Positions 1 to 64,000 of a DNA stretch of 64,000 bases are shown here, piece by piece. Every line of letters begins with the position of its first letter. Within the stretch, counting starts at the first letter, position 1. A program made the position numbers and the translations under genes. The stretch comes from Desulfobaculum xiamenense (GTDB lineage Bacteria > Desulfobacterota > Desulfovibrionia > Desulfovibrionales > Desulfovibrionaceae). The stretch covers positions 229,019 to 293,018 of the forward strand of contig NZ_JAATJA010000001.1 of the NCBI RefSeq assembly GCF_011927665.1, written 5' to 3'. Below the pieces are notes generated by a model that was not told where the DNA came from, ran no database searches, and saw only the letters and a list, made by a program, of their open reading frames with translations.

Positions 1-1113
1 CGAGAGCGCGTAGGCCGCGCCGACGAGTATGAGGAGGACGCAGCCTACAAGCGCCGTGCGCGTCTGGATGTCGCGCACCTGTTGTGTGCGCCGTTGGTCG
101 AGCAGAACATTTACGGCATCGAGGTCGATGTTGGCGGCGATGAACCATTGCCATTCGGGTATTCCCGCCGCGTAGCTCACGCAGTGCTGTGGCTTTTGGG
201 CGAAGGCGGCATGTCCGGTGTCGTCCAGCGAGGGAAGCGAGTGCTCGACGAAGCCGCCGCCGCTGCGCGCCGCAGCGATGAGTTCCTGGGTAACCTTCAC
301 TCCGTTCGGGTCGGTGAGGTCGAGTATGTTCCTGCCGCGCCCGGGGCCCAGAAGGGCTTGCCCGTCCCATGTCCCGGCGAAGAGATAGCCGGAGTGCCCG
401 AAGGCGCGTCCGGCGAGCATGCGCAGAACCTCGTGCTGGATGTCGCTTTCCGTATCGTCGAGGTATTCTCCCGTGCCGATGACCCAGCCGTACGGCTCGA
501 ACAGGCGGACGAAGGACAGTTTGCGTTGCGGTTCGGGCGCGTCGGGCTTGGGCCATTTGTATTCGTAGAACCCCGCCTGTCGTTCCCTCGCGACGGTCAG
601 AATGTCCTCGATGACGAAGTGGCCTTCCGGGTCCCGCGCTGACATCTGGCGTTGACCGACAAGCCCTGGCGTGGCGGGATTGAGGAGCATTGTCCCGTCC
701 CCGGAGATGACGAAGTAGTACCCTCGTCCTTCGTTGTAGCGCGAGGCCGCAAGTGCGTGGACGATGCTGTCTTTGATTGTTTCGCCCGGCAGGTGGCCGA
801 CGAGGGCGTCGTGAAGTTCAAGGGCCATGGCATGCGCCGCGTCCACCTGCGTGCGCAGGTTTTGCTTGAGGCGGTCGCGCGAACTGGTGCGTAGGTAGTG
901 GACGAAGGAGAGCATGTTCTCGATTTCGCGACGAGCGGCTTCCTCCTGCCGCTGGCGGAAGTTGTCGTTCAGCTTGGTGGTTTCCTGCAGGAATTGCAGG
1001 CGGGTGGAATTGATCCACAATGCCCCCAAGAGCACGATGGACGTGCACGAGAGCGCGAGCATGCCCTTGAGGAATGTGGCGCTGAGCGTTGTGGTTGTGC
1101 GTTTCTGTCGCAC
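1..1113 (-). CDS. Cache-domain membrane sensor protein (partial, C-terminus outside window)
   Basis: The minus strand is open from a GTG codon at 1113 to the window edge, giving 371 residues with no stop. A GGGGGAGG ribosome site lies five bases before the GTG. Residues about 14-34 form a transmembrane helix and a second begins near residue 355. Between them is a periplasmic region of about 320 residues with two Cache-like modules; the first has a YYFV strand at about 132-135 and ends in a GWVIGTGEYLDD motif typical of sCache_2/dCache_2 ligand sensors. Such proteins continue into a HAMP plus chemoreceptor, kinase or GGDEF output. That part is missing here, so the output cannot be named. The gene reads away from the FmdE cluster and looks independent of it. 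Confidence 0.8.
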   Translation of the reverse strand, partial: MRQKRTTTTLSATFLKGMLALSCTSIVLLGALWINSTRLQFLQETTKLNDNFRQRQEEAARREIENMLSFVHYLRTSSRDRLKQNLRTQVDAAHAMALELHDALVGHLPGETIKDSIVHALAASRYNEGRGYYFVISGDGTMLLNPATPGLVGQRQMSARDPEGHFVIEDILTVARERQAGFYEYKWPKPDAPEPQRKLSFVRLFEPYGWVIGTGEYLDDTESDIQHEVLRMLAGRAFGHSGYLFAGTWDGQALLGPGRGRNILDLTDPNGVKVTQELIAAARSGGGFVEHSLPSLDDTGHAAFAQKPQHCVSYAAGIPEWQWFIAANIDLDAVNVLLDQRRTQQVRDIQTRTALVGCVLLILVGAAYALS

Positions 1114-1212
1114 CGGGCCTCCCCCGGGGTTGGTCCGTGTTGAAGGCTTTTCAAGGCTTCGGACGCAGGTTTGACTCCATATTGTACGATGATATTTTTC
1201 TCGCTGAACGTC

Positions 1213-1250
1213 AAAAGCCCGCAGACCGAAATGTTCGGCCCACGGGCTTT
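1213..1250 (-). terminator. Intrinsic terminator of the TonB-ECF-FmdE cluster
   Basis: Arms AAAGCCCG and CGGGCTTT enclose a second nested stem (GCCGAA/TTCGGT), and a short T-run follows on the minus strand. It lies just beyond the fmdE stop. Confidence 0.65.
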
Positions 1251-1280
1251 CTTGTGTATCCCCGGGGGGCGGGGAAAGTG

Positions 1281-1877
1281 CTATTTCAGGCCGTTGAGAC
1301 AGGTGAGGCAGAAGGCGCGACCATCGAACATGGTGATGCGCGAATCCATGACGCGTTCGCCGCATCCGTCGCAGACCACGGAGGTGCGAATCTGGGCGGG
1401 ACGGGGCAGCAGTTCGCGCGGGAGGGAAACGGTCATAAAATCTTCCTCGGCGCGGGAGAGGATGTCCCGGACGCGGCGTTCGCGGATGCTCCGGAATTCC
1501 TGGAGTTCCTCCCCCGTGAACGGCCTGCCCGCGTTGGCGAGTTCGAGGAAGCGCGTGTCGTCGGCGTCGCCGATGTAGTACGCGTCCGCGTAGATGCGGA
1601 TGCCGCGACCGTCCGCGCGGTTGTAGAAGGTGTAGGCCTGTTTGCCGTGGTCCAGAAAGATGAGGTTGCCCTTGCCGAAGGTGCACCCGGTGACGACCTG
1701 CACGGCGTCCACCGCGCAGGTGTCGTTTTCGACGATGCAGACGATTTCCTCGTCGTCTGCGGGGGTGTTGCCCAGACGTTCGAGCGCGGCCAGCGCAACC
1801 CGATAGCCGAGGGCCAGTCCGGGGCAGACGTGGCCGTGGAAGGCCGCTGCGTCGTCGAATGTTGGTATGGATCTCAT
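1281..1877 (-). CDS. FmdE-family protein with C-terminal zinc finger
   Basis: A 198-residue cytoplasmic protein of the FmdE family (PF02663). It carries the family signature GHVCPG at residues 15-20. A C-terminal treble-clef-type zinc finger has two CxxC pairs (C169/C172 and C190/C193), as in crystallised FmdE proteins. FmdE was named from the formylmethanofuran dehydrogenase operon, but most bacterial members have no established function; the conserved Cys/His residues suggest metal or cofactor binding. The ATG at 1877 follows an AGGGAG site; a longer upstream reading in the same frame lacks family similarity and overlaps ecfT. It is the last gene of the transporter cluster, 11 bases after ecfT, which points to a role in handling the imported substrate. 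That role is inference. Confidence 0.85.
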   Translation of the reverse strand: MRSIPTFDDAAAFHGHVCPGLALGYRVALAALERLGNTPADDEEIVCIVENDTCAVDAVQVVTGCTFGKGNLIFLDHGKQAYTFYNRADGRGIRIYADAYYIGDADDTRFLELANAGRPFTGEELQEFRSIRERRVRDILSRAEEDFMTVSLPRELLPRPAQIRTSVVCDGCGERVMDSRITMFDGRAFCLTCLNGLK

Positions 1878-1888
1878 GGCGTGTCTCC

Positions 1889-2641
1889 CTAGTGTGTCAG
1901 CAGGTTCATGGGGATGAGCGGAACGAGGAGCAGTATGACGGCCCCGGCGATGCCTGCCGCATCCAGTACGGCAAGGCGTTGGCGGGGGCGATGCTCGCAT
2001 CGGTTCCATGCGAAGTGGCGGATTTCGAGGGTCAGTGACATGTCGCTGGCCTTCTTGAGATGTGAGATGAACAGCGGGACGACGATGGGCAGCAGGTTGG
2101 CCGGATTGACCAGCCGCCGCGCCCGGAAGCCCCGGCAGCGTTGCATGTCGAGGATGCGTTTGGCTTCCTGTAGGCTTAGCGGCACGAAGCGGACGATGGT
2201 CGTCAGGAACAGGACGGCCTTGTCGGGAATGCCAGCCGCGCGCAGGGCTGCCGTCATGTCCCGAAGTGGCGTCGAGAAGATCAGGATCAGGTTGGCCGTG
2301 AGCAGGCAGGCGATGCGCAGCATGTATTCCGCCATGCGTTCGAGCCCGAACAGGAAGCCCGTGAGATGCCCGTCCGGGTGATTCCAGCCCGATAGGCCGA
2401 AGATGAGTGCGGTCCACGGCAGGCTGAACAGCATGACGGCGATCAGCGCGCGGACCACGTTGCGCGGCGGGTGCGCGGCGGGGACCATGGCCACGAGGAC
2501 AGCGAGGACTGCGCACAGCGTGGGCAGGCCATCGAGAAGGAAGACGTTGATCGTGATGGCTGTGAACAGCGCAAGCTTCGTGAAGGGATTCAGCCTGCGC
2601 AGGAACGGGATGGACGCGCCGGACGAATTAGGCATGTGCAT
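1889..2641 (-). CDS. ECF transporter transmembrane protein EcfT (CbiQ-like)
   Basis: A 250-residue integral membrane protein with the CbiQ/EcfT pattern: several hydrophobic helices in the N-terminal 120 residues, then a cytoplasmic coupling region with two Ala-Arg-Gly-like motifs (CRGFRARR at about 155-162 matches the coupling-helix signature). EcfT joins the ATPase to the substrate-binding S component. The ATG at 2641 has GAGG six bases upstream and overlaps the ATPase stop by 14 bases; a second ATG at 2635 is less well placed. The overlap implies translational coupling with ecfA. The substrate cannot be inferred from this subunit. Confidence 0.85.
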   Translation of the reverse strand: MHMPNSSGASIPFLRRLNPFTKLALFTAITINVFLLDGLPTLCAVLAVLVAMVPAAHPPRNVVRALIAVMLFSLPWTALIFGLSGWNHPDGHLTGFLFGLERMAEYMLRIACLLTANLILIFSTPLRDMTAALRAAGIPDKAVLFLTTIVRFVPLSLQEAKRILDMQRCRGFRARRLVNPANLLPIVVPLFISHLKKASDMSLTLEIRHFAWNRCEHRPRQRLAVLDAAGIAGAVILLLVPLIPMNLLTH

Positions 2642-4040
2642 GGGCGGCCTCGCATTCTGCGTGGGGGGTGGTCCGGGAGCGGTCGGATTGCGCGTCGTGT
2701 TCGAGGTGGCGGTCGCGGATGACGAGCGTGCGGTCCGCCACGCTTGCCGCAAAGGCATGATCGTGCGTGGCGATGAGGATGGCCGTGCCCGCGTCGCGCA
2801 GGTCGAGCAGCGTTTCGCGCAGGATGTCCAGATTCCGGCGGTCCAGCGCCACGGTTGGCTCGTCGAGGCACAGGATGTCCGGGCTAGTGACCAGCACCGA
2901 CGCCAGCGAGAGTCTGCGCTTTTCGCCGTAGCTCAAGGTGAAGGGTAGGCGCTCGGCAAGCGTGTCGATGCGCATGAGGGCAAGGGCCTCGCGCACGCGG
3001 CGGTCCGCCTCGGGGGCGGGAACCTTGGCGTTGCGCAGCGCGTAGCCGCATTCCGCGTGCACGCTGTGCGCGAAAATCTGTTCGTCCGGGTTCTGGAAGA
3101 CAAGCCCCACGCGTTCCATGAGCGGTGAGCTGTCGGCGGTGGCCACGCGGCCCGCCTGTGGTTTGGAAAGGCCCTTGAGCAGGCGCAGCAGGGTGGTCTT
3201 GCCCGTTCCGTTGTCTCCGGTGAGGGCGACGATTTCGCCCGCGCGCAGCGTGAGTGAGGCGTTTTCCAGCACGGGGCGCGACGGCTCCCAGCCGAAGCGC
3301 AGGCCATCGGCCTGGAGCAGGACCGGGCCGGGGAGCACCGTGCGGGGGCGCGGGCACGACGGAAGGGGGGTGATGACGTCGGCCGGAACGATGCGCCCGT
3401 CCTGCATGGGGACCACGCGTGAGGCGAAGCGCATGGCGCGGGTCAGATCATGTTCGACGACGATGACGGTCAATCCGTGCGATGCGCAGCGTTCCGCAAG
3501 AGTGGTAAACAGCGCGTCGGCGGAGCCGTTGTCCAGAAAATTGGTGGGTTCGTCGAGAAAGAGCACTTCGGGGCCGATGGCGAGCATGCCCGCGATGGAT
3601 AGCCGCTGCCGCAGGCCGTGCGAGAGTGTGTGGATGCGCTGGTGGCGGTAGGGTGAAAGTCCCATGACCTCAAGCATCCGCTCGGTGATGTGGTGCACCT
3701 CGCGCGGGGATTTGCCCATGTTTTCCGGGCCGAGGGCGATTTCCTCTTCCACGGTGTCGCAGAAGAGCTGCGAATCCGGATTCTGGAGGACCACACCGCA
3801 GAAGCCGGGCAGGTCGCGGTCCAGACAGTCTTGCCCGCTAATGGTCAGCCGTCCCGTGCTCGTGCCGCACAGGGCGCGTTTGTGGATTGCGCACAGATGG
3901 TAGCCCAGCGTGGTCTTTCCCGCGCCGGATGGGCCAACGAGGGCGATGCGCTCGCCGCGTCGGACGTTCAGGCTCACGCCGCGCAGGACGTGGGCGTGCG
4001 TGTCGGCGGTGGTGAAGTGGAGGTCGTGCGCGTCGATCAT
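2628..4040 (-). CDS. ECF transporter ATPase, two fused ABC domains
   Basis: A 470-residue protein with two complete ATP-binding cassettes in tandem, replacing the separate EcfA1 and EcfA2 of many ECF systems. Domain 1 has Walker A GPSGAGKT at 36-43, signature LSHGLRQR and Walker B LFLDEP. Domain 2 has Walker A GDNGTGKT, signature LSYGEKRR and Walker B LCLDEP. It hydrolyses ATP at the cytoplasmic face to drive uptake through EcfT and the S component. The ATG at 4040 overlaps the S-component stop as ATGA, so the two are coupled. A longer open frame upstream is only read-through into that gene. Confidence 0.9.
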   Translation of the reverse strand: MIDAHDLHFTTADTHAHVLRGVSLNVRRGERIALVGPSGAGKTTLGYHLCAIHKRALCGTSTGRLTISGQDCLDRDLPGFCGVVLQNPDSQLFCDTVEEEIALGPENMGKSPREVHHITERMLEVMGLSPYRHQRIHTLSHGLRQRLSIAGMLAIGPEVLFLDEPTNFLDNGSADALFTTLAERCASHGLTVIVVEHDLTRAMRFASRVVPMQDGRIVPADVITPLPSCPRPRTVLPGPVLLQADGLRFGWEPSRPVLENASLTLRAGEIVALTGDNGTGKTTLLRLLKGLSKPQAGRVATADSSPLMERVGLVFQNPDEQIFAHSVHAECGYALRNAKVPAPEADRRVREALALMRIDTLAERLPFTLSYGEKRRLSLASVLVTSPDILCLDEPTVALDRRNLDILRETLLDLRDAGTAILIATHDHAFAASVADRTLVIRDRHLEHDAQSDRSRTTPHAECEAAHAHA

Positions 4041-4618
4041 GCCTGCGCTCCTATGTGGGCCACGAGATGCGTGTGGCCGATGCGTTGCCACACGCGAAGC
4101 GCCAGCCACGCGCCAAGCGCGTTGACGGCCAGCGAGGTCGCCATCTGCGTGCCGAAGAGCACCTTCGTGACGCAGAACCACGGCATGCCGAGCGCGACCT
4201 TGAGCAGCATGAGCACGCAGGTCGAGACGATGCCGCCGAGGATGGCCGCCGCGTAGAGTCGTGCGCGAGGCAGCCCGGCGAGGGCGGAGAGCAGCACATC
4301 GTAGGTCAGCCCTTGCGCGAGGGCGGGGATGAGCTTGAGCGGTCCGGGCAGGCCGTAGGACGCGGGCATGGCCGCCATGGCCAGCGTGGCGAAGACGAGT
4401 TCGTAGACGATGAGCGTGCCGAAGCGGTCGATGATGAGCCGCGTGAGCAGCACGAGCATCACCGGCACCACGAGGTCCACGCGTACGATGGCGAGTAGCC
4501 CCGTGGGTTCCAGCACGTTCTTGAGGATCATGCCGAGGCTGAAGTCCATGGCGATGATGAGGCCGAGGAAGATGACCTGTGTGGTGCCGAAGGAGAATGT
4601 CGCGCGAAGGGTGGTCAT
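4037..4618 (-). CDS. ECF transporter S component, unknown substrate
   Basis: A 193-residue, very hydrophobic protein with about five or six membrane helices. Size and position (between receptor and ATPase) match an ECF substrate-capture (S) component. I cannot place it in a named subfamily such as CbiM, BioY, ThiT or RibU; there is no N-terminal CbiM-type His motif, which argues against classical Co/Ni transport. ECF S components bind substrate directly in the membrane, which fits the absence of a periplasmic binding protein in this cluster. The start at 4618 is the only ATG before the first helix. Confidence 0.75.
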   Translation of the reverse strand: MTTLRATFSFGTTQVIFLGLIIAMDFSLGMILKNVLEPTGLLAIVRVDLVVPVMLVLLTRLIIDRFGTLIVYELVFATLAMAAMPASYGLPGPLKLIPALAQGLTYDVLLSALAGLPRARLYAAAILGGIVSTCVLMLLKVALGMPWFCVTKVLFGTQMATSLAVNALGAWLALRVWQRIGHTHLVAHIGAQA

Positions 4619-4633
4619 GCCGTCTCCGGACGG

Positions 4634-4663
4634 GCCGGGCGCAGGTGGGTGCCTGCGCCCGGC
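4634..4663 (-). other. Intercistronic GC stem-loop after TonB receptor gene 1
   Basis: A perfect 12-bp stem (GCCGGGCGCAGG with its complement) has a 6-base loop and sits in the 52-base gap between receptor stop and S-component start. It has no T-run, so it is more likely an mRNA processing/stability or partial-attenuation element than a full terminator. Confidence 0.6.
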
Positions 4664-4670
4664 GTCGTCG

Positions 4671-6749
4671 TTAGAAGGTCCAACTCAATTCGGCGGTCAC
4701 GATGCGGCCGGGGGCCTTGTCGTCGTCGCTCTCCATGTAGCGCAGGTCCGCCACGTTCTGGATTTCCAGCGAAGCGGCAAGGCCTTCGGCCACGAAGTCC
4801 AGCTCGCGCCAGAACTTGAGGTCGAGCGTCGTGTAGGAGCCGATGATCTCGGAGTTGTCGTCGTTCACGTACTGCTTGCCCTTGTAGTTGACGATGGCAC
4901 TCGTGTTGACCACGTCCCACATGAGCGTCGCGCCCACGTTGAGCATGTCGCGTGGGACGTATTCGAGGCGCATGCCTTCCAGCTCGGGCCGGTCCTCGAA
5001 CTCCTCGATTTCGGTCTCGGTGTACGTGTAGTTGGCGAAGAGGGTCAGCGGGGAGGCGGGCTTCCACGTGGCGTCGATCTCGACGCCTCGGATGTCCACC
5101 TTGCCCACGTTTTCCTTGCGCCACACGGCACGGTTGGCACCCCACAGGAAGCGGGTCGCGCCGGTGTCCACGCTGTAGATGAAGTCGTCGCCCTTGGAGA
5201 TGAAGCCCGATGCGGACAGCGTGACGTCATGGGGCAGCTTGGCATCCGCGCCGATCTCGTAGGTGTCGATGGTCTCGTTTTCGAGGTCGGGGTTGGCGTC
5301 GTAGAAGCGGCCGTAGAAGATGCCGTTGCGACACAGCGAATCGAGGATCGGGGCGCGGAATCCGCGCGACCACGAGATATAGGCGCTCAGGTCGTCGGTG
5401 AGGAAGTAGCGCGCCGCGGCCCGGGGCGAAATGGCGCTCCAGGTGTTCTCGTCGAGATCGCCGCTTAAGGTGTCGTAGGGCGGCTTGTTGGAGTCGTAGT
5501 TGCCGTCGTGGTAGCGGGCGTGGTCGAAGCGCAGGCCGCCGGTGAGGATGAGGTCGCCGGACAGGAGCTTCCATTCGTCCATGACGTACGCGCCGAAGAG
5601 GTCCATGGTGCCGGTGTTGTCGGCGTAGCCGTTGCCGGCGTCGTCATCGTCGGTGGCGTCCACCTTCTGGCGTTTGGCGTCCAGCCCGAGGGAGAGGGTG
5701 TTGTCCTCGAAGATGCGGGTGTTCATGCCGATCTGCCCTCCGCAGTCCGTGCGGGCGGAATCCACGGTGTAGATGCTCGACTCCTTGGCGAAGTCGCGGT
5801 GCCAGAAGTAGTTTTCCTGATTGAAATAGGCGGAGGCGTTCCAGCGCGTGTCGTCCGTGCCGCCGTGATAGGCGGCGGTCAGCGCGTGGGTATCGAACGA
5901 GCGGTGGCTGCCGTGGGTGAGGTGGTACTTGTAGCCCTCACTGCGCATGTCCTCGAAGTAGGAATAGCCGACTTCCACGCCGGTTCGCCCGTCGAAGTCG
6001 TAGCCGCCCTTGATGCTGACGTTTTTTTCGTCCACGGAGCGCCGGTCGGACGCGGCGTAGTCCTTGGATGCCTCGGTGAGGGTGTGGTAGCCCTCACTGG
6101 AGGTCCATGCTCCAGCCACTTCGGCGAATGGCCCTTTGCCGTCGTCCTTGGCGTGGCCTGCCACACGTGCGGCGGTGCGCACGGTGTCATAGCTGCCGTA
6201 GGAGGCGGAAAGCTTGCCGGAGAGGCGCTTGTCCGGGTGCTTGGTGATGATGTTGATGACGCCGCCCATGGCGTTGGTGCCATAGATGGACGAGCCCGGA
6301 CCCTTGAAGATTTCGATGCGCTCGATCTGGTCCCGGTTCAGGCGGTTCCAGTTCACGTCGCCCGTGTCACCCTTGTTGAGCGCCACGCCGTCCACCATGA
6401 TCAGCGTGCGTGCCGGGGCGTTGCCGCCCAGACCGCGCATGGTCACCTTGGAGGAGTAGGACGAGATGCCGTTCCCTCGGCGCACGTTCACTCCGCTGAC
6501 CCAGCGCAGGATGTCGTCCACGGAATTGAACGGGATTTCCTTCAGCCGTTCGGCGTCGATGACCTGTACCCGGCCGGGCACTTCCGAAAGCGGCGTTTCA
6601 TAGCGCGATGCAGTGACGACCACAGGTTCCATTTCGTGCGCGGGGGCCTGAATGCCTTCGTCCGCCGTGGCGTATGCGGGCATGCAGGCGAGGCACGCCA
6701 TCCACAGGCATATCGCCAGAGGCCAAGTGGCCGTTATCCTTCTCTCCAC
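4671..6749 (-). CDS. TonB-dependent outer-membrane receptor (BtuB-like), import cluster 1
   Basis: A 692-residue outer-membrane receptor. A signal peptide (about residues 1-30) is followed by a TonB box (EPVVVTAS) and a plug domain with motifs typical of the BtuB/vitamin-metal receptor group (RVQVIDAERL, GGVINIITK). A long beta-barrel ends in Trp-Thr-Phe, the usual C-terminal aromatic. The GTG at 6749 is chosen because GGGAGG lies eight bases upstream and it opens a good signal peptide; the open frame extends 60 codons further upstream without coding character. It is the first gene of the cluster and would import a scarce ligand, perhaps a metal complex or cofactor, for the ECF module. Confidence 0.9.
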   Translation of the reverse strand: MERRITATWPLAICLWMACLACMPAYATADEGIQAPAHEMEPVVVTASRYETPLSEVPGRVQVIDAERLKEIPFNSVDDILRWVSGVNVRRGNGISSYSSKVTMRGLGGNAPARTLIMVDGVALNKGDTGDVNWNRLNRDQIERIEIFKGPGSSIYGTNAMGGVINIITKHPDKRLSGKLSASYGSYDTVRTAARVAGHAKDDGKGPFAEVAGAWTSSEGYHTLTEASKDYAASDRRSVDEKNVSIKGGYDFDGRTGVEVGYSYFEDMRSEGYKYHLTHGSHRSFDTHALTAAYHGGTDDTRWNASAYFNQENYFWHRDFAKESSIYTVDSARTDCGGQIGMNTRIFEDNTLSLGLDAKRQKVDATDDDDAGNGYADNTGTMDLFGAYVMDEWKLLSGDLILTGGLRFDHARYHDGNYDSNKPPYDTLSGDLDENTWSAISPRAAARYFLTDDLSAYISWSRGFRAPILDSLCRNGIFYGRFYDANPDLENETIDTYEIGADAKLPHDVTLSASGFISKGDDFIYSVDTGATRFLWGANRAVWRKENVGKVDIRGVEIDATWKPASPLTLFANYTYTETEIEEFEDRPELEGMRLEYVPRDMLNVGATLMWDVVNTSAIVNYKGKQYVNDDNSEIIGSYTTLDLKFWRELDFVAEGLAASLEIQNVADLRYMESDDDKAPGRIVTAELSWTF

Positions 6750-6859
6750 CGTGTTGTCCTCCCGTGTGCGCGGTCCGGATTCCTGTTCGGACCGCTGGCT
6801 ACATGTTTGCGAAAAGTCGTACGTGACAGGACTTTTTGTTGAATCGGTAGCTAAAATCG

Positions 6860-6887
6860 AACACGAAATTAAAACTGGTAACACGAA
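6860..6887 (-). promoter_or_regulatory. Direct repeat AACACGAA x2, possible regulator site of import cluster 1
   Basis: Two exact copies of AACACGAA start 20 bases apart (6860 and 6880) in the AT-rich leader or promoter region of the receptor gene. A perfect -35 hexamer TTGACA (6912-6917, minus strand) lies upstream with a poor -10 after 17 bases. Two-turn spacing suits a dimeric regulator, but none is identified. Confidence 0.35.
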
Positions 6888-6978
6888 TCTGCTAATGAAG
6901 ATTCCGCAATGTGTCAACATGACTACCAAATCAAAAAAAGTGCCGGATAGTGGGCATAAACGGAAGAGTGGGGGGGCA

Positions 6979-7050
6979 GGGCGGGCTTATCCATAGGCGA
7001 GTGGGGCGGGCTATTCGCAGGCGAGTGGGCGGCTCTTCGTAGGGGCGTGG
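6979..7050. repeat. Three imperfect tandem repeats of about 24 bp
   Basis: The unit is roughly GGGCGGGCT, a 4-6 base AT-containing core, then AGGCGAGTG. It occurs near 6980, 7004 and 7028, with the third copy degenerate. It is non-coding and of unknown function. Confidence 0.5.
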
Positions 7051-7534
7051 GGCGGGGTGCCGTGCGTGGGATGGCACACCGGTATACGCCAGGCGGGTGA
7101 GCCGGGGGGGCGGGCAAGTGGTTGCGGCATTGGCGCTTCCGCGATCAGTGCGCAAGAGCGACGCTTATCCGGTCACGGTGTCCTTGGCTTCGTCAAAGCC
7201 GTGAGCCGCGTCGGAAAAAAACGATACCCGTCGCTGACGGTTGAATGATCTTTCTTCTTAACAGGTTGTTGCCACGCGCTCTCGTTGCTGATATTGAATC
7301 TCAAAATCAAATGAAGGCTGTGCGGCAGCGCTGCCGTCCTTGGCTCTAGGAACTTGGGCTTGGAGGCTTGAGGAAGCACTTCGCCTTTCCAAGAGCCGTC
7401 GATGGGGCTGGAAAGATTGCTTCTCATTGTGTTGGGGGGTGTTGCGTCGGTTCTGACATGTTGAAGCGGGTAGTCTGCAATCAGTGAGCGGCTTGTTGGA
7501 GCTGGAACTCGAAATGTGTGAGGGTACGGATACA

Positions 7535-7996
7535 ATGAATCGACGGGAAATGGTGAGGAGCGTGTCCATGCTGCTGGCGGCAAGCCTCCTCCCTGTGGGA
7601 ATTGCTGGTGCCTGCGAGAGCACGCATGATGGTTTGTTGGCTAAAATGGACTCGTATCATGGGCGGATTGATATCAAGGCTGCGGATAAAGAGATTCACG
7701 TATATCTTGATTCAGACAGAATTGATCACGGATATCCGTTCAAGTTGGATATGATGTTTGTGTTGCAATGCTATTGTGCGCCAACACCGTGGTCGGATAT
7801 GACGCTGAATGATGCCGTGCTGTCCGCGAATGGTAGAGAAGTGGTTATAGTGTCTTCTGCTGATCGGATGGTTGTTGTTCTTTGCTTGAGCGATGAGGAC
7901 TGCTTGATTCAGCAGGAATTTTTTCATGAATATACATTTGTCAGGTATACAGGGTACGGGCTTGCACGTAACGTGCGTCCGGCAGTGAAATTTTAA
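7535..7996 (+). CDS. Secreted protein of unknown function
   Basis: A 153-residue protein with an N-terminal signal sequence (basic MNRREMVR start, hydrophobic segment to about residue 25, cleavage near GIAGA). The mature part has paired cysteines (QCYCAP near the middle and DEDC later) and an acidic, aromatic-rich sequence. I do not recognise a family. Codon use is clearly more AT-rich than the neighbours (many AT-ending codons), suggesting later acquisition or relaxed selection. The ATG at 7535 is preferred over an in-frame ATG at 7514 because it begins the signal peptide and has AGGG upstream. Confidence 0.6.
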   Translation: MNRREMVRSVSMLLAASLLPVGIAGACESTHDGLLAKMDSYHGRIDIKAADKEIHVYLDSDRIDHGYPFKLDMMFVLQCYCAPTPWSDMTLNDAVLSANGREVVIVSSADRMVVVLCLSDEDCLIQQEFFHEYTFVRYTGYGLARNVRPAVKF

Positions 7997-8090
7997 GGCT
8001 CAAAAGGTCGAGACACATTGAGCCTTGTGATTGTTCATACTTCTGCGCGTGCGGATGTCCTTGACGTTGTTCCCGAAGTTGGAAGAGCCA

Positions 8091-8124
8091 AAAGAAAAGG
8101 CGGCATCCTTTCGGATGCCGCCTT
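8091..8124 (-). terminator. Strong intrinsic terminator of the selenoprotein gene
   Basis: A 12-bp stem AAGGCGGCATCC has a GAAA-type tetraloop and is followed on the minus strand by TTCTTTT. It lies 20 bases after the stop codon. Confidence 0.9.
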
Positions 8125-8142
8125 GAAGTGCGGTGTGGGCGC

Positions 8143-8487
8143 TTAGCTGCCGCAGCAACTGCCGCTGGATCCGCAGCCTCCGCTGGAGCAGGAACCGCTG
8201 GAGCAGCTACCACCACCAACAGGCAGGTTGGAGTCGACGACGAAACCAGTGTAGGTGAGGTCGACCTTGACGGGTGCAGCGCTCGTGAGCAGCTGCTTGT
8301 CCATGACGAACTTGAGGCCGTCTTCGAAATCGAAGACTGCGTCGGTTTCTTTTGGCTCATCCAGAGCCAATGACAGACGTGGGCCTGCTCAGCCGCCGGG
8401 AGCGAGATAGACGCGCACGGGGGTGATTTCCTTGTCACTGAAGTAGGAAATCAGTTCCTTGCGTGCCTTTTCGGACACTTCAAGCAT
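8143..8487 (-). CDS. HesB/IscA-family selenoprotein with Cys-rich tail (in-frame UGA = Sec33)
   Basis: Read with the UGA at 8391-8389 as selenocysteine, this is a 114-residue A-type iron-sulfur carrier-like protein. The ATG at 8487 has a GGAGG site six bases upstream. The first 32 codons (MLEVSEKARKEL start) and the part after the UGA both match the HesB fold in one frame. Sec replaces the first conserved cysteine of IscA in the context GG-U-AGP. The C-terminus is unusual: a Gly/Ser tail with five cysteines instead of the standard CGC motif. A hairpin 18 bases after the UGA fits a bacterial SECIS. HesB-like selenoproteins are known; a Fe-S assembly or redox role is inferred. A naive gene caller would report only the 75-residue 3' part. 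Confidence 0.88.
8352..8370 (-). promoter_or_regulatory. Bacterial SECIS hairpin for the HesB selenoprotein
   Basis: A perfect 7-bp stem TTGGCTC/GAGCCAA has loop UGGAU. The loop starts 25 bases after the UGA, inside the 16-37 base range, and has a G in its first two positions as bacterial SECIS models require. It lies within the coding sequence. Confidence 0.75.
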
Positions 8488-8726
8488 TGCTACCTCCAAG
8501 AGATGGTGATTAGGGAGAAGTAAGGGCGTGAGTCGGCTTTGTCAACCGCATTGATAGGAATTGGGTATATGGATAGATGAAATCGATACATATGATGAAC
8601 GTGCCGGGAGAACTGTCGGCCGTGTTGCCAAGGCGCAAGTGATTGCTTATTCTTCCCAATCACGGCAGATGGGGCCGAGCGGCCCAAGCGAGCGAACCAA
8701 CCGTGACATGTCTGGAGACGCCAAAA

Positions 8727-9260
8727 ATGAGCAATAGCAAGGTAATTCTGAACGCCGAAGAGATAAGCCGGACCATGGAGCGTCTGGCCATGGAAATCAA
8801 CGAGCGTCACGGGGACTGCAAGGAAGTCGCCATTCTCGGCATTCAGCGCCGTGGCGTGGACCTCGCCGCCCGCCTGCGTGCCGCGCTGGAGAAGCGGCTG
8901 GGTCAGGCGATTCCCTCCGGCCTGCTGGACATCAATCTCTACCGCGACGACTGGACCACCCTCGACGTGCAGCCGCAGATCAACAAGACGGAAATCCTTT
9001 TCGACATCGACGGAAAGGAGATTATCCTCGTGGACGACGTGCTGTTTACCGGCCGCACCATTCGCGCCGCGCTGGAGGCCATCCTCGATTTCGGCCGCCC
9101 CCGGCAGGTGGAGCTGATGGTCCTCGTGGACCGTGGGCATCGCGAACTGCCCATTCAGGCCGATTACGTCGGCAAGACCGTGGAGACCCGCCGTGGCGAG
9201 CACGTGGACGTCTATCTCGACGAACGCGACGGCAGGGAGATGGTCTGTCTGGTGGAGTAG
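8727..9260 (+). CDS. pyrR: PyrR bifunctional pyrimidine regulator / uracil phosphoribosyltransferase
   Basis: A 177-residue PRTase-fold protein. The 13-residue PRPP motif VILVDDVLFTGRT is present (as IILVDDVLFTGRT), and the N-terminal IQRRG segment and the DINLYRDD motif match PyrR rather than Upp. In Firmicutes PyrR binds pyr mRNA to attenuate transcription and also makes UMP; in proteobacteria the RNA role is less certain. No pyr gene lies beside it. The ATG at 8727 follows GGAG; an in-frame upstream ATG near 8643 would add residues outside the family. It is divergent from the selenoprotein gene. Confidence 0.92.
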   Translation: MSNSKVILNAEEISRTMERLAMEINERHGDCKEVAILGIQRRGVDLAARLRAALEKRLGQAIPSGLLDINLYRDDWTTLDVQPQINKTEILFDIDGKEIILVDDVLFTGRTIRAALEAILDFGRPRQVELMVLVDRGHRELPIQADYVGKTVETRRGEHVDVYLDERDGREMVCLVE

Positions 9261-9293
9261 GTATCCGATTTTCATCCTGTGCGCAGGAGTGGG

Positions 9294-9324
9294 GCCGTCG
9301 GCATTCGTGTCGGCGGCTTTTTTT
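9294..9324 (+). terminator. Intrinsic terminator of pyrR
   Basis: A 7-bp stem GCCGTCG/CGGCGGC (one G-U pair) is followed by seven T residues, 34 bases after the pyrR stop. Confidence 0.8.
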
Positions 9325-9328
9325 GCGT

Positions 9329-10132
9329 TCAGTCCCTGTGCATCCAGATCATACGCAGCGGTTCGCCCCTGCGCTCCAGCTCGCGCAGCCAGTCGAGGTT
9401 GTGGGTGATGGACACGTAGGGCGATACGCGAAGCCGCAGGAGCGCGTCGCGGATGGTGCGCACCGGGCGGCGTGTCGCGCGGGGGCAGCCTTCCGGCGGC
9501 GGAGCGGTTTCCCCGGGGCAGGCAGCGATGTCCGCGATGAGGTCCACGTCGCCAAGCGCCCGTGCCCCGCGCAGATAGCTTCCGTATATCCATAGGCGCG
9601 TGGGTGCGAAGGCCGCGTCGGCCTCACAGTTCATACATTCCGCCTCGTCGATGACGCGGGCGATGATCTCCCGCGCCTGATGCATGGGGATGCGCCGTAG
9701 CGCCTTTTGCATGCGCAGGGCGTGGCCCTTGCGGGTGAGTTTCCAGAGGGCGGGCGGTGCGCCCTGCCATGGGTGCTTTTCGATGAACGCGCCATCGTGG
9801 AGCAGGCACAGGACCTTTCGGGTGCGATCCAGCGCATCGTGCGCCGTCGGTGAACGCTCGTCTCGCGCCTCGCCGCGCAGAAGCTCGCGCGCGGCGTTGA
9901 CGTTGCGCCGCCGGGACGCGCCGGACCGATGTGGCGTTTCCGCCTGTTCGCCTTCGGTCTGCGTGTCCAGTTCGTCCAGCAACTGGTTCCGGAAGAGCCA
10001 CGCGGCGAGTTCGGCCTCGTCGAAGGCTTTGAAGCCGATGCGCCGAAAGGCGTCGCGAATTCGTCGCCATGCGAGTCCGGGGATGGCGTCGGCGGAGAGG
10101 TCGATCTTTTCGTGGCCGGGTGCTGGAGTCAT
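9329..10132 (-). CDS. Nucleotidyltransferase-domain protein
   Basis: A 267-residue protein with a C-terminal minimal nucleotidyltransferase signature: GSYLRGARALGDVDL near residues 195-210, matching GS-x9-D-x-D of the Pol-beta superfamily (NTP-transferase). The N-terminal half contains a charged, helical region and a winged-helix-like stretch (WKLTRKGHALR) that may bind nucleic acid. The substrate is unknown; antitoxin-type (MNT) and regulatory nucleotidyltransferases share this motif, but no HEPN partner gene is beside it. The start at 10132 has AAGG upstream; an ATG at 10165 has its AGG directly abutting and is less likely. Confidence 0.65.
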   Translation of the reverse strand: MTPAPGHEKIDLSADAIPGLAWRRIRDAFRRIGFKAFDEAELAAWLFRNQLLDELDTQTEGEQAETPHRSGASRRRNVNAARELLRGEARDERSPTAHDALDRTRKVLCLLHDGAFIEKHPWQGAPPALWKLTRKGHALRMQKALRRIPMHQAREIIARVIDEAECMNCEADAAFAPTRLWIYGSYLRGARALGDVDLIADIAACPGETAPPPEGCPRATRRPVRTIRDALLRLRVSPYVSITHNLDWLRELERRGEPLRMIWMHRD

Positions 10133-10216
10133 GCGGTCCGCCTTGGCTGGTGGTGGAGCCTTCATCCTATCGCATGCGGAAGCGGACGCAAGCCCGGCGA
10201 GGCTGCGCTGACGAGA

Positions 10217-10248
10217 AGGGCCGGGGCATCGTGCGATGTCCCGGCCCT
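10217..10248 (-). terminator. Hairpin downstream of argB, probable terminator
   Basis: A long stem AGGGCCGGG with further pairing to CAT/ATG is interrupted by one A-C mismatch. The T-run is weak on the minus strand, so termination may be inefficient or Rho-aided. Confidence 0.45.
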
Positions 10249-10307
10249 GTTTCGTATCCGTCGGATAGTGCGGCGTGCGCGTGTTGGCGAACGTGTGGCG
10301 GGTCGGT

Positions 10308-11192
10308 CTACGCGCCCACGATCTCCGTGCCGATGCCCTCTTCGGTGAACAGCTCCAGAAGCAGGGAATTGGGCAGGCGGCCGTCGATGATCTGGGCCTT
10401 GCCGACGCCTTCGTCCACGGCTTCGATGCAGCATTTGACCTTGGGGATCATGCCGCCCTTGATGGTGCCGTCCCCGATGAGCTCCATGGCCCGCTTGCGG
10501 TCGAGGGAGGCGATGAGTTCCCCCGCCTTGTCGAGGATGCCGCTGACGTCTGTGAGCAACACGAAGCGGCGTGCGCCGACGGCACCGGCCACTGCCGAGG
10601 CCACGGTGTCCGCGTTGATGTTATACGTCTCGCCGTGCTCGTCCACGCCCACCGGCGCGATGACCGGGATGAATCCGTCGCGCATGAGCGAGCGGATGAG
10701 GGTGGGGTCGATGGCGGTGACCTCGCCCACGTGGCCAAGGTCGATGATCTCGGGCGGGAGGTTTTCGCGGTCCACGGCCAGTTCCAGCTTGCGGCAGGAG
10801 ATGGTGCCGCCGTCCTTGCCGGAGAGGCCCACAGCCTTGCCGCCAGCGAGGTTCAACTGGGTGACGATTTCCTTGTTCACCTTGCCCGCGAGGACCATTT
10901 CCACCACATTCATGGTGGCGTCGTCCGTTACGCGCAGACCTTCGCGGAACTGGCAGGGGATGTTCAACTGTTCGAGCATGCGCCCGATCTGCGGGCCGCC
11001 GCCGTGGACGATGACCGGGTTGACCCCGATGTACTTGAGCAGCACCACGCACTTGGCGAAGGCCTGCTTGAGGGATTCGTCCTTCATGGCGTGCCCGCCG
11101 TACTTGATGACGATGGTCTGGCCGTAGAACTGCCTGATGTAGGGCAGGGCTTCGAGGAGAACGTCGGCCTTGAGCATGACGTGCTGGTCCAC
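10308..11192 (-). CDS. argB: Acetylglutamate kinase
   Basis: A 294-residue amino-acid kinase that phosphorylates N-acetylglutamate, the second step of arginine synthesis in the cytoplasm. It shows the N-terminal KYGGHAM loop, the VHGGGPQIG glycine-rich motif and the C-terminal KGGMIPK ATP-binding segment; the length is typical. The N-terminal [16 protein letters not shown] region resembles arginine-inhibited hexameric enzymes. The GTG at 11192 is supported by AAGGAG seven bases upstream; an ATG at 11177 would also keep the fold. It is 56 bases after hslU and probably the last gene of that operon. Confidence 0.97.
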
Positions 11193-11248
11193 GGGGTGAC
11201 TCCTTGGAGTGGACCGGCCCCTTGCGGGGCCGGGGAATCGGTGTCGGT

Positions 11249-12616
<1,368 letters not shown>

Positions 12617-12658
12617 TGTTGGCTCCCTGCGGGCCGGATGGTGTCCGGCCTGCGAAGT

Positions 12659-13201
12659 CTAATTTTTATCCTGCGTTTCCAGGATGATGTGGTCGTTGGT
12701 GTACACGCAGATTTCCGAGGCGATGTGCAGCGCCTTGGTGGCGATGTCCGCTGCGGGGAGATCCGTGTTGCGCTTGAGGGCGCGGGCGGCGGCAAGGGCG
12801 TAGGGACCGCCGGAGCCGATGGCGACGACACCGTCGTCGGGTTCGATGACGTCGCCGTTGCCGGTGAGGACGAGCACGTTTTCCGCGTCGCCCACGATCA
12901 TCATCGCTTCAAGTTTGCGCAGGTACTTGTCCATGCGCCATTCCTTGGCCAGCTCGACGCTTGCGCGCACGAGATTGCCGCCGAATTCTTCCAGCTTCGC
13001 CTCGAACCGCTCGAAGAGCGTGAAGGCATCGGCCGTGGAACCGGCAAAACCGGCGACGACCTTTCCGTTATACAGGCGGCGCACCTTGCGCGCGCCGTGC
13101 TTGAGGGCGACGTTCTGCCCGAAGGTGACCTGTCCGTCGCCTGCCATGGCGAGTCCGTCTCCGTTAAGGACGGCAAGTATGGTCGTGCCGCGTATTTCCA
13201 T
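12659..13201 (-). CDS. hslV: ATP-dependent protease peptidase subunit HslV
   Basis: A 180-residue proteasome-like peptidase. The catalytic threonine is exposed after removal of a short leader (MEIRG before TTILAV). GDGQVTFGQ and the [14 protein letters not shown] segment are family hallmarks. Twelve copies form two rings capped by HslU. The ATG at 13201 is followed at once by the cleavage site. Its upstream neighbour in the operon is a macro-domain gene, 48 bases away. Confidence 0.98.
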
Positions 13202-13249
13202 TGTATCCTCGCGTGTTGCGTGGTGAAGGAGCGCTGCTCCCGGTGTGGC

Positions 13250-13816
13250 TCAAGCGGGAGGACCGAGGACTTCCCGGCCCACGGCGAGCCATGTTTTTGC
13301 AGTGTCGCGTGAGAATATAACCATGGAAATCGAGTTGACTAGACCCTCGCGCAGGCTTTTGGCGATGGTTTTCAGCGCGATGCCCGCTGCGCGTTCGATG
13401 GGGAATCTGTAGACGCCGCAACTGATGGCGGGGAAATGCACGCAGGTCGCGCCGTGGGTGGCGGCCGCGAGAACGCTTTCGCGGTAGGCGGAGGCGAGGG
13501 TTTCGTCCTCGCCGTTGGTGCCGCCGCGCCAGATCGGGCCGACGGTGTGCACGACGAGGCGGGCGGACAGGCGAAATCCGGGGGTGACCACGGCCCGGCC
13601 CGGCGGCAACGTGCCGTCTTGCGCGATGATTTCCGCGCAGGCGCGCAGCAGTTCCGGGCCTGCCGCGTCGTGGATGGCACCGTCAACGCCGCCGCCACCG
13701 GCGAGGCGGCTATTGGCGGCGTTGACGATGGCGTCGGCCGTGGAGGTCGTGATGTCGCCGGTTTCGATCAAGAGGGTTCCGGAGCCTATGGTCCAAGTGG
13801 CGAGAGTCGTGATCAT
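13250..13816 (-). CDS. Macro-domain protein (O-acetyl-ADP-ribose deacetylase-like)
   Basis: A 188-residue single macro domain of the YmdB/MacroD type. It has GDIT, the AIVNAANS motif that positions ADP-ribose, the glycine loop GGGGVDGAIH, and the second loop PAISCGVYRFP. Such enzymes remove O-acetyl-ADP-ribose or mono-ADP-ribose from proteins. The ATG at 13816 has GGGAGG just four bases upstream. An earlier ATG at 13828 has no site. It lies between a bepA-like protease and hslVU on one strand with 48-base gaps, so it is probably co-transcribed with proteostasis genes. Confidence 0.9.
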   Translation of the reverse strand: MITTLATWTIGSGTLLIETGDITTSTADAIVNAANSRLAGGGGVDGAIHDAAGPELLRACAEIIAQDGTLPPGRAVVTPGFRLSARLVVHTVGPIWRGGTNGEDETLASAYRESVLAAATHGATCVHFPAISCGVYRFPIERAAGIALKTIAKSLREGLVNSISMVIFSRDTAKTWLAVGREVLGPPA

Positions 13817-13864
13817 GCTGCCTCCCATGCGTCCGGGCGGAAGCGGCAGCTTCCGCGACGCGGC

Positions 13865-15325
13865 CTACCAGAATTCGGAGCGAGCCTCGTAGACCTTGCG
13901 CAGTTCGGCGAACGCCTCTTTCTGTGCGTCGCTCTTGGCGAAGGCTTCGGCCTTGTCCATGTGGAAGCGGGCCTGCTTCTTCTGCAAACCGTAGATGGCG
14001 GAGTAGGCCAGATGCAGGTGTCCATCGAAGAGCTGGCCGGATTCGCCGAGCACACGGCCGAGGTGGTACTGGACCTCGCTGTCCTCGGGGAGTTTGGCGA
14101 GGATGCGGCGGTAGGCCTTCACGGCGTTTTCCGTGTCGCCGCGGTCGCCCAGCAGGCGGGCGTGATAGAACAGGGCGAACAGGTCGCGCGGATTGAGCAG
14201 CACGGCCTTTTGCAGGTACAGGGCGGCGAGGTTCTGGTCGCCCTTCAGGTAGTGGAAGCGCCCGGCTTCGCGCAGGACGAGGGTGTCGTTTGGCGCGAGC
14301 TGCACGGCCTGCTCGAAGGCCGCGCGGGCCTCGGTGATGCGGTTCTCTCGCGCGTGGACGATGCCCTTGCCCATGGCGCTCAGCGCGCCGTTTTCGCCCT
14401 GCGGGACGTCGAAGGCCGCGAGGGCGACCTGCGGGTCGAGGTAGCGGGCGGTGATGAGCGCTTTGATGCGCAGGAAGCGCGTGTCGTCCAGGGGGCGCTT
14501 GCGGACCTCCGGGTCGAGTCCTTCGATCATGGTGTCGAGGTAGGAGACACGTTCCTCAACGGCTGGGTGGGTGCTGAGGTACTGCGGCATGTTGCCGCCA
14601 CCGGCGAGCCATGACTTCTTCTTGATCTTCCTGAATGCCGAAACCATGCCCTCCGGGTTGTAGCCCGCGCCCACCAGATAGGTCAGGCCGGACTGGTCGG
14701 CCTCGCGTTCGTCCACGCGGCTGTAGTTCAGCATGGCCTGCGTTCCGCCCGCAAGCGAACCGTAGATGAGGGCCTCGCCCGCCTCGGCGGCATTGTTGCC
14801 GCCTGCCGCCACGCCGAGGAACATTCCGGCCAGCATTCCGGCCAGCATGCCCATTTGCGTCATCTGCTGCTGCTTGATGCGTCCGGCCAGATGCCGATGC
14901 GAGACGTGCGCGAGTTCGTGGGCGATGACGCCTGCCAACTCGGCTTCATGTTCGAAATTGGTGATGAGCCCCGTGAAGACGTAGACGTAGCCAGCCGGAG
15001 CGGCAAAGGCGTTGATGTTGTGGTTAAGCACCACGGAGGTGGTCAGTTCGAAGGGCATGGTGGGCACCTGCTCGCTGATGCGCTCCACGATGCCGCGCAC
15101 GTAGTCCGCGATTTCGGGGTCTTCGATGATGGGTAGCCGGGCGCGCATGAGCGCGTTGTACTTCTCGCCTAGCTCCTTTTCCTTCTTGATGGGGAAGTCG
15201 CCGAAGATGTCCGCGGAGGCGGGGCGGACGGAGGCCAGCGGCCCAAGCGCGATGACGAGGGCCATGAACAGGCATATGGCCGCGCGGAGTCGACCGGCGG
15301 CAAAGGGGAACACGGTGTTTCGCAT
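13865..15325 (-). CDS. bepA: BepA-like periplasmic M48 metalloprotease with TPR repeats
   Basis: A 486-residue protein. A signal peptide (cleavage near ASA at about residue 38) is followed by an M48 domain with HELAH zinc motif at 136-140 and a downstream glutamate in DEREADQSG. A C-terminal TPR region spans about 300-470. This layout matches BepA/YfgC, which clears or matures stalled outer-membrane proteins at the BAM/LPS assembly site. The active-site residues are intact. It appears to be the first gene of the operon leading to macro domain, hslV, hslU and argB. Confidence 0.92.
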   Translation of the reverse strand: MRNTVFPFAAGRLRAAICLFMALVIALGPLASVRPASADIFGDFPIKKEKELGEKYNALMRARLPIIEDPEIADYVRGIVERISEQVPTMPFELTTSVVLNHNINAFAAPAGYVYVFTGLITNFEHEAELAGVIAHELAHVSHRHLAGRIKQQQMTQMGMLAGMLAGMFLGVAAGGNNAAEAGEALIYGSLAGGTQAMLNYSRVDEREADQSGLTYLVGAGYNPEGMVSAFRKIKKKSWLAGGGNMPQYLSTHPAVEERVSYLDTMIEGLDPEVRKRPLDDTRFLRIKALITARYLDPQVALAAFDVPQGENGALSAMGKGIVHARENRITEARAAFEQAVQLAPNDTLVLREAGRFHYLKGDQNLAALYLQKAVLLNPRDLFALFYHARLLGDRGDTENAVKAYRRILAKLPEDSEVQYHLGRVLGESGQLFDGHLHLAYSAIYGLQKKQARFHMDKAEAFAKSDAQKEAFAELRKVYEARSEFW

Positions 15326-15700
15326 TCACGATTCCTTGTATGGGTTGCGCCCGCAGGTGGGCTGGTCACCAGCTATAGCGCAAAGCCGGGGGCGAGCCAA
15401 GAACGGCATGGTGGGGTAAGAGGCCGGGTGATCTCGGTCGGGAACCGAGCGGGCTGTGGAGCGGGCAGGCGGAACGAGGGACAGGCGCAAAGGTCCTCCA
15501 TTCGCGGAAGAAAGGAAGACAACGGTCATTGTCACGTCGTGCACGGCACGACGCATCCTTGCGGTGCCCATGGCACGAGACGCGCCAATTCGAGAGTGGA
15601 ATTTTTGGAGGCGTGATGCGGGGCCACATAAGAAAAGGCCGGGACGAAACACGCGTTTCGTCCCGGCCGGAAAGACAGATGCAGGCACGCGCGGGGCGCG
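15326..15700. other. 375-bp intergenic region, bepA promoter and rho terminator
   Basis: It holds the upstream region of bepA on the right-hand part of the minus strand and the rho terminator at 15631-15668. I see no supported gene in it. Confidence 0.6.
15631..15668 (-). terminator. Intrinsic terminator of rho
   Basis: A 14-bp perfect stem GGCCGGGACGAAAC has a 4-base loop and is followed by TTTTCT on the minus strand, 32 bases after the rho stop. Confidence 0.9.
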
Positions 15701-16948
15701 CTACTTGTTCATCATGTCGAGGAATTCCTTGTTGCTCTTGGAGCCTTTCATCCTCTTGATGAGGAATTCCATGGAGTCGATGGGGTTCATGGGGGCGAGC
15801 ACCTTGCGCAGAATCCACACGCGGTTGAGCACGTCGTCGGAGAGCAGCAGCTCTTCCTTGCGGGTGCCGGAGCGGTTGATGTCCAGCGCCGGGAACACGC
15901 GCTTCTCGGAGAGATGGCGGTCGAGGTAGATTTCGCAGTTGCCGGTGCCCTTGAACTCTTCAAAGATGACCTCGTCCATGCGCGAACCGGTGTCGATGAG
16001 CGCGGTGGCGATGATGGTCAGACTGCCGCCTTCCTCGACATTTCGCGCTGCGCCGAAGAAGCGCTTGGGGCGCTGGAGGGCGTTGGCATCGAGACCGCCG
16101 GACAGCACGCGGCCGGAGGACGGCGTGACGGCGTTGTAGGCGCGGCCGAGTCGGGTGATGGAGTCGAGCAGGATGACGACATCCCTCTTGCGCTCGACGA
16201 GGCGCTTGGCCTTTTCGAGAACCATCTCGGCGACCTGCACGTGGCGGGTCGGCGGTTCGTCGAAGGTGGAGCTGACGACTTCGGCGTCGACGGTGCGCTC
16301 CATATCGGTCACTTCCTCGGGGCGTTCGTCGATGAGCAGAACGATGAGGTAGGTGTCGGGGAAGTTGGCCTTGATGGAGTTGGCGACGGTCTGGAGGAGA
16401 ACGGTCTTGCCGGTGCGGGGCGGGGCTACGATGATGGCGCGCTGTCCCTTGCCGATGGGGGCGAGAAGGTCGATGACTCTGGCGGAGAAGTTTTCCTTGC
16501 CGTTTTCGAGTCGGAAATGTTCGTTGGGGTAGACCGGGGTGAGGTTGTCGAAGAGGACGAGGGTCTTGGTGGCTTCGGGCTTCTCGAACCCGATCTCGCT
16601 GACCCGAAGCAGGGCGAAGTAGCGCTCGCCTTCCTTGGGGGGGCGGATCTGGCCCGTGATGACGTCGCCCTTTCGCAGGCCAAAGCGGCGAATCTGGGAG
16701 GGGGAGACGTAGATGTCATCGGGGCCGGGCATGTAGCTGTACATGGGGGACCGCAGGAAGCCGAAACCGTCGGGGAGTATCTCCAGCACGCCTTCGCCGT
16801 AGATGGACCCGTTCTGCGACGCGCAGGCCTTGAGCAGGGCGAATATAAGCTCCTGCTTGCGCAGTCCGCTGGGGTTTTCGATTTCGTATTCCGCTGCGAG
16901 CTCCATCAGCTCGGACATGCTTTTTGCTTTGAGTTCAGATTGGTGCAT
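15701..16948 (-). CDS. rho: Transcription termination factor Rho
   Basis: A 415-residue hexameric RNA helicase that ends transcription at Rho-dependent sites. It has an N-terminal SAP-like helical domain, then a cold-shock-type RNA-binding domain (GFGFLRSP), Walker A APPRTGKT, Walker [11 protein letters not shown], the Q-loop and the R-loop [11 protein letters not shown]. Length and motifs are normal. The ATG at 16948 ([11 protein letters not shown]) has GGAG six bases upstream; an in-frame ATG 14 codons earlier adds an atypical stretch. Confidence 0.98.
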
Positions 16949-17321
16949 GGCCTTCTCCGTGGCACAGATATGGTACGCGGCCTGGTTCATCTTGCGATAG
17001 AGATGAACGCTTTAGTGACCGTGACGGGAAAACGTATGTGTATAGATTGTCCGTCGTGATTCGGTAAACATGAAGGGCATTCGGAACATGCGCCCGCATG
17101 TTGGCAACAAAGGTAAAGGCCTGTGAGGCGGAGCCGTACATAACGGCTCCGTTCCGCTTGACGAATGTCAGGAAGCGGATTGCAGGTCAGGCTTTACAAA
17201 ATTAATTTATGAGAAAAAACGAGAAATGCAGCTGAAGTTTGCTGGGCGAAGTAGTAAAAAACTTGCGCATTGCTTTGATATAAAATTTTTAGCGCACACG
17301 TTGCATGATGGCAAGATTTTT
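16949..17321. other. 373-bp gap between rho and carD
   Basis: It contains the rho leader and a perfect 9-bp hairpin (CGGAGCCGT and its complement, 17129-17151) with no T-run on either strand. An AT-rich stretch (17190-17330) lies next to the carD stop. No coding frame is supported. The hairpin may end the carD transcript or lie in the rho leader. Confidence 0.5.
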
Positions 17322-17834
17322 TTACTGCTCTTCCTTTGATTCGAGAACATCTGAGAAGATCTCCTCGATCTGGGCGCGGACGACATCCTGCTCGGAACTG
17401 AGCGCATGGGCAAGCTCCAGCGTGAGCAGTCCCATGGCCTGTTCCAGCAGCCTGTGCTCGCCAAAGGACAATTCCTTGTCCTTGCCGATGAGCAGAAGCT
17501 CTTTGAGGACATAGGCGACATCGGCGAGGTCGCCGCTCTTGAGGTTTTCGGAGTACTCGCGGTAGCGGCGGTTCCAGTTCTGGCCGGAATAGCCGGTGAA
17601 GTCCGAACGATCCTTGAGCGACTCGATGATCGATTCGGCCTTTTCCTTCGAGCAGACGTGCCTGAGGCCAACGTTCGTGGCGTTCGAGACGGGGACCATC
17701 AGGGTGACGTTGTTGCTGAGGATGCGAACGTAATAGAATTCGGCAGTGGCTCCGCCGATTTCCTGTTCTGCAATACGTTCAACAACCCCAACGCCTTGAG
17801 CGGGGTAGACGACTAGTTCGTTTACTGAAAACAC
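17322..17834 (-). CDS. carD: CarD-family transcriptional regulator
   Basis: A 170-residue CarD_CdnL_TRCF family protein. The N-terminal RNA-polymerase-interacting Tudor-like domain begins FSVNELVVYPAQGVG, and the C-terminal helical domain carries NWNRRYREY, the segment that contacts promoter DNA near the -10 edge. CarD/CdnL proteins stabilise open complexes, notably at rRNA and housekeeping promoters. There is no long AT-hook tail. The GTG start at 17834 has AAGG four bases upstream. It is 66 bases after pth and precedes rho. Confidence 0.93.
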   Translation of the reverse strand: MFSVNELVVYPAQGVGVVERIAEQEIGGATAEFYYVRILSNNVTLMVPVSNATNVGLRHVCSKEKAESIIESLKDRSDFTGYSGQNWNRRYREYSENLKSGDLADVAYVLKELLLIGKDKELSFGEHRLLEQAMGLLTLELAHALSSEQDVVRAQIEEIFSDVLESKEEQ

Positions 17835-17900
17835 GTTACCTTATCTCCATGGACTCACAGTGAAGCACACAACAGTGGAAACCTACCCCAAAAGGCGTAT

Positions 17901-18533
17901 TTAGTCTAGGTTTTCGGCAGCATCCGCCGAAGGCACAGCGTCGAAGCTGTTGATGTGCTGCACGGCGAAAGACATGCCGCGCCGCGCAAGTATTCCGATA
18001 CCCTTGATGGCGGCATCAATTACAGCATTCGCAATGCCTGTCTCTTCCGCGTCCAGCGCGCCCAGCACATAGTCTCGCGTCGGCCCGTGTCCATCGGGGC
18101 GGCCCACGCCAAGGCGCAGGCGTACGAAATCCGCCGTTCCCAGATGTTCCACTATGGAATTGAGGCCATTGTGACCGGCCGTGCCGCCACCCTTCTTCAG
18201 CTTCATTTTGCCAAGCGGCAGGTCCATTTCGTCATGGGCGACGATGATGTCCGCAGGGGCGATGCCGAACTTTCGGCTGAGTCTGCCCACGGCCACGCCG
18301 CTCAGGTTCATGTAGGTCAGCGGCTTTGCGACGAGCCAGTGGGGTTTGGACTTGATGAGCGCACAGTCATGGACGATGCAGTCGTCCCACTGAACGGGCT
18401 TGGGGCATTGCTGCGGACCGCCAGCCTTTTCGATGAGCTGGTCGGCCAGCATGAAGCCGAAGTTGTGACGAGTATGTTCGTATTCCGGCCCAGGATTGCC
18501 AAGGCCGACGATGATACCTGCGTAATTTTTCAT
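17901..18533 (-). CDS. pth: Peptidyl-tRNA hydrolase
   Basis: A 210-residue enzyme that releases tRNA from peptidyl-tRNA dropped by ribosomes. Catalytic and binding motifs are present: GLGNPGPEYEHTRHNFGF (catalytic His in TRHNFG), KPLTYMNLSG, HDEMDLPLGK and GGTAGHNGL. The ATG at 18533 is chosen at the family N-terminus (MKNYAGIIVGLGNPG); a GTG four codons upstream is possible and neither has a clear ribosome site. It follows rplY, as in many bacteria. Confidence 0.97.
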   Translation of the reverse strand: MKNYAGIIVGLGNPGPEYEHTRHNFGFMLADQLIEKAGGPQQCPKPVQWDDCIVHDCALIKSKPHWLVAKPLTYMNLSGVAVGRLSRKFGIAPADIIVAHDEMDLPLGKMKLKKGGGTAGHNGLNSIVEHLGTADFVRLRLGVGRPDGHGPTRDYVLGALDAEETGIANAVIDAAIKGIGILARRGMSFAVQHINSFDAVPSADAAENLD

Positions 18534-18668
18534 GCGTAACGCCACGTCTGCCGGAGTCCGTCCCTTGGGGCGGCTTCGGGGTTAGCGGGTGATGGAGGGC
18601 GAATCCGGCCAGTGTTGTGACCGTGAGGGCGAAAGGCAGGGAAGGGACGGATGGTCACCGGCAAATCG

Positions 18669-18693
18669 CAAGGCCCCGCGTGGCGGGGCCTTG
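18669..18693 (-). terminator. Hairpin after rplY
   Basis: A perfect 11-bp stem CAAGGCCCCGC has a 3-base loop and lies 16 bases after the rplY stop. The following minus-strand bases (CGATTTGCC) give only a weak T-run. Confidence 0.5.
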
Positions 18694-18708
18694 CGTAGAA
18701 TGCGGTGA

Positions 18709-19287
18709 CTACTCTTCAGCCTCTTCCTTCTCAGCGCCCTTCATGATCAGGCGCAGGACGGCGAAGTTGTCGTCGTGGATGATCTTCACACCCTCGGGGA
18801 GGGCGAGATCTTCGATCTGCTTGGTCTCGTTGACCTGCATGGCGGTGATGTCGATATTGATGCTCTCGGGCAGGTTGCCGGGGAGGCACTCGATCACAGC
18901 GGAGGAACGGTAGATCTCAAGCTTGGCACCCATGGCCATGGCCGGGGCTCTGCCCACGATCTTCAGGGCCACGGTCACGCGAACGGGCTTGTTCATGTCC
19001 ACGCCGAAGATGTCGAAGTGGGTGACCTCGGGCTTGAACGGGTGGCGGATCATCTCCTTGAAGATGGCGGGGCAGGCTTCCTTGCCCTCGATCTCAAGCG
19101 ACACGAGCCTGGAGGTGCCGACCTGACCGAAAACCTTGTTCAGGGGCATTTCGGGGACCTGGATGAGGATGTTCTCTCCCTTGGAGTAGAAAACGCCGGG
19201 TACCATTTTCTGGGTACGCAGGGCGCGGCAGGAGCCCTTGCCGGTTTCCTCTCGCACGGCGGCTTTGAGCATAACCTGTTCAGACAT
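18709..19287 (-). CDS. rplY: 50S ribosomal protein L25/Ctc
   Basis: A 192-residue two-domain (TL5/Ctc) form of L25. The N-terminal domain binds 5S rRNA (MLKAAVREETGKGSCRALR, VPGVFYSKG), and the C-terminal beta-domain ends in an acidic EKEEAEE tail. The ATG at 19287 has AAGGAG seven bases upstream, which decides the start against a longer open frame. It lies downstream of prs and upstream of pth. Confidence 0.96.
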   Translation of the reverse strand: MSEQVMLKAAVREETGKGSCRALRTQKMVPGVFYSKGENILIQVPEMPLNKVFGQVGTSRLVSLEIEGKEACPAIFKEMIRHPFKPEVTHFDIFGVDMNKPVRVTVALKIVGRAPAMAMGAKLEIYRSSAVIECLPGNLPESINIDITAMQVNETKQIEDLALPEGVKIIHDDNFAVLRLIMKGAEKEEAEE

Positions 19288-19359
19288 GAGTATCTCCTTC
19301 AAGCTGTTCCCGCACGGCTCCATGGCGGGCCCGGCGGTGGTCATCAATTTTAGAAATGT

Positions 19360-20301
19360 TTAGACGAACAATACACTCACGGAAGATTCCGTGTGGATGT
19401 TGTGAATCGCCTTGCCAAGCAGGCTGGCCAGAGACACGACCTTGATCTTGGAGCATGCCTTGGCCTTCTCGCCCAGCGGAATGGAGTTGGTAACGATAAC
19501 CTCGGAGTACTTGGACTTCTCGAGGCGCTCCACGGCAGGGCCGGAAAGAACCGGGTGGGTCGCGCAGGCCACAACTTCCTTCGCGCCGCTCTCCATGAGG
19601 ACTTCCGCACCGGCACAGATGGTACCGGCGGTGTCGATCATGTCGTCGAGCACGATGGCGGTCTTGCCCTTCACGTCACCGATGACGTTCATGGCCTTGG
19701 CCTGGTTCGGAGCGTCGCGGCGCTTGTCGATGATGGCAAGGCCGGCGCCAAGACGCTTTGCATACGCACGGGCACGCTCGACGCCGCCTGCGTCCGGAGA
19801 GACGATGACGAGGTCGTTGTCGTGCTGGCGAAGATTGTCGAGCAGGGCCGGAGCTGCATAGAGGTTGTCCACGGGCAGGTTGAAGAAGCCCTGGATCTGT
19901 CCTGCGTGCAGGTCGACGGTAACGAGACGGTCGATACCGGCCACGGTAAGGAAGTCGGCCACGAGCTTGGCGGAAATGGGAGCGCGGGGAGCGACCTTGC
20001 GGTCCTGCCGGGCGTAGCCGTAGTAGGGCACCACGGCGGTCACGCGACCGACGCTGGCGCGCTTGAGGGCGTCAAGCAGGATGCACAGCTCCATGAGGTG
20101 GAAATTCACGGGAGCGCAGGTCGGCTGAACGACGAAGACATCGGCGCCACGAACGTTGGAGCCGATTTCCACGCGGATTTCACCGTCGCTGAAGGTGTCG
20201 GTGAGACACTGGGTGAGTTCGCAGCCCAGGTGGTTGCAAATCTCGGATGCAAGCTCGGGGTTTGCCGAGCCGGTCATGATTTTCAATTCGCCAATTGCCA
20301 T
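19360..20301 (-). CDS. prs: Ribose-phosphate pyrophosphokinase
   Basis: A 313-residue PRPP synthase that converts ribose-5-phosphate and ATP to PRPP for nucleotide, His and Trp synthesis. Motifs: [20 protein letters not shown] catalytic region, [14 protein letters not shown], and PRPP loop [12 protein letters not shown]. The ATG at 20301 follows AAGGAAC. The larger open frame upstream runs through the tRNA gene and is not coding. The gene lies just downstream of tRNA-Gln. Confidence 0.97.
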
Positions 20302-20330
20302 CGTGGTTGTTCCTTGCAAGAAATAAAATA

Positions 20331-20407
20331 TGGCTGGGGCGGAAGGATTCGAACCCTCGAATGACGGGACCAAAACCCGTTGCCTTAACCAACTTGGCTA
20401 CACCCCA
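20331..20407 (-). tRNA. tRNA-Gln (UUG)
   Basis: A 77-base cloverleaf including encoded CCA. The acceptor arm is TGGGGTG/CGCCCCA, the anticodon stem ACGGG/CCCGT has loop TTTTGGT (anticodon TTG), and the T-arm is GAGGGTTCGAATCCTTC. It lies between ispE and prs and is probably co-transcribed. Confidence 0.97.
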
Positions 20408-20410
20408 GCA

Positions 20411-21292
20411 TCAGAAACTGTGAATGAATGCGGGGATGTTGTCCCGCCGGAATTCGTCCGCAGCGTGGGCGGCGTCCGTGTGCTGTCGGAACAGTCCGCA
20501 CAGGCTCGCCCCGCTACCGCTCAAGACCGCCCCTGCCGCTCCGTTGCGGAGCAGTCGTTCCTTGAAGATGCGTAATTCCGGGAAGGACCCGAAGACCACG
20601 CCTTCGAAACTGTTGTGGAGCAGGAAATGAGAGCAGGGGAAGCACTTACCCGCACTCGTTCCGCATGTCAAGTATTCGGCCCCTTTTTCGCCTGGCCTGC
20701 CGCCGGGATGCGCCGCGTCCCACGCCCTGTATGCCCAGACTGTGGACACGTGGACGCGGGGACACAACAGTAGCAGAGTGAATCCCTTCAAATCAAGAGC
20801 CGTGGGGGTGAGGCGTTCGCCGATGCCCGTCGCCCATGCCGGTGAATCCTGAAGGAAGAAGGGGACATCCGCGCCGATACCCGCGGCGAGGGCGTTGAGT
20901 TTCTGCGCGTCGAGGGCCATGTTTCCGGCACGATCGTTGAGCAGGCGCAGCAGGCAGGCCGCATCCGAACTGCCGCCGCCAAGACCTGCGCCGGTGGGAA
21001 TGCGCTTTTCGAGGTGCACTGCCGCGGCGGGGGCGAAGCCTGTGGCCTGCGCAAAGGCCCGGTAGGCGCGGGCGATGGTGTTGTCTTCGCCGCACAGGGC
21101 CTGATTGCCGCAGTCGATGCGGATGCCCGTTCCCGGGCCGAGGTCCACGGTGAGCGTGTCGGCCGGTTCCGGCAGCGGCACGAAGAGCGTGAGCAGGTCG
21201 TGGTATCCGTTCTCGCGCACGCCGGTGATGTCGAGGTAGAGGTTGACCTTGCATCCCGCCGTGAGGGTGATGTGTTCCCGATCGATGTTCAT
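20411..21292 (-). CDS. ispE: 4-diphosphocytidyl-2-C-methyl-D-erythritol kinase
   Basis: A 293-residue GHMP kinase of the non-mevalonate isoprenoid pathway. The N-terminal KVNLYLDITGVRENGYHDL, ATP loop PTGAGLGGGSSDAA and C-terminal SGSGASLCGLF match IspE. The ATG at 21292 (MNIDREHITL) fits the family start; the longer upstream frame runs into the degP terminator. It ends three bases before the tRNA-Gln gene, implying a shared transcript. Confidence 0.95.
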   Translation of the reverse strand: MNIDREHITLTAGCKVNLYLDITGVRENGYHDLLTLFVPLPEPADTLTVDLGPGTGIRIDCGNQALCGEDNTIARAYRAFAQATGFAPAAAVHLEKRIPTGAGLGGGSSDAACLLRLLNDRAGNMALDAQKLNALAAGIGADVPFFLQDSPAWATGIGERLTPTALDLKGFTLLLLCPRVHVSTVWAYRAWDAAHPGGRPGEKGAEYLTCGTSAGKCFPCSHFLLHNSFEGVVFGSFPELRIFKERLLRNGAAGAVLSGSGASLCGLFRQHTDAAHAADEFRRDNIPAFIHSF

Positions 21293-21350
21293 GACTTGCG
21301 GATTGTTTCCGAAAACGGCTTTGCTTTCAAGAGGATGCGTGGCGTGCGGC

Positions 21351-21381
21351 AAAAAAAAGGGAGGCCCGGATGGGGCCTCCC
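21351..21381 (-). terminator. Strong intrinsic terminator of degP
   Basis: A 9-bp stem GGGAGGCCC is followed by eight T residues on the minus strand. It separates degP from ispE. Confidence 0.93.
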
Positions 21382-21405
21382 ATATGTTTAATGACATGGG
21401 GCGTT

Positions 21406-22833
21406 TTATTCCGCCGGGAGCGTAATGGTGCGGAAGACGCTTTGTCCCTGACGCTGGATGAGCAGGAGCAACACGCCCTTCTTCATGGCGTCGCCGGACA
21501 GGATGGTTTTGAATTCGGCAACGGAGTTCACCAGCTGCTGGTTGGCCTGAATGATGACGTCTCCGGGGCGGATTTCGCCATCCTGCGCTGGAGAGCCTTC
21601 GGCAACGCCCGTCACGAGCAGGCCCTGCGGCGAATCCATGCCAAGCGCCTGCGCCTCGCGCGGGTCCACCGGGCGCAACGCGAGGCCAAGGGCCGCTTCG
21701 GGCTGTGCCTCGTCCGGCTGTTCAGCCTGCGCAAGCTCGCGGGTCTCGCGTTCGCCGAGGGTGACGCGGAGCTTCTTTTCACGGCCCGAGCGCCACACCG
21801 TCACGTCGATCTTCTCACCGGGGGCAAGACCCGCGATGCGGCGCAGCAGGGCGTTGGCGTCCTTGATGTCGTCCTTTTCGATCCGGATGATCACGTCACC
21901 GGCCTTCACGCCGGATTTTTCGGCGGGCTGGCCGGGAAGCACGGAGGCGATGAGCGCGCCACGCGGGCTGTCGAGCTCCAGCGCCTTGGCGGTGTTTTCG
22001 TCCACATCCTGAATGGTCACGCCGAGCCAGCCGCGCGAAACCTTCTGGTTGTCCTTGAGCTGGGCGATGACCTTCTTGGCCATGTTGGACGGGATGGCGA
22101 AGCCGATGCCCTGTCCGGAGGCGACGATGGCGGTGTTGATGCCGACGACGTCGCCATTCATGTTTAGGAGCGGACCACCGGAGTTGCCGGGATTGATGGA
22201 GGCGTCGGTCTGGATGAAGTCATCGAAGGGGCCGGAGCCGATGATGCGTCCCTTGGCGCTGACGATGCCCGCGGTGACGGTGTGGTCGAGACCGAAGGGG
22301 TTGCCGATGGCCACCACCCACTGGCCGACCTTGGTGCTGTCCGAGTCGCCGAAGGCGAGGGTGGGCAGCTTGGCGTCGGTCTTAATCTTGAGCAGCGCGA
22401 GGTCCGTATCCGGGTCGCGTCCGATGATCTCGGCCGGGTAGGGTTTTTGACCGCCCTGAAGATTGACGGACACCTCGTCGGCGTTGGCGATGACGTGGTT
22501 GTTGGTCACGATGAAACCGTCATCCGAAATGATGAAGCCGGAACCGAGGGAGCGTTCCTTGCGCGGGCGCTGATCCGGGCGCTGCTGGAAGTAGCGGTCG
22601 AACTGTTCGAAGAAGTCGTCGAAGGGGGTTCCGCGTTTGTGGAAGCGGAAGAACTCCTGCATCTGGTCTTCGCGCTTGACGATCTTGACCGTGCTTATGT
22701 TGACGACGGCGCCCCCCGCCTTTTCGGCGAGGTCGGTGAATTCGGGAAGGGCTGCGGCGGCCGCCTGGGAGGCGGCGATGACCAGCGCCAGAGCCAATGC
22801 GAGTATGCGGGGCATGTGGTGTCCGGGTTTCAT
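21406..22833 (-). CDS. degP: Periplasmic serine protease DegP/HtrA family
   Basis: A 475-residue Do-type protease/chaperone. It has a signal peptide (to about residue 28), then a trypsin-like domain with triad His in NNHVIA, Asp in DTDLALLK and Ser in NPGNSGGPL, and two PDZ domains (about 270-360 and 385-470). It degrades or refolds misfolded envelope proteins. The ATG at 22833 has GGAGG seven bases upstream. It has its own promoter and terminator, so it is a single-gene unit. Confidence 0.97.
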   Translation of the reverse strand: MKPGHHMPRILALALALVIAASQAAAAALPEFTDLAEKAGGAVVNISTVKIVKREDQMQEFFRFHKRGTPFDDFFEQFDRYFQQRPDQRPRKERSLGSGFIISDDGFIVTNNHVIANADEVSVNLQGGQKPYPAEIIGRDPDTDLALLKIKTDAKLPTLAFGDSDSTKVGQWVVAIGNPFGLDHTVTAGIVSAKGRIIGSGPFDDFIQTDASINPGNSGGPLLNMNGDVVGINTAIVASGQGIGFAIPSNMAKKVIAQLKDNQKVSRGWLGVTIQDVDENTAKALELDSPRGALIASVLPGQPAEKSGVKAGDVIIRIEKDDIKDANALLRRIAGLAPGEKIDVTVWRSGREKKLRVTLGERETRELAQAEQPDEAQPEAALGLALRPVDPREAQALGMDSPQGLLVTGVAEGSPAQDGEIRPGDVIIQANQQLVNSVAEFKTILSGDAMKKGVLLLLIQRQGQSVFRTITLPAE

Positions 22834-23354
22834 GTTTTTCCTCCATTTGGAACGGTTCCACTTCCGGCCCCTCCTCGGGTGGGGGAAGCGGGAGTCATTT
22901 CGATACTATAAACTCTTTCCGTGGCCTGTAAACCGGCTGCACCTTTTTCCTGTTCAATACATGGATGGAATTTTTGGCTGCGCACAATTTGCACAAGCGG
23001 GGAAGATTCTTTCGATGTCTATTTAAACAATATATTCAATGTATTGCATGCTGATGTCGTGATGCAGGCGCGCGGGGCGGCGCGGTTGGCAAGCGTTGGC
23101 ATGCGTGGCCTGTGACGTAGTGTAGTTGTTTTTTATTCAATGAATCCGATGAGTTGATTGAGCAATCGCGAAGGTGGGCAGGTGGTCGAAAACTGCTCGT
23201 GAAACACTGGACAAGCGGCTCGTCCTCATGTATTTCGCTCCGTCCGCACCCGATGGTCCGGGATCGTCCATCGCTTTACGCCCATTCTGCTTTCACGGAC
23301 GGGGGCTTCGGCTTGCGGATGCAACAACATATCGAATGCAAAGGATTTTTTGAA
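22834..23354. other. 521-bp intergenic region between degP and a small membrane gene
   Basis: It contains the degP promoter and an AT-rich stretch near 23010-23150. An open frame starting at 23154 runs into the small membrane gene but has no coding character before 23355. Confidence 0.5.
22915..22942 (-). promoter_or_regulatory. Sigma-70-type promoter of degP
   Basis: On the minus strand, TTTACA and TATAGT are separated by 16 bases. This gives a leader of about 75 bases before the degP start. Confidence 0.55.
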
Positions 23355-23612
23355 ATGTTCAATACTGTCGCGTTTGCCCTAATGGGCCTCGTCCTTGCGG
23401 CCGGTTCCGTTCTCCATGGCCTTCTGCTCATCCTTGTGCTGGCTGGTGCGGCGCATTTTTGTGGCGTGTTCCTGCGGCGGTCCCGCGCGGGCCTTGGTGC
23501 CTTTCCGGGAAACTGTGTCGTGCGACATGCGAAGCTCGCCGTGCCCGCGCTACTGGTGCTTCTCGCCGATGCGGCGGTGGCATACGTCGCCGTGCGTGGT
23601 ATGGGGATATAG
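23355..23612 (+). CDS. Small membrane protein of unknown function
   Basis: An 85-residue hydrophobic protein, predicted to have three membrane segments (about residues 3-20, 19-38 and 59-80) separated by a short basic stretch (FLRRSRAG). The ATG at 23355 has AAAGGA nine bases upstream. I do not recognise a family. The hydrophobic pattern and ribosome site support it, but it could be a chance frame. Confidence 0.45.
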   Translation: MFNTVAFALMGLVLAAGSVLHGLLLILVLAGAAHFCGVFLRRSRAGLGAFPGNCVVRHAKLAVPALLVLLADAAVAYVAVRGMGI

Positions 23613-23932
23613 GCTGACGTCGGACGACATTCGCGGTGGCTGGCTTGCGCTGGTCATGCGGCGCGCGTTGGCGGTGTCGAATTGGCGTGCATGATTGATT
23701 CTGTTGCCGGTTGGCGGCGGATAGCGCATTTCGCCAATGACGAGAATCGCGAGCATCCGGCTGACTGGTCATCTGCGCCTCGGCGCGGTTTGTTCTCGCG
23801 TTTGCGAGGGCCGATGCGGTCTCCTGCGGGAAAAAAGCCCCCCATGGATAGAAAAACATTGCGTTCTCTGCGATAGTTGGGTAGTTCAAACGCCCTCGGG
23901 CATTGGTTGTTTGCCGTATGCGCGAGATGTTT
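23613..23932. other. 320-bp gap before tRNA-Arg
   Basis: There is no supported gene. It is moderately GC-rich and must contain the tRNA promoter, which I could not define with confidence. Confidence 0.5.
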
Positions 23933-24009
23933 GGCCCCGTAGCTCAGTTGGATAGAGCGACCGCCTCCTAAGCGGTAGGCCACAGGTTCGATTCCTGTCG
24001 GGGCCACCA
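23933..24009 (+). tRNA. tRNA-Arg (CCU)
   Basis: A 77-base cloverleaf with encoded CCA. The acceptor arm is GGCCCCG/CGGGGCC, the anticodon stem ACCGC/GCGGT has loop CTCCTAA (anticodon CCT), and the T-arm is ACAGGTTCGATTCCTGT. It is a single gene with its own terminator. Confidence 0.97.
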
Positions 24010-24019
24010 TTCGACATTT

Positions 24020-24058
24020 AAGCCGGATTCAGGGTTTTTCTGAATCCGGCTTTTCTTT
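24020..24058 (+). terminator. Intrinsic terminator of tRNA-Arg
   Basis: A 13-bp stem AAGCCGGATTCAG has a 7-base loop and is followed by TTCTTTT. Confidence 0.92.
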
Positions 24059-24714
24059 TGCTCTTCGTTTGTCTTCCCCCTGCCTTTGCGTCACGCCGTA
24101 TCCTGCAAGTCCTTGTATATGATGCACGTCTTCTTCTTTCGGGGACAACCTTGGCGCGCTCTTTCGTCACAGCATTGGTGCGCGTGTGCGTCCGTGCTGT
24201 TCCTTATTCGGTCGAGGCTGAAAAAGGTTTGTTTGACAAAAGTGTGTACGGCCATTTGGGGCGGCCGCGCGAGGAGGCTGGCTGGGCGGCGCGCGTAAGG
24301 GTTTACCAAAAGGTATGCCGGGGGAGCGACGCGAGGATGGCGGGGCGCATCAGTGTGAAGTGCACAGGGTGTAAGAGATGGTCCCGTGAGTGGCGTCGGT
24401 CTGTTCGCTGACGGCGGTCGGAGTGTGGAGGGGCGGATGTCCACGTCGAGTAGGTTGATGAAAAGTGTTGGTGAATGGGCGCGATTGGGACTTGATGGGC
24501 GCGCAGGGATGAGGCGGAGGTGGTGTGGGTGCGGTGGGTGCGGTGGGGAAAAGACGCAAAACGGAATCGGAAGAGGCTCATCGCCGCGTGTTTCCATTCA
24601 TGCGGTGAAGTAGTCATGGAGCGTCTCGGGGCTTGGTCGAGGAACTCGGGCAGTGTTGTTCGGTGAGCGGGTGATGTCATTTTTTACCAAGATTGGCAGA
24701 GTCTGTTCGGGGCC

Positions 24715-24799
24715 AAAAAAAAATGCGAAATCTTGTCGATTTCGCCAAAATTGGAAATCTTTCGCTTGCCACGTTCTGGCTTTTGGTGCATGAAGAATC
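24715..24799 (-). ncRNA. Candidate small RNA ending at an orphan terminator
   Basis: On the minus strand a perfect 8-bp stem GCGAAATC/GATTTCGC (24725-24745) is followed by nine T residues, a strong terminator with no minus-strand gene upstream. A promoter-like pair CTGACG and GATAAC, 17 bases apart (24806-24834), would start an RNA of about 85 bases. Its body contains two more small hairpins (ATGAA/TTCAT and GCCA/TGGC). It is divergent from glnH. Confidence 0.45.
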
Positions 24800-24805
24800 G
24801 TTCAT

Positions 24806-24834
24806 GTTATCGAGGGTCCGCCAGATTTCGTCAG
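24806..24834 (-). promoter_or_regulatory. Putative promoter of the candidate sRNA
   Basis: CTGACG, 17 bases, then GATAAC on the minus strand. Each element matches the sigma-70 consensus at about four of six positions. Confidence 0.35.
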
Positions 24835-24914
24835 GCGACCCATGGGCGTCGTGCCCGAGGGGTTCTTTCGAGACAATTTGGGACAACTTCATATTCTGAA
24901 TCCGGAGGAAGAGC

Positions 24915-25661
24915 ATGAAACGCGTTATGACCATCCTGTGCGCCATGGCTGTTGCCTTTGCCATGAGCTCCACCGCCTTTGCAGGCAAGCTGGTTGTTGG
25001 TACCGACACCAACTTCCCGCCCTTCGAGTTCAAAGATCCCGATTCCGGCAAGCACACCGGTTTCGACGTTGAACTCTGGGATGCCATCGCCAAGGAGATC
25101 GGTGCCGAGTACGACCTGCAGCCCATGGACTTTAACGGCATCATTCCCGGTCTCCAGACCGGACAGCTCGACGCCGGCATCGCAGGTATGACCATCAAGC
25201 CCGAACGCGCCGAAGTCATCGACTTCTCCGACGGTTACTACAATTCCGGCCTGCTCATCCTCGTGCGCTCTGACAACGAGGACGTGAACAAGATCGAAGA
25301 TCTCGCCGGAAAGGTTGTCTCCACCAAGCTGGCCACCACCAGCGCCGATCTCGTGAAAGAACGCGCCAACGCCAAGGACGTGAAGCTCTTCCCCAACAAT
25401 GACGCCATGTTCATGGAGCTGCTGTCCGGCGGCGCCGACGCCGTGGTGTTCGACTCCCCGGTCGTGGCCGACTTCATGCGCAAGGCTGGCAAGGGTCAGG
25501 TGAAGGTCGTTGGCCCCCTGTACCACGGTCAGGCCTACGGCATCGGCTTCCCCAAGGGCAGCCCGCTTGTCGCCAAGGTCAATGCCGCCCTCAAGAGCCT
25601 GAAGGATTCCGGCAAGTACCGCGACCTGTACATCAAGTGGTTCGGCACCGAGCCGCGCTAA
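24915..25661 (+). CDS. glnH: Glutamine/polar amino acid ABC transporter, periplasmic binding protein
   Basis: A 248-residue SBP family 3 protein. It has a signal peptide (cleavage after AFA at about residue 23), the TDTNFPPFEFKD ligand-pocket start, GFDVELWDAIAKE, and the carboxylate-binding Arg in the AGMTIKPERAEVIDFSDGYY region. This matches GlnH more than arginine or histidine binders. The ATG at 24915 has GGAGG upstream. It is the first gene of glnHPQ. Confidence 0.93.
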   Translation: MKRVMTILCAMAVAFAMSSTAFAGKLVVGTDTNFPPFEFKDPDSGKHTGFDVELWDAIAKEIGAEYDLQPMDFNGIIPGLQTGQLDAGIAGMTIKPERAEVIDFSDGYYNSGLLILVRSDNEDVNKIEDLAGKVVSTKLATTSADLVKERANAKDVKLFPNNDAMFMELLSGGADAVVFDSPVVADFMRKAGKGQVKVVGPLYHGQAYGIGFPKGSPLVAKVNAALKSLKDSGKYRDLYIKWFGTEPR

Positions 25662-25686
25662 ATCTCCCTGTTTATCGATACACAGC

Positions 25687-25722
25687 GGGGGCGGCCACCT
25701 GTGCGCCGCCCCCGGCATTTTT
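25687..25722 (+). terminator. Partial terminator between glnH and glnP
   Basis: A 9-bp stem GGGGGCGGC/GCCGCCCCC is followed by GGCATTTTT. This position commonly lowers permease expression relative to the abundant binding protein. Confidence 0.6.
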
Positions 25723-25746
25723 GGAAAACGCAACAAGTGGTGCTTT

Positions 25747-26409
25747 ATGGCTTTCAATTTTGACCCCAGCGTAATGGTGACGACCCTGCCCCAGCTCATG
25801 CGTGGTGTGCATCTCACCATCATCCTGACTCTCGGGGGCCTGTCCCTGGGCTTCATCCTCGGCACTGTCGCAGGCCTTCTGAAACTCTCCAAGAGTTTCG
25901 CACTGCGCAAGGCCGCAGGTTTCTATATTGAAATTATTCGCGGCACGCCCATGCTCGTGCAGGCGATGTTCCTGTACTTCGGTTTGCCCATGGCACTGGG
26001 ATTGCGCATTCCGCCCATCGTGGCGGGCATTATCGTCATCGCCGTCAATTCCGGCGCGTACATCGCGGAAATCGTGCGCGGCGCGGTCCAGTCCATCGAC
26101 CCCGGCCAGATGGAGGCCGGTCGTTCCATCGGTCTTACCCGCGGTCAGACCATGCGCTACATCATCTGGCCGCAGGCCTTCAAACGCATGATTCCGCCGC
26201 TAGGCAACCAGTTCATCATTAGTCTCAAGGATACCTCCCTGCTCATGGTCATCGGCGTGTCCGAGCTGATGCGTACGGGACAGGAAATCACGGCAGTGAA
26301 CTTTCGGGCCTTCGAAGTCTACATGACTGTCGGCCTCGTCTATCTGGCAATGACCCTTACGATCGCCCGGTGCCTGCGCCACGTTGAAAAGCGCATGGCT
26401 TCCCGCTAG
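25747..26409 (+). CDS. glnP: Glutamine ABC transporter permease
   Basis: A 220-residue inner-membrane permease of the HisMQ family with about five helices. The EAA-type loop is visible as EAGRSIGLTRGQTMRYIIWPQAFK, which contacts GlnQ. One permease gene suggests a homodimer, as in GlnP of E. coli. The ATG at 25747 has only a weak ribosome site. It is followed 20 bases later by glnQ. Confidence 0.93.
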   Translation: MAFNFDPSVMVTTLPQLMRGVHLTIILTLGGLSLGFILGTVAGLLKLSKSFALRKAAGFYIEIIRGTPMLVQAMFLYFGLPMALGLRIPPIVAGIIVIAVNSGAYIAEIVRGAVQSIDPGQMEAGRSIGLTRGQTMRYIIWPQAFKRMIPPLGNQFIISLKDTSLLMVIGVSELMRTGQEITAVNFRAFEVYMTVGLVYLAMTLTIARCLRHVEKRMASR

Positions 26410-26429
26410 CGACCGGGGGAGATACATAG

Positions 26430-27161
<732 letters not shown>

Positions 27162-27188
27162 GCTGGGACCCCGCAACGAGACGATACG

Positions 27189-27220
27189 AAGGCCGATTCC
27201 CTTGGGGAATCGGCCTTTTT
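27189..27220 (+). terminator. Intrinsic terminator of glnHPQ
   Basis: Stem AAGGCCGATTCC with its complement and a short loop is followed by a run of five T residues. Confidence 0.92.
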
Positions 27221-27334
27221 CGTGAGCTCGGGAGAGTTGTGGGTGATGCGATATTCTGGTAACGCTGCGGACACAACTCGATAGATCAGCCTTTTTGTAG
27301 GCCGAGGCGAGTGGTAATCATCAAGGAGAAGGAC

Positions 27335-28474
27335 GTGAATCCCAAGCTGAGCATCGTGATTCCTTCATATAATATGGAGCGCTGGCTGCCTGTGGCTCTT
27401 GAGTCATGCCTTGCGCAGACAGAGACGGATATCGAGGTCATCGTTGTGGACGATGGATCGACGGATCGGACTGGTGAAATAGCCGACGCCTATGCGGCGG
27501 CGGACGCACGTGTTCGGGTGATCCATCAGGAGAACAAGGGGTTGGGTGCGACTCGTCAGGTGGGACAGGACGCCGCGCAGGGCGAATTCATTACGTGGCT
27601 CGATGCCGATGATTTTCTGGAACGCAATGCCGCACGGGATATGCTCGGGGTCGCCGAGCGCGACAAGGTGGACATGGTGTGTGGAAATGCCGTCGTCTTT
27701 TCGGAAAAGACTTTCAATACCCGTCGCTATTTCTATCATCATGCCGTTTCCCGGACTACCTTCGACAATCCGGAGTACTGGAAGAGCAAGGTGCTTTGGC
27801 GCTGGTTCTTCCGGCTTTCCTTTGTGCGGCGAATTGGTATGCAGCACCCCACCCTCAAACTCGGGCAGGACGTGTGTAGCATGTACGAGGCGTTGACGCA
27901 GGTGGACGCCTTTTCGCAGTGTCCAAATTTCTTCTATTATTTCAGGCAGGATCATAAGCGTCCCGGTTCCGACATCGAACGGGAGATCAACCACCAGCTC
28001 GAACACTACCGGGAGGTTAAGCGTATCCTTCTGGCTGCTGGCCGCGTGAAGCCGCTGATGAAGTATCTGCTTGAGAACTATTTTCGCGATATCAAGAGCC
28101 TCGCTCCCCGTTTCGTCGGCGAGGATGCCCATTGGCGCGCGCGTTGCGTGGAGATAAGTCTGGATATCTTCGACGGGCTTGATCCTGCGTGGTTCCGCGA
28201 CGAGTTCCTTGCACCGGAACTCAAGAGCCGTCCGGAATTCATTCCGTTGGCGGACGCGCTCATCGCGCGCGATGCGCAGGCTATCGATGTGGAGTTGGAT
28301 CGTTGGCGCGAGGCGGGGGCCAAGGTGCGCGATGTCGACAAGACTAGCGCCTTCCATACGCTGCGTCGCCGTCTCAAGTCCGCACTCAAGCCGATGTCCC
28401 TTGGGGCGCGCATCCGTCTGCGAGCGCTTGAGGGGCGGGCGCACAAGCGTCTTGGTCCGCTCTGGAACATCTAG
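27335..28474 (+). CDS. Family 2 glycosyltransferase
   Basis: A 379-residue cytoplasmic GT-A fold enzyme. N-terminal LSIVIPSYNMERWL, VVDDGSTDRT and the DxD-type ITWLDADDFL motif show a nucleotide-sugar-dependent glycosyltransferase. The C-terminal half (about 210-379) is helical and basic, with no membrane helices. The acceptor is unknown; such genes act in LPS, capsule or glycoprotein assembly. The GTG at 27335 has AAGGAG six bases upstream and starts at the family motif, preferred to a GTG eight codons earlier. Confidence 0.88.
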   Translation: MNPKLSIVIPSYNMERWLPVALESCLAQTETDIEVIVVDDGSTDRTGEIADAYAAADARVRVIHQENKGLGATRQVGQDAAQGEFITWLDADDFLERNAARDMLGVAERDKVDMVCGNAVVFSEKTFNTRRYFYHHAVSRTTFDNPEYWKSKVLWRWFFRLSFVRRIGMQHPTLKLGQDVCSMYEALTQVDAFSQCPNFFYYFRQDHKRPGSDIEREINHQLEHYREVKRILLAAGRVKPLMKYLLENYFRDIKSLAPRFVGEDAHWRARCVEISLDIFDGLDPAWFRDEFLAPELKSRPEFIPLADALIARDAQAIDVELDRWREAGAKVRDVDKTSAFHTLRRRLKSALKPMSLGARIRLRALEGRAHKRLGPLWNI

Positions 28475-28530
28475 GGTGTGAAAGCGGCCGCTGCGCCTAG
28501 TGGCGTGGCGTCGTCGAAGTGCCTTTTGTG

Positions 28531-28566
28531 GAAGGCGGGAACTGATTGTGTCAGTTTCCGCCTTCC
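28531..28566. terminator. Bidirectional terminator between convergent genes
   Basis: An interrupted stem GGAAGGCGG, AACTGA and their complements has loop TTGTG. It overlaps the last codons and stop of the minus-strand binding protein. Confidence 0.55.
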
Positions 28567-29312
28567 TGCGTTTTTCCGAGCCAGCGTTCGCGCAGGCGGT
28601 CGAGGCGGCCGTCCTGCTTCATTCGCTCAAGAGCCTTGTTTACCTGATCGAGAAGTGGCGAGTTCTTTTTGAAGGCGATGGCGTAGTCCTGTGGATCGAG
28701 AAGCGGCCCCACGGCCTTGACCCGTCCCTTGCCCGCGTTTGCGGCATAATGTTCCACGGCCGGAGCGTCGAAGATGATGGCGTCGATCTTGCGGAATTGC
28801 AGGTCGAGGAATGCGTCGTCGATGTTGCGGAACAGGCTGACCATCGCGTCGGGAATTCGGCGGGTGGCGAATTCCGCGCTGGTCGTGTCGATCTTGCAGG
28901 CGACGATGCGTCCGGCGAGGTCGTTGACGTCGGTGATCTTCTCCTCCGATTCGCGCACCAGAAGGCGCAAGCCGGTGTGATGGTAGGGGATGGAGAAGTC
29001 GACGATGGTCTTGCGCTGATCGGTGATGCTCAGGCCCGTCACGGCGAGGTCGGCCCGTCCGGCGAGAAGCGTGTCGAAGATGTTCGAGAAATCCTCGGGC
29101 CGATACATGAAGTCCAGCTTCAATTCGTGGGCGATCTCTTCCCACATGTCGATGTCGAATCCGGAGAGCGTGCCGTTGGCGCGGAAGGTGAAAGGAGCAT
29201 AGTCGTCGTTGACCGCGACGATGACCCGCTTTGCGCAGGCCGCGTTCGGCAGGGCCGTGCAGAGTAGGCAGGTCAGTATGCAGGCCTTGGCGACAAGGGT
29301 GAACAGTCTCAT
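28551..29312 (-). CDS. Orphan amino-acid ABC transporter substrate-binding protein
   Basis: A 253-residue SBP family 3 protein with a signal peptide (hydrophobic stretch to about residue 25, AAC-A end). Motifs VNDDYAPFTF, GFDIDMWEEIA and TGLSITDQRKTIVDFS parallel the GlnH encoded 4 kb away, to which it is a clear paralogue. No permease or ATPase is adjacent, so it may serve glnPQ as an alternative binder or act as a sensor. The ATG at 29312 begins the signal peptide; the upstream frame extension is not supported. Confidence 0.85.
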   Translation of the reverse strand: MRLFTLVAKACILTCLLCTALPNAACAKRVIVAVNDDYAPFTFRANGTLSGFDIDMWEEIAHELKLDFMYRPEDFSNIFDTLLAGRADLAVTGLSITDQRKTIVDFSIPYHHTGLRLLVRESEEKITDVNDLAGRIVACKIDTTSAEFATRRIPDAMVSLFRNIDDAFLDLQFRKIDAIIFDAPAVEHYAANAGKGRVKAVGPLLDPQDYAIAFKKNSPLLDQVNKALERMKQDGRLDRLRERWLGKTQEGGN

Positions 29313-29390
29313 GCCGGTGAACTCGTGCGTGGAGGTGATGTGGGCGGCGAAGGGCGCCAGCCCGCTGGAGTTCCCCAGTATGAGCGAAAA

Positions 29391-29423
29391 AGAGGAGCCC
29401 CTCAAGGATGATTCGAGGGGTGC
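29391..29423 (-). terminator. Intrinsic terminator of the GDSL lipoprotein gene
   Basis: Stem ACCCCTC/GAGGGGC has an 11-base loop and is followed by CTCTTTTTC on the minus strand. Confidence 0.75.
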
Positions 29424-29440
29424 GATGACGCGGCGGGAGG

Positions 29441-30121
29441 CTATGGCTGGGAGGGACGTTCCACCGCGCCTGCCTCGACGAGGCGGCGGGCAATGGCGTC
29501 CGCAAGGAGCGCGTACCCGCGAGCGTTTGGGTGCAATGGGTCGGACTTGAGTGTGGTGTCAGCCAGAATGGTGGCGAGGATGTCCCGTTCGAGGACGACA
29601 TGTAGGTCCTTGGCCACATTGTCATACAGAGGGGCCGGGCGTAGTGCGAAGCCGGGATGGGGAACGGCCACGAGCAGAACGTCCGCGTCCGCCTCGCGGA
29701 TGAGTTGGATCATGGCGCGCAGGTTGCGCTCGATTTGCGCTTCGGGGGTGTTGCGCAGCATGTCGTTTCCGCCGTGGCACAGGATGACGAGGGTGGGGTG
29801 GAGAGTGGGAAGCGTCTCCCGCAGGCGGGCGAGGCCCGTGTCCGATGTTTCGCCGGGTATGCCGGATTCGATGACGGTGCGACCAATCAGGGTCTGAAGC
29901 TGGGCTGGGTAGCTGGCCTTCGGGTCGACGGTGCCGAAGCCTGCGGAACCCGTGCCATGAGTGATGCTGTCGCCGAAGGCTAGAATCACCGCATCGGCGG
30001 CAAGGGGGGAGAGCCGTGCGGGCGCGTCGCAACCGAGGGGCAGCGCAATCAGCGATGCCAGAACGAGCAGGAAAAGGGGCCGGACAAAGTGCCCGTGCCC
30101 CTTCGGATTGCGTGTCGTCAT
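29441..30121 (-). CDS. SGNH/GDSL-type esterase lipoprotein
   Basis: A 226-residue TesA-like SGNH hydrolase. It has block I FGDSITHGTGS (catalytic Ser), block II Gly in SGIPGETS, block III GGND and block V DPLHPNARGY with catalytic Asp and His. The N-terminus has a lipobox (ALPLGC), so it is probably anchored in an envelope membrane. The substrate could be acyl esters, thioesters or sugar acetates. It starts ten bases after the stop of the upstream lipoprotein gene; the two are likely co-transcribed. Confidence 0.9.
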   Translation of the reverse strand: MTTRNPKGHGHFVRPLFLLVLASLIALPLGCDAPARLSPLAADAVILAFGDSITHGTGSAGFGTVDPKASYPAQLQTLIGRTVIESGIPGETSDTGLARLRETLPTLHPTLVILCHGGNDMLRNTPEAQIERNLRAMIQLIREADADVLLVAVPHPGFALRPAPLYDNVAKDLHVVLERDILATILADTTLKSDPLHPNARGYALLADAIARRLVEAGAVERPSQP

Positions 30122-30130
30122 GGTTGGGCG

Positions 30131-30481
30131 TCAGTAGTAGAGCTTCGCCGCCTTGCCGGTGGCGGTGAGCTTGTTGCCGACGAGGACCAGCGGGGTGCAG
30201 TCCTGCCGGGTGACACCGATGTGGCTCATGGAGGTCGCGAGGCAGCCGTCGCCCATCTCGTTGGTGTAATACCACAGGACGGTGCGGGTCCTGGCCGGCT
30301 CGGCATTGACGTCCTTGAAGTTCGGCTGTCCCATGATTTCGACGATCTGGGCCTCGTTCATGCCCGGTTCGAGACGCAGCAGATTCGCACGGTTGGTCCG
30401 CATGGAGGAATTGATTCCTGCACAGGCGGAAACCAGCGTGGCCACGAGAACAAGCGCCATGACGATGGAAAGTCTCTTCAT
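30131..30481 (-). CDS. Small lipoprotein, BamE/SmpA-like fold
   Basis: A 116-residue lipoprotein with lipobox LVSAC (Cys about residue 20). The core LLRLEPGMNEAQIVEIMGQPN resembles the helix-turn-helix of SmpA/OmlA (BamE) proteins, followed by predicted strands around VLWYYTNEM. Length is close to BamE, but the BAM-contact residues cannot be verified by eye. The ATG at 30481 follows GGAGG. It is the first gene of a two-gene unit with the GDSL esterase. Confidence 0.8.
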   Translation of the reverse strand: MKRLSIVMALVLVATLVSACAGINSSMRTNRANLLRLEPGMNEAQIVEIMGQPNFKDVNAEPARTRTVLWYYTNEMGDGCLATSMSHIGVTRQDCTPLVLVGNKLTATGKAAKLYY

Positions 30482-30531
30482 CGATGCCTCCTGCGGGATG
30501 CGCGGTTTTTATGCATGGCACATGCGTGCGC

Positions 30532-30560
30532 AGCATAGGAAAATCCATTCATTACGGCAA
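30532..30560 (-). promoter_or_regulatory. Promoter of the lipoprotein-esterase unit
   Basis: TTGCCG, 17 bases, TATGCT on the minus strand, about 50 bases before the start codon. Confidence 0.45.
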
Positions 30561-30673
30561 TCTTGCATCGTGTACAATGTACTGGAGAAAAGTGCAAGGG
30601 CGCTGGAAAATGAGTGTGGTTGGCAATGATTGGCAGTCTGCATTCTTCGCAGTGAGCGATGTCGCCAGTTTGG

Positions 30674-30702
30674 TTGCCATTTTTTGCGCGGCGTGGCATA
30701 TT
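30674..30702 (+). promoter_or_regulatory. Putative promoter of the methyltransferase gene
   Basis: TTGCCA, 17 bases, CATATT. It predicts a leader of about 170 bases. Confidence 0.4.
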
Positions 30703-30878
30703 CCATGTCAAATCGGGTTTCTATCCCCGGTAGTGCACAAAACCCCCATGAATGTTTACGCTCTTTCGGTTGGAGCTGCCCTGTGGTCCATACGTCGGGA
30801 GCTCCCCGAAGTGGAGGGGCGAGTGTGAATGGACTGAGGCGGGAAGACGGACAATCGACTGGACTTGTGGAGGGCTGC

Positions 30879-31694
30879 ATGGATTCAGAGTTCTACAGTG
30901 AGCTTCACCCCCTGCACGCGGATAGCGTCAGCACGGATCTTTCGGTTCCGCTACATGCCGCATGGGACATTTCGGAGCATCTTCTCGAAGGCAAGACCGT
31001 TCTTGAGGCCGGATGCGGCGGTATGGGAGCGCAGGCTATCCAACTCATGAGCTACAACCCGGCCCGCCTCGTCGTTTTGGATCTTTCCGAGAACAACATC
31101 CGAAGCGCCCGCAGCAATTTCGAGTCCGTGCATGGCGAGCGTCCCAACTGCGAGTTCATGACCTTCGACCTGTGCAGTCAGGATCTGCCGCGAGAGGCGT
31201 TCGACGTGATTCATCACCGGGGCGTCTTCCAGCATCTGCCGGACAAGAATTTCGCTCTCGACAACCTCTACCGGGCCCTCAAGCCGGGCGGGCACCTGCT
31301 CATCGCCACGTATGGGCATGGCGGATTGCTCAGTATGATAAGCGGAGCGCTGCGACCGCCATTCCGGCATGTCTCCATGCGATGGGCGCAGCGTTTCCTG
31401 CTGCGCTGCGGCATCAGCCCCGATCTCGTGTCGGGCATTCTGGATCATCTCTATGTTCCCGTGCAGACGCGCTTCACGCGGGCGGAAGCCATCAACATGG
31501 TGACTTCGCGCGGGTTTTGCATCGTCAAGGACGTCTCGGACCTCACGCACGAGATCGACACCAGCCGTTGTCAGGGCGGGTTCTTCTCCTTCTGGGCGAA
31601 GTACGTCTATCCCAACTCGAACAGGAAAATCGGCTGGTTGAGCCGTCTGCTTTTTGGGACCTTCGGGAACTCGCTGGTGGCCATAAAGCTTTGA
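30879..31694 (+). CDS. Class I SAM-dependent methyltransferase
   Basis: A 271-residue methyltransferase. Motif I is VLEAGCGGMGAQA, the acidic residue of motif II is in VVLDLSENNI, and the later HHRGVFQHLPDK and ALKPGGHLLIATYG segments match the Methyltransf_11/25 group. The C-terminal part (about 170-271) is longer than the core and has aromatic residues. The target is unknown. The ATG at 30879 has GGAGGG upstream, which decides it over longer readings. It stands alone. Confidence 0.85.
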   Translation: MDSEFYSELHPLHADSVSTDLSVPLHAAWDISEHLLEGKTVLEAGCGGMGAQAIQLMSYNPARLVVLDLSENNIRSARSNFESVHGERPNCEFMTFDLCSQDLPREAFDVIHHRGVFQHLPDKNFALDNLYRALKPGGHLLIATYGHGGLLSMISGALRPPFRHVSMRWAQRFLLRCGISPDLVSGILDHLYVPVQTRFTRAEAINMVTSRGFCIVKDVSDLTHEIDTSRCQGGFFSFWAKYVYPNSNRKIGWLSRLLFGTFGNSLVAIKL

Positions 31695-31776
31695 TGCTTG
31701 AGTAGGGCGCCTGTTTTTCGGCGTGTGCCCGATGTTTTCGCGTATCGGTTTCCGTGGCGGGCAAGGCAATCCGCTG

Positions 31777-31805
31777 TGGAAACCCTTTGCGTAGTGTGCT
31801 AGGCT
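31777..31805 (+). promoter_or_regulatory. Promoter of the 79-residue protein gene
   Basis: TGGAAA, 17 bases, TAGGCT with an extended -10 TG. It predicts a leader of about 170 bases. Confidence 0.4.
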
Positions 31806-31821
31806 TGAATCACGTACCGAA

Positions 31822-31915
31822 CTGTGTGCCCGCCTGCCCGCCGAAAGGGTTCCCTTCGTCGGGCGGTTGGCGCACAACAGGACGGAACGGTTGGCTCCCG
31901 ACGGAAGACGGGAGC
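31822..31915 (+). promoter_or_regulatory. Structured 5' leader with two hairpins
   Basis: A long imperfect hairpin pairs about 28 bases at 31822-31849 with 31852-31880. A second, perfect 7-bp stem GCTCCCG (31894-31915) has an 8-base loop. Both lie between the promoter-like site and the start codon at 31983. It resembles no riboswitch class I can name. Confidence 0.5.
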
Positions 31916-31982
31916 ACTATGAGAGCGCCGGGCGGAATGGCATGGACAGCGGCTCCGCTTGATGACCACTGGAGAGTGAGCC

Positions 31983-32222
31983 ATGAGTGTGCCCGATAAT
32001 TTCGTCAATGTCGTCACTAACAGTGGCGCGAGGATGACGAAGACTGTGCTGATGGCCAAGGTGCGGACCGGAACCCCGCTTACCCACACCGATGCCAGCG
32101 CGGCGTCCGTGCTGTGGGCGCAGAAGATTGCGGATCAGTATCCGGATTTCATCGGTATGCCCCGCAAGAGCGTTATCGCCGCCGAACATCTCATCGGACT
32201 GGTGCGCGATCTGATGGCGTGA
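31983..32222 (+). CDS. Small conserved-looking protein of unknown function
   Basis: A 79-residue soluble protein, unrecognised. It is rich in Ala, Thr and Val, with a central PLTHTDASAASVLWAQKIA helix and a C-terminal helix (AAEHLIGLVRDLMA). The ATG at 31983 has GGAG eight bases upstream, and codon use is normal for the genome, so it is probably real. Its long structured leader and immediate intrinsic terminator mark it as an independently regulated gene. Confidence 0.65.
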   Translation: MSVPDNFVNVVTNSGARMTKTVLMAKVRTGTPLTHTDASAASVLWAQKIADQYPDFIGMPRKSVIAAEHLIGLVRDLMA

Positions 32223-32243
32223 TGCAAATGTATCCAATCAGGC

Positions 32244-32282
32244 GGCAGGGTGCGTCCTTTTCGCATCCTGCCCGTTTTTTTT
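32244..32282 (+). terminator. Intrinsic terminator of the 79-residue protein gene
   Basis: Stem GGCAGGGTGCG/CGCATCCTGCC (one G-U pair) is followed by eight T residues. The next gene starts only 22 bases later. Confidence 0.88.
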
Positions 32283-32303
32283 GCCCAGACAGGGGGGAAG
32301 TTG

Positions 32304-33503
32304 ATGTTATCCCGTGAACAGACGGAGAAATATGCCGAGGTGTTGCTGTGGGCGCTCGACGTGTCCCGTGGCGAACCTCTCGCTCCGGGCAGCCTTGCCG
32401 CGCTGCGGTGGGACATGCCCGCCATGCCGTTGGCCGAGGCCGTGTACGCGTTGCTTGTCGATCGTCATATCAACACGGTGCAGCGGGTGAACCTCTCAGC
32501 GCGCATGGAGCGGGATTTCTACCATGCGGCAAGTCCGGGACAGCTGGTCTTCCAGACGCCGGGCGATGCGGAACTCAACAGGCATCTTGATGGCTCCATC
32601 CATCTCCTCGCGCCGCAGTCGCTGACGCATCTTTCCGATGTCGATCCGCAGGCGATCGGTGCAGTGGCCGCCGCGCGAAAACCGCTTCGCGACATTCTGG
32701 AGGAACGCGAGCAGGGCGGGCTGTATGGCTGGACCCTGTGCATGTGGCCCACGGAAGCGCTGGCAGCCAGCGCGGGGATGAGCATTGATGACTACGCAGC
32801 GTGCATCGCCTCGGCCTGCTATCTGAACAAGGCGGACCCGGTGATGGAGTGGCGGCATGTGCTCAAGCGCGTGAAGGAACTGCGCACATGGCTTGACGGC
32901 CTTGGCGCGGAAACCTTCCGTGTGGAGTCGGAGCACGTGGACCTCACGGTGCGCATCGGCGAATTGCGGCGCTGGCTGGGAGTGACGGGTCATAACATTC
33001 CGAGCTTCGAACTCTACGTCTCCCCGGATTGGCGTGGAACGAGCGGCGTGTACTATGCGGATCAGCCGTCCTTCCGCAGTGGCAACTACGTGCGCGGCGT
33101 GCGCCTCGAATTCCGGGATGGAACGGTGGTGGCTGCCGACGCCGAGGAGGGCGGGGAGTTTTTGCGCAAGCAGGTCTCCATGGATCAGGGATCTGGGCGC
33201 GTTGGTGAGTTTTCCCTTACGGACACCCGCTTTTCGCCCATCGACCGATTCATGGCCTCCACGCTGTTCGATGAGAATTTCGGTGGCACGCACGGCAATT
33301 GCCATCTCGCCCTCGGGTCGTCGTATCCGGGAACCTACTCGGGGTCCCAGCGGGAGTTGTCTTCTCTGCTCAAGGAGGAACTCGGCTTCAATTCGTCGGC
33401 CTTGCACTGGGATTTGGTGAATACCGAACCCAAGACCGTTACCGCTAAGCTCCATGGCGGCGGGACGCGCGTGATCTACGAGAACGGGCGGTTCGCGATC
33501 TAG
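32304..33503 (+). CDS. M29-family metallo-aminopeptidase
   Basis: A 399-residue cytoplasmic aminopeptidase of the thermophilic M29 family (aminopeptidase T/S, PepS-like). The C-terminal domain has the family metal-ligand region: a glutamate in ADAEEGGEFLRK, FDENFGGTHGNCHLALG and the HWDLV motif. It removes N-terminal residues from peptides using a cobalt, zinc or manganese pair. The ATG at 32304 has AGGGGGGA upstream; the upstream extension overlaps the previous terminator. Confidence 0.9.
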   Translation: MLSREQTEKYAEVLLWALDVSRGEPLAPGSLAALRWDMPAMPLAEAVYALLVDRHINTVQRVNLSARMERDFYHAASPGQLVFQTPGDAELNRHLDGSIHLLAPQSLTHLSDVDPQAIGAVAAARKPLRDILEEREQGGLYGWTLCMWPTEALAASAGMSIDDYAACIASACYLNKADPVMEWRHVLKRVKELRTWLDGLGAETFRVESEHVDLTVRIGELRRWLGVTGHNIPSFELYVSPDWRGTSGVYYADQPSFRSGNYVRGVRLEFRDGTVVAADAEEGGEFLRKQVSMDQGSGRVGEFSLTDTRFSPIDRFMASTLFDENFGGTHGNCHLALGSSYPGTYSGSQRELSSLLKEELGFNSSALHWDLVNTEPKTVTAKLHGGGTRVIYENGRFAI

Positions 33504-33550
33504 TCGCGGTTTGCGTATCGCGGCAACGCCGCCGTTGGTTTGAGGAAATA

Positions 33551-33588
33551 AAGGCTCCCGGAATGCATGCATTCCGGGAGCCTTTTCT
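33551..33588. terminator. Bidirectional intrinsic terminator
   Basis: A perfect 17-bp palindromic stem beginning AAGGCTCCCGG has T-rich flanks on the plus strand (TTTTCTTTT). It sits between the convergent peptidase and methyltransferase genes. Confidence 0.9.
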
Positions 33589-33615
33589 TTTGTCGGAGCG
33601 GGAATGGCGCGGCGT

Positions 33616-34227
33616 TTAGCGCGTCAGGCGGGCCGAGAGCATGTAGCCCAACTCGTCGTCCACGACGGTTTCGATGCGAAATCCCGCCGCGTCGAGCAGG
33701 GTGCGCATGACGTCCGGGGTGGGCATGGTGTCGTGCTTCACGGCGGTTCCGGCCTTGCGGTGGTGGTCGTTGATTGTGGCTGAATTGATGAAGTGGTTGA
33801 TGATGAGGCGCTGTCCGGGGCGCAGGGCCTCGGCCATGCGGGCGAGGGCGGTTGCCTTGTCCTCGATGTGTGGGAAGACCTGATGGCACAGGACGAGGTC
33901 GAAGGACTGCGGGGTGAGCGGGATGTCCTCGATGGCTCCGAGCCGCACCTCCGCGTTGGCGCATCCCGCGAGGCGCTCATGGGCGCGTTCGACCATGATG
34001 GGGCTGACGTCCATGCCGAGGACGAAGCCCTCGTGCCCGACGCGCTGGGCGAGGAGCCGGGTGAGCCGTCCCGTGCCGCAGCCGGGTTCCAGCACGCCGC
34101 AGCCGGCGAGGTCGCCCGTTTCGTCGAAGAGGCGGGCAAGCCGGGGCTCCTCGTGCGGGCCGTATTCCGCTGCCGCCCAGCGCGCGTCGGCCTGAACGTC
34201 GAAGAAGGCCGCCTTATCTGTGTACAT
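33616..34227 (-). CDS. SAM-dependent methyltransferase of import cluster 2
   Basis: A 203-residue class I methyltransferase. Motif I is VLEPGCGTGRLTRLLAQR, the acidic loop is in GMDVSPIMVERA, and DLVLCHQVFPHIED and ALRPGQRLIINHF are later core motifs. It is the last gene of the TonB-ABC cluster and overlaps the permease gene by 14 bases, so it is translationally coupled. It may modify or demethylate the imported compound, or make a metal ligand. The substrate is not visible from sequence. Confidence 0.87.
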   Translation of the reverse strand: MYTDKAAFFDVQADARWAAAEYGPHEEPRLARLFDETGDLAGCGVLEPGCGTGRLTRLLAQRVGHEGFVLGMDVSPIMVERAHERLAGCANAEVRLGAIEDIPLTPQSFDLVLCHQVFPHIEDKATALARMAEALRPGQRLIINHFINSATINDHHRKAGTAVKHDTMPTPDVMRTLLDAAGFRIETVVDDELGYMLSARLTR

Positions 34228-35110
34228 GATCCCTCCGTATGGGTTCCCCGGCGGTGCAGACCGTTCGGGAGAAGGTGAGTGACAGGCGCTCGCGATGCGA
34301 CAGCCCCCGCTTTTTCGGGGAGAGGATGGTGCATGCGATGAAGAGCGCCGTGGACAGCATGACGATGACCGCGCCCGAGGGGATGTCGAACGCGTAGGAG
34401 AGGGCGAGGCCGCCCCAGCAGGACGCGACGCCGAACAGCGCGGCCAGCGGGAAGATGTGCTTTAGGCTGTAGGAGAGCTGATAGGCGGCGGCCGCCGGGT
34501 TGATGATGAGACTGAAGATGAGCAGTCCGCCGATGCTTTGCAGCGAGGCCGCCACGGTGGCTCCGGTGGCGAAGAGCATGGCGTTGAAGATGGCCGTGGC
34601 GGGGATGCCCACGGCGAGCGCCGTGGCGCGGTGGCAGAGCACTGCCTGTATTTCCTTGAAGAACAGGGCGAGCGCGGCGAGGAGCACCAGCGTGGTGCCG
34701 CCCATGTAGGCGATGTCGTGCCAGCCCACGGTGAGGATGTTGCCCCAGAAGAGGTTGAGCGCCGCTGTCCTCGGTCCGGGCAGGAGGCCCACGAAGAGGA
34801 AGGCCAGCCCGAGCATGGCCGAGAAGACGATGCCGACCACCGTTTCGGGCGCGAAGTCGGCCCTGTCAGCCAGCGGGCCGATGATTCCCGCCGCGCCGAG
34901 GCTGAATGCGAAGGCGAGCGGGGTGGGGTCGATACCGAGTAGTATACCGAGGAGTGCCCCGGCGAACGCCGCGTGGGCCATGCAGGTGCCGATGGCCGTG
35001 ATGCGCATGGTGACCACGACAACCCCGGCCAGAGCGCAGGACACACCGCCGAGAAATCCTGCCAGCAGAGCCTTCTGCATGAATGCGTAGTGGAATATGG
35101 ATGCGTCCAT
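34214..35110 (-). CDS. Metal-type ABC transporter permease (ZnuB/TroC family)
   Basis: A 298-residue inner-membrane protein with about eight helices, family ABC-3 (ZnuB/MntB/TroC). The conserved FLGGVSCALAGVVVV start and the IGGLLIFSLIINPAAAA segment are typical. It has an extra C-terminal basic tail of about 30 residues, part of which overlaps the methyltransferase gene. It lies 10 bases after the ATPase gene. It pairs with the ATPase and the binding protein. Confidence 0.92.
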   Translation of the reverse strand: MDASIFHYAFMQKALLAGFLGGVSCALAGVVVVTMRITAIGTCMAHAAFAGALLGILLGIDPTPLAFAFSLGAAGIIGPLADRADFAPETVVGIVFSAMLGLAFLFVGLLPGPRTAALNLFWGNILTVGWHDIAYMGGTTLVLLAALALFFKEIQAVLCHRATALAVGIPATAIFNAMLFATGATVAASLQSIGGLLIFSLIINPAAAAYQLSYSLKHIFPLAALFGVASCWGGLALSYAFDIPSGAVIVMLSTALFIACTILSPKKRGLSHRERLSLTFSRTVCTAGEPIRRDHVHR

Positions 35111-35120
35111 GACATGTTCC

Positions 35121-35915
35121 CTAGTAGCAGACGTGGCGTCTGCCGTTGAAGTCCGCGACGCGTATCTGCGTGCCGTAGAGGACGCTCAGGCGCTGTTCGT
35201 CCACAGCGTGGTCCGCTGGTCCCTCCCACATGAGCCGCCCGGCCTTCATGAAGGCTATGCGGTTGGCGATGTCCGGAATGGTGTTCAGGTCGTGGGTGAC
35301 GATGAGGCTCGTCAGCGCGAAGCGCTGGTGGATGCTCTGGATGAGGGCGAGGATTTCCCGCTGGGCCTGCCAGTCGAGGGCCGCTGTCGGTTCGTCGAGG
35401 AGCAGGATTTCCGGTTCCTGAAGCAGTGCGCGGGCAATGGCCACCCGCTGTCGTTCGCCGCCCGAGAGATGTCCGAGTGGGCGGTCGGCAAGAGCATCAA
35501 GGCCGACGAGCGCCATGAGCTCCTCGGTTCGCTCCCGAGCCTGACGCGGGATTCTGCGTAGCAGGCCGACTCGTCCCATGCAGCCGACGAGGATGGACTC
35601 GCGCACCGAAATGGGCAGCAGCGGGTCGATGTCCTGTTGTTGCGCCACGTAGCCGATGCGCCTTCGCAGTTCACCGGCGCTGGCGGGCGTGACCTCGCAC
35701 CCGAGCGCAGTCACGCGGCCGCCGACGAGTTGCCCCAGTCCGTTGACCACCGTGAGCAGGGTGGTCTTGCCCGCTCCGTTGGGACCGATGACGCCGAGGA
35801 AGTCGCCCCGGCGGATATCGATGCTGACGTCACGCATGGCCACGTGGCGGCCATAGGCCGCGCTGGCGTTTTCCATGCGGATGACGGCGTCGTCCATGTG
35901 TCGCGCCGCGCTCAT
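35121..35915 (-). CDS. Metal-type ABC transporter ATPase (ZnuC/TroB family)
   Basis: A 264-residue ABC ATPase with Walker A GPNGAGKTT, Q-loop VAQQQDIDPLLP, signature [15 protein letters not shown], Walker B ILLLDEPTAALD and switch VTHDLNTI. This is the cluster-9 metal uptake type. The ATG at 35915 overlaps the binding-protein stop as ATGA; an ATG at 35897 is a close alternative. Readings extending further upstream cover the binding-protein gene in another frame and are not real. Confidence 0.93.
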   Translation of the reverse strand: MSAARHMDDAVIRMENASAAYGRHVAMRDVSIDIRRGDFLGVIGPNGAGKTTLLTVVNGLGQLVGGRVTALGCEVTPASAGELRRRIGYVAQQQDIDPLLPISVRESILVGCMGRVGLLRRIPRQARERTEELMALVGLDALADRPLGHLSGGERQRVAIARALLQEPEILLLDEPTAALDWQAQREILALIQSIHQRFALTSLIVTHDLNTIPDIANRIAFMKAGRLMWEGPADHAVDEQRLSVLYGTQIRVADFNGRRHVCY

Positions 35916-36754
35916 TTCGTGCTCCGCTGCGCGGAGAGCGCGGTGAGTAGGCGCTCTGCGTTGGCGGTGATGGTTGCCGCCCAGGTGGGCGTATCCGGAA
36001 ACGCGTCCGGGAAATTGGAGAGAACGACGTGGCGTGCGCCGAGTTCCTCGGCAATGGCTTCCCCGCCTCCGCCACTCTGGAGGTTGTCGATGACGAGGCG
36101 TGCCGATGCGGCGCGTCCCGCGTCGATGACCCGGGCCAACTGGTCGGGCGTCATGTCCGCCGGGCGGCCATAGGTGGCGGCGATGGAAAATCCGGCCCAG
36201 CGGACAAAGGGTGCCTGCATATCCGAACAGACGACGGGCGTTTCGCTCGCGCCAGCCTTGGCGAAATGTGCCAGAAGCTGCGCGGCCGTGTCGCGGGTGG
36301 AGTCGTTGCGGCGGGCTGCGGCGAGGAGGAGGTCTTCGCGCCGCTCGGGGGCGAGCGAGGCCAGCGCTTCGGCAACGGCCAGCGTGCAGAGTTCCTGTGT
36401 CTGGGGCGTCATGGGATTGCCGGGGGTGGCGATGGGGATGACGCGCATGCTGCCGCCCTGTGTGGCCTCGATGAGGGCGCGGATGCCGCCCTGTCCGGTC
36501 TGCCAGTCGTGCAGGATGGTGGCCTGCGCATCGTGCAGCAGGCGCATGTCGCCGGGGCGCAGGTCGTAGTGGCCGGGGCACGAACCGCCGGGGATGAGCG
36601 TGCGGATTTGCGCGTCGGGCCGAATGTCGTGGACGATGTCGGCAATGATGGTCGTCCCCGCGATGAGTCGAGGCTCTTCGGCGGTCGCCTGCGCGGGGGG
36701 CAGAAGGAGCGCTGCGGCCAGAAGCAGCATGGCGATGATAGGCCGTGCGGGCAT
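35912..36754 (-). CDS. Cluster-9 (ZnuA/TroA-like) periplasmic binding protein with unusual ligand residues
   Basis: A 280-residue protein with a signal peptide to about residue 25. The fold pattern is that of metal-binding cluster-9 SBPs, with a first His in CPGHYDLRPGD (H62) and a second in LHDW (H82). The third site, normally a His in ZnuA, reads CSDMQAPF, and there is no His-rich loop. Three cysteines (SCPGH, ELCT, VVCSDM) are unusual for the family. Thus free zinc is not assured as substrate. The ATG at 36754 has AAAGGA upstream. Confidence 0.85.
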   Translation of the reverse strand: MPARPIIAMLLLAAALLLPPAQATAEEPRLIAGTTIIADIVHDIRPDAQIRTLIPGGSCPGHYDLRPGDMRLLHDAQATILHDWQTGQGGIRALIEATQGGSMRVIPIATPGNPMTPQTQELCTLAVAEALASLAPERREDLLLAAARRNDSTRDTAAQLLAHFAKAGASETPVVCSDMQAPFVRWAGFSIAATYGRPADMTPDQLARVIDAGRAASARLVIDNLQSGGGGEAIAEELGARHVVLSNFPDAFPDTPTWAATITANAERLLTALSAQRSTK

Positions 36755-36780
36755 GGTGCGTCCTTTGCGGAAAGGTTGGG

Positions 36781-36817
36781 AGGCCACGCGGTCCGGATGT
36801 TCCGGACCGCGTGGCCT
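36781..36817 (-). other. Intercistronic 17-bp stem-loop after TonB receptor gene 2
   Basis: A perfect 17-bp inverted repeat (AGGCCACGCGGTCCGGA and its complement) has a 3-base loop. It lies between the receptor stop (36825) and binding-protein start (36754). No T-run follows, so partial attenuation or mRNA processing is likelier than termination. Confidence 0.65.
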
Positions 36818-36824
36818 TCGGTTT

Positions 36825-38753
36825 CTAGAAGGTCAGTCGGGCGCCAACCATGCCGTTGATGCCGGGCATGGGGTAGTCGGGCCGGTACTCGTAGTCGGTG
36901 TCGGTGATGTTCTCCAGCGCGCAGAACACCTCGCCCTTCGCGCTCCAGCTGGGCAGCTCGAAGGCACGGGCCAGTCGGGCGTTGAGCAGGAAGTGGCTGT
37001 CCACCTTTTCGGTGTTCGCGACGGTGGTCTTGCGGGACTGGCTGAGCGCGTACATGTCGTCCACGTATTCGCAGTCCGCGGACAGGGTCCACAGTTCGGC
37101 GAAGTGCCAGTTCACGCCTGCCTTGACCGTGGTGTCCGGCGCGTAGGGCATGTTGTCGGGATCGACGTCCTGCGTGGTGATGCTGGCGAAGAGCGCGATG
37201 TCGTCCGTCGGGGTGACGGTGACGCTTGCCTCGATGCCCTGCACGTCGAATTCCTCGGTGTTGCTCCACGCGCTTGGCGGACGGCCGGGGGTGAAGACGT
37301 AGCGGTTCTCGCCGTCGTCGTGGAAGTAGGTGAAGTCGGCCCGCACGTAGGCGTTGAAGGTGTGGCGGATGCCGATCTCGGTATGCCAGACCTCTTCGGG
37401 GTCCAGCTCGTCCCACTTGGTGATGGCGGAGGAAACGGGCGGAACCATGGTCACTTCGAGGCCGGGATACACGACGCCCTTGGCGATGGAGGCGTGGACC
37501 TCGGTGGTGCCGTAGCCCGCCACGATGCCCGCGTGCGGGGCGGTGGTGTCGTCGAACTTGTTGTGGCTGTAGAAGCGCGCGCCCACGGAGGGGATGGCGT
37601 GCCAGCCCTTTTCGTCGCCGATGAGGTAGTTGGCAGACGCATAGGGCATGCAGAGCGAGAACTCGGGAACGAGGACGGAGCTTTCGGTGCCATCGTCCTT
37701 GGTGTTGCGGATGTTGCCGTCCCACCACTGCTGGTCGATGCCTGCGGTCAGTTCCAGACCGTCGATGGGGCGAACCGTCTCGTGGGCCTTGAGTCCCCAG
37801 AACCAGAAGTCGTTGCGGTTCTCGTCGTCATCGCCGCTCTGATCCTTCCAGTAGCCTTCGCCCGCGTTGACGAAGAACTTCAGTTCGCCGTCCGCCACGC
37901 CGAAGTCGTTGGCGAGTGTCACCACGGCCATGCGCAGGCCCGTGTCGTACGTGCCGTCGGTCTCGCCGCCGGTGTCGGGACCGGGATCGCCAGCCGCGTT
38001 GTCGAGGCCCAGCGCGAAGACGCGGGCGCTCCAGTTGTCGTTCAGGTCCATGCCGAGGTTGGCGAAGAGGCTGGCCTGACGGCCGTCGCCGCCGGAGCGG
38101 TGGCCGTCGGAACGGCGGAAGCCTTCACCGAGGTAGTAGTCAAACCCGCCGAGGTCGCCGCCGTGCTCGATGGACTGGGACACGGTGCCGTAGCTGCCGC
38201 CCGCCGCTTCGAGTGTGGTGAAGGTATCCTTGCCGTAGGCGGTCTTGGGCACGATGTTGATGGCGGAGAAGGCATCGCCGAAGCGGTGGGGCTGGGGGCC
38301 CTTGATCACTTCGACGGAACCGGCCGGGTCGATGGGCAGCAGGTCGAGCAGTGGATGGTTCCACAGGCCCATGTAGACGGGCACGCCGTCGATGTAGGTT
38401 TTGATTTCGCTGCCGGGGCGGCTTGAACCCATGCCGCGCACGAAGACCGCGCCGCCCTCGCCGCCGCCGAACGCGCCGACGGGGTTGTAGCGGGTGATGG
38501 TCACGCCCGGCGTGCGCCGCAGGGCGGAGGCGATGTCCAGCGCGTTGAGGTCGCGAATCTGTTCCTCGCTGACCACGGTGCTGACCGCGCCGTAGCGGTC
38601 CACCTCGTTACCATGAATGAGCGGTGTGGCGACAACGGTCATTTCGTCCAGCCGAACGGCGTCGGCTGGCTTTTCCGTTTCCCCCGCCAGTGCGGAAACG
38701 GACGACACGAGTGCGGCCAGAAGCAGGATTCCGGCCACCAGATGCTTCTTCAT
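36825..38753 (-). CDS. TonB-dependent outer-membrane receptor, import cluster 2
   Basis: A 642-residue receptor. It has a signal peptide (cleavage near SALA at about residue 23), a TonB box-like EMTVVATP, and a plug domain with RRTPGVTITRYNP and YIDGVPVYMGLW; a barrel follows with terminal Leu-Thr-Phe. The acidic loops (GDDDENRND, PGPDTGGETDG) could help bind cations or a metal complex. The ATG at 38753 has GGGGG upstream; the longer frame adds residues before the signal peptide. First gene of a unit with an SBP-ABC transporter and a methyltransferase. Confidence 0.92.
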   Translation of the reverse strand: MKKHLVAGILLLAALVSSVSALAGETEKPADAVRLDEMTVVATPLIHGNEVDRYGAVSTVVSEEQIRDLNALDIASALRRTPGVTITRYNPVGAFGGGEGGAVFVRGMGSSRPGSEIKTYIDGVPVYMGLWNHPLLDLLPIDPAGSVEVIKGPQPHRFGDAFSAINIVPKTAYGKDTFTTLEAAGGSYGTVSQSIEHGGDLGGFDYYLGEGFRRSDGHRSGGDGRQASLFANLGMDLNDNWSARVFALGLDNAAGDPGPDTGGETDGTYDTGLRMAVVTLANDFGVADGELKFFVNAGEGYWKDQSGDDDENRNDFWFWGLKAHETVRPIDGLELTAGIDQQWWDGNIRNTKDDGTESSVLVPEFSLCMPYASANYLIGDEKGWHAIPSVGARFYSHNKFDDTTAPHAGIVAGYGTTEVHASIAKGVVYPGLEVTMVPPVSSAITKWDELDPEEVWHTEIGIRHTFNAYVRADFTYFHDDGENRYVFTPGRPPSAWSNTEEFDVQGIEASVTVTPTDDIALFASITTQDVDPDNMPYAPDTTVKAGVNWHFAELWTLSADCEYVDDMYALSQSRKTTVANTEKVDSHFLLNARLARAFELPSWSAKGEVFCALENITDTDYEYRPDYPMPGINGMVGARLTF

Positions 38754-38760
38754 CCTATCC

Positions 38761-38852
38761 CCCAATTCGAACGGTTTGGAATGTTGGTTGAAATTGCCTG
38801 TGTCGGTAGCACGAAAAAATAATACTGACAACTCAAGCGATGACGAATTGGG
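38761..38852 (-). promoter_or_regulatory. Inverted repeat CCCAATTCG / CGAATTGGG around receptor-2 leader
   Basis: Nine-base arms at 38761-38769 and 38844-38852 are perfectly complementary. The gene-proximal arm adjoins the GGGGGATAGG ribosome site of the receptor gene. A -10-like TATTAT lies between them, so whether both arms are in one RNA is unclear. Confidence 0.35.
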
Positions 38853-39022
38853 CCGTTACACTACCAGAAGGGTCTGAAAACGTTTGTGGTGCTACAAGCC
38901 GGATACGGTCGCAAGGAGGGGCTATGCCTGATTTCGGGCGTGGCACTTGATTCCTGTGCCCATTCGTCCTAGAGATGTTCTGATGGGAAACCCTATACGG
39001 GCTTGCCTGGTCGGGAGGACGC

Positions 39023-39418
39023 ATGGGCGATTTTTCAATGCGTGATGGGGATGGAGGAGGCGTTTTGGCGCTTACGGGCGAGTGGACGCGCGAGTGCGTC
39101 GGCGAGCTTCGGCAGTGCGTGCTCGACGCGCTGGAGGCGCATGCGCGTGTGACGGTGGACCTGTCCGATGCCGGGCCGGTGGATGCCGCGTTTTTCCAGC
39201 TTCTGCACGCCGCCGGGTTGGAGGCTGGTCGTCAGGGCGTCGGGCTGACGCTCGGAGATGAGATTTCCGCATCCGTGCTGGAGGCCGCCGCTCGGGCCGG
39301 GTTTGCCGCTTCGGACGGGGCGGGGCTGACGCTCAAGGGCTTTGATGGCGATGGCGCATCGCCACCGGCCGCAGGTCTGGAACCGCCGCAGGGAGAAGGG
39401 GGAACGCATGCCGCTTGA
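39023..39418 (+). CDS. STAS-domain protein
   Basis: A 131-residue protein with an N-terminal STAS-like fold: LALTGEWTRECVGELRQCV, then VTVDLSDAGPVDAAFFQLLHAA. In anti-anti-sigma factors the phosphorylated Ser/Thr lies in a D-S-S/G motif; here it is DAGPVDAAF, so phosphorylation is doubtful. The C-terminal 30 residues are Gly/Pro-rich. The ATG at 39023 has GGGAGG upstream. It overlaps cheA by 11 bases, so it belongs to the chemosensory operon. Confidence 0.75.
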   Translation: MGDFSMRDGDGGGVLALTGEWTRECVGELRQCVLDALEAHARVTVDLSDAGPVDAAFFQLLHAAGLEAGRQGVGLTLGDEISASVLEAAARAGFAASDGAGLTLKGFDGDGASPPAAGLEPPQGEGGTHAA

Positions 39419-41498
39419 CGACGCCACGCGCGAACTCTTTCGGGAGGAGGTCCACGAGAATCTTGCCGAACTCGAATCCGCGCTTCTCGAACTGGAGGAC
39501 GAACCCACCAATCGCGAGAACGTGGACCGCGTCTTCCGGGCGTTGCATACGGTCAAGGGCGTGGGGGCCATGTTCGGCCACGACGACATCGCCATGTTCG
39601 CGCACGAGGTGGAGGGCACCTTCGCCCGCGTGCGCGAGGGGCGGCTTGCCGTGTCGCACGAGCTCCTCGACCTGACGCTGGCGGCCCGCGATCATCTGCT
39701 GTCCCTCTTCGACGAGCGCGCCGAAGCCGATCCCGCGCGGGGCGAGGAAATTGTCGCGCGGCTTCGTGTTTTGTGCGGCGCGACGGACGACTCCTGTCCC
39801 GGGGACGATGCGCCCCCCCCGCAGGAGGCTCCATGTCCTGAGATTTGTGGCGAGACCTTTTCCTACCGCATCCGCTTTCGCCCGGACGAGGGGCTTTTCG
39901 CGTCGGGCGTCGATCCTCTTGGCCTCATGGCCGATCTGGCGGAGCTTGGCGAATGCGTGGTCGTGGCGCGTACGGGGCGCATTCCGCCGCTGTCCGAACT
40001 CGATCCCGAACTGTGCCTGCTGGGCTGGGACGTGGTGCTGACCACGGACCGGGGCGAGGATGCCATCCGCGACGTGTTCATCTTCGCCGACGGACTCGGG
40101 GAACTGACTATCGAGGTGTTGGAGGCGGTGCATGCCGATGGCGATGACGAGGTGCAGCCCCGGCTGGGGGATATCCTTGTCGAGCGCGGCGACATCAGCG
40201 AGGACGATCTGCGTTCGGCCCTTGGGGAGCATCGCCGGCTGGGCGAACTGCTGACCGATTCGGGCCGCGTGTCCGACGACCAGTTGCGGTCCGCGCTGGC
40301 GGAGCAGGAGGCCGTGCGAAGCGTCAAGTCACGCCGTCGTCAGGAGGCGGACTCGTCGAGCATTCGCGTTTCCGCAGATAAGCTGGACGACCTCGTGTCG
40401 CTCGTGGGCGAACTGGCCATCGTGCAGGCCCAGATCACGCAGGCCGCGACGGATGGCAGCAGGCACCACCTCGCGCGGCTGTCCGAGGAGTTGGAGCGGC
40501 TGTCCTCGCGCCTGCGGGAGCGGACGCTGTCCGTGCGCATGCTGCCCATCGGGCACATGTTCTCCCGCTTTCGGCGGCTGGTGCATGATCTGTCTAACGA
40601 GCTCGACAAGCACATTGAGCTGGAAACCTTCGGCGCGGAGACGGAGGTCGACAAGACCGTCTTCGAGCGCATGGGCGATCCGCTCGTGCATCTCATCCGC
40701 AACTGTGCGGACCATGGCATAGAGTCCCCGGAGGTGCGGGCCTCGGCGGGCAAGCCCGAGGCGGGGCGGATTCGGCTGGGCGCGGCCCACGCCGGGGGCG
40801 AGGTGCGCATCATCGTGGAGGACGACGGACGCGGCATGGACTCCTCACGCATTCTCGCCCGCGCACGGGAGATGGGCATCGTCGGCGCGGAGGCCGAGGT
40901 CAAGAGCGCGGATGTGCTCTCGCTCATCTTCGAGCCGGGGTTCTCCACCATGAACGAGGTGACGAATCTGTCCGGGCGCGGCGTGGGCATGGACGTGGTG
41001 CGCCGGGGTATCGACTCGCTTCGCGGCAGCGTGGAGGTGGAGAGCACGCCGGGCGGCGGCACGCGCTTCACCCTGCGCATCCCGCTGACGCTGGCCATCA
41101 TCGAGGGGTTACAGGTGCAGGTGGGCGGGGAGTTCTACGTCATCCCGCTGGCGTCGGTGCAGGAGTGTCTGGAATTTTCGCCGCGTCAGGCGCAGGTGCT
41201 CGACATTCGCGGGCAGATTATCCCGTGGGTGCGGCTTCGCGAGGTCTTCGGACTCGACGGCACCCGGCCGAGCGTGGAGCAGATCGTGGTTGCGGGGGTG
41301 GAGAACCGGCGCATGGGCATCGTGGTGGACCGGGTGGTTGGCGAGCATCAGACCGTCATCCGTAGCCTCGGCAGACTCTACCGTGACGTGCGGGCCTTTT
41401 CCGGCGCGACGGTGCGCGTGGACGGTTCCATGGCGCTGATTCTCGATGTGCAGGGACTTATGCGCACCCTGCGCCCCGAGGTCGGCATGGGCGGATGA
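39408..41498 (+). CDS. cheA: Chemotaxis-type histidine kinase CheA
   Basis: A 696-residue kinase. The P1 HPt domain carries the phospho-accepting His47 in ALHTVKGVGAMFG. A P2-like region lies at about 145-240. An insert at about 247-305 has two copies of a pattern like LGxxLxxxGxxSxDxLRSAL. The P3 dimerisation helices start near 316, the P4 ATPase has N-box HLIRNCADHGIE and G-boxes GRGMD and GRGVGMDVV, and a P5 CheW-like domain lies at about 564-690. The ATG at 39408 follows GGGGGAA. No CheW, CheY or receptor is encoded beside it. Confidence 0.95.
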   Translation: MPLDDATRELFREEVHENLAELESALLELEDEPTNRENVDRVFRALHTVKGVGAMFGHDDIAMFAHEVEGTFARVREGRLAVSHELLDLTLAARDHLLSLFDERAEADPARGEEIVARLRVLCGATDDSCPGDDAPPPQEAPCPEICGETFSYRIRFRPDEGLFASGVDPLGLMADLAELGECVVVARTGRIPPLSELDPELCLLGWDVVLTTDRGEDAIRDVFIFADGLGELTIEVLEAVHADGDDEVQPRLGDILVERGDISEDDLRSALGEHRRLGELLTDSGRVSDDQLRSALAEQEAVRSVKSRRRQEADSSSIRVSADKLDDLVSLVGELAIVQAQITQAATDGSRHHLARLSEELERLSSRLRERTLSVRMLPIGHMFSRFRRLVHDLSNELDKHIELETFGAETEVDKTVFERMGDPLVHLIRNCADHGIESPEVRASAGKPEAGRIRLGAAHAGGEVRIIVEDDGRGMDSSRILARAREMGIVGAEAEVKSADVLSLIFEPGFSTMNEVTNLSGRGVGMDVVRRGIDSLRGSVEVESTPGGGTRFTLRIPLTLAIIEGLQVQVGGEFYVIPLASVQECLEFSPRQAQVLDIRGQIIPWVRLREVFGLDGTRPSVEQIVVAGVENRRMGIVVDRVVGEHQTVIRSLGRLYRDVRAFSGATVRVDGSMALILDVQGLMRTLRPEVGMGG

Positions 41499-41580
41499 GC
41501 GCGCGGACAGCGGCATGCCGCGTGATAACGGAAGAGGCGGTCCCGGTGCCGCGAAAAGCGGAGCGCAAGCGGGAGGACGG

Positions 41581-42474
41581 GTGACCAGAGACAATCGTGA
41601 AGGCGGACGCGCCGTACAGGTGGGCGTTCCCCGTTCCATGGACGAGCGGGATTTCGCGCGCTTTGCGCAGTTCATCCACGAGACGTGCGGCATCAAGCTG
41701 CAACGCGCGAAGAAGACCATGCTGGAGGCGCGCTTGCAGAAGCGGCTGCGCGTGCTCGGACTGGAGAGCTATTCCGCATATGCGAGCTATCTCTTCAGCC
41801 CTCGGGGGCTGGAGCTGGAGCTGTCCTACCTCATCGACTGCGTTACCACCAACACGACGGACTTCTTCCGGGAGTCTCGCCATTTCGACTATCTGCTCCA
41901 GTCCGCGTTGCCGTACTGGTACGCGGAGAACGGAACGGCGAGGCCGTTCGGCATATGGAGCGCGGGGTGCTCCATCGGTGCGGAGCCGTATACGCTGTCC
42001 ATGGTATGCACCGAGTTTTCCGAACTGCGCCCCGGATTCCGGTTCGACATTCTGGCCACGGACATATCCGGGCAGGCGCTTTCCGCCGCGGTCCGCGCCA
42101 TCTACACCGAGGATCAGGCTCGCGGCGTGCCCGACGCGCTCAAGCGCAAGTACCTGCTGCGCAGCAAGGACCGGGCGCGGCGCATGGTGCGCATCGTGCC
42201 GGAACTGCGGCGGCAGGTCACGTTCAAGCGTTTGAACTTCATGGAGGATTTCCGCCTCGACAGGCAGATGGACGTGGTGTTCTGCCGCAACGTGATCATC
42301 TACTTCGACAGGCCGACGCAGGAGGTGCTGCTCGGCCGGTTGAGCGATCAACTGCGGGTGGGCGGGCACATGTTCATCGGCCATTCGGAGAGTCTGACGG
42401 GGATGGGCCTGCCGCTACGGCAGGTGGAGCCGACAATCTACATCAAGACGGGCGAGCGACGACATTCCGGGTGA
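41581..42474 (+). CDS. cheR: Chemoreceptor glutamate methyltransferase CheR
   Basis: A 297-residue SAM-dependent methyltransferase. It has an N-terminal helical domain, the [15 protein letters not shown] motif, SAM loop [29 protein letters not shown], and [14 protein letters not shown] with the C-terminal [12 protein letters not shown] segment. It methylates receptor glutamates in sensory adaptation. The GTG at 41581 has GGGAGG four bases upstream; an ATG at 41638 (MDERDFARF) is a possible shorter start. It lies between cheA and cheB. Confidence 0.93.
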
Positions 42475-42508
42475 TTTCTGGCGTTCGCCGGGTGTCCGTG
42501 GAGGGCGT

Positions 42509-43579
42509 ATGGGCAAGATTCGGGTGCTGGTGGTGGACGATTCGGCTATAGTGCGCAACACGATGACCGAGATACTGGAGTCCGATAACGGCATCGAGGT
42601 CATCGGCTCCGCTGCGGACCCCTTCGCGGCGGCGAAGAAGATGATGGAGAGCGTTCCGGACGTCATCACGCTGGACATCGAAATGCCGCGCATGGACGGC
42701 CTGACCTTCCTGCGCAAGATCATGAGCCAGCATCCAGTGCCGGTGGTCGTGTGCTCCTCGCTTGCGACCAACGGCTCGGAAACGGTGATGCGTTGCATGG
42801 AGTACGGCGCGGTGGAGATCATCGAGAAGCCGCGCGTGGGCACGCGGCAGTTTCTGGAGGAATCGCGCATCCGCATCACCGACGCCGTGCGCGCCGCCGC
42901 CCATGCAAACCTGAAGCGTGTGGCCGCGAAGCCGGTGGTGGTGCAGCCGAAGCTCTCGGCGGACGCGGTCATCTCCGCACCCCCCGTGCATAATCATACG
43001 TCGCTGACCACCACGGAAAAAATCCTCTGTGTGGGGGCGTCTACCGGCGGGACCGAGGCCTTGCGGGTGTTTCTGGAGGCCATGCCGCCCAACTGTCCGG
43101 GCATCGCCATCGTCCAGCACATGCCGGAAAAGTTCACGGCGGCCTTTGCCCAGCGGCTCGACGGGTTGTGCCGCATCACCGTGCGCGAGGCGCAGAACAA
43201 CGATTCCATCCTGCGCGGGCAGGCGCTCATCGCGCCCGGCAACAGGCATATGCTCCTCAAGCGCAGCGGCGCTCGCTACTATGTGGAATTGCGCGACGGG
43301 CCGCTGGTGTCGCGGCATAGGCCGTCTGTGGACGTGCTGTTTCGCTCGGCGGCGCGCTATGGCGGACCCAACGTCATCGGCGTGATCATGACCGGCATGG
43401 GCGACGACGGTGCCAAGGGCATGAAGGAGATGAAGGACGCCGGAGCCTACAACATCGCGCAGGACGAGGCGACCTGTGTGGTCTTCGGCATGCCGCAGGA
43501 GGCCATCAAGGCCGGGGCGGTGGACTCGGTGATGCCGCTTGAGCGGCTCGCGCCAGAGTCCTGCCGACTTGCGCGTTGA
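42509..43579 (+). CDS. cheB: Chemotaxis response regulator protein-glutamate methylesterase CheB
   Basis: A 356-residue protein. The receiver domain has acidic DD at 10-11 and phospho-Asp56 in [11 protein letters not shown] linker at about 140-170 precedes the methylesterase domain with catalytic Ser in [10 protein letters not shown], His in VQHMPEKF and Asp in [11 protein letters not shown]. It demethylates or deamidates receptors when phosphorylated by CheA. The ATG at 42509 has GGAGGG upstream. It ends three bases before the convergent DUF190 gene. Confidence 0.97.
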
Positions 43580-43582
43580 GGG

Positions 43583-43924
43583 CTATTTGCCCTCGTTGTG
43601 GCGGTAGACCAGCACCTGAACCTTTTCGCGAACCACGAGGCCTTCTTGGATCATGGCGTCGAGCCGTGGCAGGAAGGCTTCGATGCGTTCCGGCGCGTCT
43701 ACGATTTCCGTAACCACGGGCAGATCCTCGGACAGGCGTAGAATCTTCGAGGTGTGCACGCGGCTGTTCGCGCCGAAGCCGAGGATGCCGCGCAGGGTGG
43801 TCGCTCCGGCCATGCCTTCGCGCCGGGCTTCCTCCACGATGACCTCGTGCACGGGGCGGCCTTGGTATCTGTCGTTCTCTCCGGTGTAGATGCGCAGCCT
43901 TTCGGCGTCCAGCGGGAGCTTCAT
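43583..43924 (-). CDS. DUF190 family protein (PII-like)
   Basis: A 113-residue DUF190 protein, with the characteristic RLRIYTGENDRYQGRPVHEVIVEEARREG and ATTLRGILGFG segments of a ferredoxin-like PII-type fold. Genes of this family are often next to crcB, as here (23 bases away), suggesting a link to fluoride export, perhaps as a nucleotide-binding regulator. The ATG at 43924 has AAGGAGG upstream and rejects a longer frame overlapping crcB. Confidence 0.9.
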   Translation of the reverse strand: MKLPLDAERLRIYTGENDRYQGRPVHEVIVEEARREGMAGATTLRGILGFGANSRVHTSKILRLSEDLPVVTEIVDAPERIEAFLPRLDAMIQEGLVVREKVQVLVYRHNEGK

Positions 43925-43947
43925 GGCATGTTCCTCCTTGTGGTGGA

Positions 43948-44325
43948 TCAGGGGACGAGGCGGGCGAGGGCGAGGCCGGTGAAGAGCAGGGCGAGTCCCA
44001 CCATGTTCTGCCCGGCGATGTTCAGCACGGCGGGAAGCCACTGGCCGTCGCGCAGGAGCGTTGCGGTCTCGAACATGAAGGTGGAGAATGTGGTGAACGC
44101 GCCCATGAATCCCGTGAGGATGATGACGCGCGCCTGCGGGCCGAGGATGGCCCGCTGGTCCAGAATGCCCCAGATGAGGCCGAAGAGCAGGCTGCCGATC
44201 ATGTTGACCACGAAGGTGCCTGCCGGAAAGCCGCCCCCTGCGAACCTGTGTACGAGTCCCGCCAGTCCGTAGCGCGACAGCGCTCCCGCGCCGCCCGCCA
44301 TGGCGAGCAAAATCAGTTTTTCCAA
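43948..44325 (-). CDS. crcB: Fluoride channel CrcB/Fluc
   Basis: A 125-residue four-helix membrane protein. Motifs [24 protein letters not shown] and [17 protein letters not shown] are those of Fluc fluoride exporters; the Phe-box and the [11 protein letters not shown] track are intact. It exports fluoride passively as a dual-topology dimer. A TTG start at 44325 is chosen because AGGAG lies seven bases before it and it gives the family length. No fluoride riboswitch is evident upstream. Confidence 0.93.
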
Positions 44326-44417
44326 GGGGATTCTCCTCTTTCGTCGTCCTTGTCGTTTGCAGCCGGAAAGGCTACTCAATCCGGAAACCGGGCGTCCCGC
44401 CCGAACGTGGGGATTCT

Positions 44418-45002
44418 ATGCCACTGGAAACTGAAATCAAGTATATCGACGTGGACCACGAGGCCGTGCGGCGAAGGCTGGCGGCTCTTGGTGCACGGCG
44501 GAACCCATTTCGCTTCGAGCGAAACGCCGTGCTCGACGATGCGCAACGTAGCCTGCGCGGGCGTGGGGTGCTCCTGCGGCTGCGGTACGACGGCGAGAAC
44601 CTGCTTACCCTCAAGACGCCCGCATCCGGGCCACAGGGGCTGAAGGTCCGTCACGAACACGAGACCCGCTTCGAGGACTTCGACGCCGCCATGCGCGTGT
44701 TCGAGAACCTCGGCTATGGGGTGGCGTTCTGGTATGAGAAGCTGCGCGAGACGTGGGAGTATGGCGGCTGTCACATCTGCCTCGACCTGCTTCCCTTCGG
44801 CAGCTTCGCCGAGATTGAGGGCGAGCCGGAGGCCATCCGCCAATGCGCCGTCGAGCTTGGGCTTGACGCGTACCGCAGTTCCGACGCGAACTACCACAGC
44901 CTGAACGCGCAGTACCGCAAGCGCGCGGGCCTGCCCGAGCAGGACGGCTTCGCGTTCGATGAGGCGGAGCGGCAGCGGCTCATGGAGATTGCCGGTTCGT
45001 AA
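44418..45002 (+). CDS. CYTH-domain protein (class IV adenylyl cyclase-like)
   Basis: A 194-residue CYTH fold protein. The signature ExExK appears as LETEIKY near the N-terminus, with later acidic and basic pairs (LLRLRYDG, LTLKTPASG, ETRFEDF, FAEIEGEP) that line the triphosphate tunnel. This matches the CyaB/thiamine-triphosphatase superfamily; whether it makes cAMP or hydrolyses a triphosphate cannot be told. It starts with ATG at 44418 and stands alone, divergent from crcB. Confidence 0.85.
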   Translation: MPLETEIKYIDVDHEAVRRRLAALGARRNPFRFERNAVLDDAQRSLRGRGVLLRLRYDGENLLTLKTPASGPQGLKVRHEHETRFEDFDAAMRVFENLGYGVAFWYEKLRETWEYGGCHICLDLLPFGSFAEIEGEPEAIRQCAVELGLDAYRSSDANYHSLNAQYRKRAGLPEQDGFAFDEAERQRLMEIAGS

Positions 45003-45191
45003 GCGACTGGAAGGATTCGCATCCGCCCGTTCCATTTTAGGAGCGTGGGGGCTGCCTCTTTACGGGGAAGAGTAATTTGCGTAGGTTTTGAATAGGTGGA
45101 GAATGCCTTTTTTCCCCGCATGGCGCGGATGCGGACCGTATGGTCCCCCGCACCGGAAAGGCTTGCCCCATAGACGTCAAGGGAGACTACG

Positions 45192-45506
45192 GTGGCCGAT
45201 TCGTTTTCGTCGCCCGGCATGCTGCCGGACACGTTCACCGAAGACGAGGTGCGCGAACCCCGCAAGTTCAAGGTGCTGCTTCACAATGATGACTACACCA
45301 CGATGGATTTCGTGGTTCACGTTCTCACTTTCGTATTCAGGAAGACTCTGGCGCAGGCGACCGAGATAATGCTCAAGATCCACAACCAGGGCGTGGGCGT
45401 GTGCGGCGTCTACACGGCGGAAGTGGCGGAGACCAAGGTGGTCCGTGTGCACCAGCTCGCACGCGAGGCGGGCTACCCTCTAAAATGCACCATGGAAGAG
45501 GTCTAG
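45192..45506 (+). CDS. clpS: ATP-dependent Clp protease adaptor ClpS
   Basis: A 104-residue adaptor that delivers proteins with N-terminal Phe, Leu, Trp or Tyr to ClpAP. The LLHNDDYTTMDFVVHVL motif forms the N-degron pocket and the IHNQGVGVCGVYTAEVAETK segment is typical. The GTG at 45192 has AAGGGAG upstream. The stop is directly followed by the clpA start codon, so both are translationally linked. Confidence 0.96.
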   Translation: MADSFSSPGMLPDTFTEDEVREPRKFKVLLHNDDYTTMDFVVHVLTFVFRKTLAQATEIMLKIHNQGVGVCGVYTAEVAETKVVRVHQLAREAGYPLKCTMEEV

Positions 45507-47786
45507 ATGCTCAGCAAGCGACTCGAGAACGTCCTCAGTTCGGCCGTGAAGGAAGTCAAACGTCGTAGCCATGAGTACCTGACCCTTGAGCATCTGCTTT
45601 ACGCGGTTCTGCTTGAGGAGACAGGGAGGGATATCCTTGTCAATTGCGGTGTGAACGTCATTCGCCTGAAGCATCAGCTGGAGCGTTTCTTCATCGACCA
45701 CATGGAAATCTTGCCCGAGGACCATACCGGGGAGGTGGTGCAGACCCTTGGCGTGCAGCGCGTGCTGCAACGGGCCATCCTGCACATCCAGAGCTCCGGC
45801 CGGGAGAAGGTCGACGTGGGGGACGTGCTGGCGGCGCTGTTCGAGGAGGACGACTCCTACGCCGTGTATTTTTTGCGTTCCCACGGGGTGACGCGTCTCG
45901 ATATCCTCGAATACATTTCGCACGGCATGCCGCGCACGCCGTGGACCGGCGATGACCAGCCCGCCCCCGGCAAGCCCTTTGCCTCGCCGGATGAGGGACG
46001 CAAGGAAGGCGGCTCCATGCTGGAGCAGTTCACGGTGGACCTCGTGGAGAAGGCCCGCCGTGGCGAGATCGACCCGCTCATCGGCAGGGCGTCCGAGATC
46101 GAACGCACGGTGCAGATTCTCGCCCGCAGGCGTAAGAATAACCCGCTGTTCGTGGGCGACCCCGGCGTTGGCAAGACCGCGCTGGCCGAAGGACTGGCCC
46201 TGCGCGTCGTTTCCGGCGATGTGCCCGAGGCCTTTCGCGATGTGCGCATCTTTGCCCTCGACATGGGGTCCATGCTGGCCGGAACCAAGTACCGTGGCGA
46301 TTTCGAGGCCCGCATGAAGGGCGTGCTCGCCGAGTTGGACAAGATTCCCGGAGCCATTCTCTTTGCCGACGAAATCCACACCATCGTCGGCGCGGGTGCC
46401 ACCAGCGGCGGAACCATGGATGCCTCCAACATCCTCAAGCCCGTGCTCGCCTCGGGCAAGCTGCGCTGCATCGGCTCCACCACCTACGAGGAATTCCGCA
46501 ACCATTTCGAGAAGGACCGCGCCCTGTCGCGCAGGTTCCAGAAGATCGACGTATCCGAGCCGAGCGTGGACGAGACCGTGGAAATCCTCCGGGGGCTCAA
46601 GCTCCACTACGAGGAACACCACAACGTCCATTACACGCAGGCTGCCCTGCGCGCGGCGGTGGAGCTTTCCGATCGCCACATCAATGACCGCTTCCTGCCG
46701 GACAAGGCCATCGACGTCATCGACGAGGCCGGAGCCATGTATCGGCTCAAGAAGCGCCCCCGCAAGGGCAACCCCATTCGCCCGGCGGACATCGAGGAAG
46801 TCATCGCCCGCATGGCGCGGATTCCTGCGGAGCGCATCTCCACCAGCGACCGGCTGCGGCTGCGCCATCTGGAGGACGAGCTGAAACGGCGCGTGTTCGG
46901 GCAGGATTCGGCCATCGAGGCGCTGGTCCACGCCATCAAGCGCTCGCGTGCGGGTATGACCCAGCCCGGCAAGCCCACCGGCAGCTTCCTCTTCGTCGGC
47001 CCCACTGGCGTTGGCAAGACCGAATTGGCTCGTCAGCTTGCCCAGTCCCTGAATGTGAACTTCCTGCGTTTCGACATGTCGGAGTACATGGAAAAGCATG
47101 CGGTGGCGCGGCTTATCGGTGCGCCTCCCGGATACGTGGGGTTCGATCAGGGCGGTCTGCTCACGGATGCCATCCGCAAGAATCCCTACACGGTGCTCCT
47201 GCTGGACGAGATCGAAAAGGCGCATCCCGACGTATTCAACATCCTGCTTCAGGTCATGGACTACGCCACCCTCACCGACAACACGGGGCGCAAGGCCGAC
47301 TTCTCGCATGTCGTTCTGCTCATGACCTCCAACGTCGGCGCGTGGGAGGCTGCTGGTTCCACCATCGGCTTCGGCGACGCCAAGTATCTGGACCGGTCGG
47401 ACAAGTGCATGCAGGCCGTGGAAAAGGTCTTCTCGCCGGAGTTCCGTAACCGCCTCGATGCCGTGGTGCCGTTCCGCTCCCTCACCGGGGACATCATGGA
47501 GCGCATTGTGGACAAGTTCATCGGTGAGCTGAACGGACGGCTGGCCGAGCGCCGGGTGCGGGTGGTCCTCACTGCCGAGGCCCGCAAGTGGCTGGCCGAG
47601 CGGGGATTCGACGACACCTTCGGTGCGCGGCCCATGGGGCGGCTCATTAAGGTCGAGATCGAGGACAAGCTCGCGGACGAGGTGCTTTTCGGCAAGCTGG
47701 CCCATGGCGGCGAGGCGCGTGTGCGTGTGGCGAAGAAGGGACGGGGCGACAAGGCCGAACCCGGCTTGACCTTCACCTTCTCCTAG
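45507..47786 (+). CDS. clpA: ATP-dependent Clp protease ATP-binding subunit ClpA
   Basis: A 759-residue AAA+ unfoldase. The N-domain (1-145) binds ClpS; AAA1 has Walker A GDPGVGKT, and AAA2 has Walker A GPTGVGKT and pore loop GYVGFDQGG. There is no ClpB-type coiled-coil middle domain. An internal hydrophobic loop of ClpP-docking type is expected after AAA2 Walker B. It partners with ClpP, which is not in the window. The start lies one base after the clpS stop. Confidence 0.97.
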   Translation: MLSKRLENVLSSAVKEVKRRSHEYLTLEHLLYAVLLEETGRDILVNCGVNVIRLKHQLERFFIDHMEILPEDHTGEVVQTLGVQRVLQRAILHIQSSGREKVDVGDVLAALFEEDDSYAVYFLRSHGVTRLDILEYISHGMPRTPWTGDDQPAPGKPFASPDEGRKEGGSMLEQFTVDLVEKARRGEIDPLIGRASEIERTVQILARRRKNNPLFVGDPGVGKTALAEGLALRVVSGDVPEAFRDVRIFALDMGSMLAGTKYRGDFEARMKGVLAELDKIPGAILFADEIHTIVGAGATSGGTMDASNILKPVLASGKLRCIGSTTYEEFRNHFEKDRALSRRFQKIDVSEPSVDETVEILRGLKLHYEEHHNVHYTQAALRAAVELSDRHINDRFLPDKAIDVIDEAGAMYRLKKRPRKGNPIRPADIEEVIARMARIPAERISTSDRLRLRHLEDELKRRVFGQDSAIEALVHAIKRSRAGMTQPGKPTGSFLFVGPTGVGKTELARQLAQSLNVNFLRFDMSEYMEKHAVARLIGAPPGYVGFDQGGLLTDAIRKNPYTVLLLDEIEKAHPDVFNILLQVMDYATLTDNTGRKADFSHVVLLMTSNVGAWEAAGSTIGFGDAKYLDRSDKCMQAVEKVFSPEFRNRLDAVVPFRSLTGDIMERIVDKFIGELNGRLAERRVRVVLTAEARKWLAERGFDDTFGARPMGRLIKVEIEDKLADEVLFGKLAHGGEARVRVAKKGRGDKAEPGLTFTFS

Positions 47787-47816
47787 ACCGCCGCGTCGGC
47801 GGAAATGATCGTGACC

Positions 47817-47843
47817 GAGCGCGGGCCAGTGGTGTCCGCGCTC
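47817..47843 (+). terminator. Hairpin between clpA and aat, partial terminator
   Basis: An 8-bp stem GAGCGCGG/CCGCGCTC is followed by GTTTCCGTTT, just upstream of the aat start. Confidence 0.45.
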
Positions 47844-47861
47844 GTTTCCGTTTGGAGCATC

Positions 47862-48569
47862 ATGTCGATTGAGTATCTGCGTACGATGAACATGTGGTTT
47901 CCCGATCCCGAGGAAGCCGGGCCGGACGGGCTTCTGGCCTTCGGTGGCGACCTGTCGCCGGAGCGGCTCGTCGCAGCCTATGCCAACGGCATTTTCCCGT
48001 GGTATGGACCGGGGGAACCGATCCTGTGGTGGTGCCCCGATCCGCGATTGGTGCTTGAGCCCTCGGAATTGCACATTCCACGCTCGTTGCGGCGCGTCAT
48101 CAATGCGCGGCGCTTCAGAATCACTCTGGACGAGGCCTTTCCCGCCGTCATTGGCGGCTGCGCCCATGTCTGCCGGGGCGACGACGTCGGGACGTGGCTG
48201 GTGCCGGAGATGATCGAGGCCTACAACCGTTTGCACGCGCTCGGCGTGGCGCATTCGGTGGAGGCGTGGGATGGGGATGAGTTGGTCGGAGGGCTGTACG
48301 GCGTGGCCGTGGGGCGCGTGTTTTTCGGCGAATCCATGTTTCACCTGCGCCCGGACGCGTCCAAGGTGGCCTTCGTGCATCTTGCGCGGCTACTTGAGCG
48401 CTGGGACTATGGTCTCGTGGATTGCCAGCAGACCACGCACCATCTTCTGCGCTTTGGCGCGTACGAAATTTCGCGCGCGGAGTTTCTGGAGCGGTTGGTT
48501 CGGCTGCGCGAGGAGCGCCCGGCTCCGTCGGCGTGGATCATGCCCGAGGGCTTCGATCCCCTGCGTTGA
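47862..48569 (+). CDS. aat: Leucyl/phenylalanyl-tRNA-protein transferase
   Basis: A 235-residue aminoacyl transferase that adds Leu or Phe to N-terminal Lys or Arg, creating ClpS-recognised degrons. Motifs FPDPEEAGPDGLLAFGGDL, YANGIFPWYGPGEPILWW and HSVEAWDGDELVGGLYGVAVG match the family. The ATG at 47862 has TTTGGAG upstream. Its place behind clpS-clpA joins signal generation to degradation. Confidence 0.96.
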   Translation: MSIEYLRTMNMWFPDPEEAGPDGLLAFGGDLSPERLVAAYANGIFPWYGPGEPILWWCPDPRLVLEPSELHIPRSLRRVINARRFRITLDEAFPAVIGGCAHVCRGDDVGTWLVPEMIEAYNRLHALGVAHSVEAWDGDELVGGLYGVAVGRVFFGESMFHLRPDASKVAFVHLARLLERWDYGLVDCQQTTHHLLRFGAYEISRAEFLERLVRLREERPAPSAWIMPEGFDPLR

Positions 48570-48607
48570 GGGGGCGACGGGTGCGTATGCCCGGCACTGC
48601 GGCCGGG

Positions 48608-49387
48608 CTAGGCGTAGGGCGATTCGAAAAGTTCGGGGTGGCTCTTTGCCAGTTCCCTTTCGATGTCCATGGGGATGTCCGCCCCGTGCAGCGAACCTGC
48701 CTGTGCGAGTGATGCGGCGGAAAGGCCTGTGGCGAGGGCGAAGCGTGCTCCGCACAGGGACGCGCCGGAAAGGTCCGCCCCGGTGAGGTTTGCGCCGGAA
48801 AAGTCCGCACGGTCGCAGTCCGCGTCGCACAGCAGCGCGTCGGCGAGGTTCGCTCCCGCGAGGTTCGTTCCGTCCAGATCGGCCTGCGAAAGGTCCGCTT
48901 CTGAAAGATCGGCCTGCGAGAGGTCGGCCCCGTCGAGGACCGTTCCGGCCAGCCGTGCGCTGCGCAGGTTCTGTCCGGCCAGTTTCGCGCCCTGCATGTA
49001 GGCTTCCTCAAGGTTCGCCCGTTCGAGGACGGCCTTGTCCAGCACAGCTTCATCCAGATTGACGCCGGGCATCCGGGCCGAGGCGAGATTGGCGCAGGTG
49101 AGGTTCGCCCGTGCCATGTGGGCGTCCTCGAAATCCGCACCGCTTGCGTTGGTGCCGGAGAGGTCCGCGTCCTTGAGGTCCGCCGAGGCGAGGTTGGCTC
49201 CGGCGAGGTTCGCCCCTGCGAGATTGGCTCCGCGCAGGGTCGCGCCTTCGAGGTTCACGCCGGGAATGTCGGCTCCCGAGAGGTTCGCGCCGGGCAGGTC
49301 GATGCGGACGCCGGGATTTTCCTTGCGCCAGCGGTTCCAGGCCTGTGGGCCTTCGAGGAGAAGGGTCAGTGGGGTACGTGCGTTCAT
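48608..49387 (-). CDS. Pentapeptide-repeat protein
   Basis: A 259-residue protein with about 30 tandem A(D/N)LxG-type pentapeptides from about residue 35 to 225, forming a right-handed quadrilateral beta-helix. A short N-terminal helical region and a C-terminal tail (HPELFESPYA) flank it. There is no signal peptide. Function is unknown; some relatives mimic DNA to shield gyrase, but nothing here shows that. The start at 49387 is uncertain because no candidate ATG has a good ribosome site. Confidence 0.85.
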   Translation of the reverse strand: MNARTPLTLLLEGPQAWNRWRKENPGVRIDLPGANLSGADIPGVNLEGATLRGANLAGANLAGANLASADLKDADLSGTNASGADFEDAHMARANLTCANLASARMPGVNLDEAVLDKAVLERANLEEAYMQGAKLAGQNLRSARLAGTVLDGADLSQADLSEADLSQADLDGTNLAGANLADALLCDADCDRADFSGANLTGADLSGASLCGARFALATGLSAASLAQAGSLHGADIPMDIERELAKSHPELFESPYA

Positions 49388-49567
49388 GTCCGGTACTTCG
49401 TTTTGCATGTGAAGAACGGGGCGGGACATTACCCGAGGCGGCGTCGGTAGGCCAGTCTTAAATTCCGTTCCGGCCCGGCTGGCACTGGCTTGTTCGGGAT
49501 TCTCCACGAAAAGGGGCCGGGTAGCGCGATGCGCCGCCCGGCCCTGCCGATATGTTTCGATGGGAGT

Positions 49568-50053
49568 CTAGTCCTGCTCTTCGACCACCGGCTCGTGCTG
49601 CGAGAGGTCGTAGAGGCCGTGGAAGGCGAAGGGCAGGGAATAGTTCGGGGTGCGGTCGAAGCGGATGAACCCGATGGTCTGCCCCTCCGGGATGTCGGAC
49701 AGCGGCACCAGCCCGAGCGGGATGGGGAAGTCCATGGGACGCGCGGCGATTTCGCTGACGCGGTCCTCGTAGCGTTTGGCGAGGTAGTCGAGAATCTGGT
49801 CGCGCTCTTCCTTGGTGAAGGCTTCGAGCAGCACCTTGCGGCTGCCCTTGTCGTCGGTGTGGTGCATGTCGAGCGGCTGGCCGAGCAGGTGCTGCCACGG
49901 GTAGGCGTGGTCTTCCGTCGCGGCGTCGTATCCGGTGCGGAACAGGTGGACGACCACGTCCCGGCGGCCCTTGAAGGTCTTGATCGTCATGGACATGACA
50001 TAGGCGCGATCGGTGGGAAGGGGTTGCTGAGAGGTCTGGCTGTGTATCTGCAT
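49568..50053 (-). CDS. Conserved-looking protein of unknown function
   Basis: A 161-residue soluble protein I do not recognise. It contains predicted beta-strands near [17 protein letters not shown], a [10 protein letters not shown] segment, a charged helix ([24 protein letters not shown]) and a C-terminal [23 protein letters not shown]. The ATG at 50053 has AAAGGAG upstream, so the start is well set. It is divergent from uvrB and stands alone. Confidence 0.75.
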
Positions 50054-50226
50054 GGCTCGCTCCTTTGCGTGTCGTTGTGATAATCTGGCTTCGCGCCGCG
50101 ATGTCCGGCGTTTCGGGCAAGGTTCTACGCCATTCTCCCGTCTTTGTGAAGGGTTGCACAAGGTCGAATCTCACGTGGGATGCGGGTGGGGCGGAAGGGG
50201 CGGCGTCGGCCGCGGTCCGACTGTCC

Positions 50227-50255
50227 TTTACGGTTGTCGCGCGGGTGCGTATACA
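50227..50255 (+). promoter_or_regulatory. Candidate uvrB promoter at the start codon
   Basis: TTTACG, 17 bases, TATACA. The predicted start site falls on or one base before the uvrB ATG at 50263, and no ribosome site is visible. Confidence 0.4.
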
Positions 50256-50262
50256 CACGGCT

Positions 50263-52293
50263 ATGCCATCACACGAGAATGTTTCAGCAGACATTGCCTT
50301 TCGCATCGAAAGTCCATTCGAGCCGACCGGGGACCAGCCCGAGGCCATTGCCGCCCTGTCCGAAAACATCCGGCAGGGCGTGACGGATCAGGTGCTACTT
50401 GGCGTGACGGGATCGGGAAAGACCTTCACCATGGCCAAGGTGGTGGAGGCCGTGCAGCGCCCCGCGCTGGTGCTTGCGCCCAACAAGACGCTTGCAGCCC
50501 AGCTCTACAACGAGTTCCGCCAGTTGTTTCCGCACAACGCCGTCGAGTATTTCGTCAGCTATTACGACTATTACCAGCCGGAAGCCTATCTCCCGCACTC
50601 GGACACCTACATCGAGAAGGACTCGTCCATCAATGACGAGATAGACAAGCTTCGCCACGCGGCGACGCATGCGCTGCTCACCCGGCGCGACGTGCTCATC
50701 GTGGCCTCGGTGAGCTGCATCTACGGCCTCGGTTCGCCGGAATACTATTCGCGCATGGTCATCCCGCTGGAGCCGGGGCAGCCCATGTCGCGCGATCGGC
50801 TGGTGGATAGGCTGGTGGAGGTGCAGTACGAGCGCAACGACTACGACTTCCACCGTGGCACCTTCCGCATCCGGGGCGACGTGCTCGAAATCCTGCCCGC
50901 CTACTCGAACCAGCAGGCGCTACGCATTGAATTCTTCGGCGACGAGATCGACATGATCACCGAGACGGACCCCGTGACGGGCAAGGTGCTCTCCGAGGTC
51001 CGCAAGACGATCATCTTCCCGGCCAGCCACTACGTTTCGGATAGGCCGAACCTCCAGCGCGCCATGGCCGACATCCGCGTGGAGCTTGGCGAGCGGCTGC
51101 GCGAGTTTCAGGACGGCAACCAGTTGGTGGAGCGCCAGCGGCTGGAGCAGCGGACCCAGCTCGATCTGGAGATGATCGAGGAGCTGGGCTACTGCAACGG
51201 CATCGAGAACTACTCCCGCCATCTGGACGGCCGTACGGCAGGCGATCCGCCCGCCACGCTACTCGACTATTTCCCGGACGACTTCGTCATGTTCATCGAC
51301 GAATCGCACGTCACGGTGCCGCAGATAGGTGGCATGTTCAACGGCGACCGCTCACGTAAGAAGACCCTCGTGGACTTCGGTTTCCGGCTGCCCTCGGCGC
51401 TGGACAACCGCCCCCTCGCATTCGAGGAGTTCCTCGAACGCAAGGGGCAGACGGTGTACGTCTCCGCCACGCCCGGACCGTGGGAGATCGAGCGCTCGCA
51501 GGGCATCGTGGCGGAACAGATCATCCGCCCCACAGGTCTGGTGGACCCCGAGATCGAGGTGCGTCCCGTGGATGGGCAGGTGGATAACCTGCTGGCCGAA
51601 TGCCGCGCGCGCAGGGACAAAAACGAGCGCGTGCTGGTGACGACGCTCACCAAGCGCATGGCCGAGGACCTCACGGAGTACATCCGGAGCATGGGCGTGG
51701 AGACGCGCTATTTGCATTCGGACATCGACACACTCGAACGCGTGGCCATCATTCAGGCCCTGCGCAAGGGCGAATTCGACGTGCTGGTGGGCATCAACCT
51801 CCTGCGCGAGGGACTGGATATCCCCGAGGTCTCGCTGGTGGCCATTCTCGATGGCGACAAGGAAGGATTTCTGCGCTCCACGCGCTCGCTGGTGCAGACC
51901 GTGGGCCGCGCCGCGCGCAATGCCAATGGCCGGGTCATCATCTATGCGGACACGGTCACCCGCTCCATGCGCGAGGCCATGGAGGAGACGCAGCGCCGTC
52001 GCGAGAGGCAGCTTCGCCACAACGCCGAGCACGGGATAACCCCGCGAACCGTGCTGAAAAAAATGGATAATGTGCTCGATTCCCTGTACGGTGAGGCCGT
52101 TGCCGAGGGGAAGAAGGCCGCCGCCGCACGCGAGGTTGATGCACTGGGGAGTGATCCCAAGGCCATTGCGCATCAGATCAAGACTCTGGAGCGTGACATG
52201 CGGGCTGCGGCAAAGGATCTGGAATTCGAGCGCGCCGCGGAACTGCGTGACCGCATCTCCCTGTTGCGGGGTGTGCTTCAGACCCTGGATTGA
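50263..52293 (+). CDS. uvrB: Excinuclease ABC subunit B
   Basis: A 676-residue nucleotide-excision-repair helicase. It has Walker [11 protein letters not shown], the beta-hairpin [10 protein letters not shown] that probes damaged DNA, Walker B MFIDESH, the later helicase motifs [13 protein letters not shown] and QTVGRAARN, and the C-terminal UVR domain ([13 protein letters not shown]) that recruits UvrC. The ATG at 50263 fits the family N-terminus. A GTG six codons earlier is in frame but also lacks a ribosome site. Confidence 0.97.
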
Positions 52294-52301
52294 AACCATT
52301 C

Positions 52302-53393
52302 ATGAGCATCAGCTTGCGCCGGATTCCGGCCCGTCGTTTCGTCATGCCCAAACTGGGCAGGATGTTCAGTCAGGTTCGGGTTTCGAATCTCCGCCGGAGG
52401 TACGGCAGCTTCTTTCCTCTCCTCATGGGGACGGTGACGCTGTTCCTCATCTTTTTCGGCGGCGTGTACGCCTATATGGAGATCGAGGGCTGGAACTACC
52501 TCGACAGTTTCTTCATGGTGCTTATCGCACTGTCCACCGTGGGATTCGAGGAAGTGCATCCCCTGTCCGAGAAGGGGATGATTCTCACGAGCATTCTCAT
52601 TTTGCTCGGCGTGGGCAACTTCGCGTTTCTCGTCGGATCGTTCACCCAGATTCTCGTTGAAGGGCGGCTGCAAACCGTATGGGGGAGACTCAGAGTGCAG
52701 AAGGCGATTGACGGTCTTTCGAATCACATCATCGTCTGCGGGTATGGCCGCATCGGTAGCATCGCCGTGCGCGAGATACTGCGCGAGGGCATTCCCGTCG
52801 TCTCCATCGAGAAGGCTCCGGATTTGCTGGCGAAGATGGAGGAGGACGATGTCCTCTACATATCCGGCGATGCCACGGACGACGAGGTGCTCGACCGCGC
52901 GGGCATTTCCCGCGCCAAGGCACTCATCACCGCCCTGTCGCAGGAGGCGGACAACGTCTACGTGGCGCTCACGGCGCGTCAGATCAATCCTGATCTGTAC
53001 ATCGTGGCCCGTGCCGACCACGAGACGCACATCTCGCGCCTCGAACGCGCGGGGGCGGACCGCGTGATGCTGCCGCACACCCTTGGTGGTGTGCGCATGG
53101 CGCAGTCCGTGCTGCGGCCCACGGTGACCAGCTTCCTCGAACTGACCCTGTCCAAGCACGAGCTGGACCTCAACATGGAAGAGCTGGAGATTACCGAACG
53201 CAGCGAGTTCAAGGGCAAGAATCTCATCGAGTCCAAGTTGCGCCAGCGTTTCAACATCATCGTCATCAGCATCAAGAAGGCCGATGGCAAAATGATCTTC
53301 AATCCTTCCGCGCAGACAGTGCTGGAGGAGGGCGACACCATCGTCATTGTCGGCAACAAGGAAAACCTGCGCGAACTTTGGGAAATCATCTAG
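52302..53393 (+). CDS. Two-helix K+ channel with RCK/TrkA domains, altered selectivity filter
   Basis: A 363-residue protein. Helix 1 lies at about 37-58, a pore loop follows, helix 2 lies at about 94-115, then TrkA_N (NAD-binding GYGRIGSIAV) and TrkA_C domains. This is the MthK-like RCK channel layout. The filter reads TVGFEE at 79-84, not TVGYGD: the second glycine is replaced by Glu. Ion selectivity could differ. The start is uncertain (ATG at 52302, 52344 or 52362, or a TTG overlapping the uvrB stop). It lies directly after uvrB. Confidence 0.85.
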   Translation: MSISLRRIPARRFVMPKLGRMFSQVRVSNLRRRYGSFFPLLMGTVTLFLIFFGGVYAYMEIEGWNYLDSFFMVLIALSTVGFEEVHPLSEKGMILTSILILLGVGNFAFLVGSFTQILVEGRLQTVWGRLRVQKAIDGLSNHIIVCGYGRIGSIAVREILREGIPVVSIEKAPDLLAKMEEDDVLYISGDATDDEVLDRAGISRAKALITALSQEADNVYVALTARQINPDLYIVARADHETHISRLERAGADRVMLPHTLGGVRMAQSVLRPTVTSFLELTLSKHELDLNMEELEITERSEFKGKNLIESKLRQRFNIIVISIKKADGKMIFNPSAQTVLEEGDTIVIVGNKENLRELWEII

Positions 53394-53480
53394 CGGCGGG
53401 GATGTTTCCGCGTCGTCGCTAGCCGAAGCCCGTTTCGCGCATGGTGCGAGGCGGGCCTTTTCGTCCTTTTGGGGGGAGTT

Positions 53481-56596
<3,116 letters not shown>

Positions 56597-56631
56597 TTAC
56601 TGATCACACAGGAACCTTTTCGGAGGAGAAC

Positions 56632-57471
56632 ATGAGCACCCCGATTTTCATTACCGAATCCGCCCCCATTTCCGCCGAGGAGAGCACGGGCACCCGGATT
56701 ATCGTCATGGGCGCCAAGGGGCGCATGGGCTCCACCATTGTGGGCCTTATTCGCAACGATCCTGACGCCGAACTCGCCGCCGTTATCGAACGGCCCGGCA
56801 ACGAGAGTGGCCTTGAGCTTCTGGGCTGCACCGTGGGGACCGACCTCGCGGAGGTGCTGCCCATGCATCCCGGAGCCGTGGTCATCGACTTCACCGCTCC
56901 GCAGGCGAGCCTTGCCAATGCCCGCGCCTGCGCGGCCAACGGCAATCCCATCGTCATCGGCACCACGGGCTTCGCTCCCGAGGAACTGGACGAACTTCGC
57001 TCCATCGCGGCGGAAAATCCCACCTTCTGGGCACCGAACATGAGCGTGGGCGTGAACGTGTTGTTGCAGGTGCTGCCCGAACTCGTGAAGAAGCTTGGCC
57101 TCGATTACGACATCGAGATGGTGGAGCTGCACCACAACCAGAAGAAGGACGCGCCGAGCGGCACGGCCCTGAAGCTGGCGGAGTGCCTTGCCGATGCCCG
57201 CGAGTGGGACCTCAAGGAAGTTGGCACCTACTGCCGCGAAGGCATCATCGGCGCGCGCCCGAAGAAGGAAATCGGCGTGCAGACCATTCGCGGTGGCGAT
57301 GTGGTGGGTGTGCACACCATGTATTTCATGGGCCCCGGCGAGCGCATCGAGGTGACGCATCAGGCCCATTCGCGCGATACCTTCGCGCAGGGCTCCATCC
57401 GCGCCGCCAAGTGGATGACCGGGCGCTCGGCTGGCAAGCTCTACGCCATGGCCGACGTGGTGGCGGGCTAG
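56632..57471 (+). CDS. dapB: 4-hydroxy-tetrahydrodipicolinate reductase
   Basis: A 279-residue enzyme of lysine and diaminopimelate synthesis. It has Rossmann GAKGRMGSTI, the IGTTGF motif, the catalytic-region HHNQKKDAPSGTALKL and C-terminal RGGDVVGVHTMYF. An N-terminal extension of about 20 residues precedes the NAD(P) fold. The ATG at 56632 has GGAGGAG upstream. It follows ligA after 35 bases and is probably co-transcribed. Confidence 0.97.
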   Translation: MSTPIFITESAPISAEESTGTRIIVMGAKGRMGSTIVGLIRNDPDAELAAVIERPGNESGLELLGCTVGTDLAEVLPMHPGAVVIDFTAPQASLANARACAANGNPIVIGTTGFAPEELDELRSIAAENPTFWAPNMSVGVNVLLQVLPELVKKLGLDYDIEMVELHHNQKKDAPSGTALKLAECLADAREWDLKEVGTYCREGIIGARPKKEIGVQTIRGGDVVGVHTMYFMGPGERIEVTHQAHSRDTFAQGSIRAAKWMTGRSAGKLYAMADVVAG

Positions 57472-57494
57472 TCCGTTTCGGAAAATGTTCGCGG

Positions 57495-57526
57495 GAAAGG
57501 GGAGTCGAGAGGCTCTCCTTTCTTTT
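57495..57526 (+). terminator. Intrinsic terminator of dapB
   Basis: Stem GAAAGG-GGAG with its complement has a loop of about eight bases and is followed by TTTCTTTT. Confidence 0.75.
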
Positions 57527-57537
57527 ATGTGTGGGGC

Positions 57538-58032
57538 TTATCCCACTTTGCCGAGTGGCTTCGGGCCGTGGGTGCCGTTCGTTTTGAATGTGCATTCCAG
57601 CGCGTCCTTGCGGAATTCGAAGATGGCGCGAAGCCGTGGGCGCACGATCAGGCTTTCGATGATGTCGCCCAGCCAGCCGAGGGGCAGGGCGTAGTTGACG
57701 ATGTCCATCATGTGCGTTCCGCCGTTTTTCCGCTCGAAATGGTGCTGATGGTGCCAGAAGCGGTAGGGCCCGAAACGCTGCTCGTCCACGAAGAGTTTTG
57801 GCTCTACAACGTGGGTGATCTCAGTGACCCAATCCACGGCTATGCCCGCGAATGGCGTGATGGTGTAGGTGAATATCTGCCCGGGATGGATGGTGCTGGG
57901 CGGTGGGCACGTCATGTCGAAGCACAGCCAATCGGGCGTTATGCTCCGCAGATTGGCCGGATTCGAGAAAAACGCCCACGCCTCGTCAATCCCGACGGGC
58001 AGCATCTGGTTGCGCACGAGGGTATGCAGCAT
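57538..58032 (-). CDS. SRPBCC-superfamily protein
   Basis: A 164-residue START/SRPBCC-like protein, with the AWAFFSNPANLRSITPDWLCFD beginning and GPYRFWHHQHHFE core typical of the Polyketide_cyc2/ligand-binding group. It probably binds a small hydrophobic ligand; no enzyme activity can be assigned. The ATG at 58032 starts the conserved part. It lies 32 bases after rtcB on the same strand and is probably co-transcribed with it. Confidence 0.85.
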   Translation of the reverse strand: MLHTLVRNQMLPVGIDEAWAFFSNPANLRSITPDWLCFDMTCPPPSTIHPGQIFTYTITPFAGIAVDWVTEITHVVEPKLFVDEQRFGPYRFWHHQHHFERKNGGTHMMDIVNYALPLGWLGDIIESLIVRPRLRAIFEFRKDALECTFKTNGTHGPKPLGKVG

Positions 58033-58064
58033 CGGGCCAGTGTAGCATGGTTCGGCGGATCGTT

Positions 58065-59495
58065 TCACCCTTTCACACACACCAGCGGGCGCATTCGCGT
58101 GACCTTGCTGGCGATGTCCGCTCCGGTGGTGGCGTCGATGACCATGTCGATGTCCTTGTAGGCCTCCGGGGCCTCTTCCGCCGCGCCCTTGTAGGATGAC
58201 GTGCGGATGTGGATGCCGTGGCGGTGGAGTTTTTCGATGACCTCACGGCCCCGGAAGGAGGCCTTGGCCTTCTTGCGGCTCATGGCGCGGCCCGCGCCGT
58301 GGCAGATGGAGCCGAAGGCGTCGTCCATTCCGGTTTGCGTGCCGGTGAGGATGTACGACGCCGTGCCCATGCTGCCGCCGATGAAGGCGGGCTGGCCTGC
58401 CTTGGCGTATTCGTGTGGCAGGGAAGGGTGGCCGGGCGGTAGGGCGCGTGTGGCACCCTTGCGGTGCACCAGAAGCCGTCGTTCGCGTCCGTCCACGCGG
58501 TGCGTCTCTTCCTTGCAGGTGTTGTGCGAGACGTCGTAGATGAGCGAGAGCCGCGCCTCGGGTAGCACCTCTGCAAAGGCTTCGCGCACGAGGTGGGTGA
58601 TGATCTGGCGGTTGGCCAGCGCGCAGTTGATGCCGCTTCGCATGGCACCGAGATAGTCCTGCCCCAGTTCCGACGCAGCCGGGGCGCAGGCCAGTTCCCT
58701 GTCCGTCACCGGGATGCCGTGGCGCGGCATGGCCTTGAGCATCCGCGCGAGGTAGTCCGTGCCGATCTGGTGCCCCAGCCCGCGCGATCCGCAGTGGATG
58801 CACACCACGGCGTCGCCTTCCGCAAGTCCGTAGGCCGTCGCGGCCTTTTCGTCGAAGACCTCCTCCACGTACTGGATTTCAAGATAGTGATTGCCGGAAC
58901 CGAGGGTGCCCATCTCGTCGCGCTGGCGCTTTTTGGCAGTGTCCGACACTTGGGACGGGTCCGCTCCGGGCATTCTGCCGCCTTCCTCCGTGTGGTCGAG
59001 GTCGGCCTGCGTGCCGTAGCCATTGCGGACGGCCCATTTCGCGCCGTCCTTTAGCATGTCGTCGATTTCAGACGTCGAGAGGCGGATGCCGCCCGTGGAG
59101 CCGACGCCGCAGGGCACATGTGCGAAAAGGGTATCCGCCAGTTCCTCCTGCACGGTAAGGATGTCGTCCCTGTGCAGGCCCGTGCGCAGGCAGCGCACGC
59201 CGCAGGCGATGTCAAAGCCCACGCCGCCCGCGCTGATTACGCCGCCCTCGGCCGGGTCGAAGACGCCGATGCCGCCGATGGGGAAGCCGTAGCCCACGTG
59301 GGCGTCCGGCATGGCCAGCGCCGCGCCGCGAATGCCCGGAAGCGAGGCTACGGCGCGCAACTGACGCCCCACGTCGTCCTCCATCTGCCGCAGCAGGTCC
59401 GCCGAGGCGAAGATGATGCCCGGCACTCGCATGTCGCCGTATGGTTCGATTTCCCAGCGGAAATCCGTGAGCTGTTTGAATTGCGAGAGCTTCAT
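58065..59495 (-). CDS. rtcB: RNA-splicing ligase RtcB
   Basis: A 476-residue GTP- and Mn-dependent RNA ligase that joins 3'-phosphate and 5'-hydroxyl ends. Metal and guanylation residues are visible: the Cys and His ligands in GVGFDIACGVRCL, SGNHYLEIQ and CIHCGSRGLGH, and the nucleophile His in CHGAGRAMSRK. Length is normal for the bacterial form. No archease or rtcA gene is nearby; the downstream partner is an SRPBCC protein. The ATG at 59495 has AAGGAGG upstream. Confidence 0.96.
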   Translation of the reverse strand: MKLSQFKQLTDFRWEIEPYGDMRVPGIIFASADLLRQMEDDVGRQLRAVASLPGIRGAALAMPDAHVGYGFPIGGIGVFDPAEGGVISAGGVGFDIACGVRCLRTGLHRDDILTVQEELADTLFAHVPCGVGSTGGIRLSTSEIDDMLKDGAKWAVRNGYGTQADLDHTEEGGRMPGADPSQVSDTAKKRQRDEMGTLGSGNHYLEIQYVEEVFDEKAATAYGLAEGDAVVCIHCGSRGLGHQIGTDYLARMLKAMPRHGIPVTDRELACAPAASELGQDYLGAMRSGINCALANRQIITHLVREAFAEVLPEARLSLIYDVSHNTCKEETHRVDGRERRLLVHRKGATRALPPGHPSLPHEYAKAGQPAFIGGSMGTASYILTGTQTGMDDAFGSICHGAGRAMSRKKAKASFRGREVIEKLHRHGIHIRTSSYKGAAEEAPEAYKDIDMVIDATTGADIASKVTRMRPLVCVKG

Positions 59496-59697
59496 GGCGC
59501 GGGCCTCCTTGGAGCGGTGTTGGACGATGATACCTCACGGGGGCGCGGCGGTGTCCAGCGGAAAAGCGTTGTGGCCCACGCGGCAGATGGACTGCAACGG
59601 CGTCAGCGGCGCTTGGCGAAACAGGCTTTCCTTGGCGTCGGGCTTGGGCTATATGCTTGGATGGTTACCCATTCCATCAGAAATCGGAGGAGATCAG

Positions 59698-60546
59698 ATG
59701 AATCCGGAAGATATCGCATCCGCGCAAGCCGTGGTCCAGTGGACGGAGTTCTCAGTGAACTGGCTGATGGCGAACGGATTGCGCATTCCCTTTGCCTTGC
59801 TCATATTCTATGCCGGACGGTGGATTGCCCGCATTCTGTCGCGTTTTGCCGGGCGTGTGCTGCTGCGGCAGAGTTCCGATGAGTTGCTGGCGAGCTTTGT
59901 AAAGGCCATCATCTACTATACCATGCTTGCCGCCGTGGCCATTGCCGCGCTGTCGCATCTGGGCGTGAACGTCACGTCGCTCATTGCTGTGTTCGGCGCT
60001 GCCGGTCTGGCCGTAGGCCTCGCCCTCAAGGATTCGCTGTCGAACTTCGCGGCGGGCGTCATGCTTGTCATCTTCAGGCCGTTCAAGGTGGGTGACTACG
60101 TGCTTGGCGCGGGAGTGGCCGGAACCGTCGAACGGCTGAGCATCTTCAATACGGAGCTGCGTACGCCGGACAACCAGAAGGTCATCGTGCCGAACTCGAT
60201 GCTGACCGGCGGAGTCATCACCAACGTGACTGCTAACTCCACCCGGCGCGTGGACCTCGTCTTCGGCATTGGCTACGGGGACGACATCGACAAGGCGCGC
60301 GAGGTCATCCTGCGCATCCTTGGTGAGGAAAGCCGCCTTCTGGCCGATCCGGCACCCGTTGTCGCGGTGAACGAACTCGGCGAGTCCAGCGTGAACATCG
60401 TGGTGCGTCCGTGGGTGAAGAGCACCGACTACTGGGACGTCTACTGGGCGCTCACCGAGCGCATCAAGAAGGCCTTCGACGCCGAGGGCATTAGCATTCC
60501 CTTCCCCCAGCGCGATGTGCACATCGTCGCAGGCGCGCAGGGCTAG
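59698..60546 (+). CDS. mscS: Small-conductance mechanosensitive channel MscS family
   Basis: A 282-residue channel with three N-terminal helices. The pore helix shows FGAAGLAVGLALKDSLSNFAAG, and the beta-domain has FRPFKVGDYV and VIVPNSMLTGGVITN, all hallmarks of MscS. It forms a heptamer opened by membrane tension in osmotic downshock. The ATG at 59698 has CGGAGGAG upstream. It stands alone with a strong terminator. Confidence 0.95.
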   Translation: MNPEDIASAQAVVQWTEFSVNWLMANGLRIPFALLIFYAGRWIARILSRFAGRVLLRQSSDELLASFVKAIIYYTMLAAVAIAALSHLGVNVTSLIAVFGAAGLAVGLALKDSLSNFAAGVMLVIFRPFKVGDYVLGAGVAGTVERLSIFNTELRTPDNQKVIVPNSMLTGGVITNVTANSTRRVDLVFGIGYGDDIDKAREVILRILGEESRLLADPAPVVAVNELGESSVNIVVRPWVKSTDYWDVYWALTERIKKAFDAEGISIPFPQRDVHIVAGAQG

Positions 60547-60574
60547 ACGCGCACTGCATTTCGCACAAACGGAC

Positions 60575-60611
60575 AAGGGCCGGCCCCCTCGCGGGGACCG
60601 GCCCTTTTTCT
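60575..60611 (+). terminator. Intrinsic terminator of mscS
   Basis: Stem AAGGGCCGGCCCC with its near-complement is followed by five T residues. It separates mscS from the convergent ACT gene. Confidence 0.88.
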
Positions 60612-60635
60612 TGCCGACTCGAACCGTGCAAGAGA

Positions 60636-61067
60636 TTACATCTTGTACAGCTGATCGCCGGGAATGATCTTGATGTTGTTCTTCTGAAGGATTTCGATGG
60701 CCTGATCGGTGCGGTCGAAGCGGAAGATCATGACGGCGTTCTTGCCGCTCTGCTGCACGAAGGCATACATGTATTCCACGTTCACGCCGTGTTCGGACAG
60801 CATGCCGAGGATGGCATGCAGGCCGCCGGGCTGGTCGGCGACTTCCGCCGCGACCACGGTGGTCCGCCCCACGGTGAAGCCGTTGTCCTTGAGAACGGTC
60901 TTGGCCTTCTCGAAGTCGTCCACGATGAGCCTGAGGATGCCGAAGTCCGAGGTGTCGGCCAGGGACAGCGCCCGGATGTTCACCTTGTTTTCGCTCAGCA
61001 CTCGGGTGACCTCCGCAAGGCGGCCCGCTCTGTTCTCCAGGAAAATGGAAATCTGTTCGGATTTCAT
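60636..61067 (-). CDS. Tandem ACT-domain protein
   Basis: A 143-residue protein made of two ACT domains ([19 protein letters not shown] and [20 protein letters not shown] starts). ACT domains bind amino acids as allosteric sensors. Its location beside paaK matches a common pairing, often with indolepyruvate oxidoreductase genes, and suggests sensing of aromatic amino acids. It could regulate PaaK activity. The ATG at 61067 has no strong ribosome site but starts the domain. Confidence 0.92.
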
Positions 61068-61163
61068 TGTATAGCGTCTCCCGTTTCAGCGTTCTGGTGC
61101 CGTCATTCTCCAACAAGGAGGAACGGTTGCCGATTTTCTATCCGATAAACGGTCGTGTTGGCA

Positions 61164-61189
61164 AGCGGCGGACCGCATGGCCCGCCGCT
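61164..61189 (-). other. Hairpin after paaK
   Basis: An 8-bp stem AGCGGCGG/CCGCCGCT has a 10-base loop. It lies eight bases after the paaK stop and has no T-run. Confidence 0.4.
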
Positions 61190-61196
61190 CGTGATG

Positions 61197-62498
61197 CTAG
61201 CTGTTGCGCAGGTCGATGATGCGCTTGGCCTTGCCCTCGGAGCGCTCGATGGTCTTGGGCTCCACCAGCTTGACCTTGGCCGTGACGCCGAGGAATTCCT
61301 TGATGCTCTTCTGGATTTTGCCTTCGAGCATCTGCAGGCCGCGGATTTCGTGGCTGAGGAACTTCTCGTCCACTTCCACGCGGATTTCCATGGTATCGAG
61401 GGAGGCTTCGCGCTTGACGATGATCTGGTAGTGCGGCGCGGTGCCCTCGGTTTCGAGGATGATGCTCTCGATCTGCGAGGGGAACACGTTGACGCCGCGA
61501 ATGATGAGCATGTCGTCGCTGCGGCCCATGATGCGGTGCATGCGCACGTGGGTGCGGCCGCACTTGCAGGGCACGTAGTCGAGGCGGGTGAGGTCGCGCG
61601 TTCTGTAGCGCAGAAGCGGCAGGGCCTCCTTGGTCAGCGTGGTGATGACCAGCTCGCCCACGGAGCCTGCGGGCAGGGGCTCGCCGGTGACGGGGTCGAT
61701 GATCTCGGGCAGGAAGTGGTCCTCGGCCATGTGCAGGCCGTTTTGCGCCTCGCGGCACTCGATGGCCACGCCGGGGCCCATGATCTCGGACAGACCGTAG
61801 ATGTCCACGGCTGTGATGCCGAGCTTGTTTTCCAGATCGCGGCGCATTTCCTCGGTCCACGGCTCCGCGCCGAAGATGCCGATGCGCAGCGGAAGTTCCT
61901 TGATGTCGATGCCCGCATCCACGGCGGCTTCATAAAGGTACTGCATGTAGGACGGCGTGCTGCAGATGACCGTGGGGCCGAAGTCCTTGAGCAACTGCAC
62001 CTGACGGCGCGTGCTACCGCCGGAGACGGGTACGATGGTCGCCCCCAGTTCCTCCGCGCCGTAGTGCACGCCAAGCCCGCCCGTGAACAGGCCGTAGCCG
62101 TACGCATTGTGCACGATGTCCGCCGAGTTGGCTCCGGCGGCGACGAAGGAGCGCGCCATGAGGCTGGCCCAGGTGCGCACGTCGCGCCGGGTGTAGCCGA
62201 CGACGGTGGCCTTGCCCGTGGTGCCGCTTGAGGAGTGGATGCGCACCACGTTTTCCCTCGGCACAGCAAACAGGCCGAAGGGATAGTTGTTCCGGAGATC
62301 CTGCTTTTCGGTAAACGGTAGGTACTGGACGTCGGAAAGGCTACGGATGTCGGCGGGCTTTACGCCTTTCTCATCCAGTTTCTTGCGGTAGAAGGGAACG
62401 TTGGCATAAACTCTTTCGACGAGGCTTTGAAGTCGCCTCAACTGGAGTTTTTCCAAGTCCTCTCGTGGCATTGTTTCCGTTTCGACATCGTACAGCAT
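61197..62498 (-). CDS. paaK: Phenylacetate-CoA ligase
   Basis: A 433-residue adenylate-forming enzyme. The P-loop-like [15 protein letters not shown], the AEPWTEEMR region, the [10 protein letters not shown] motif and [20 protein letters not shown] hinge are those of PaaK. It activates phenylacetate or related aryl acids with ATP and CoA, probably in aromatic amino acid fermentation or synthesis here. The ATG at 62498 ([13 protein letters not shown]) has GAGGAG upstream; longer readings are not coding. Confidence 0.94.
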
Positions 62499-62993
62499 TA
62501 CCGAATCTCCTCTTCTTGTTGATCGTAACGTACCGTAAGCAGGATTGAACATGCCGCCCCGGCGGAAATGGCTCGGGCGCGGCGTATCGTCGGCGTGCAG
62601 TTTTCGCCGTTTTGGCGCACAATACCCCGACGTACCGGCGACTCTGCACAATCTTGCGCTTGCGCGTCAACCCCTTTCGCGAAGATGGACGGCAGGTTTC
62701 GCGGTGATTCGCTGGTTGGCGCATTCCGATGGCTACGGGCGGAAATGGTGCAAGGCGTGCGCAGACCGTGATTGCGGCCCGGTGTGAAATGCTTTATGTG
62801 ATGTCGCGTCCGCGTCGTTTCGGCCGGGCCTGTGCGCACCGTCGCGCATCGTCGATGGACGTCTCGTCCGTGGCGGGGCAGGCTGGATGCGGGTGGACAC
62901 AATATTTCGTGTGCAAGGCGCTTGCCTTCGGGAAGCGTCTGTCGGCGGGGGGAGCCTCGCTGGATGCGCGAGCAAAAGGAGCAACTGCAAGAC
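62499..62993. other. 495-bp divergent region between paaK and rsfS
   Basis: No supported gene. Close to paaK there is a short CGTAAC-GTAC-CGTAAG direct-repeat-like element (62523-62539). Elsewhere frames are Arg- and His-rich with no ribosome sites. Confidence 0.5.
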
Positions 62994-63377
62994 ATGAGTG
63001 AAACCGTAAAAAAGACCCCCGGCACCGTCGAGAAGATGAAGATCGTTGCCGAGTGGCTTGATGAGAAGAAGGGCCGTGACATCATGGCCATGAATGTGTC
63101 CGGACTGTGCAGCATCACCGAGGGACTGGTGGTTGTCAGCGCGGGCAGCGTGAAGCACGGTCAGGCCCTCGCCGACACCCTGCTGGACCGCTGCGGCGAG
63201 GTGCGCTGGGAGTACCTCGGCATGGAAGGTTACCAGTCCGGCGGATGGATTCTCGTCGATCTCAACGATGTGCTCGTGCACATCTTCCAGGAGGACAGCC
63301 GCACGTTCTACAACCTCGAAGGCCTGTGGGCCGAGGCCGAGCGCGTGGAGCTGGAGCTTCCCGAGCACGCGGACTAG
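62994..63377 (+). CDS. rsfS: Ribosomal silencing factor RsfS
   Basis: A 127-residue Iojap/RsfS protein that binds uL14 to block subunit joining in starvation. The motif SITEGLVVVSAGSVKHGQALAD and VRWEYLGMEGYQSGGWILVDLNDVLVHIF are diagnostic (usual GWILIDLGDVVVHVF). The start is ATG at 62994; AAGGAG is 12 bases upstream, so an ATG ten codons earlier is possible. It precedes gpmI by 55 bases. Confidence 0.95.
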   Translation: MSETVKKTPGTVEKMKIVAEWLDEKKGRDIMAMNVSGLCSITEGLVVVSAGSVKHGQALADTLLDRCGEVRWEYLGMEGYQSGGWILVDLNDVLVHIFQEDSRTFYNLEGLWAEAERVELELPEHAD

Positions 63378-63432
63378 CCGATAGACTGCGAATCCGCGTC
63401 CGAACCGTCGGCATCACCGAAAGGAGCAAGCC

Positions 63433-64000
63433 ATGTCCGATTACACTCCCACACTTCTGCTCATCCTCGACGGCTGGGGCATTGCGCCCGCCGGAGAGGG
63501 CAACGCCGTCTGTCTGGCCGGTACGCCGACCCTCGACAGGCTGAAGAGCGAGTATCCATCGACGGCGCTCGACTGCTCGGGCAGGGCCGTGGGACTGCCG
63601 GACGGATTCATGGGCAACTCCGAGGTCGGACACATGAACATCGGCGCGGGGCGCGTCGTCTATCAGGACATGACCCGCATCGACATGTCCATCGAGGACG
63701 GAACGTTCGCCGAACGTCCCGCTCTGGTGGAGCTTCTCGCTTCCGCGAAGGCGACGGGCGGGCGTCTGCATCTGATGGGCCTGTTGTCCGACGGCGGCGT
63801 GCACAGCCACATCAATCATCTCTTTGCGCTCCTCGCAGCCGCCAAGGCCGCTGGCGTGGAGGTGATCGTGCACGCATTCATGGATGGCCGCGATACCGCT
63901 CCCGATAGCGGCGCGGGCTACATGGAGCGTTTGCTCGCTGAGATGGCGCGCATCGGGTGGGGCCGCGTGGCAACCATCACCGGGCGCTACTACGCCATGG
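63433..64000 (+). CDS. gpmI: 2,3-bisphosphoglycerate-independent phosphoglycerate mutase (partial)
   Basis: The first 189 residues of a cofactor-independent mutase, cut by the window edge. The Mn-binding LLILDGWG and the phospho-Ser loop [16 protein letters not shown] (Ser62 region) are intact, and the [17 protein letters not shown] and [10 protein letters not shown] segments match the family. It interconverts 2- and 3-phosphoglycerate in glycolysis. The ATG at 63433 has AAGGAG six bases upstream. Probably in one operon with rsfS. Confidence 0.97.

Follow-up and report, generated by a model that had tools for sequence, protein, structure and literature searches.

A probable selenocysteine-decoded gene of the known IscA/HesB family in Desulfobaculum xiamenense

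A reading frame divided by UGA

On the minus strand of the window (the whole stretch of 64,000 nucleotides that was analysed), positions 8487-8143 make up one A-type Fe-S carrier frame of 114 residues if a lone in-frame UGA is read as a residue, which raises the question of whether this codon ends translation or is decoded as selenocysteine (Sec). Under translation table 11 there is no ORF crossing the UGA at 8391-8389, and an ORF search with this table splits the gene in two. The coordinates given to the gene and to its UGA by the initial annotation were right, as the ATG, the UGA as codon 33 and the TAA were all located there. Judging from sequence comparison, the gene is very probably (about 0.96) a Sec-decoded member of the known IscA/HesB family of the NCBIfam profile NF038090 (IscA_HesB_Se). 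The features of the locus are the following:

8143-8487, minus strand: gene of the probable HesB/IscA-type selenoprotein, 114 amino acids, UGA as codon 33 (translation with TGA as U; NF038090 match)
8487-8485, minus strand: start codon ATG
8391-8389, minus strand: in-frame UGA (Sec33), where A-type carriers have their first conserved Cys
8352-8370, minus strand: putative SECIS hairpin, 7-bp stem, loop UGGAU, whose second base is the G (from fold and conservation)
8146-8217, minus strand: Gly/Ser/Cys-rich tail, residues 91-114, five Cys
8145-8143, minus strand: stop codon TAA
8493-8497, minus strand: GGAGG seen in the sequence 5 nt 5' of the ATG, a likely ribosome-binding site
8097-8124, minus strand: intrinsic-terminator-like hairpin 3' of the gene, 12 pairs and a T-rich tail
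8643-9260, opposite orientation to the selenoprotein gene: pyrR, a mechanical ORF from the ORF scan, probably starting at ATG 8727

The gene stands alone, with pyrR upstream in the opposite orientation and the terminator-like hairpin downstream. The fold of 8145-8085 has a z-score of -4.51, none of 200 shuffles being as good, and two terminator-like sites were found, counting both strands, where 1.0 is expected in shuffles. The promoter scan returned a single sigma-70-like site, on the plus strand, and thus no promoter is claimed for the minus-strand gene. An Rfam search of 7900-8800 gave five matches at E up to 10, none of them near the gathering score and none to a SECIS family.

Regarding the family, the translated protein matches NF038090 over profile positions 1-101 with 120.9 bits, and the gene scored 114.4 bits in the genome search, both above the cut-off of 85. 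Nothing of substance sets it apart from this family, its five tail Cys being at the top of the 3-5 range of UGA copies. It has the UxGP motif of TIGR01911 (HesB_rel_seleno), in the form U-A-G-P, and matches that profile weakly, but the score of 32.4 bits lies under the cut-off of 66.35 and points to a related family rather than to membership. The score against Pfam PF01521 (Fe-S_biosyn), 23.2 bits, is likewise below the gathering cut-off of 26.3, leaving the protein outside that family as well, and the place of the gene was not among the matches of a six-frame PF01521 search of the genome. Against the A-type carrier profiles of IscA, SufA and ErpA, the protein scores far below the equivalog cut-offs.

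The relatives compared came from 100 fetched loci, which are not random, being 30 best matches and hand-picked places, some cut to include both twins, and which hold 137 distinct family sequences. Six were set aside (a spurious frame, and five paralogues whose motif has no Cys and no Sec), leaving 70 copies with UGA, from 33 genera, and 61 with Cys. The UGA stands at the same motif in all 70, and Cys takes the place of Sec there in the 61 homologues. An in-frame UGA, conserved coding sequence on both of its sides and homologues with Cys, marks of a bacterial selenoprotein gene, were found, in 70 UGA and 61 Cys copies. In the alignment used for structure prediction (70 sequences, 40 of the 70 Sec and 30 of the 61 Cys copies, U written as C), column C33 is invariant, in agreement with the earlier proposal that the UGA falls on the first conserved Cys.

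The AlphaFold model from these 70 aligned members has a pTM of 0.62, with residues 1-90 at a pLDDT of 76-93 in blocks of ten; within the core, the block containing Sec33 has the lowest value (76), and residues 92-114 are below 50 (blocks at 40-45), so that the tail is effectively unmodelled. The best PDB match of the model by Foldseek is IscA 1x0g (E 1.1e-6, TM by query 0.58), one of nine at E <= 0.001, including IscA, SufA, AQ_1857 and HI1723, with a moderate TM by query of 0.54-0.64. When the sequence profile was searched against the PDB, six sequences appeared at E up to 1. TraT (E 0.15) was discarded as noise, and the other five are IscA, AQ_1857 or HI1723, with a best E of 2.5e-10. The predicted structure thus has the IscA-like fold of A-type Fe-S carriers, and the NF038090 match and the IscA/SufA fold matches agree with the initial annotation that the frame on both sides of the UGA encodes one A-type fold.

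Selenoproteins of this kind have been described before. The tables of PMC1794560 (2006) include HesB-like among 25 bacterial selenoprotein families and, in Table 3, place a HesB-like selenoprotein in Desulfovibrio vulgaris and D. desulfuricans, hosts that also have a selenoprotein SelD; the window gene is likened to these by description, not by sequence. Table 1 of PMC13188914 gives the HesB-like family with the motif UxGP and TIGR01911. In a passage of PMC11097638, the HesB-like selenoprotein of M. maripaludis, known here by description and not compared in sequence, is reported as identified by mutagenesis and Se-75 labelling, its function not being clear, and a disruption mutant as still fixing nitrogen (an unpublished observation there). 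HesB-like selenoproteins had also been said to be known from marine metagenomes, which finds no backing in the counts of the Sargasso Sea survey (PMC1088965), where HesB-like is undetected, with 0 sequences. Because the HesB-like family was already catalogued with selenoproteins (NF038090; tables of PMC1794560 and PMC13188914), the window gene is a correct re-discovery.

The cysteine-rich tail and the possible role of the protein

The canonical CGC is absent from the window protein, in which Sec33 is in place. A-type Fe-S carriers use three Cys as ligands, of which the last two form a CGC motif, C-terminal in IscA. Compared with IscA, SufA and ErpA, the protein is alike in fold and in the position of the first ligand Cys, whereas it has Sec for Cys and, in place of the C-terminal CGC, a Gly/Ser tail with C95, C100 and C105. 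Counted in full, the tail Cys are 95, 100, 105, 111 and 112, which agrees with the five stated in the initial annotation. C105 is invariant and C95 and C100 are present in 90% or more of the 70 aligned sequences. The tail had been regarded as less usual, but all 70 UGA copies carry 3-5 tail Cys (45, 15 and 10 copies, respectively), so it is the norm of the family, and the idea that it is peculiar to this gene was dropped. In the 61 Cys copies, the number of tail Cys ranges from 1 to 6, with a mean of 4.4. Paralogues beside twins, L022 1952-2281 and third copies in L025, L028 and L092, keep the tail Cys and have neither Cys nor Sec at the motif.

If the protein adopts the A-type carrier fold, as the predicted structure suggests, the selenolate of Sec33 would hold Fe or a Fe-S cluster together with C95, C100 and C105 of the tail, which would stand in for the CGC. 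A Fe-S carrier role is on balance favoured. A less likely role, compatible with Sec decoding, is that of a real selenoprotein working mainly in thiol/selenol redox or metal binding. In its favour, the Gly/Ser tail with its many Cys might act as a flexible arm that binds metal, the scanned ORFs of the window include no isc or suf gene, and PMC13188914 regards redox functions as likely for most uncharacterised selenoproteins. Against this, the fold and the position of Sec33 are those of IscA-type carriers, and with C95, C100 and C105 the protein has as many ligands as a carrier should.

The hairpin, the selenocysteine machinery and the reading of the UGA

The hairpin downstream of the UGA consists of UUGGCUC (8370-8364), the loop UGGAU (8363-8359) and GAGCCAA (8358-8352). 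The stem begins 18 nt and the loop 25 nt after the UGA; the initial annotation had rightly described a 7-bp hairpin with the loop UGGAU, its 25 bases being the distance to the loop. The bacterial SECIS limits given in PMC13188914 are a loop of 3-9 nt, an upper stem of 4-16 bp, a G at loop position 1 or 2, a UGA-to-loop distance of 16-37 nt and an energy of -7.5 kcal/mol or lower. With a loop of 5 nt, a stem of 7 bp, G at loop position 2 and 25 nt, the window hairpin lies within the limits as given in that source. By itself, the stretch 8391-8340 reaches -17.6 kcal/mol (z -2.51, matched by 4 of 200 shuffles), a moderate result that includes a second helix starting at the UGA itself; in a relative with the identical 19-base stem-loop, that hairpin alone folds at -10.9 kcal/mol. 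These 19 bases are identical in 18 of the 70 UGA copies, the window copy included.

Once relatives are compared, the hairpin is much better than chance. The inner five pairs (3-7) form in 70/70 UGA copies, compared to 46, 32, 25, 7 and 53 of the 61 Cys copies, and G occurs within the first two loop bases in 70/70 and 42/61, respectively. The outer two pairs form in 36 and 52 of the 70 UGA copies and all seven in 31, so that a stem length of 7 bp is not general. The inner pairs are kept in UGA copies because of a near-fixed codon choice: GCT at codon 8 after the UGA (69/70 UGA copies vs. 7/61 Cys copies), CTG at codon 9 (70/70 vs. 37/61), GAG at codon 11 (69/70 vs. 24/61) and a GAT codon in the hairpin (55/70 vs. 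8/61). As the hairpin core is so fixed, there is little covariation; two copies (in L055 and L069) each alter both sides of one inner pair with pairing kept. Relative to synonymous recoding, the fold energy has a mean z of -1.27 over the UGA copies, with 40 of the 70 below -1, and of -0.26 over the Cys copies, with 16 of the 61 below -1, and RNAalifold gives a 5-bp hairpin at -8.8 kcal/mol for the UGA copies and no structure for the Cys copies.

One of the 61 Cys copies (L005, 2151-2465, minus strand) still has the SECIS core GGCTC-TGGAC-GAGCC, a remnant of either a Sec-to-Cys change or gene conversion; in PMC1794560, a HesB-like gene with Cys is described in a figure legend as carrying a putative remnant of a SECIS.

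The genes for Sec insertion, whose presence remained to be checked, were found in the same genome: selA (599.3 bits, cut-off 267.9), selB (394.3, cut-off 242.25), selD (336.9, cut-off 125), which carries its own in-frame TGA, and tRNA-Sec (RF01852, 80.5 bits, cut-off 47), called tRNA-SeC with the anticodon TCA (UCA) by ARAGORN. RF01852 also exceeds its cut-off at three more places in this genome (48.0, 47.6 and 47.6 bits) and in 5 of 14 control genomes; since ARAGORN calls two of the three lesser places tRNA-Ser and tRNA-Trp, this cut-off alone proves little.

Among 119 genomes of the same family, NF038090 has a match in 111, over the cut-off in 108, and selB is present in 100, with selA in 6 of the other 19. 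A UGA form over the NF038090 cut-off occurs in 91 of the 106 genomes with selA or selB vs. 1 of the 13 with neither, where the position of the UGA at the motif of codon 33 is established for the 70 fetched copies and assumed in the other genomes counted. Fisher's test gives p 2e-8, a guide only, as it ignores kinship. The 15 genomes that have selA or selB but lack a UGA copy above the cut-off include several incomplete ones and one narrowly under the cut-off (G067, 84.5 bits). The single genome with a UGA copy in which neither selA nor selB was found (G022) is 67% complete, in 520 contigs. In another genome with neither gene (G106), a TGA-bearing match is far under the cut-off, with 24.5 bits. 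A further genome (G001) has nine NF038090 matches, one of them over the cut-off, and three of the weak ones have a TGA.

These comparisons bear on two other readings of the codon. Readthrough of the UGA without Sec, by near-cognate suppression or with another residue, would make the hairpin a by-product of the LALDEP codons, and indeed the hairpin overlaps this conserved peptide, which is partly common to many Cys copies. However, in Cys copies the peptide is largely retained but the pairing is not, with 45% of stem cells paired (193 of 427) and 89% in UGA copies (438 of 490), and the presence of the UGA form tracks selA/selB, which makes such readthrough very improbable. A pseudogene or a true stop, with translation ending at the UGA and the downstream part decaying, would fit the lack of an ORF across the UGA under table 11 but hardly the conserved downstream part in 70 UGA copies from 33 genera, all with the UGA at the same motif, the codons beneath the hairpin near-fixed in UGA copies only, or the Sec machinery in the genome, and it is equally improbable.

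Decoding as Sec remains the preferred reading: a frame conserved across the UGA, a hairpin kept by synonymous-codon constraint and the Sec machinery together indicate, on the basis of sequence, a functional selenoprotein gene. SelB with Sec-tRNA-Sec would bind the hairpin at 8370-8352 and decode the UGA at 8391 as Sec33. The selenoprotein proposal of the initial annotation is thus supported, as the genome has selB and tRNA-Sec, and the sequence beyond the UGA, rather than being lost in homologues ending at this codon, is conserved in 69 further UGA and 61 Cys homologues.

Cysteine twins and a second Sec/Cys pair

A Cys twin of the gene lies in this genome at C1:226554-226850, beyond the window, some 10.4 kb downstream of the Sec copy on the same strand. 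When selenium is short, this twin may stand in as a selenium-independent form. A single-protein scan of the genome contigs for relatives gave 401 pattern matches, none confirmed, and a whole-genome profile search was used instead. Within the fetched loci, a Cys twin accompanies 47 of the 70 UGA copies and is absent for 23, a biased rate, as the loci are short and partly chosen for both. In these 47 loci, the UGA copy precedes the Cys copy in 34 and follows it in 13, with gaps of 64-397 nt apart from one of 2409. Among the neighbour clusters, the two largest (87 and 83 loci) are mixed with overlapping frames of the family itself, and the smaller ones occur in 10-17 loci, so that this comparison neither points to a partner gene nor speaks against one.

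The isolated location had been considered less usual, which holds in part, as the 47 copies with a nearby twin differ from this arrangement and the 23 others do not. It is doubtful that the isolation is meaningful by itself. In a genome of the same genus (G036), the region by the Sec copy matches the pyrR region of this genome at 77% over 511 bases, with the Cys twin in tandem 173 nt beyond the Sec copy. By comparison with this one same-genus genome, a block may have entered between the twins here. The part of the interval inside the window (1284-6929, minus strand) holds an FmdE-type gene, a CbiQ-type permease with a double ABC ATPase, an ORF without a Pfam match and a TonB-dependent receptor, and a further ~2.2 kb lies outside. 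These genes perhaps serve in metal or cofactor uptake.

A second Sec/Cys pair, related to ErpA (NF033940, ErpA_rel), is located on another contig of the genome:

Contig C4, L082 1816-2109, plus strand: ErpA-related UGA copy
Contig C4, L082 2356-2649, plus strand: ErpA-related Cys copy

The two copies score 135.5 and 138.9 bits against NF033940 (cut-off 65); ahead of them lie the C-terminal part of a glycyl-radical enzyme and the activating enzyme of the latter (TIGR02494, 368.4 bits). Of the 119 genomes, 13 have an NF033940 match over the cut-off and 9 a TGA-bearing copy over it, with the UGA seen at the motif in 8 of the 9. The consensus of seven of these eight UGA copies, this genome's included and a more distant eighth omitted, gives a 7-bp hairpin with the loop GGUCU at -8.6 kcal/mol, its stem 11 nt and its loop 18 nt after the UGA. 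This hairpin appears in the single-sequence fold of six of the seven, and three comparable Cys copies fold differently. The 59-base stretch of this genome's own copy has another fold, no better than shuffles (z -0.45). A SECIS is therefore suggested by sequence for NF033940 and not settled. A literature search for ErpA and selenoprotein returned no such protein, as far as titles and the beginnings of abstracts go. This ErpA-related pair, a by-product of the analysis and less studied than the window gene's family, is the more interesting of the two.

For the family, the Cys-rich tail and, often, the Cys twin are common features. With two Sec/Cys pairs of A-type carriers in one genome, it may tentatively be proposed that, if both are carriers, ligation of Fe-S clusters by selenolate would be a recurrent natural device here, with the Cys twins as selenium-independent stand-ins and the flexible tail of the first pair adding the remaining ligands. 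A comparison of Sec and Cys twins from a single organism could test whether a selenol ligates a Fe-S cluster in nature.
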